In this document: piece after piece, positions 1-22,093 of the stretch
Layout of the letters: each line of letters begins with the position of its first letter
How positions within the stretch are numbered: the first letter of the stretch is position 1
Virus record (IMG/VR): IMGVR_UViG_3300029319_000577
Location: 1 to 22,093 of that record
Source of the DNA: a virus
DNA length: 22,093 nt
Reading direction: 5' to 3' (one strand)
Position numbers and translations under genes: made by a program
The notes under the pieces: generated by a model
Seen by the model: the letters and a program-made list of their open reading frames with translations, nothing else
What the model was told of the DNA's origin: nothing
Databases searched by the model: none

Positions 1-112
1 CTTCCTCTGTTAGACCAGCAGCCAACAAGTCTTCATCCCGATTGACTTCGGAGATGTAGGCTTGCCAGCACTTGTCGCCTTGGTAGTCTTTAAATCTGTC
101 TTGTGGATTCAT
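1..112 (-). CDS. 5' end of an unidentified small gene (partial)
   Basis: An ATG on the minus strand at 112-110 overlaps the TGA stop of the DnaE-type polymerase gene (111-109) in an ATGA arrangement, the usual sign of translational coupling. The frame stays open to the window edge. It gives about 37 residues beginning MNPQDRFKDYQGDKCWQAYI, followed by an acidic stretch (EVNRDEDLLAAGLTEE). The product is hydrophilic, with no signal peptide or known motif. I do not recognise it. The coupling suggests it is made with the polymerase and could be an accessory factor, but that is inference. It is truncated by the window, so its length is unknown. Confidence 0.6.
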   Translation of the reverse strand, partial: MNPQDRFKDYQGDKCWQAYISEVNRDEDLLAAGLTEE

Positions 113-3100
113 AGCACTCTGAAGTTATGGTAGATAGAGCGAGTGGAGAAGCCCCACTGATCATTGTAGTCTAGCTTGGCGATGTAAGTTCTATTCTTTT
201 GAATATGATCCTTGTCTGGATTCGCACCCCAGCATCTTATCTGGGTTATAGCATTGTTAGAATCTACGACTTCAAGAACATAATATGTTTTATCATTTTT
301 TGTTTTTCTAATCGCCACTTTCCGAGGAATAAACCAAGTTACCTTTAAATCAGAGTCAAACTCTGATATTGGAGGGATGCCTGAGTCCATTAGGTTTTTC
401 TGCGTCTCCTCGCTGACTATCATTCTAATGGGAAAAACCCCAGTCAAGGCAGTTAGAGATTCTATCTTTTCCTCAACACTAAATTCTCCCTCCGGTGCAT
501 ACTTCTTTATATTGTCCAGAAGGTGTTGTTTTTTTCTGGGTCTGTCAACAGCAACGCAAGTCCAAAAATGCTTATCTCCCGTGAACCTATCATCTTGCAA
601 GGTACTCAAAGCGCCTGCCTGACACAATACATCTAGCGCCTTTTTATTTAATTTTGAATAGACCACATCATCATGGAACAAAAACTCCTCAATTTTATTA
701 AACGGTCGATGCTCAAGTATTTGATCCATAGCAGAAGATCCCAAGCCCTTAATCGATGTCAAGGGCTGAATTAGCGTCTTGCCATCATCACTAATCTCCC
801 ACACCTTGCCAGATGTATTGACATTCAAAGGCTCAATCTTAAACCCCATAGACTTGGCAACCCCAATAGCTTTTTCTTTTCTGCTATCTGGCTCTTTGTC
901 AAGGAACGCTGCCATCCACTCTGCTGGATAATAGTTGAGCAACCAAGCGCATTGGAAAGACAGGATAGAGTAAGATACTGCATGTGACTTGTTGAAGCCG
1001 TAGCCAGAGAAGTACTCAAAGTTATTCCATAGTCCGTTAGCTTGCTCCTCGGTCATCTTCTTGTTGACACAGCCCTTCACAAACTTCTTACGGATCTTTT
1101 CCTTCTCTTGTGCACCCTTACCAGTTCCTTTCTTTGTCAGCAACTTGCGAAGTAGATTGCCCTCATCAAGGCTGATATTTTCTCCGAGTTGATGCGCCAA
1201 AGATGCAATCTGCTCTTGGAAGATAAGAAAGCCATAGGTCTCCTTCGTTACATCCTTAACTTGCTTGTTTGCATAAAAAACATCTTTCGGATTCTCTTTG
1301 GCTTTTACATACTTCTTGTCCACATTAGCACCCAAAGGACCGGGGCGATAGATAGATGTAATAGCTGAGATGTCGATAATATTCTTGGGCTTCGCCTTCT
1401 TGCAGAAGTTCTGTGCTCCACTCTCTGTGAACTGAAAGATGCCAGCCCACTTGCCCTTGTGAAAGATGTTCTTATACACCTTAGAATCTTTCAGGTCAAT
1501 CTTATCTGGGTGAAGATGTTCGTCGTAATAGTCCCGCACATCCTTAAAGGTTGGATTTGGGTTGTTGTGATGCCGCTTAAGGATGTGCCGGATCGCTGTC
1601 TCTACCATACGCAGAGATGCCAAACCAAGAACATCAAACTTAATAAAACCTAGAGGCTCCAAGTGGCGAACATTCTGTCCCTCAGACCATGGAGTTTGAA
1701 TAACTCCCCCACTCCTAATCAGAGGCATGTGCTTGTCTAGGTCTTCGCCCACAACAACCCCACCTGCGTGTCTACTTGTGCTGCGAACCTGACCGTAGAT
1801 AACCTTAATATGATCCTTGATGTGCGGATACTTTCTTAAATAATTTTGCAGACTTTCAGAGAACTCCATCAACTCATCAAATGTAGGAGTGTACACGCCA
1901 GCCTTAATACCATGCTTTGCTTTAGCCTTGGGCGTTGCTTCGGCTACCATGCGAGATGTAACCGAATTCGCCTCCGCAAATGGAATATCATACAATTTGG
2001 ATATATCCTTAACAAGAGACTTCAGTTGCAAAGTATTAAAGTTGGAGATTGGAACCACGGTTGTAGTCCCCCACTTGTCTTGCATAATCTCTTTGAGTTC
2101 CATAGGGCTGGATACATCGTAATCAATATCAGGGTAGTCAGTTGCATCTTTACGAAGGAAGCGAGCGAACTGTAGTCCGTACTTGATTGGGTCAACCTGT
2201 GTAATGCCTAGCGCATAAGCCACAAGGGAACCAGCAGCAGAACCACGACCCGGACCAGCCAGTTGGTTTTCCGTTGCTGTGTCTGCAATGGCTTTCATAG
2301 TAAGAAAGTATTTGCTAAACCCTCGGTCAGAAATCACAGAGAGTTCTTCCTCTAGTCTCGCCTTATACTCGGAATTAGTTAAAAGCCCAAGTTTATTGAG
2401 ACTTTCTAGGCTAATTGTCTCTAGCGCAGCATCAGCCGTGTGTCCGTCAGGGACAACGAAAGAAGGCAATCTTACCTCATTATCCGGCATAAAATCTTCG
2501 ATAAGGTTAAATGCTATGTTGTGCGTCTCAGTAATTGAATCCATAACCAAGTCATCGTCATACTCTACTCCATTTAGTTCTGTGTAGTGTTTGTAGCTTT
2601 CCCACATCTGGTCGCCGTTCTTTGGGTAGAGTTCGTAGCCAACTTCCGCTACGCTCTCTGGTAGTTCATCCGACAGCCAAGATGGCTTACCTTTCCCTAG
2701 AAACCCTAGTCGCTTGTAGAGTTCTCTGTCTTTCCAAGTCTCTGGGTTTGGGTAGTGGCTGTCTGCTGTAGAGATTAGCTTGATGCCAAACTCCTTGTGC
2801 ATCTGAATGACCAGTTTGTTGATCATATGTTGTTTCTTGTCAGTGTGCCATTGGAGTTCGCCATACCAGCGGTCACCAAAGATGTCAACCATTCTCTTAG
2901 TTGTATCCCTAAACGCATCCTCACAGCCTTCTTGGTCGGTGATACATTCATTCTCGTTGTCCCAGAACTTCCAGAAGTTGGCTGCGTATACGCCGCCCAT
3001 ACAAGCAGAAGCAGCAATGACGCCTTCGCTGTGCTCCTTCAGTACCTCGTAGTCTACTCGTGGATACCGAAAGAAGTATTCATCTGAGTTGGACTTAGAG

Positions 3101-3543
3101 ATCATAGCAAAGATATTATTTAATCCTGTCTGGTTCTGGGCTAGAAGGATAAGGTGTGAGCGTTGGTTTAGAATGCTCTTTGACCTTTTAGTCTCGGCTT
3201 CATTCTCAACGGACATAGTTGTGCTGTCCTTGAGTTCGCTGGCTCTTTTCTTGTCTTCCTTAGCCTTGTCTCGCTCTTGGTTCCACGCCTCAAGGCTGGG
3301 GATGAAGTAAGCTTCCACACCAAAGATGGGCTTGAAGTTCTTACCCTCTGCTTTCATCTTCTTGGCGTGTAGGACTTGATATGCCATACCGTTCATGTTG
3401 CCGTGGTCTGTCAAGGCTAGAGCCTCGCAGCCATTCTCATAGGCATAGTCCATGTGGTCTTGTGGGTAGCCGAGCGCATCAAAAGGCGATCCTGCTACTG
3501 AATGTGCATGTAATCCTACAAATGGTATGTTACTCTTTTTCAA
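109..3543 (-). CDS. dnaE: DNA polymerase III alpha subunit, DnaE type, with PHP domain
   Basis: This 1144-residue protein is a family C replicative DNA polymerase, close in length to E. coli alpha (1160). The N-terminal PHP domain carries likely metal ligands: H12/H14 in LHAHSV, D46/H47 in TDHG, E77 in GVEAYF, H130, C181, and D261/H263 in TADSHY. These look intact, so PHP-based 3'-5' proofreading is plausible. A charged insertion of about 45 residues lies at roughly 83-128. The palm has GPGRGSAAGS (430-439), PDIDYD (471-476, catalytic D474 and D476) and KFDVLGL (third Asp, D637). LIFQEQ and FNKSHAVSYS follow, then a helix-hairpin-helix (GLGSSAMDQI) and a C-terminal OB-like segment. The start is TTG at 3543, supported by AGGAG six bases upstream. 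The gene overlaps the preceding one by 14 bases. Phages rarely carry a full DnaE; this one also has a family A polymerase. Confidence 0.96.
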   Translation of the reverse strand: MKKSNIPFVGLHAHSVAGSPFDALGYPQDHMDYAYENGCEALALTDHGNMNGMAYQVLHAKKMKAEGKNFKPIFGVEAYFIPSLEAWNQERDKAKEDKKRASELKDSTTMSVENEAETKRSKSILNQRSHLILLAQNQTGLNNIFAMISKSNSDEYFFRYPRVDYEVLKEHSEGVIAASACMGGVYAANFWKFWDNENECITDQEGCEDAFRDTTKRMVDIFGDRWYGELQWHTDKKQHMINKLVIQMHKEFGIKLISTADSHYPNPETWKDRELYKRLGFLGKGKPSWLSDELPESVAEVGYELYPKNGDQMWESYKHYTELNGVEYDDDLVMDSITETHNIAFNLIEDFMPDNEVRLPSFVVPDGHTADAALETISLESLNKLGLLTNSEYKARLEEELSVISDRGFSKYFLTMKAIADTATENQLAGPGRGSAAGSLVAYALGITQVDPIKYGLQFARFLRKDATDYPDIDYDVSSPMELKEIMQDKWGTTTVVPISNFNTLQLKSLVKDISKLYDIPFAEANSVTSRMVAEATPKAKAKHGIKAGVYTPTFDELMEFSESLQNYLRKYPHIKDHIKVIYGQVRSTSRHAGGVVVGEDLDKHMPLIRSGGVIQTPWSEGQNVRHLEPLGFIKFDVLGLASLRMVETAIRHILKRHHNNPNPTFKDVRDYYDEHLHPDKIDLKDSKVYKNIFHKGKWAGIFQFTESGAQNFCKKAKPKNIIDISAITSIYRPGPLGANVDKKYVKAKENPKDVFYANKQVKDVTKETYGFLIFQEQIASLAHQLGENISLDEGNLLRKLLTKKGTGKGAQEKEKIRKKFVKGCVNKKMTEEQANGLWNNFEYFSGYGFNKSHAVSYSILSFQCAWLLNYYPAEWMAAFLDKEPDSRKEKAIGVAKSMGFKIEPLNVNTSGKVWEISDDGKTLIQPLTSIKGLGSSAMDQILEHRPFNKIEEFLFHDDVVYSKLNKKALDVLCQAGALSTLQDDRFTGDKHFWTCVAVDRPRKKQHLLDNIKKYAPEGEFSVEEKIESLTALTGVFPIRMIVSEETQKNLMDSGIPPISEFDSDLKVTWFIPRKVAIRKTKNDKTYYVLEVVDSNNAITQIRCWGANPDKDHIQKNRTYIAKLDYNDQWGFSTRSIYHNFRVL

Positions 3544-4414
3544 TCTCTTCTCCTATCCTGTGAAACAGTTTACCTTTCAAAAGTGAGTTATGCCTATGTA
3601 TTCTATGGTCTGAACCAAGATAAGCCCTTAATTTATCCCAGCTATCAATGTTGTAGTATTCAGCAAGACTCACTACTTTTGCCCCATTAGTATCTCCTAT
3701 TCCAAATACATTGTCAAGTGAAAAATATCTTGCTGAGTATCTTTCTTCTAGTGGTAGCTTTTCTGAAGGATATTCACCTGCTGGAGTCGGCTTGTATGCT
3801 CCCGTGGAGGTTTTCTTTAGGTGATCTCTGTACTCTTTGTACTCTTCTTCGTCAAATGTAAAGCCAAGATACTCACCATCCTTGACAGTCTCGCCATTGT
3901 ATTCTAAATAAAAAGACTGTTCAGAGTAGATTGCTTTTCTATGTTCTCTTAAAATAGACGGATTATAAACGCCATATGGAAAGGCTATATAATATTTGAA
4001 TGGCTTAAGCCACCTACTCATATTCGCCGATACTCTAAAGGCAGTGTTGGCTCCATGAAGGACGCTCCAAGATAAGCAATCCCTCTTGTCTCTGTCGTTT
4101 GGGTGAACAGGCACATAATAAATTGCGATGCGCTTGTTGTTTTGCTTGATGTGTCCGGGGTCGTGCTTCCTAAAAATATATACTGGGTCTTGGACATAAT
4201 CACCCAAGCGAGACTTTATTAGCGGCTGGGCACCGTCGTTGGCGACAATCCATATGGTTTTGCAACCAGCAAACGCACATTCCAAGACTGCTCTTTCGAT
4301 AGCAAGATAGTTTGGTCCGATTGGCTGCAAGCAGTCACTCCAAGGAAATCCAAAGTCTAGTGGCTGGGATGCTACAGGAATAATACCAGCCAAGTGTTTA
4401 TTGTCTATAAGCAA
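3530..4414 (-). CDS. Sugar-nucleotidyltransferase-like protein (divergent)
   Basis: This 294-residue protein has an N-terminal half shaped like the GT-A/Rossmann nucleotidyltransferases (the RmlA/GlmU type). AGIIPVA (9-15) matches the first beta strand. FGFPWSDCLQPIGPN (21-35) sits where those enzymes have GTRLxPLT and KP. AIERAVLECAFAGCKTIWIVAND (38-60) matches their conserved helix-strand ending in a loop, and SWSVLHGANTAF (115-126) resembles the GTAGAV region. The canonical GxGTRxxP loop is absent, so activity and substrate are uncertain. The C-terminal 100 residues are acidic and unrecognised. Only TTG (4414, or 4393) fits the fold as a start, and the Shine-Dalgarno match is weak. The gene overlaps cysteine synthase by 10 bases and dnaE by 14, so expression is probably coupled. 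A role in making a modified sugar or nucleotide is possible but unproven. Confidence 0.55.
   Translation of the reverse strand: MLIDNKHLAGIIPVASQPLDFGFPWSDCLQPIGPNYLAIERAVLECAFAGCKTIWIVANDGAQPLIKSRLGDYVQDPVYIFRKHDPGHIKQNNKRIAIYYVPVHPNDRDKRDCLSWSVLHGANTAFRVSANMSRWLKPFKYYIAFPYGVYNPSILREHRKAIYSEQSFYLEYNGETVKDGEYLGFTFDEEEYKEYRDHLKKTSTGAYKPTPAGEYPSEKLPLEERYSARYFSLDNVFGIGDTNGAKVVSLAEYYNIDSWDKLRAYLGSDHRIHRHNSLLKGKLFHRIGEEIEKE
3550..3554 (-). promoter_or_regulatory. Shine-Dalgarno site for the TTG start of dnaE
   Basis: The minus strand reads AGGAG here, six bases before TTG at 3543-3541. No ATG or GTG in frame lies before the PHP domain begins, so this site decides the start. It lies inside the end of the preceding nucleotidyltransferase-like gene. 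Confidence 0.65.
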
Positions 4415-5271
4415 GATAGGTACCGTTCGCCTCTATCGCAAAGTATTGTTACAACTATTCCATTTGGATTGTTTTGTTCAATCCACCTTTCTGATGCTAA
4501 CACATTTGCCCCCGAACTTATACCCACGAGTAATCCTCTTTGGTGGAGTTGTTTCATTCTTTTAATGGCATCATCAGTCTTTACCAATAATACCTCATCT
4601 ACCTTATCCAAGTCAACTAAAAACTTTGAGCCATCTCCGATACCTTGGATACCATGTAACCCCGGCTCACCGCCACTCATTACAGGAGACTCTGCTGGCT
4701 CTATGGCTAGAGTTTTAATGTTGGGGTATCTCTCTTTTAGTCTGGCTGAAACTCCCATTAGGGTTCCGCCTGTACCTGTGCCGTCTAGGAATGCGGCGAC
4801 TGGTAAGCCCTTGGTCTGCTCTAGTATCTCTACGCCTGTGGTTTCATAGTGGCAAGCGATGTTATCTAGGTTGTGAAACTGGTTGAAGTTAAAGAAGCCG
4901 GGGTCTTTACAGATCTTATCCCTAAGACCGATTGAACCGTCAAAGTCACCGGGGTCTGTTTGTATAACTTCCGCTCCGAACATACGCATCATCTGCTTGC
5001 GTTCTTCGCTCATGTTCGAGGGCATTACAATGATAACTGGGTATCCTTTGCTAGCTCCGAACATAGAGACAGCGATACCAGTGTTGCCACTAGTAGCCTC
5101 CACAATAGTGTCTCCCGGTTTTAGATCGCCCCTTTCCTCTGCTTTCTTAAGAATATAATGCCCTATCCTATCCTTAATGCTTCCGCTTGGATTGTATGTT
5201 TCAAACTTCGCATACAATCTATCGCCAAGCTTAATCAAGGGAGTATTTCCTACCAGCCTGTCTAAGTTCAA
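4405..5271 (-). CDS. cysK: Cysteine synthase (O-acetylserine sulfhydrylase family)
   Basis: This 288-residue fold-type II PLP enzyme is expected to convert O-acetylserine plus sulfide to cysteine and acetate. The family motifs are all visible: LVGNTPLIKL (6-15); NPSGSIKDR (27-35), in which K33 should form the Schiff base with PLP; the substrate loop ATSGNTG (59-65); MPSNMSEERK; the phosphate cradle GTGTGGT (164-170); GIQGIGDG; and GISSGAN near the C terminus. The protein is slightly shorter than the usual 300-320 residues, but no catalytic element is missing. The start is TTG at 5271, one base after the stop of the Gly/Met-rich gene; no ATG precedes the first family motif. It is an auxiliary metabolic gene in a phage. 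CysK and CysM subtypes cannot be separated by eye, and a different nucleophile is possible. Confidence 0.92.
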   Translation of the reverse strand: MNLDRLVGNTPLIKLGDRLYAKFETYNPSGSIKDRIGHYILKKAEERGDLKPGDTIVEATSGNTGIAVSMFGASKGYPVIIVMPSNMSEERKQMMRMFGAEVIQTDPGDFDGSIGLRDKICKDPGFFNFNQFHNLDNIACHYETTGVEILEQTKGLPVAAFLDGTGTGGTLMGVSARLKERYPNIKTLAIEPAESPVMSGGEPGLHGIQGIGDGSKFLVDLDKVDEVLLVKTDDAIKRMKQLHQRGLLVGISSGANVLASERWIEQNNPNGIVVTILCDRGERYLSCL

Positions 5272-5272
5272 T

Positions 5273-5677
5273 TTAACCGCCCATCATTGAGGCACCGCCT
5301 TCTGCGCCGCCACCCATGTTCTCCATTAACTTTTCAATCATCTTCATCATAATCATCATCATGATTAACTTCATAAGCTTTTCCATATCCATCTGACCGG
5401 ATTCGCCCATCTGACCCATTTCGGATCCACCGCTACCAATCTGAAGACTTTGCTCTGAACTCATGTTCTGAAAAGAGCTGACCTCATTTGTAATATTAAT
5501 GTTGATAGACTGACCGTCTTTGCCTCCATCGGGTGTGCCACCCATTTCAACACCTTGATCGTTATTGTTGTTTGCTGGTGCTGCACCGTCTGATGGCGTC
5601 ACTCTCTGACTTGATGCTGGGGCTGCTGCGGGTGCTCCGCCTCCGCCGCCTGAACCAACTGCTCCTGCACTTGACAT
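5273..5677 (-). CDS. Gly-rich protein with Met-rich hydrophobic C-terminal helix
   Basis: This gene encodes 134 residues from ATG at 5677. The N-terminal half is low complexity: a glycine run, Ala/Pro, and four Asn in a row. The middle has a beta-like stretch, SININITNEVSSF. The C-terminal 39 residues hold 13 methionines, including KLIMMMIMMKMIEKLMENM, then a Gly tail. The Met-rich part would make one hydrophobic or amphipathic helix. There is no signal peptide. ATG at 5677 has AGGAGG seven bases upstream. An in-frame TTG at 5713 also has AGGAGG, five bases upstream, and would add 12 residues. I do not recognise the family. Flexible linkers and an INITN stretch are seen in some virion proteins, and Met-rich helices in metal or peptide binders; neither assignment is supported further here. 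Confidence 0.75.
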   Translation of the reverse strand: MSSAGAVGSGGGGGAPAAAPASSQRVTPSDGAAPANNNNDQGVEMGGTPDGGKDGQSININITNEVSSFQNMSSEQSLQIGSGGSEMGQMGESGQMDMEKLMKLIMMMIMMKMIEKLMENMGGGAEGGASMMGG

Positions 5678-5684
5678 CCTTCTC

Positions 5685-5724
5685 CCTCCTTTACTTGAAG
5701 ATAAGGCTAACAAATTAGCCTCCT
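5685..5724 (-). promoter_or_regulatory. Two Shine-Dalgarno sites for alternative starts of one gene
   Basis: AGGAGG on the minus strand occurs at 5724-5719, five bases before TTG 5713, and again at 5690-5685, seven bases before ATG 5677. Both starts are in the same frame of the Gly/Met-rich gene. The upstream site lies partly within a small hairpin (5705-5720). Confidence 0.55.
5705..5720 (-). other. Small hairpin upstream of the Gly/Met-rich gene
   Basis: GGCTAA and TTAGCC form a perfect six-base stem around a four-base loop. On the minus strand it is followed by TTATCTT, too poor a T tract for a clear terminator. It overlaps the upstream Shine-Dalgarno and the TTG start at 5713, so it could affect the choice between the two starts. 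It may equally be a weak attenuator. Confidence 0.4.
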
Positions 5725-5784
5725 TATGTAACTACAACCAAAAAAGAGTTTTTCATTATCACGCAACATTTGCTCTTCGTCCAT
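5707..5784 (-). CDS. Possible 25-residue peptide
   Basis: A short frame runs from ATG at 5784 to TAG at 5709-5707. It encodes 25 residues: an acidic start (MDEEQMLRDNEKL), then FFGCSYIRR and a C-terminal Cys. It fills most of the gap between the 306-residue gene and the Gly/Met-rich gene, and its stop falls inside the small hairpin. No good Shine-Dalgarno precedes the ATG, and I do not recognise the peptide. It could be a real micro-protein, a leader peptide or chance. Confidence 0.25.
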   Translation of the reverse strand: MDEEQMLRDNEKLFFGCSYIRRLIC

Positions 5785-5814
5785 ATCAATACAACTAACA
5801 TATTCTGTTAAAAG

Positions 5815-6735
5815 TTATATTTCTAAACTATAGCCCAAGTTTAAACTAGTGTTAACTCTTTTGCAAGAACTATTCACATCTTGACAGTCGTAAAGTATTG
5901 TCTCAGCGCAGGCTGTGTTAACTGCAACATTATCCAATTCTTCTTCCAAAACAATCTTGTATCTTTCATATACTTTCCTTTCAGCACTAACCAATAAAAG
6001 ACCACGACGGACTTGCTTTGTCGGATTGCTTTTGCTTAAGCCAGCCAAGGATCCATCAAAGCCATTGGCTTTCATAACCGAGGTTGTCTTCATTCTACAA
6101 ATAGTGTCTGAGTAGTCAAATGAGTTCAATTGCTCTCTTGTCAACACGGATCTGCACATGACATCTCTATCTTCTGCTCTAGTCCCATTTCTTTCGCTTG
6201 GGTAAACAAATATTTCATTCACAAAGTCATCTTCAGTTTGAATATAGTCTATACTGTTTTTGTTTGAGTGTCTTAAATATAAATTGTCATAAACTTCATA
6301 GAATACATTTTCTTTTCTTATTTTAAGACCTGTGATGTTTTCTGCGTTGAAAATGTGCAGCTTATTAAAAGTATATGAATACTTTCTAGCACTTGAAAAG
6401 CACTCTACGGTATTGTCTCCAACCTTTATATTATTATATGGCACAGAATTAAGTGTCAGCCCTGCCAAAGATAAACAAAAGATTAAATTATTTTCAATCT
6501 CTGACTTTGTTACACCAAATTGCTTTGTCCCACCTACCACTCTCAAATCTTTAGGCTTGTTTTCAAAGCCTATCAATTCTAATGGAAGTTCAGTAGGGCA
6601 AAAGTCGAACTGGTTGTTCTCCAGTTCCTTGTTTAAAATGATTGGATAATCGTTGAGATAAGAAAAAAGCAGAGAAGAAAGAGAGTGACCTATTACAATA
6701 TTGTTGCAGTTTGTGGTTGGTGTTTTGAAAACCAT
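5815..6735 (-). CDS. Unrecognised 306-residue protein, possible Rossmann-type N terminus
   Basis: I do not recognise this family with confidence. The N terminus (NNIVIGHSLSSLLFSYLN, about residues 11-28, then DYPIILN) has the beta-alpha-beta layout of an FAD/NAD-binding Rossmann fold. However, GHSLSS replaces the usual GxGxxG, so dinucleotide binding is doubtful. The rest mixes Asn/Tyr-rich strands with a basic middle section (TKQVRRGLLLVSAERKVYERY) and has scattered cysteines near the C terminus. No signal peptide or transmembrane segment is apparent. ATG at 6735 lies immediately after the stop of the small exported protein (TAA at 6738-6736), so the two are probably translated from one mRNA. 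A role as a flavin-type oxidoreductase or UDP-galactopyranose-mutase-like protein is a weak structural guess only. Confidence 0.75.
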   Translation of the reverse strand: MVFKTPTTNCNNIVIGHSLSSLLFSYLNDYPIILNKELENNQFDFCPTELPLELIGFENKPKDLRVVGGTKQFGVTKSEIENNLIFCLSLAGLTLNSVPYNNIKVGDNTVECFSSARKYSYTFNKLHIFNAENITGLKIRKENVFYEVYDNLYLRHSNKNSIDYIQTEDDFVNEIFVYPSERNGTRAEDRDVMCRSVLTREQLNSFDYSDTICRMKTTSVMKANGFDGSLAGLSKSNPTKQVRRGLLLVSAERKVYERYKIVLEEELDNVAVNTACAETILYDCQDVNSSCKRVNTSLNLGYSLEI

Positions 6736-6984
6736 TTAGTTTGCTTTTTTATAAGAATTATTAACTTTGTCTTTTTCCATAAACAGCTTAGGAGTATCGT
6801 AACTATCGTTTTTATACTTGTTAGACTCTTTTATATCATACATATTAAAATCTTTTAACACTTGATCTTTTGCTTTATCAGAGCTAACATATTTTATTAG
6901 ATAATTTATTTTATCACTCTCATCTGCAAACACAGGACCCGCTGTTGCCATAATACCAGCAATAACAATAATAGCAGTTTTCAT
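6736..6984 (-). CDS. Small exported protein with signal peptide
   Basis: This gene encodes 82 residues from ATG at 6984, with GAGGTGA six bases upstream; a TTG directly before the ATG is not needed. Residues 1-20 form a classic Sec signal peptide: K2, a hydrophobic core (AIIVIAGIMATAG) and a VFA cleavage site before DESDK. The mature part of about 62 residues is charged, Lys/Asp/Asn/Tyr-rich, and has no Cys. I recognise no family. It would act in the periplasm or outside the cell. Phage proteins of this kind sometimes alter the envelope or block superinfection, but nothing here shows that directly. It lies just past an intrinsic terminator, so its expression depends on read-through or on an unseen promoter. 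Confidence 0.8.
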   Translation of the reverse strand: MKTAIIVIAGIMATAGPVFADESDKINYLIKYVSSDKAKDQVLKDFNMYDIKESNKYKNDSYDTPKLFMEKDKVNNSYKKAN

Positions 6985-7002
6985 CAAAATTCACCTCTTC
7001 AC

Positions 7003-7030
7003 AAAAAAATAAGGCACTCTGGGGTGCCTT
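7003..7030 (-). terminator. Intrinsic terminator after the GroES-like gene
   Basis: On the minus strand AAGGCAC (7030-7024), a six-base loop and GTGCCTT (7017-7011) form a perfect seven-pair stem. It is followed by A and seven T (7009-7003). This is a textbook rho-independent terminator for the GapR-like/GroES-like unit. It ends just before the ribosome binding site of the small exported protein. Confidence 0.88.
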
Positions 7031-7088
7031 TCTGCCACTTGTGCGGCTTCGATTGTAAATAGTACTTAAGTATATAAAAAGACATTAT

Positions 7089-7391
7089 TTATTCATCTTC
7101 TACAAACATTCCTACAACATAGTTTTCAAGAACGATTTCGTGCTCATCCCCCGCCACACTTACACTCTCAACCATGGATGCGTCAACAACAACTTTTGCC
7201 CCTTGTTGATAAAGGAGCTTATTGTAAATTCCATCGCGCTTACAATCTGCTGCCGAAGCCAGAACCGTTGCCATAACATACTTATCTTTGGGAATTACAT
7301 AGCCCTCGGGCAAAAGAACCCCGCTATTGTCTGCATCCTCTTGCTTTTGGGTTTGAATTAGTAGGTATCTATTTTGTGGATTAAACTTCAT
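7089..7391 (-). CDS. GroES-like co-chaperonin
   Basis: This 100-residue protein has the length and layout of Cpn10. NPQNRYLLIQ (4-13) matches the first strand, NRPLHDRVIV in bacterial GroES. GVLLPEGYVIP corresponds to the mobile loop that binds GroEL, with a hydrophobic VLL tripeptide like the IVL of GroES. YVMATVLASA matches the conserved GEVLAVG strand, GAKVVVD the VKVGDIVIF region, and HEIVLENYVVGMFVE the C-terminal strands. T4 gp31 and RB49 CocO are phage precedents that redirect host GroEL to fold the capsid protein. No GroEL gene is visible in the window, so the host chaperonin is the likely partner. ATG at 7391 has a strong AGGGGG upstream. A promoter and terminator flank this gene and its upstream partner as a two-gene unit. 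Confidence 0.85.
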   Translation of the reverse strand: MKFNPQNRYLLIQTQKQEDADNSGVLLPEGYVIPKDKYVMATVLASAADCKRDGIYNKLLYQQGAKVVVDASMVESVSVAGDEHEIVLENYVVGMFVEDE

Positions 7392-7399
7392 CTTGCCCC

Positions 7400-7645
7400 C
7401 TAGTATGGAACCTTGGCTACTTTTTCGTACATGTCAAGCAATTGCTCAATGTCCTCATCGTTTTTCAACATACGATAGGCACGGATGGCAGAAGACATTT
7501 CCTCTTTACTAAGCCACCCATTCTGAACATAGCTCTTCTTAAGATCCTTGCGATGCTCTTGGTAGGGCAACATCTCTGCTTCTACTTCAGCGAGGGCACG
7601 AATAAAGTTTCCAATATACTCTTGTTTAGTTTTGTCGTCAGACAT
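7400..7645 (-). CDS. Small helical protein, GapR-like in pattern
   Basis: This gene encodes 81 residues from ATG at 7645, with GGAGG a few bases upstream. It looks fully alpha-helical and charged. The order of features recalls GapR (DUF2312), a small dimeric nucleoid protein that clamps overtwisted DNA: a long helix (FIRALAEVEAEMLPYQEHRKDL), a Y/G turn with a Trp, a helix with basic and aromatic residues (MSSAIRAYRMLKND), and a C-terminal IEQLLDMYEKV like the LLDLYMQAL end of GapR. The similarity is one of pattern and was not checked by alignment. It is the first gene after a strong promoter and is followed by the GroES-like gene, so it is probably expressed strongly. An ordinary coiled-coil phage protein is the alternative. 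Confidence 0.8.
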   Translation of the reverse strand: MSDDKTKQEYIGNFIRALAEVEAEMLPYQEHRKDLKKSYVQNGWLSKEEMSSAIRAYRMLKNDEDIEQLLDMYEKVAKVPY

Positions 7646-7676
7646 TCTTTCCTCCGGTTGTCTAAGTTACATATAC

Positions 7677-7704
7677 ATAATATACATTTCTGCGAAAATG
7701 TCAA
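7677..7704 (-). promoter_or_regulatory. Sigma-70-type promoter for the GapR-like/GroES unit
   Basis: The minus strand has TTGACA at 7704-7699, a 16-base spacer and TATTAT at 7682-7677, preceded by six A (7714-7709) that could act as an UP element. The ATG it serves lies about 30 bases further on. It sits just after the stop of the ribonucleotide reductase gene. Confidence 0.8.
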
Positions 7705-7712
7705 GCACTTTT

Positions 7713-9581
7713 TTACTTAATTTCACATGCGCCGCCAGCGCAAGCTAGTTCGCCTGATAGGTCTGTGTTGTCCTCTACTTCAATAACTTTTGTCAAGTCT
7801 ACTTCCTCTAGGGTCGCCAGCATAACCTCGTAGGTTTCCTTAGAGCAGTCCTCAAACGGAGCTTGCTTGTAAGTGCCTCCGTCATAATTCAACACAGATA
7901 AACCATTATAAACGCCTCGGTTCTCCCACATCCACTCGCCAACATCAGCCCATTCTGCCTCCTTGATTGAGATCGTAGCAGACACATTATGCGTGTTTTG
8001 TCCACTTCTCGTTCCGGGCTTAACCCACTCTGAACTTATCTTGGCTACTCTTTTTAAAAGCTGAAGGGCGCTTTCCGTTCTCATTATTGCACCCTCTGGT
8101 GCTTTTTGTGGCACAGAAATAACTGCCGTGTCGTGTGGTCTGAAATACTCGTCCAAGACCATATCTGGGTGGTAGATTGACAAATATGTATAGATTGCTT
8201 CGTTCTTGCCTACGCGCAATCTGCGAATGTAATAGTCGTTATGCCATGCATGAATTCCACTAGATGTGCCCACTGTTAAAGAAGTAGTTCCCGCTGGCTT
8301 AACTGTGGTTGTTCTGGCTGCTTTCTTTACCCCGATGAGCTTTGCAACTCTTTCGTTTTCTATCTTAACCACATTGCATGCTTCGGTCGTGTCCAAATTC
8401 AGTATTTTTCCAGAGGCGATTCCAGTCATGCTGACGCCTATTAGTGCCTCTTTTTCCGTCGTCCTTCTCCAAATATCTCGCAGGTAATGGAAGTCGGTGT
8501 AGCCTGCTTGCAGTGTTCCGATAAAGGCAGCGGCTCTCACACGGCTATTCAATTCTCCTTGGCTCTCAACATCGCTTACATTTACCTCTGTTAGATTACA
8601 GAACTGATATGGTCGGAGTGCGATTTCACAACAAGGGTTGGTACCCCAGTCTTTGTCATTAGAAAAATAAAATCCCGGCTCTCCACTACCGGACTCTTTC
8701 ACTCTCTCCCAAAGATCTTGGAAGTATTCTTTGGTGATTCGATGGCGAAGAAGCACAACAGAGTTATTCGCTCTGCCTCGCTGTGGTGCTGTCTCCCACC
8801 AGTTACCAGTCTTGGCAGCGATCATTTCGTTATCATCAGCAGAGAATAGAGAGATAAGAGCGGCGCGGCGGATGCCTCCCGCAAGAACTGCATCAGCGAT
8901 GTGGCAGATCATGTCGTGGGCTTCAATCGTAGTGAGCTTATCTCCATTTTCTTTGGCTTCAAACATGCCCTGAAGTTTTACTAGACACTCTTTAAGGGGT
9001 TGTGGACCCGGAGCTTTGCCACCAGAGGTAACAAGTCGAGCACCTTTTGGGCGAATATCAGAATAGTCGAATCGAAGTTTTGATCCGCCTTTGAAATACG
9101 ATTGGACCAAAGCCTTAACTGCATCTGCCCAGCCTTCAATAGAGTCATTCACCAAGAAGCGGCGTGTTCTTTTAGAAACAGGCTTTTGAATCTCTGGTAG
9201 TTTTTCTACATGGTGTTTCTGTACGCTGTACCCAACCCCTGTTCCTCCCAAAAGCAAGAACATGATCTCACTGAACACTCTCCAGTCATCGATAGGCGCG
9301 AAGGCGCAGTTGTAAATTCGATTTGGCGCTACTTCAATTGGCTTGCCACCAAACTGCATGGAGCGCATGGAGGGTAAAACCTTTTTGTCATACACCATTT
9401 GGTAGGCAGTATTAATTTCACCTTCAAGTTCTGGGTATTTTTTTATGTGCATAGCTTTATTTCTATCCACGATCTCTGCCCATGTTTCTCTGCGCTCTTT
9501 TTCGGGCAAATATCTTGCATATTTCATATGCACCGTGATATCAGATAATATATCTCTCGCTACTTTATCTTTGTCTGTCAT
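7713..9581 (-). CDS. nrdJ: Adenosylcobalamin-dependent (class II) ribonucleotide reductase
   Basis: This 622-residue enzyme should reduce ribonucleotides to deoxyribonucleotides using a radical made from coenzyme B12. It therefore needs no NrdB subunit, and none is seen. Visible active-site features are C92 in IYNCAF and C328 in QFCNL (the substrate-reducing pair), and NPCCEI (315-320), giving N315, thiyl-radical C317 and E319. PAGTTSLTVGTSSGIHAWHNDYYIRR marks the class II barrel. The C-terminal CAGGAC (C614/C619) is the re-reducing cysteine pair. The length is below the 739 of the Lactobacillus leichmannii monomeric enzyme, but no catalytic residue is missing. ATG at 9581 lies 14 bases after the helicase stop. 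It supplies dNTPs for phage replication, and dependence on B12 implies a host that makes or imports it. Confidence 0.95.
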   Translation of the reverse strand: MTDKDKVARDILSDITVHMKYARYLPEKERRETWAEIVDRNKAMHIKKYPELEGEINTAYQMVYDKKVLPSMRSMQFGGKPIEVAPNRIYNCAFAPIDDWRVFSEIMFLLLGGTGVGYSVQKHHVEKLPEIQKPVSKRTRRFLVNDSIEGWADAVKALVQSYFKGGSKLRFDYSDIRPKGARLVTSGGKAPGPQPLKECLVKLQGMFEAKENGDKLTTIEAHDMICHIADAVLAGGIRRAALISLFSADDNEMIAAKTGNWWETAPQRGRANNSVVLLRHRITKEYFQDLWERVKESGSGEPGFYFSNDKDWGTNPCCEIALRPYQFCNLTEVNVSDVESQGELNSRVRAAAFIGTLQAGYTDFHYLRDIWRRTTEKEALIGVSMTGIASGKILNLDTTEACNVVKIENERVAKLIGVKKAARTTTVKPAGTTSLTVGTSSGIHAWHNDYYIRRLRVGKNEAIYTYLSIYHPDMVLDEYFRPHDTAVISVPQKAPEGAIMRTESALQLLKRVAKISSEWVKPGTRSGQNTHNVSATISIKEAEWADVGEWMWENRGVYNGLSVLNYDGGTYKQAPFEDCSKETYEVMLATLEEVDLTKVIEVEDNTDLSGELACAGGACEIK

Positions 9582-9595
9582 TCGTTTAATCCCTT

Positions 9596-10951
9596 TTATT
9601 TTTTAAATTCTTTGTAGTATTGATTAATTTTTTCTTTTTGTTTTTTTGCGTCTGGTTTTTGAGAGGCGTCTTCTAAGTCACTCTCAATCACCCTAAGCTT
9701 AATGTTGGATGTGTCCATGGATATGGTGTATGGTATACCATCCCTTCCGTTTCTATTTTTAGCAATAAAGATCTTGCCTCTATTCTTAGCTTTGTCTGTA
9801 ATTGTCCTCGACAAAGAAAAAATAAAGTCTGCCACGAAGCACTTATTGAAAGACTCAGAAATGGCTTCCATGGTTATCAACTCGGCATTAAGACCAGATC
9901 TATTTGTTTGTGATGCTGTCCAGACCGGACACTCGCAGACTTGAGCTATAGCCCTAAGTTCCTCATAAATTGATTCAAGGTCATGTCTCTTTTCGTTGCC
10001 ACGAGGAGCATTAACTGGTTTTAGCAAATCTCCGTAGTCAACTATAATCATATCGATTGGAACACCCTGTTGCTTAAGTTTATCCAAGTGTGCTCGTATC
10101 GTTGAGGTACTAGCAGATTTTGTTGGATACTCTTTAATTATAACATTCCCATCTATATCTTTAACTTTTTCGTAAATTTGTTCCTTAAGGGAGAACAAAT
10201 CCTTTAGATGTACACCTGTTAGACAGCTATCATATCTTTGTCCGATGGTCGTATGTGACAATTCCAAGGTATAATGAATAACATTTAGACCGGCTTTTAC
10301 TGCTTGCGCCCCAAGATGTACCAGTACCATAGATTTACCAGCCCCAGTTGGAGCAATAACAACACCCAACTCTCCATTGCCTAGCCCTCCTTTGCAGATC
10401 TCATCGATCTTATCCCAGCCAGTTGTAACTGGGTTTCTTGCTTTGAGCATATATCTTTCTTCGAAATCTTTCTTATAGTCGTAACCATAATTATTATCTG
10501 CTCCGAGCTTAATAGCATCATTAATTACATTACTGATTTCGTCAAAGGAAGAATTATTAAGCAATTTAACTGATTTCATCATGGCTTCTTTCAGTTTTTG
10601 CTTCTTGCAAAAATCTAAAGAAGTCTCTTTTACATATTCACAGTCACGCAAAATCTCCACATCAGTCAGAGATCTTTTGAAATAATCGGCTATCTGCTCT
10701 TGCACCGCCTCATCGTCACTAGATATATCAGATTTGATAATTGACCCAAGAACCTTCAAGGATGGGTGAGTGGTGTACTTTTCTTTGTACTCGTAAATCT
10801 TAGATACCAACACCTGTAGGTATTTTAGCTCCAAAAAAGACACATCAAGTACCTCGCCGATCTGGTCGCAGAAAGGTCTCTCCGTCATAATCAAGTATAC
10901 TAATTTTTCTTGAAAATCTTTTCCATGATTAGAAAAGCTTGCTTGCTCCAT
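9596..10951 (-). CDS. Replicative DNA helicase, DnaB/gp41 family
   Basis: This 451-residue RecA-fold hexameric helicase is expected to unwind DNA at the phage fork. The N-terminal 150 residues are helical and lack a strong match to the DnaB N-terminal domain. The motor domain begins near 170 with TGWDKIDEICKGGLGNGEL. Walker A is APTGAGKS (200-207), the catalytic Glu is E230 in HYTLE, Walker B is MIIVDYGD (301-308), and the sensor motif SQTNRSG has Q348 and R351, followed by a late Arg-rich KNRNGRDG. The C terminus is Lys-rich. Its ATG overlaps the TAA of the 5' nuclease gene by one base (TAATG), so the two are coupled. No separate primase is visible in this window. T4-type phages pair gp41 with gp59 and gp61. 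Confidence 0.93.
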   Translation of the reverse strand: MEQASFSNHGKDFQEKLVYLIMTERPFCDQIGEVLDVSFLELKYLQVLVSKIYEYKEKYTTHPSLKVLGSIIKSDISSDDEAVQEQIADYFKRSLTDVEILRDCEYVKETSLDFCKKQKLKEAMMKSVKLLNNSSFDEISNVINDAIKLGADNNYGYDYKKDFEERYMLKARNPVTTGWDKIDEICKGGLGNGELGVVIAPTGAGKSMVLVHLGAQAVKAGLNVIHYTLELSHTTIGQRYDSCLTGVHLKDLFSLKEQIYEKVKDIDGNVIIKEYPTKSASTSTIRAHLDKLKQQGVPIDMIIVDYGDLLKPVNAPRGNEKRHDLESIYEELRAIAQVCECPVWTASQTNRSGLNAELITMEAISESFNKCFVADFIFSLSRTITDKAKNRGKIFIAKNRNGRDGIPYTISMDTSNIKLRVIESDLEDASQKPDAKKQKEKINQYYKEFKK

Positions 10952-11919
10952 TAATTACCTTCCTTGCTCTGCACTACCATTTTTCTAAATAAAGCAAACA
11001 AATCTGCCAAGTCATATGCACCAAAACCGTCAATCATCATCATAGTCTGAATGCCTGTCTTATTAAACATTAGCTTTGGATCTCTTAACATCGCCCTAAT
11101 ATACTGTGCACTTTGGGCTGAGATGTTGGGGGCATACAACTGCATCATCTTGTAGTTCTTTTCAATCAGTTCTCTCTTCTCAACGATGTTCTTAAAAACC
11201 TTGAGTTTGCTGTCAACACCTTCGGCATACTCAACTAGCTCTTGTATTGTGTATGATTTTTCCTCGGAAAGGAAAGGAAATCGCTTAGATACAGTCGGTA
11301 AACCCGCTCCGCCGATGCCGGGAAGGTTGTCACTCTTGTCACCTGCGATTGCCCTAGCAAGTGCGAAGTTTGTTGGGTGGATATCATACTGCTCTAGGAT
11401 TCTCTTTTTGTTAAGAATCTCTTTCTGAATTGGTCTGTACAAGATGGTTGAGTCGTCGCACAACTGAATAAAATCCTTGTCGGAACTTAGAATAATTTTG
11501 TGGTATTCCGACAGGGCTTGAGACTGAGAGACTAGGGCGATAATATCGTCAGCCTCCACATTCTCAACATAAGACTGCATAATTGGCATCTCATTTAGAT
11601 ACTCGATCAGCCTTTGTTGTTGCCAGTTTTTATTGTCTTCCTGCTCGCCAGCAGTCATGTTGTGAATATCCCTGTTAAGACGAACGGGTTTGCGACCAGC
11701 CTTGTAGTTCTTGTCAATGGACTTGCGTTTTTGAGAGCCACCGTCCCAAGCGACAAAGATTAGGTCTGGGTTGATTGTTCTACAAACAGATTGAAGGGAT
11801 TTTAGAAATCCCTTTGTTCCTCCGATTGGTTGCCCATTAGTTGATAGGCTGGGGTCTACAATATAGTTCCTCATAAAAAGGTTTAACGCATCTATGAGGA
11901 GTACTCTTTTCTTAGTCAT
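10951..11919 (-). CDS. 5'-3' exonuclease / RNase H (FEN family)
   Basis: This 322-residue protein resembles T4 RNase H and the PolA 5' nuclease domain, and should remove RNA primers from Okazaki fragments. The acidic metal-binding residues are in order: D10 in LLIDALNLF, D59 in FVAWDGG, VEADD (121-125), SSDKDF (D147, D149), and GDKSDNLPGIGG (D194, D197) with the helix-hairpin-helix. The helical-arch basic patch KRKSIDKNYKAGRKP (64-78) is present. The length fits the family (T4 305). ATG at 11919 overlaps the upstream coiled-coil gene by 8 bases, and its stop overlaps the helicase start. Because the family A polymerase here lacks a nuclease domain, this gene supplies that activity separately. 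Confidence 0.94.
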   Translation of the reverse strand: MTKKRVLLIDALNLFMRNYIVDPSLSTNGQPIGGTKGFLKSLQSVCRTINPDLIFVAWDGGSQKRKSIDKNYKAGRKPVRLNRDIHNMTAGEQEDNKNWQQQRLIEYLNEMPIMQSYVENVEADDIIALVSQSQALSEYHKIILSSDKDFIQLCDDSTILYRPIQKEILNKKRILEQYDIHPTNFALARAIAGDKSDNLPGIGGAGLPTVSKRFPFLSEEKSYTIQELVEYAEGVDSKLKVFKNIVEKRELIEKNYKMMQLYAPNISAQSAQYIRAMLRDPKLMFNKTGIQTMMMIDGFGAYDLADLFALFRKMVVQSKEGN

Positions 11920-12094
11920 TACCTTGCTCGTTGTTGAGTTCTTTTAGTATTGCTTCCAATTCTTCTTCGAGCTTTTCTTTGTCTTTTTCGCAGTCATAAT
12001 CTTCACTGATTAGTGAATCAATAAAGTAAAACGCCTCTTGAATTAACTCTTCCTTGTTTTCTAAAAGATGCCTTAAGCGATTTAGTCGTTCCAC
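11912..12094 (-). CDS. Small acidic coiled-coil protein
   Basis: This gene encodes 60 residues from GTG at 12094, with AGGAGG eight bases upstream; no ATG is available nearby. The product is helical and strongly acidic, with heptad-like spacing in its second half (KEKLEEELEAILKELNN), suggesting a dimerising coiled coil. It has one Cys and no membrane or signal segment. It overlaps the 5' nuclease gene by 8 bases, so a role alongside the replication proteins is possible. No family is recognised. Confidence 0.72.
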   Translation of the reverse strand: MERLNRLRHLLENKEELIQEAFYFIDSLISEDYDCEKDKEKLEEELEAILKELNNEQGND

Positions 12095-12150
12095 ACTACA
12101 GTCCTCCTCCTATACATATAGGGGATAGCAAAAGAAAAAGCTAAGTTAAT

Positions 12151-12354
12151 TTAAATCAGCCTTGCCCACGGAAAGCGACCGCTGTACAGATAAGGGTCAA
12201 ATCCTCTCGCTTTATAGATCGATATTTTCTTTAAGTTTGCTTTGCCAGAATAGAAATATACTTTTGTCACTTCTTCTTTCTTAGGCTCAGATGCTTGAGC
12301 ACTTCCAATTATTCCCATAGTCATCAATAGTGCGAAAATAATTTTTGTATTCAT
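12151..12354 (-). CDS. Small exported protein with signal peptide
   Basis: This gene encodes 67 residues from ATG at 12354, with GGGAGAA upstream. Residues 1-21 form a Sec signal peptide: K4, a hydrophobic core (IIFALLMTMGIIG) and SAQA before SEPKKEE. The mature peptide of about 46 residues has an acidic/basic start, VYFYSG, a Lys-rich middle, and an aromatic C terminus (GFDPYLYSGRFPWARLI). I recognise no family. It is the first gene after a promoter, so it is probably expressed strongly. The aromatic tail might contact membrane or a surface protein, but that is inference. Confidence 0.75.
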   Translation of the reverse strand: MNTKIIFALLMTMGIIGSAQASEPKKEEVTKVYFYSGKANLKKISIYKARGFDPYLYSGRFPWARLI

Positions 12355-12384
12355 TTTGTTCTCCCATTTATTAATTGTTTGCTT

Positions 12385-12413
12385 ATAATAACTATATTTT
12401 AGGAGAAAGTCAA
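12385..12413 (-). promoter_or_regulatory. Sigma-70-type promoter before the small exported protein
   Basis: The minus strand has TTGACT at 12413-12408, a 17-base spacer and TATTAT at 12390-12385, preceded by an AAAAA run. It fills the gap between two exported-protein genes and can drive the following small genes, 5' nuclease, helicase and ribonucleotide reductase. Confidence 0.78.
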
Positions 12414-12420
12414 GTGATTT

Positions 12421-12762
12421 TTAGTGGCGGTGGGAATATTTTTTCTTTTTGTATTTCTTGTATTTTTTGTACTTTTTCTTATACTTCTTTTTATACTTTT
12501 TCTTTTTATAATACTTTTTCTTGTAGTTCTTTTTGTAATACTTTTTCTTGTAGTGTGCATGCCCCTTGTACTTATGGGGATGACTATGATAGTGGCTGCT
12601 GTGAGTGTGCCAGTAGTGGTCATAGTATTCATAAACTACTTGGTATGAAGGGTACACGATGTAGTATTCTTCATGCTCGTGGTGCGAGTTGTGAGTGGAG
12701 TGGGCGAAAGCACATCCTGACAGGAGTGCTAGAAACAAAGCTAGGGTGATAATTCTTTTCAT
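12421..12762 (-). CDS. His/Lys/Tyr-rich lipoprotein-like exported protein
   Basis: This gene encodes 113 residues from ATG at 12762, with CGGAGGTT just upstream. The N terminus is a signal peptide (MKRIITLALFLALLSGC) ending in a lipobox, LSGC, with C17 as the possible lipidated Cys. AFA before H21 offers an alternative ordinary cleavage site. Residues 21-72 are His- and Tyr-rich, holding 14 His, many in HxH pairs. Residues 73-109 are almost only Lys and Tyr in YKKK/KKY units, ending SHRH. Such a product would be very basic and could bind metals, envelope polyanions or nucleic acid. I recognise no family. It could be a surface-acting phage protein (for example exclusion), or a low-complexity gene still expanding. 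Its own promoter is not obvious; read-through from recA is likely. Confidence 0.7.
   Translation of the reverse strand: MKRIITLALFLALLSGCAFAHSTHNSHHEHEEYYIVYPSYQVVYEYYDHYWHTHSSHYHSHPHKYKGHAHYKKKYYKKNYKKKYYKKKKYKKKYKKKYKKYKKYKKKKYSHRH
12509..12554 (-). repeat. 19-base direct repeat inside the Lys/Tyr tract
   Basis: The plus-strand sequence TAATACTTTTTCTTGTAGT occurs at 12509-12527 and again at 12536-12554, a period of 27 bases (nine codons). It preserves the frame of the Lys/Tyr repeats. Shorter ACTTTTTCTT units flank it, suggesting growth by slippage or unequal exchange. Confidence 0.8.
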
Positions 12763-12802
12763 GTTAACCTCCGTTCTTTTGTTAGACGAAATTTAGAAAA
12801 GT

Positions 12803-13906
12803 TTATTCACTCTTTTCTTCATAAAAATCTTCAGCCTTACCCAATCGCTGGTCGAACTTCTGAATGACTTCCTCATCCATAACATCGTAAACACGCTGCT
12901 TGAAGGCTGGATCTGCCATCTTTTGTTCCCACTTCGAAGGCTGAAACTTTTCTACTTTGCCATCGCCCATTTCCAAAGAATACCAAGCGCCAGAGGAGGT
13001 CATATACTTTGAGCCTTTGATTGCCTCAAACAAACTTTGGTCATCTTGTACACCGATGTCATCGGTACCCCAAAGAATCTTAAAGTTGCATTGGCGACCT
13101 TGGGTTCCAAACCTACTCTTCTCCAGTTTAACCTTAACCTCAGAGCCAATACGGAAACCACTTTCATCTGTGATGTAAGCAGCCTTAGCCTTGCGACCTG
13201 TCAGCCAGACACGCAAAGAATATGCGTAGATCATAGCCTTGCCACCGGGAGTGACATATGGGGTGGTCAAAGCCTCCGCTGGTCTATTGGTAATGTTAGT
13301 CTTCAGCTGGTTAAGTACCAAGAATGTTGATTGACTATTGGCAATCGGAACAGTCAACTTTGACATGCCTTTAGCCAAGATTCTTGCCTTTACTGCCATG
13401 GAAGACTGTGGATTAAAGTCTCCTTCCACATCGGAAATAGCAGGTGTAAGAGCAAGAGAATCCCAGATAAAAAGCATCCGATTTTCATTATTAGCCAAAA
13501 GGTCTTCGATAGTTTCGAGTACAAACTCAACAGACTGAGCTTGAACATATAAAAGAGTACTGACATCACATCCTGCCTTTTCTAAGAACGCAGGATCAAT
13601 AGCAGACTCAGAATCAAAATAAACTACATCAATACCTTTCTTCTGAGCGTTGGCTGCGACTTGTGCCGCCAAGAATGACTTACCTGTTGCTTCAAGACCT
13701 GCAATCTCCGTTACTTTGCCGACTGGTATACCGGCTAGCTTTCCTTTACAAATAATAGAATCTAGCCACCTAGACCCTGTGGGAATCCAATCCGTAACTT
13801 CGGTTGGGTTTTCCTCATTTAGGTTATGTGCCACAGTCATACCCGCTCGCTTATTAATCAGCTTACGCATATCAGCCATGGACAATTTACCTGCTACTTT
13901 TGCCAT
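12803..13906 (-). CDS. uvsX: RecA/UvsX-type recombinase
   Basis: This 367-residue strand-exchange ATPase has a core with PTGSRWLDSII (the RecA entry motif), Walker A GLEATGKS (70-77), FDSE with catalytic E100, Walker B LFIWDS (D149), and LVLNQL with N199/Q200 (the allosteric Gln loop). A PGGKAMIYAYSLRVWL strand follows, as in RecA. The N-terminal helix and an acidic C terminus (EDFYEEKSE) are kept. The length lies between E. coli RecA (353) and T4 UvsX (391). ATG at 13906 has AGGAGA directly upstream. It follows an intrinsic terminator after the SSB gene, and no promoter fits in the 14 bases between, so it depends on read-through. It likely serves recombination-dependent replication with the gp32-like SSB. 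Confidence 0.93.
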   Translation of the reverse strand: MAKVAGKLSMADMRKLINKRAGMTVAHNLNEENPTEVTDWIPTGSRWLDSIICKGKLAGIPVGKVTEIAGLEATGKSFLAAQVAANAQKKGIDVVYFDSESAIDPAFLEKAGCDVSTLLYVQAQSVEFVLETIEDLLANNENRMLFIWDSLALTPAISDVEGDFNPQSSMAVKARILAKGMSKLTVPIANSQSTFLVLNQLKTNITNRPAEALTTPYVTPGGKAMIYAYSLRVWLTGRKAKAAYITDESGFRIGSEVKVKLEKSRFGTQGRQCNFKILWGTDDIGVQDDQSLFEAIKGSKYMTSSGAWYSLEMGDGKVEKFQPSKWEQKMADPAFKQRVYDVMDEEVIQKFDQRLGKAEDFYEEKSE

Positions 13907-13920
13907 AATATCTCCTATGC

Positions 13921-13945
13921 AAAAAAGTAGGGGGCTTTCGCCCCC
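13921..13945 (-). terminator. Intrinsic terminator after the SSB gene
   Basis: The minus strand has GGGGGC (13945-13940), loop GAAA and GCCCCC (13935-13930), then TACTTTTTT. A six-pair GC stem with a stable GAAA tetraloop and six T makes a strong rho-independent terminator. It starts 5 bases past the SSB stop and would cap the SSB transcript while letting some RNA reach the recombinase. Confidence 0.9.
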
Positions 13946-13950
13946 ATTGA

Positions 13951-14691
13951 TTAAAGCAATTCATTAAGAGCGGCCTCAACATCATTTGATGGCTTGGCAT
14001 ACTTACTTGTTTCTTCAGAGTTTGATTCAGGGTCTAAATCTGAATTCATTGCTTCGTCAAGGATCCTAGCTACATCATCAGATGTTTTTCGCTCGAACAA
14101 AGTGTCGAAATCTGGCACTTTGTCGATAAGCTCTTTGCAGTCCACATCGTCATCTTCACAAAGAGGAGACGACTTGCGGCGGGGTGTCAAAGAGGTCTTG
14201 GGATAGAGCATTCCCGGATCTTTGGCATACTTCAAAACAAGGTCTACGCCGTCATCTGCATCAGTAATATCGCCAAAGTCCGGGTTAAGCACAAGGCTTA
14301 AGAGTTCTTGGTACACAGTTTTGCTGTAACCCCATACTCGTACCCCTTCTTTCTCTTCTCCGCGAACAATCACTGGAGAGAAGAATCGTTGGCGAGCAAA
14401 CAACTTCTTTGCCATATTGATACTTTCTGTATCTCCCTGATTAAACAACTTTGTAGCAAAGTCACATACAGGGCAGTCATCACCGAAGTTGCGCTTCGGA
14501 CAAAGAAAGCCATTTTGCTTTCCAACATTATAATGGAAGTGAAACTCCTTAAATGGATCTCCATCCTCCGATGGCAGAATACGAACTGTGTGTTCGCCCT
14601 CTGTCAATTTCCAAAAATCAGACTTGCCACCCTTTCCGTTATTTTGGGCAGCAGCCAATTTTGCTTTCATTTTCTTAAGATCAATTCCCAT
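13951..14691 (-). CDS. gp32-like single-stranded DNA-binding protein
   Basis: This 246-residue protein is built like T4 gp32. A basic N terminus (LKKMKAKLAAAQ) could mediate cooperative binding. A zinc-site pattern follows in the core: H53-x10-C64-x8-C73-x2-C76 (HYNVGK..., CPKRNFGDDC, CPVC). T4 gp32 has H-x12-C-x9-C-x2-C. FWKLTEGEHTVRILP (26-40) is the usual start of the OB core in this family. The C-terminal 70 residues are acidic (CEDDDVDCKEL, then SDLDPESNSEETS), ending NDVEAALNELL, the tail expected to recruit replication partners. ATG at 14691 has AGGAGA upstream. It has its own strong promoter (14721-14749) and terminator (13921-13945), fitting a protein needed in stoichiometric amounts. 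Confidence 0.92.
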   Translation of the reverse strand: MGIDLKKMKAKLAAAQNNGKGGKSDFWKLTEGEHTVRILPSEDGDPFKEFHFHYNVGKQNGFLCPKRNFGDDCPVCDFATKLFNQGDTESINMAKKLFARQRFFSPVIVRGEEKEGVRVWGYSKTVYQELLSLVLNPDFGDITDADDGVDLVLKYAKDPGMLYPKTSLTPRRKSSPLCEDDDVDCKELIDKVPDFDTLFERKTSDDVARILDEAMNSDLDPESNSEETSKYAKPSNDVEAALNELL

Positions 14692-14720
14692 TAGTTCTCC
14701 TTTATCAAAGTTATGTGTGT

Positions 14721-14749
14721 ATTCTATATCACTGTTTTTGGTTTGTCAA
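14721..14749 (-). promoter_or_regulatory. Sigma-70-type promoter for the SSB gene
   Basis: The minus strand has a perfect TTGACA at 14749-14744, a 17-base spacer and TAGAAT at 14726-14721. Eight A (14760-14753) directly upstream could act as an UP element. It lies 30 bases before the SSB ATG, between the tubulin-like gene and SSB. Confidence 0.87.
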
Positions 14750-14761
14750 CACTTTTTTTTA

Positions 14762-15604
14762 TTATTGTATCTGATTACTTCTTGCGACGAAATAAGCGTA
14801 TTTCTGCTCGTAATTGGTGGGAAAGACGCCATAAGTTATCTTTACATCTTCCATTTGTGGCTTTTCTAAAATTTGCTCTTTGATGTTGTTTAGAAGTTTC
14901 TTGTCAGTCTTCAACTCTTCTTCAGGGATTGCATAGTAATATGACTTTTCCTTAAGGTTATCTAAGTCAAAAAACGGGCTTTCTTCTCCTGTGTCGGGGT
15001 TTAGAATCCCAAAGGTTGCCAATCTGGTTGTTTCATTTGGCTTAGAGAAGGTCCCTATGATTTTCTTTTGGTTCCTAAACACATTAACCATATGAATTGT
15101 TGACACAAGCACCTCATTCAAAAAGTCATAATATCCCATAATAGGTGCTCCGTCAATGATTTTGTCCAACAGAGCGTTGTCAACCAGATACATATTTTCA
15201 AATACTCCTGATCTTGCATATTCTTGGAGAACTTTGTAGCAGGTTTTTTCTTGCAGAGTCCTCAACTCTGACAAGGAATCCATATCGGGTCTGATGTAGA
15301 GAATGTTTATTTTTGTTTTCTTGCGAAGATATTCCAAGATGCGTAAAGCGGCACCGGATATAATTGAAGCACCAGACACAACGAAGAGTGCCTCGCCCTC
15401 TATGTTGTTGAACCTATTAGACAAATTGGGTACTTTGCTTTCATATTGCTCTGGGTGGTCGCACTCGTCCAATTCAATAAACCGAGAAGTACCAATGTCT
15501 TCTGGTAATTCCCAGTCGATTGTATACCCATTGTATTGGGGGTATTGCAAAAACTTACTTACGATATTGTGCCCAACGGAGCCTAGCCCCACTATTGTAT
15601 ACAT
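14762..15604 (-). CDS. Divergent tubulin/FtsZ-like protein (putative)
   Basis: This 280-residue protein matches, by eye, the order of elements in FtsZ-type GTPases. YTIVGLGSVGHNIVSKF (2-18) aligns with the first FtsZ strand and loop (KVIGVGGGGGNAV). EALFVVSGASIISGAALRIL (71-90) sits where tubulins have the GGGTG(S/T)G signature. INILYIRPDM matches the next strand, TVAVVTKPF. SELRTLQEKTCYKVL and MYLVDNALLDKII match the R...A..G..L helix and the IPNDKLL segment. GYYDFLNEVLVSTIHMV matches the core helix with its conserved Asn. The nucleotide-binding glycine loop is degenerate (SGASIISG), so GTP use is uncertain. A Rossmann NAD-binding protein is the main alternative. ATG at 15604 overlaps the end of the polymerase gene by 13 bases. 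Phage tubulins (PhuZ, TubZ) position DNA; a similar job here is speculation. Confidence 0.5.
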   Translation of the reverse strand: MYTIVGLGSVGHNIVSKFLQYPQYNGYTIDWELPEDIGTSRFIELDECDHPEQYESKVPNLSNRFNNIEGEALFVVSGASIISGAALRILEYLRKKTKINILYIRPDMDSLSELRTLQEKTCYKVLQEYARSGVFENMYLVDNALLDKIIDGAPIMGYYDFLNEVLVSTIHMVNVFRNQKKIIGTFSKPNETTRLATFGILNPDTGEESPFFDLDNLKEKSYYYAIPEEELKTDKKLLNNIKEQILEKPQMEDVKITYGVFPTNYEQKYAYFVARSNQIQ

Positions 15605-16782
15605 AACTCTTTCATCTCTCCGAAGTTTTTTCCTGCCGACACATTTACTTTGAATACGCCAAAGGGTGTATTTGAGAACTCTTTGACTAACATGTTTATC
15701 ACACTTAGATCTTGTTTGTCAAGGTCTAAAACGATACTGTCATGAATAATAAATGCAATGTTTGATTTTAAATCTTGCAGTGCTTCTTTTATCAAAAAAG
15801 CCCTGTCCATAATCAAATCACTACATGTGCTTTGAATGATATAATTCAATGAGTGATACTCATCGCTTTCTATTTCTCTTTTGTAATAGTTTTTTACAGA
15901 CTTACCATCCCAATATTCATTCATTACTTTCTTTCTGTCATAGTGCTTGTCCAAGGCTTTATCTTTAGAATTAGGATTGTAAAGCCATGAAAAGATATTC
16001 TTCTTTGCTTGATCTCTACTAATGCCCCCCTCGTACAAATTCTTAATGTTCCAGTCGTGAATGTCCCCATCTGGTTGGGACATGCCAAGCAAGCCTATCA
16101 ACACCCTTAGTTCCGCCGCATTGTAATCTAGTTCAACAAACATGTCGTTGTTTGGCTGAAGTACTTTGCGAAACCTTTTGTCCATTGTCAAAATAGGAAA
16201 CGAATTCTTCTTCGTTGTTAGCCTGCCTGTTTTAGTGCCAAATGGATTATAATTGATATAGGGATAAGTGGACTGAAGTCTCTTGTGAAGCTCTCTTGCT
16301 CTTGGATTCTCGTAGTTTTCTTTGAGAACGTCCAAATTAAGGTTTAGTTTTTGATTGGAGATTTCGGTTACCATAGATACAATGCTTCTTTGCAAGCTGT
16401 AATTCTCTGGCTTAGGATAGTTTTCCAAGACATGCTCTGTTATTTTATTTTTTACCTTGCATAAGTCTATAAGGTATTGCTCTGGGATTAAATCATAAAA
16501 ACAATTTTGATTCAGATCTATCTTGGCAACTTGAAATGACTTGTAGAAAGCTCTCATTTTTTTCCAAACTGCTTCCAGCTCTTCCTTATATTGGGGTGGG
16601 CATATCTCGTGTAGTGTTTTACCGCCACAATATATCTGGGCAAACTGAATTTTTTCATTTTCTAAAAAAGAAGAAAATGACCAAGTTTTAGACAAATTAG
16701 AGGGAATATGGTCGTGCACCAACTGTCCTTCGACATAAATGCCCACACAATGCTCTTTTTCATCTAATGCTTGAAATAACAA
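15592..16782 (-). CDS. Short family A DNA polymerase without exonuclease domain
   Basis: This 396-residue protein holds the polymerase part of a PolA/T7-type enzyme. FGTKTGRLTTKKNSFPIL (181-198) is the thumb/template motif and RFRKVLQPNN (203-212) precedes motif A. Motif A is ELDYNAAELRVL (217-228, catalytic D219). Motif B is around R256-Y268 (RDQAKKNIFSWLY). YIIQSTCSDLIMDRA follows, then motif C IIHDSIVLDL (345-354, H347/D348), with Ser replacing the usual Glu after HD. The N-terminal 130 residues are unlike a 3'-5' exonuclease and lack its DxE pattern. The start appears to be TTG at 16782, one base after the upstream stop, with GGGA nearby; no ATG is available in the first 75 codons. It could be a lagging-strand, repair or primer-filling polymerase beside DnaE. 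The end overlaps the tubulin-like gene. Confidence 0.88.
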   Translation of the reverse strand: MLFQALDEKEHCVGIYVEGQLVHDHIPSNLSKTWSFSSFLENEKIQFAQIYCGGKTLHEICPPQYKEELEAVWKKMRAFYKSFQVAKIDLNQNCFYDLIPEQYLIDLCKVKNKITEHVLENYPKPENYSLQRSIVSMVTEISNQKLNLNLDVLKENYENPRARELHKRLQSTYPYINYNPFGTKTGRLTTKKNSFPILTMDKRFRKVLQPNNDMFVELDYNAAELRVLIGLLGMSQPDGDIHDWNIKNLYEGGISRDQAKKNIFSWLYNPNSKDKALDKHYDRKKVMNEYWDGKSVKNYYKREIESDEYHSLNYIIQSTCSDLIMDRAFLIKEALQDLKSNIAFIIHDSIVLDLDKQDLSVINMLVKEFSNTPFGVFKVNVSAGKNFGEMKELCIQ

Positions 16783-16783
16783 A

Positions 16784-17965
16784 TTATTCCCAATTCATCT
16801 GTAATTTAACTCTGTCATTAACATAATCTAAAGCACCCTCAAAGTCAAGTGAATTGTAAATTTGCTCTATTTTTTGAAGCTCTTTGGTTGTCAAAGCATT
16901 TGACTGATTTACGCCAATCTCATCTAGCTTAATTCTGTAATATATTTTAAGCCAAGTTAAATTGTCGTATTTTGATTGAAATGAATCGTAGGTTATTTTT
17001 TCCCTTGGTACCGCTTTTTTGTTAGCTTGCTTATCAGGTGGGCATTTTAGTGTGCCGAAAACAGGAACACTTTCCATATAATTCGGAGAAATTGCTAAAA
17101 AAGACTCATACATTTGCCAGATATATGCTTTTAAATTTTGTATGTCATATTTGTAAGTTTTAACAAAGCAGGTATCAAATACCGTTCCTTTGCTTAGATT
17201 ATATTTAGCCATATATTCTTGCATTTTAGACGAATTCAAATTAGCCACCAATCGCCATGGAGTATTTTTGTCTACAAAAAAACCATACTCAGCTGCCAAT
17301 AACAAATAAAATTCAAAATTTGGACTCTTAATAAATTTATTAAATTTAACGTAGTCAAGCCCTGCATCATCAGACGATATTTCGATGCATAGCCCAGTTG
17401 TCGCTGGGTTGTAGTATTTCGATGCTATCAGCCCGCTTTTTGTTATTGGCATTTTGCTTCCCATGCTTGGATAAAAATCATCAAAAAGAATTCTCATGAA
17501 ATCATCGATGTTTTTTACTAGGTCCTTGTTGTTTTTTGCGAATAAATTTTGCTTAATAAAAACGTCTGTAATATCCTTCATTCTTCTGTCATAGAATATG
17601 TGAGGATTCTCAAAAGATTTTTTTGCATCCCAATCTGTGGAAAAGAATTGATCTTTTTTTATTGTTTTTCCATATTCATTTTTAAACGCCTCTCTAAAGT
17701 CCCTGAAGGCGTGTCCAACAAAGTTTAAACAAAGAATATTATTTGATTTTGTACTGCTAATTTCTTTTAAATAAAATTCATTCACATGAACAGTGTCATT
17801 GTCTATGTTTAGTCTGCCATACATGATATTTTTTTTATCAATAAAGTCATATGATTCTACCGTGCTTGGAAACACACTATCATACGTCTGCCTTATCTCA
17901 AACATTTCTTTAGAATTGGCACTGGAGCTATTTTTTATTGTTATTCCCTCATATTTGTCTGTCAT
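16784..17965 (-). CDS. Putative virion structural protein
   Basis: This 393-residue protein starts at ATG 17965. I cannot name it with certainty. It is Lys/Asn/Tyr/Phe-rich with no signal peptide or membrane segment. Notable stretches are an N-terminal FPSTVESYDFIDKK followed by a strand-rich region, DWDAKKSFENPHIFYDRRM, FEFYLLLAAEYGFFVDKNTP (about 218-237) and SSKMQEYMAKYN. I have the impression of similar proteins among phage virion proteins, but this was not checked. It follows the putative hub gene with a 15-base gap and precedes the family A polymerase by one base, so it closes the tail module. Shine-Dalgarno AGGAG lies 12 bases upstream, farther than usual. A baseplate or neck component is the leading idea; a non-structural role is not excluded. 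Confidence 0.7.
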   Translation of the reverse strand: MTDKYEGITIKNSSSANSKEMFEIRQTYDSVFPSTVESYDFIDKKNIMYGRLNIDNDTVHVNEFYLKEISSTKSNNILCLNFVGHAFRDFREAFKNEYGKTIKKDQFFSTDWDAKKSFENPHIFYDRRMKDITDVFIKQNLFAKNNKDLVKNIDDFMRILFDDFYPSMGSKMPITKSGLIASKYYNPATTGLCIEISSDDAGLDYVKFNKFIKSPNFEFYLLLAAEYGFFVDKNTPWRLVANLNSSKMQEYMAKYNLSKGTVFDTCFVKTYKYDIQNLKAYIWQMYESFLAISPNYMESVPVFGTLKCPPDKQANKKAVPREKITYDSFQSKYDNLTWLKIYYRIKLDEIGVNQSNALTTKELQKIEQIYNSLDFEGALDYVNDRVKLQMNWE

Positions 17966-17980
17966 TGTTTACTTTAGCTC

Positions 17981-20128
17981 CTAAAAGTATGTAAATTCTG
18001 CCGATTTAGAACTGTAGTTTGTTTTTTGGCTTGCCGGTGCGATCATTATGGCTGTTATATTCGTTCTCCATACTGGGTAATAATTGTGCTCGACCCTAGA
18101 GACCATGTAATAGCCCCCCAGCCCCATAATATTAGAAACTGTACCCTTTTGCATTGGATTTCCCAGTCCTGTTATGGTGGGATCTAGGTATATATTTTTT
18201 CCAACAGACATTAGATTGTTTCCTACAAATTCAGCATTAAGGTCAAATATAGTCCACAATTGCTGTGTCGGCGTTCCTTGCTCAAGGTTACGCACAACCG
18301 CCAAGCCCTCTCCAATGTTGGACTTTTGAAAACTAAATGTTTTCAATAGCCCCCTGTCAGAACCAATATAAAAGTGAGGGATACCCGATGCGAGATTGTA
18401 GTAGTACCTGTCTTCATCATTAATTAATTGTGATTCATAAGAAAGAGAATCGCTATAATATTGTTCATCATATAAGATATAGTATTCGTGGTGTGACGAT
18501 GCGTTTTTAGCATAGTAGGACTTCCCCTTTACGGGAGATAATTTCGTAGATCCAAAAGATTCCTTATTATCTGATAATCCTTCCGGGACATTGACCAACC
18601 TACGAACAAGCATTGGATAATAATCTAGCCCGATTTCATCGAAAGTCTTACGACGCAAGGCTGCGAATCCAAATTGAATTACGTAATCTTTTACAAAAGA
18701 CATTAGTGGCATTGTTTTTACATCTTTTTCAAGTTTGGTTTTTGTAAACCACTGGTTGTAAAAGGATACCGCTATTGGCAATTTTGCAAGATTAAAAACT
18801 GAGACTTGTTTACCTTTTATAAATTGGTAGGCGACATTATCAAAAAGAAATGAAAATTTTCTCGCTTTCATTCTATCAAATATTTCAGGGTTCACGGACA
18901 ATATTGCCTCAATTAGATCTCCAAAATAAAAATAACTTATATCCCTTTCATCACCCTGATACGTGGCACCGCCAGTGAGGCTGGCAAAAATATCATCCAA
19001 AGTCATCGAAGGAACATTTGAAGCTTGATCTCCCAAGTCTTTTTTAAAATCCGCATTGTTGTCACTAGGGGAGCATCTGTTCGTGCTAAAATAATAGTTT
19101 CCTTCCGATATTTTATCAACAAGTTCTGCGTTAAATGTTCTTATTTTACCAAAATTTGTCATCCACTCGAATGCGCTTGACATGAGCTTTTGCTTATCAA
19201 TAGCAGGTTTTGTGTCCTCTGGGGCTTCTTGTGCAGAGTCTTCTGGTTCTTGGGGGGGTTGTGCTGGTGTTTTTTCCCCAACTATTGGCATTGGTCCCCC
19301 GAATAACGGCATCTTTTTTGTCTTTCTGGGTGTTGCAAAAATATCGTTTCTTTTATCGGAAAAGTAATTTATATTTGAACTTTTATAATCAACTGATACC
19401 TTTAGCATGCCGTTCGGCTCGAAGCTCAAGTCATACCCCACCATGCCCAGCACCAGCACTCTTTCATGTTTTTTCAAAATATTCCTAATTTCAGTATCAA
19501 AAGTTGGTGCATGCCCATCTACTTGATATCCGACTTTTAGAACTATGTCATACTTGTCCCTATCAATTGCTTCGCTAGAACTGGTGTCCTTAAAGGCAAA
19601 AAGATCTGCATAGCGAAAAGTTTTGTTTTGACCGTAGACCCTCTCAACAACTAGCGCAGCAGCATTTCCAAAAACAAAATCTATTTTACATCCTAATAGG
19701 CTCTCTGCGACTGCTGGGTTCTGTTCGTCGTATACAAAAGAGACGCTCTGAATTCCTATATCGTCTCCCCTTTGTCTTGCGTTACCATATATGTTTTCAG
19801 CATAATTTCTTCCGTCGTAAGAGTAGGGAATAAAAATTTCCTCTTTTATTTTTCCATCGGGGCTCCTAATGATTTTGTAAAATTCTATCTTTGGCACTAA
19901 GTTTGCTAAATCAATATTGTCTATTTTCAGAAGCTTTAAAAGGTCCTCTGATTCCGGCATATCCAGACGAGATGGTGGGGAAGATATTTCTTCCGTGCCG
20001 GAAGACATTATATATTTTGTTGGAGGATTCTTAAAATGCTGTTTGGCATTCAGCAAGAGAAACGGCAGCGCTGCCATTAATAAATGCTGTTCATCATATT
20101 TATTTGATGGCTTTGAATTAGAAACCAT
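17981..20128 (-). CDS. Large tail protein, putative baseplate hub
   Basis: This 715-residue protein starts at ATG 20128, one base after the gp53-like gene, with GGAG upstream. I infer a baseplate hub from its place after tape-measure-like, tube-cap-like and LysM genes, and from strand-rich text such as VLVLGMVGYDLSFEPNGMLKVSVDYKSS (about 224-251), which recalls gp27/gpD-type hub domains. A Pro/Glu/Gln-rich linker (about 283-312, PAQPPQEPEDSAQEAPED) splits the protein into two parts. The second half is Tyr-rich and contains RYYYNLASGIPHFYIGSDRG, then a C-terminal GLGGYYMVSRVEHNYYPVW like the end of many hub proteins. There is no obvious lysozyme or peptidase motif. It could alternatively be another large baseplate protein. 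Tail protein: fairly sure; hub: moderate. Confidence 0.72.
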   Translation of the reverse strand: MVSNSKPSNKYDEQHLLMAALPFLLLNAKQHFKNPPTKYIMSSGTEEISSPPSRLDMPESEDLLKLLKIDNIDLANLVPKIEFYKIIRSPDGKIKEEIFIPYSYDGRNYAENIYGNARQRGDDIGIQSVSFVYDEQNPAVAESLLGCKIDFVFGNAAALVVERVYGQNKTFRYADLFAFKDTSSSEAIDRDKYDIVLKVGYQVDGHAPTFDTEIRNILKKHERVLVLGMVGYDLSFEPNGMLKVSVDYKSSNINYFSDKRNDIFATPRKTKKMPLFGGPMPIVGEKTPAQPPQEPEDSAQEAPEDTKPAIDKQKLMSSAFEWMTNFGKIRTFNAELVDKISEGNYYFSTNRCSPSDNNADFKKDLGDQASNVPSMTLDDIFASLTGGATYQGDERDISYFYFGDLIEAILSVNPEIFDRMKARKFSFLFDNVAYQFIKGKQVSVFNLAKLPIAVSFYNQWFTKTKLEKDVKTMPLMSFVKDYVIQFGFAALRRKTFDEIGLDYYPMLVRRLVNVPEGLSDNKESFGSTKLSPVKGKSYYAKNASSHHEYYILYDEQYYSDSLSYESQLINDEDRYYYNLASGIPHFYIGSDRGLLKTFSFQKSNIGEGLAVVRNLEQGTPTQQLWTIFDLNAEFVGNNLMSVGKNIYLDPTITGLGNPMQKGTVSNIMGLGGYYMVSRVEHNYYPVWRTNITAIMIAPASQKTNYSSKSAEFTYF

Positions 20129-20129
20129 T

Positions 20130-20468
20130 CTACACTCCGTACATGTTCATTACTCTTTCTAGAGGATGGGGAATAAAAACTAATTGTCCAAACTTCAATG
20201 ACGACTCTGTTGGCAGCTGGTTGAAAAACGCAATTACCCACCAAAGTGTTGAATCTCCGTAATGTAGATGCGCCAATCTGAAGTACCGATCTCCGTATTT
20301 CCAAGTATGCCCAATAATGTCAAGCTCTCCAATCTGCTCTTGCGTTGGGAATTTTAAAGACCGTGTTCCGAATTGCGTTACTTGCCTCACTCCACGGTCT
20401 TTAAAAATGGTATTGTATATTTTGCTATTATTGACAATTATGTCTGTGTTTTCATATCTTGAAGTCAT
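20130..20468 (-). CDS. gp53-like baseplate wedge protein with LysM-like domain
   Basis: This 112-residue protein has a LysM-like segment at about 55-102: HTWKYGDRYFRLAHLHYGD, then LWWVIAFFNQL and a closing FGQLVFIPHPLERV. The W-K-x-G-D-R / H-Y-G-D / L-W-W-V-I pattern is the hallmark of T4 gp53 and related LysM baseplate proteins, which link wedges or bind the hub. No peptidoglycan hydrolase is attached. ATG at 20468 has AAGG upstream. It sits between the tube-cap-like and putative hub genes, the usual place for a LysM protein in myophage tail clusters, and supports a contractile tail. Confidence 0.82.
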   Translation of the reverse strand: MTSRYENTDIIVNNSKIYNTIFKDRGVRQVTQFGTRSLKFPTQEQIGELDIIGHTWKYGDRYFRLAHLHYGDSTLWWVIAFFNQLPTESSLKFGQLVFIPHPLERVMNMYGV

Positions 20469-20487
20469 AAATTTAAACCTTCTTTAT

Positions 20488-21525
20488 TTAGCCGCCAAAA
20501 ATAGCACCTGCTCCGGCATCGAGCAGAGCCGGGATAACGCCAATTGCTTGTGGCGATCCCGGTGCGGCACCTCCATTTGGCGCTGTGTTGTCATAGTCTA
20601 CTGTTGCATTTATGAATCCATCAGCCGCTCCACCAATTAACCCACCTATCATAGCATACTCTTCTTGAAAATTACTCCCTTCCCCGAGCTTGCATCCATA
20701 GAATCTTCCTATGTCTTCACCACTACCTATTTCAGGGAACAATTCAGCAAGAAATCCTGTCGATGCTTTCCAGCCAAGATCGTAATCATGCATTACGTTA
20801 AATGCAAAAGTTATTTCAATAACTTTTGGATATATAAAATAATAATAATCGACATCTTCTCTTTCAGATTCTTTAGCATCTTCGTATGACCCTTCATCAA
20901 ACTTAGGGGTAATTGTTGCAGAGGAAACCCACCCAACGAGAAAACCGCCTTCTACAACTGATCCATAACTTTGAAGAAGTTGCATATGCTTTATTGCCAA
21001 TAGTGGTGGGGAGGCTATTGTCTTATATCCATTTACTTCTGCGTATGTCGGATAAAACATATTTGTTAAGCTTACCCTTTCACACCCTCCCCGACCGAGC
21101 GTTTTTTCATAATTAAATCTTGCTTCCTCTAAATCTGCGCTTACTATTTTGAAAGTAAGTTGTATGGTCCTTTTTGTGTTTGTGTATCCCGGAATTGGGT
21201 CAGCCCTACCATAAACGTCTTCGTTTGCCCAAGTCATATTGTAGTTGTTTGAAAGAGAAGTCATCATTGCATACAAACCAACTGTTTTTTTACTAGCTAA
21301 ATGCTGAATGTACAATAGCTGGTCTTTTTTCACTGCTGCCGCAGTTGGATCCCAGTATGTGGTTGGCAAAGAACCATCAGCACGAGAAAAGACATCAGGC
21401 TCATTAATACCTATTGCATCTTTAAGCTTATCTTCTACTCGATCCCTTCCCCACTCAAAAATCTCTCCTGCGGGAGCTTGGAGTGGTGCTGGTAGTTTTT
21501 TAATAAAATCTGGTTTATATGCCAT
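20488..21525 (-). CDS. Tail structural protein, probable tube cap or baseplate component
   Basis: This gene encodes 345 residues from ATG at 21525, with GAGGAG upstream. The core stretch NYNMTWANEDVYGRADPIPG (94-113), followed by YTNTKRTIQLTFKI, has the DVYGR-x-DPI-x-x-Y-x-NT-x-R form found in phage tail tube cap or baseplate proteins of the gp48/gp54 kind. A second part has NMFYPTYAEVNG and ASPPLLAIKHMQLLQ, then FLVGWVSSATITPKFDEG and a YPKVIEITFAFNVMHDYDLGW strand pair. The C-terminal 50 residues are Gly/Ala/Pro-rich and probably flexible. Residues 1-80 look helical and charged. It lies between the tape-measure-like gene and the gp53-like gene, which fits a tube-initiation or hub-cap role. 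The exact position in the tail is inferred. Confidence 0.78.
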   Translation of the reverse strand: MAYKPDFIKKLPAPLQAPAGEIFEWGRDRVEDKLKDAIGINEPDVFSRADGSLPTTYWDPTAAAVKKDQLLYIQHLASKKTVGLYAMMTSLSNNYNMTWANEDVYGRADPIPGYTNTKRTIQLTFKIVSADLEEARFNYEKTLGRGGCERVSLTNMFYPTYAEVNGYKTIASPPLLAIKHMQLLQSYGSVVEGGFLVGWVSSATITPKFDEGSYEDAKESEREDVDYYYFIYPKVIEITFAFNVMHDYDLGWKASTGFLAELFPEIGSGEDIGRFYGCKLGEGSNFQEEYAMIGGLIGGAADGFINATVDYDNTAPNGGAAPGSPQAIGVIPALLDAGAGAIFGG

Positions 21526-21549
21526 GTTTTTATCTCCTCATTATTTTAA

Positions 21550-22093
21550 TTATACGTATGCTTTGAATCTTGGCTGTGGAGTACCTGAATTCTCTTTTGT
21601 TATCGCCTCCAATGTTGCACTGTGCATTCCTGTAATCGTTAAATTACCGACCACCTGCATTGGACCATCAGATGAAGTTCCGGTTTCGGCAGACGGAGTG
21701 AAACTTTTAAGTGCCGCTGATGCCTCTCTAAGCTCTTCTCCTGCCTTTAAAAGCGCTGCTGCTGCCGTAGAGGTTTCTTCCGCTGCCTCTCTCATTTTGA
21801 CAGAGGCTTCATCTCCTCCTTCTGTGGGAGTTGTCGGGTTGATTTCTGCCGGGAGCAATGGTCCCTCTTCCACAACCCTCATAAAAGTCCCCTTTATCTT
21901 ATCGATAATAGGCTTCATCTGCTCTTCCAACATTTGGTCAAACAATCCCACTGTTTCAGCCGTCAAGCCATCTATTACATCTCCAATTTTTCCAAAAACA
22001 TTGTCTGACCCCACTAGCATTCCCAAAAACTTGACGGCTAGATCTTCCGCACCAGCCCTAATTTTATCTGCTTGAGGGATTGCGCCTTCTAAC
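21550..22093 (-). CDS. C-terminal end of a long structural protein (tape measure?), partial
   Basis: The frame is open from the window edge (22092) to the TAA at 21550 and encodes the last 180 residues or so of a larger protein. It contains a hydrophilic helix, SVKMREAAEETSTAAAALLKA, continuing into an Ala-rich coiled coil (GEELREASAALKSF), then GPMQVVGNLTITGMHSATLEAI and a short polar tail. No start codon within the window needs to be used, because in-frame coding continues upstream of every Met. Its place just before tube-cap, LysM and hub genes is where myophages keep the tape measure protein, and long Ala-rich helices fit that. The assignment rests on order and composition only. Confidence 0.6.
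   Translation of the reverse strand, partial: LEGAIPQADKIRAGAEDLAVKFLGMLVGSDNVFGKIGDVIDGLTAETVGLFDQMLEEQMKPIIDKIKGTFMRVVEEGPLLPAEINPTTPTEGGDEASVKMREAAEETSTAAAALLKAGEELREASAALKSFTPSAETGTSSDGPMQVVGNLTITGMHSATLEAITKENSGTPQPRFKAYV

Follow-up and report, generated by a model that had tools for sequence, protein, structure and literature searches.

Described envelope proteins of phages

Phage T4 encodes two small superinfection exclusion proteins, Spackle (gp61.3) and Imm, in its replication gene cluster near uvsX; genes 61 and 41 flank spackle (sp), a short distance from uvsX, and genes 42 and 43 flank imm. Spackle, made early and located in the periplasm, inhibits the tail lysozyme gp5 of a phage trying to enter; it is folded, helical and disulfide-containing and binds to a basic patch on the lysozyme (PMC7677548). 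Llp of phage T5 is a periplasmic phage lipoprotein which blocks FhuA (PMC9586334). Ltp of Streptococcus phages is built from a lipid anchor, a spacer and a repeat domain, and charge is thought to matter in its binding to the tape-measure protein (PMC3952083). Proteins of lysis act on the envelope as well. Disruptins are diverse phage-encoded antimicrobial peptides whose archetype (phiKT type) is a short amphipathic helix, and an identifiable spanin is absent in 13% of the tailed phages of Gram-negative hosts (PMC12819732). Of 528 two-component spanins, 507 carry a periplasmic Cys in one subunit or in both (PMC6139136).

The DNA analysed here, called the window in the following, is a stretch of 22,093 nucleotides from a virus (IMG/VR virus record IMGVR_UViG_3300029319_000577). 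Downstream of its recA gene it codes for a small exported protein, and this position, which we call the slot, holds such proteins in many related loci. Like Spackle and Imm, the slot protein is a small exported or membrane protein from a replication gene cluster near uvsX, but slot proteins are unfolded by prediction, strongly basic and without sequence match to these two. With Llp and Cor it shares the predicted nature of a small phage lipoprotein in the periplasm; these are, however, folded and disulfide-bonded, Llp binds the single receptor FhuA, and neither carries a His/Lys/Tyr tail. The general layout of Ltp is similar too, yet Ltp belongs to phages of Gram-positive hosts and its charge is opposite, negatively charged residues of the repeat domain being thought to bind the tape-measure protein. 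Finally, disruptins are likewise cationic peptides encoded by phages with a possible action on the outer membrane, whereas the slot protein has a signal peptide, usually together with a lipobox, and the Tyr spacing of its tail shows no helical periodicity.

With PHROG and with BLAST against 50,697 phage records (low-complexity filter on, which lowers the sensitivity) we found no sequence relation to Spackle, Imm, Llp, Cor or Ltp. The window protein had no match at all in these records and none better than 0.04 in PHROG, types D and E of the slot protein (see below) had no homologue among phage isolates in filtered BLAST searches, and a pattern scan of 84,980 prokaryote genomes did not reveal any protein of the window type. 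By the sequence searches run the slot protein is thus not a member of the known exclusion, spanin or disruptin families, though it may work like one of them. Our literature search retrieved no paper on this combination of features.

The gene and its product

The gene and its surroundings are as follows.

11912..12094, minus strand: small, strongly acidic open reading frame of 60 aa (about a third Asp+Glu), between the slot and the 5'-3' exonuclease
12151-12354, minus strand: small protein with a signal-peptide-like start (MNTKIIFALLMTMGIIGSAQAS...), no Pfam match above cut-off
12421..12762, minus strand: gene of the exported His/Lys/Tyr protein, 113 aa (MKRIITLALFLALLSGCAFAHSTHNSHHEHEEYYIVYPSYQVVYEYYDHYWHTHSSHYHSHPHKYKGHAHYKKKYYKKNYKKKYYKKKKYKKKYKKKYKKYKKYKKKKYSHRH), orthologues in 18 loci
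12436..12552, minus strand: Lys/Tyr tail, residues 71-109, length varying by whole codons
12553..12711, minus strand: His/aromatic middle, residues 18-70, with the motifs YWHTH, YHSH and KYKxH (alignment A1)
12700-12711, minus strand: AFA-H, signal-peptidase-I-like site, residues 18-21, directly after the lipobox Cys
12712..12762, minus strand: signal peptide region with the lipobox LSGC, residues 1-17 (Pfam LPAM_1, 21.6 bits, cut-off 20)
12763..12802, minus strand: gap between recA and the gene, 40 nt, with a GGAGG ribosome-binding site; the gap is short in most relatives as well
12803..13906, minus strand: recA/uvsX-like recombinase (Pfam RecA 1.5e-35; PHROG 97, UvsX-like, 1.2e-55), upstream neighbour and anchor of the slot

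An earlier note on this DNA, made from the letters alone, had pointed to an open reading frame at 12421-12762 without giving its strand. The frame holds and lies on the minus strand. Its product contains 16 His, as had been counted, 29 Lys and 22 Tyr in 113 aa. The almost pure Lys/Tyr tail, described as about 37 residues long, comprises 38 Lys or Tyr among the 39 residues 71-109 and is followed by SHRH at the end of the protein (SHHH in most relatives). In the DNA below the tail we recovered the noted repeat of 27 bases, albeit as an imperfect one (12464-12546, 3.2 copies, 79%; 12500-12554, 2.0 copies, 96%), and additionally a period of 42 bases.

The proposed signal peptide with lipobox LSGC agrees with the Pfam model of the prokaryotic lipoprotein attachment site (LPAM_1), which matches residues 1-18 above its curated cut-off. 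The window protein therefore has the signal peptide, the lipobox and the Cys at +1 of a bacterial-type lipoprotein; no other Cys is present in the mature protein. The putative lipidation is likely but not certain because the AFA-H site directly adjoins the lipobox Cys and the orthologue of locus L014 has LSGS instead.

Orthologues were found in 18 loci by a pattern scan of IMG/VR, and a profile search gave the identical 18. The frame is open in all of them, with lengths of 89-116 aa and a ribosome-binding site of like kind. The length differences amount to whole codons and fall mostly into the tail. Apart from L014, the lipobox Cys (C17) is kept in all loci (17/18); AFA-H, unlike the anchor Cys, is invariant in alignment A1, in which the His/aromatic middle is the most conserved part of the mature protein. 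For the 13 distinct sequences, dN/dS from summed ratios is 0.055 for the whole gene; the tail, in which the two Lys codons occur freely mixed, has 0.032. Of the other five frames, four are interrupted by stops in all sequences, and the fifth is open in 4 of 13. As the frame, the whole-codon indels and the low dN/dS are kept in the relatives, we conclude from the sequences that the window gene is no chance frame but encodes a real protein under purifying selection. The earlier note had named absence from relatives or frameshifts in the tract as arguments against a maintained protein; the 18 related contigs display neither, and they do display the conserved synteny with variable repeat number for which it had proposed to search.

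A slot for exported basic proteins downstream of recA

RecA was used as anchor to collect related loci, and 147 distinct loci in which the sequence continues for 450 bp or more downstream of recA were taken. A protein was called exported and basic when it had a hydrophobic N-terminus and a mature part in which H+K+R made up 20% or more and D+E no more than 8%; genes and signal peptides were called by simple purpose-written rules, not by SignalP or Prodigal. An exported basic protein, rich in Lys/Arg and usually in His, lies between recA and the exonuclease in 93 of the 147 loci. Correction by hand raises this number to 96, since we added four loci that the gene caller had overlooked and dropped one false call; the rejected call, in L157, resembles a membrane enzyme. 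The remaining 51 loci (about a third) have other genes or nothing in the slot. Applied equally to all genes, the rule picks only 9 of the 1,680 other distinct genes in these loci, and 5 of the 9 resemble slot genes that are truncated by a contig end or lie beyond the stretch scanned, which leaves about 4 of roughly 1,675; the rule was set after the first examples, so the contrast is somewhat inflated and the exact ratio should not be over-read. The protein is, as had been stated, very unusual when compared to phage isolates, but within this uncultured clade such proteins are common at the slot.

The slot proteins fall into types A (the window type) to J, i.e. A, B, C, D, E, F, G, H, I and J, and a number of singles. 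Type B consists largely of Lys, Tyr and Val with almost no His, types D and E carry W..G.W motifs, and type I proteins reach 532 aa. The long slot proteins of L044, L049 and L053 (about 495-532 aa) combine a His/Tyr-rich N-terminal part with a long Arg/Lys/Gln tail. The slot gene is separated from recA by about 40 nt in types A and B and in most of type D.

Among 88 distinct slot proteins the mature part has a median pI of 11.7 and a median His content of 12.8%. A lipobox is present in 59 and absent from 29. A His directly after an AxA site is found in 64, belonging to several types, and 41 have both this His and the lipobox; none of 19 other exported-looking proteins of these loci has His at this place. 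Export and positive charge, both predicted by the earlier note, are thus well supported at the level of sequence by signal peptide, lipobox or AxA site and pI. Its description as surface-anchored stands in part: lipid anchoring appears usual but not universal, as the proteins without lipobox show the signal-peptidase-I-like site alone, and neither the membrane nor its face is indicated.

AlphaFold gives no confident fold, with a mean pLDDT of 60 for type A and of 58 for type D, which is drawn with a weak hairpin; both values are insufficient for a fold search. In type A (alignment of 13 rows) residues 69-112 are drawn as helix with pLDDT of about 60-88, but the Tyr spacing does not have the 100-degree periodicity which the Tyr stripe of an amphipathic helix would produce. 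Pfam and PHROG yielded nothing useful on the small slot proteins except the lipoprotein signal and one match to the WXXGXW repeat family (PF12779) in the type E protein of L108 (22.4 bits, cut-off 18), the sole scanned slot protein above the cut-off of a named domain family. The W..G.W hairpin of type D resembles this repeat, which Pfam does not detect in the type A protein of the window; for PF12779 our literature search gave one passing mention and no described function. Judged by these models, composition and not fold is what the slot proteins have in common.

Exchange of the slot protein

In a RecA tree of the 147 rows (FastTree) the supported clade of the window has an exported basic protein in all 21 rows, and these are of type A in 15, type B in five and type X in one. 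The clearest case is locus L020. Its RecA is 98.4% identical to that of the window, yet its slot protein is of type B and unrelated to the window protein by alignment (z 0.8 over shuffles); the nucleotide similarity of the two loci ends at the end of recA and returns at the exonuclease. Generally, the mature part of the window protein aligns with types B, C, D, E and F no better than with shuffled sequences. Somewhat higher scores were obtained for the window against L076 (z 3.6) and for type D against type E (z 3.0); these pairs may be distant kin or may merely share composition. On the RecA tree at least 26 changes of type and 13 changes between presence and absence are required. From the mixed types within one RecA clade, the swap in L020 and the changes on the tree it follows that the content of the slot is exchanged while its exported basic character is kept.

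That a similar exported and positively charged protein is found at the slot despite these swaps suggests a common job in the bacterial envelope. One could go further and propose that this large clade of uncultured T4-type phages reserves the place behind recA for some exported polycation, irrespective of its exact sequence, so that unrelated proteins of like composition interchange. We consider this possible but rather doubtful. If true, a phage would here encode an envelope function in composition and not in fold, a kind undescribed among exclusion and lysis proteins. In any case, one odd protein has led to a testable rule, namely that a fixed slot keeps an exported basic protein while the sequence is exchanged, and recA together with the slot could serve as marker for finding and typing this phage group, for which we found no close cultured relative here.

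Possible role of the slot protein

The earlier note had suggested binding of metals, LPS or DNA, help in lysis or blocking of competing phages; the evidence allows to rank these candidate roles only weakly. We infer timing, partner and role of the slot protein as follows. It would be a small envelope protein whose signal peptide directs export and which probably carries a lipid anchor in most relatives. The mature part, for which no fold is predicted, would probably act through bulk chemistry, that is, through the His/aromatic stretch and the strongly positive tail. The gap of 40 nt suggests co-expression with recA; both genes are probably on one transcript and the protein would be made during replication and not as a late lysis product. 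Its charge suggests an anionic partner in the envelope, and in the periplasm the tail could bind either to the envelope itself (LPS or other phosphate of the outer membrane, or peptidoglycan) or to an incoming phage (its DNA or parts of its tail). The most likely benefit would be interference with superinfecting phages. We rank exclusion first because sp and imm of T4 are found in the replication region, Spackle is early and periplasmic and a small lipoprotein of T5 excludes.

An envelope-directed polycation made with RecA and interfering with a superinfecting phage is thus our preferred proposal, and a tentative one which we would not yet call probable. Spackle and Llp are folded and have a specific partner, whereas the slot protein looks disordered in the models. 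In addition, 51 of the 147 loci are without slot protein, so the clade does not always need such a protein there. The dN/dS values, furthermore, point to conservation and not to the rapid evolution expected of a gene engaged in a receptor-specific arms race. Promoters do not help: the T4-type late promoter TATAAATA is absent from the whole window, even at the structural genes, and is therefore uninformative on the timing of the slot gene, and a scan for sigma-70 promoters and terminators gave no more hits than in shuffles. Should the role be exclusion or envelope remodelling, a charge-based mechanism would be added to the folded, partner-specific ones of T4 and T5.

The main rival to exclusion is help in lysis, which we regard as unlikely. 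Similar to a disruptin, a periplasmic polycation would displace the counter-ions of LPS and weaken the outer membrane, and the envelope would break after endolysin action. Strong positive charge together with aromatic residues is reminiscent of cationic antimicrobial peptides, disruptins exist as phage-encoded cationic peptides (PMC12819732), and unrelated types sharing one slot fit a job which any polycation can do. However, the slot gene sits with recA and gp32 and not in a recognisable lysis cassette. We searched for lysis genes of the clade with three Pfam families only; an Amidase_2 (endolysin-like) gene is tens of kb or more away from recA in three large relatives, and thus the slot is not beside this possible lysis gene, and phage lysozyme and M15 peptidase were not found above cut-off in the large relatives. 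The Tyr spacing of the tail gives no signal at 100 degrees and lends no support to an amphipathic helix, and producing a toxic periplasmic peptide early would be costly. A far more remote candidate is an outer-membrane spanin subunit. The protein would suit as a small lipoprotein of variable sequence, and gene convergence is described among spanins (PMC6139136), but the lipobox is absent from several types (E, G), and the mature window protein has no Cys beyond that of the lipobox. No overlapping or adjacent gene for the inner-membrane partner exists, the neighbours being recA, small open reading frames without a membrane-anchored coiled-coil partner, and the exonuclease.

Somewhat less likely than help in lysis is a periplasmic buffer for metals or protons, in which a His-rich chelator holds copper, zinc, nickel or iron during infection and the basic tail is the tether to the envelope. 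The high median content of His and the His after AxA in 64 of 88 slot proteins against 0 of 19 controls speak for it. Types B and C, however, occupy the slot with almost no His, namely 2 in 85 and 1 in 78 residues, and metal binding can therefore not be the shared need; metal genes were not noticed among the neighbours either. We hardly give credence to the view that the gene is a low-complexity by-product which drifts under repeat expansion and has no role as protein. The imperfect DNA repeats of 27 and 42 bases and the variable tail would be explained, but a dN/dS of about 0.06 contradicts this view, indels are in-frame only, the position is fixed and the gene is replaced by proteins of like character.

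Phage, neighbours and host

Further genes of the window are the following.

109-3543, minus strand: DnaE/PHP-type polymerase III alpha subunit
4405-5271, minus strand: cysteine-synthase-like PLP enzyme (PALP 1.2e-65), a possible metabolic gene
6736-6987, minus strand: small protein with a signal-peptide-like start (MMKTAIIVIAGIMATAGPVFAD...), no Pfam match above cut-off
7713-9581, minus strand: ribonucleotide reductase, 622 aa, with a match to the B12-dependent insertion domain
15592-16782, minus strand: polymerase-I-like protein

The window also codes for gp32, a DnaB-type helicase and a baseplate wedge subunit, which together with the UvsX-like RecA point to a distant T4-type phage. The best RecA match among isolates is 33%, and related contigs are up to 186 kb long. 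We observe that the polymerase III alpha subunit and the polymerase-I-like protein occur together in the window of one T4-type phage. The acidic open reading frame is seen next to slot types A and B; this association with the basic slot protein is only suggestive, as it could be a partner or unrelated. A protein of 107 aa, similar to the small ones with signal-peptide-like start and also exported-looking, is encoded by the relative G009 at 11814-12137.

That the host is Gram-negative is an assumption. A single RecA match in genomes, the WOR-3 MAG L092 (CP070664.1), was rejected as host because recA is truncated and stretches are masked; phage genes stand there between bacterial genes in a bacterial contig, which looks like a chimeric assembly or a phage remnant. 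The relative G001 (L251-L260) carries several genes for acidic lipoprotein-like proteins, e.g., at 23744-24178, 25036-25272 and 176247-178409, one of them with a von-Willebrand-like stretch, and these genes may hint at the host lineage.
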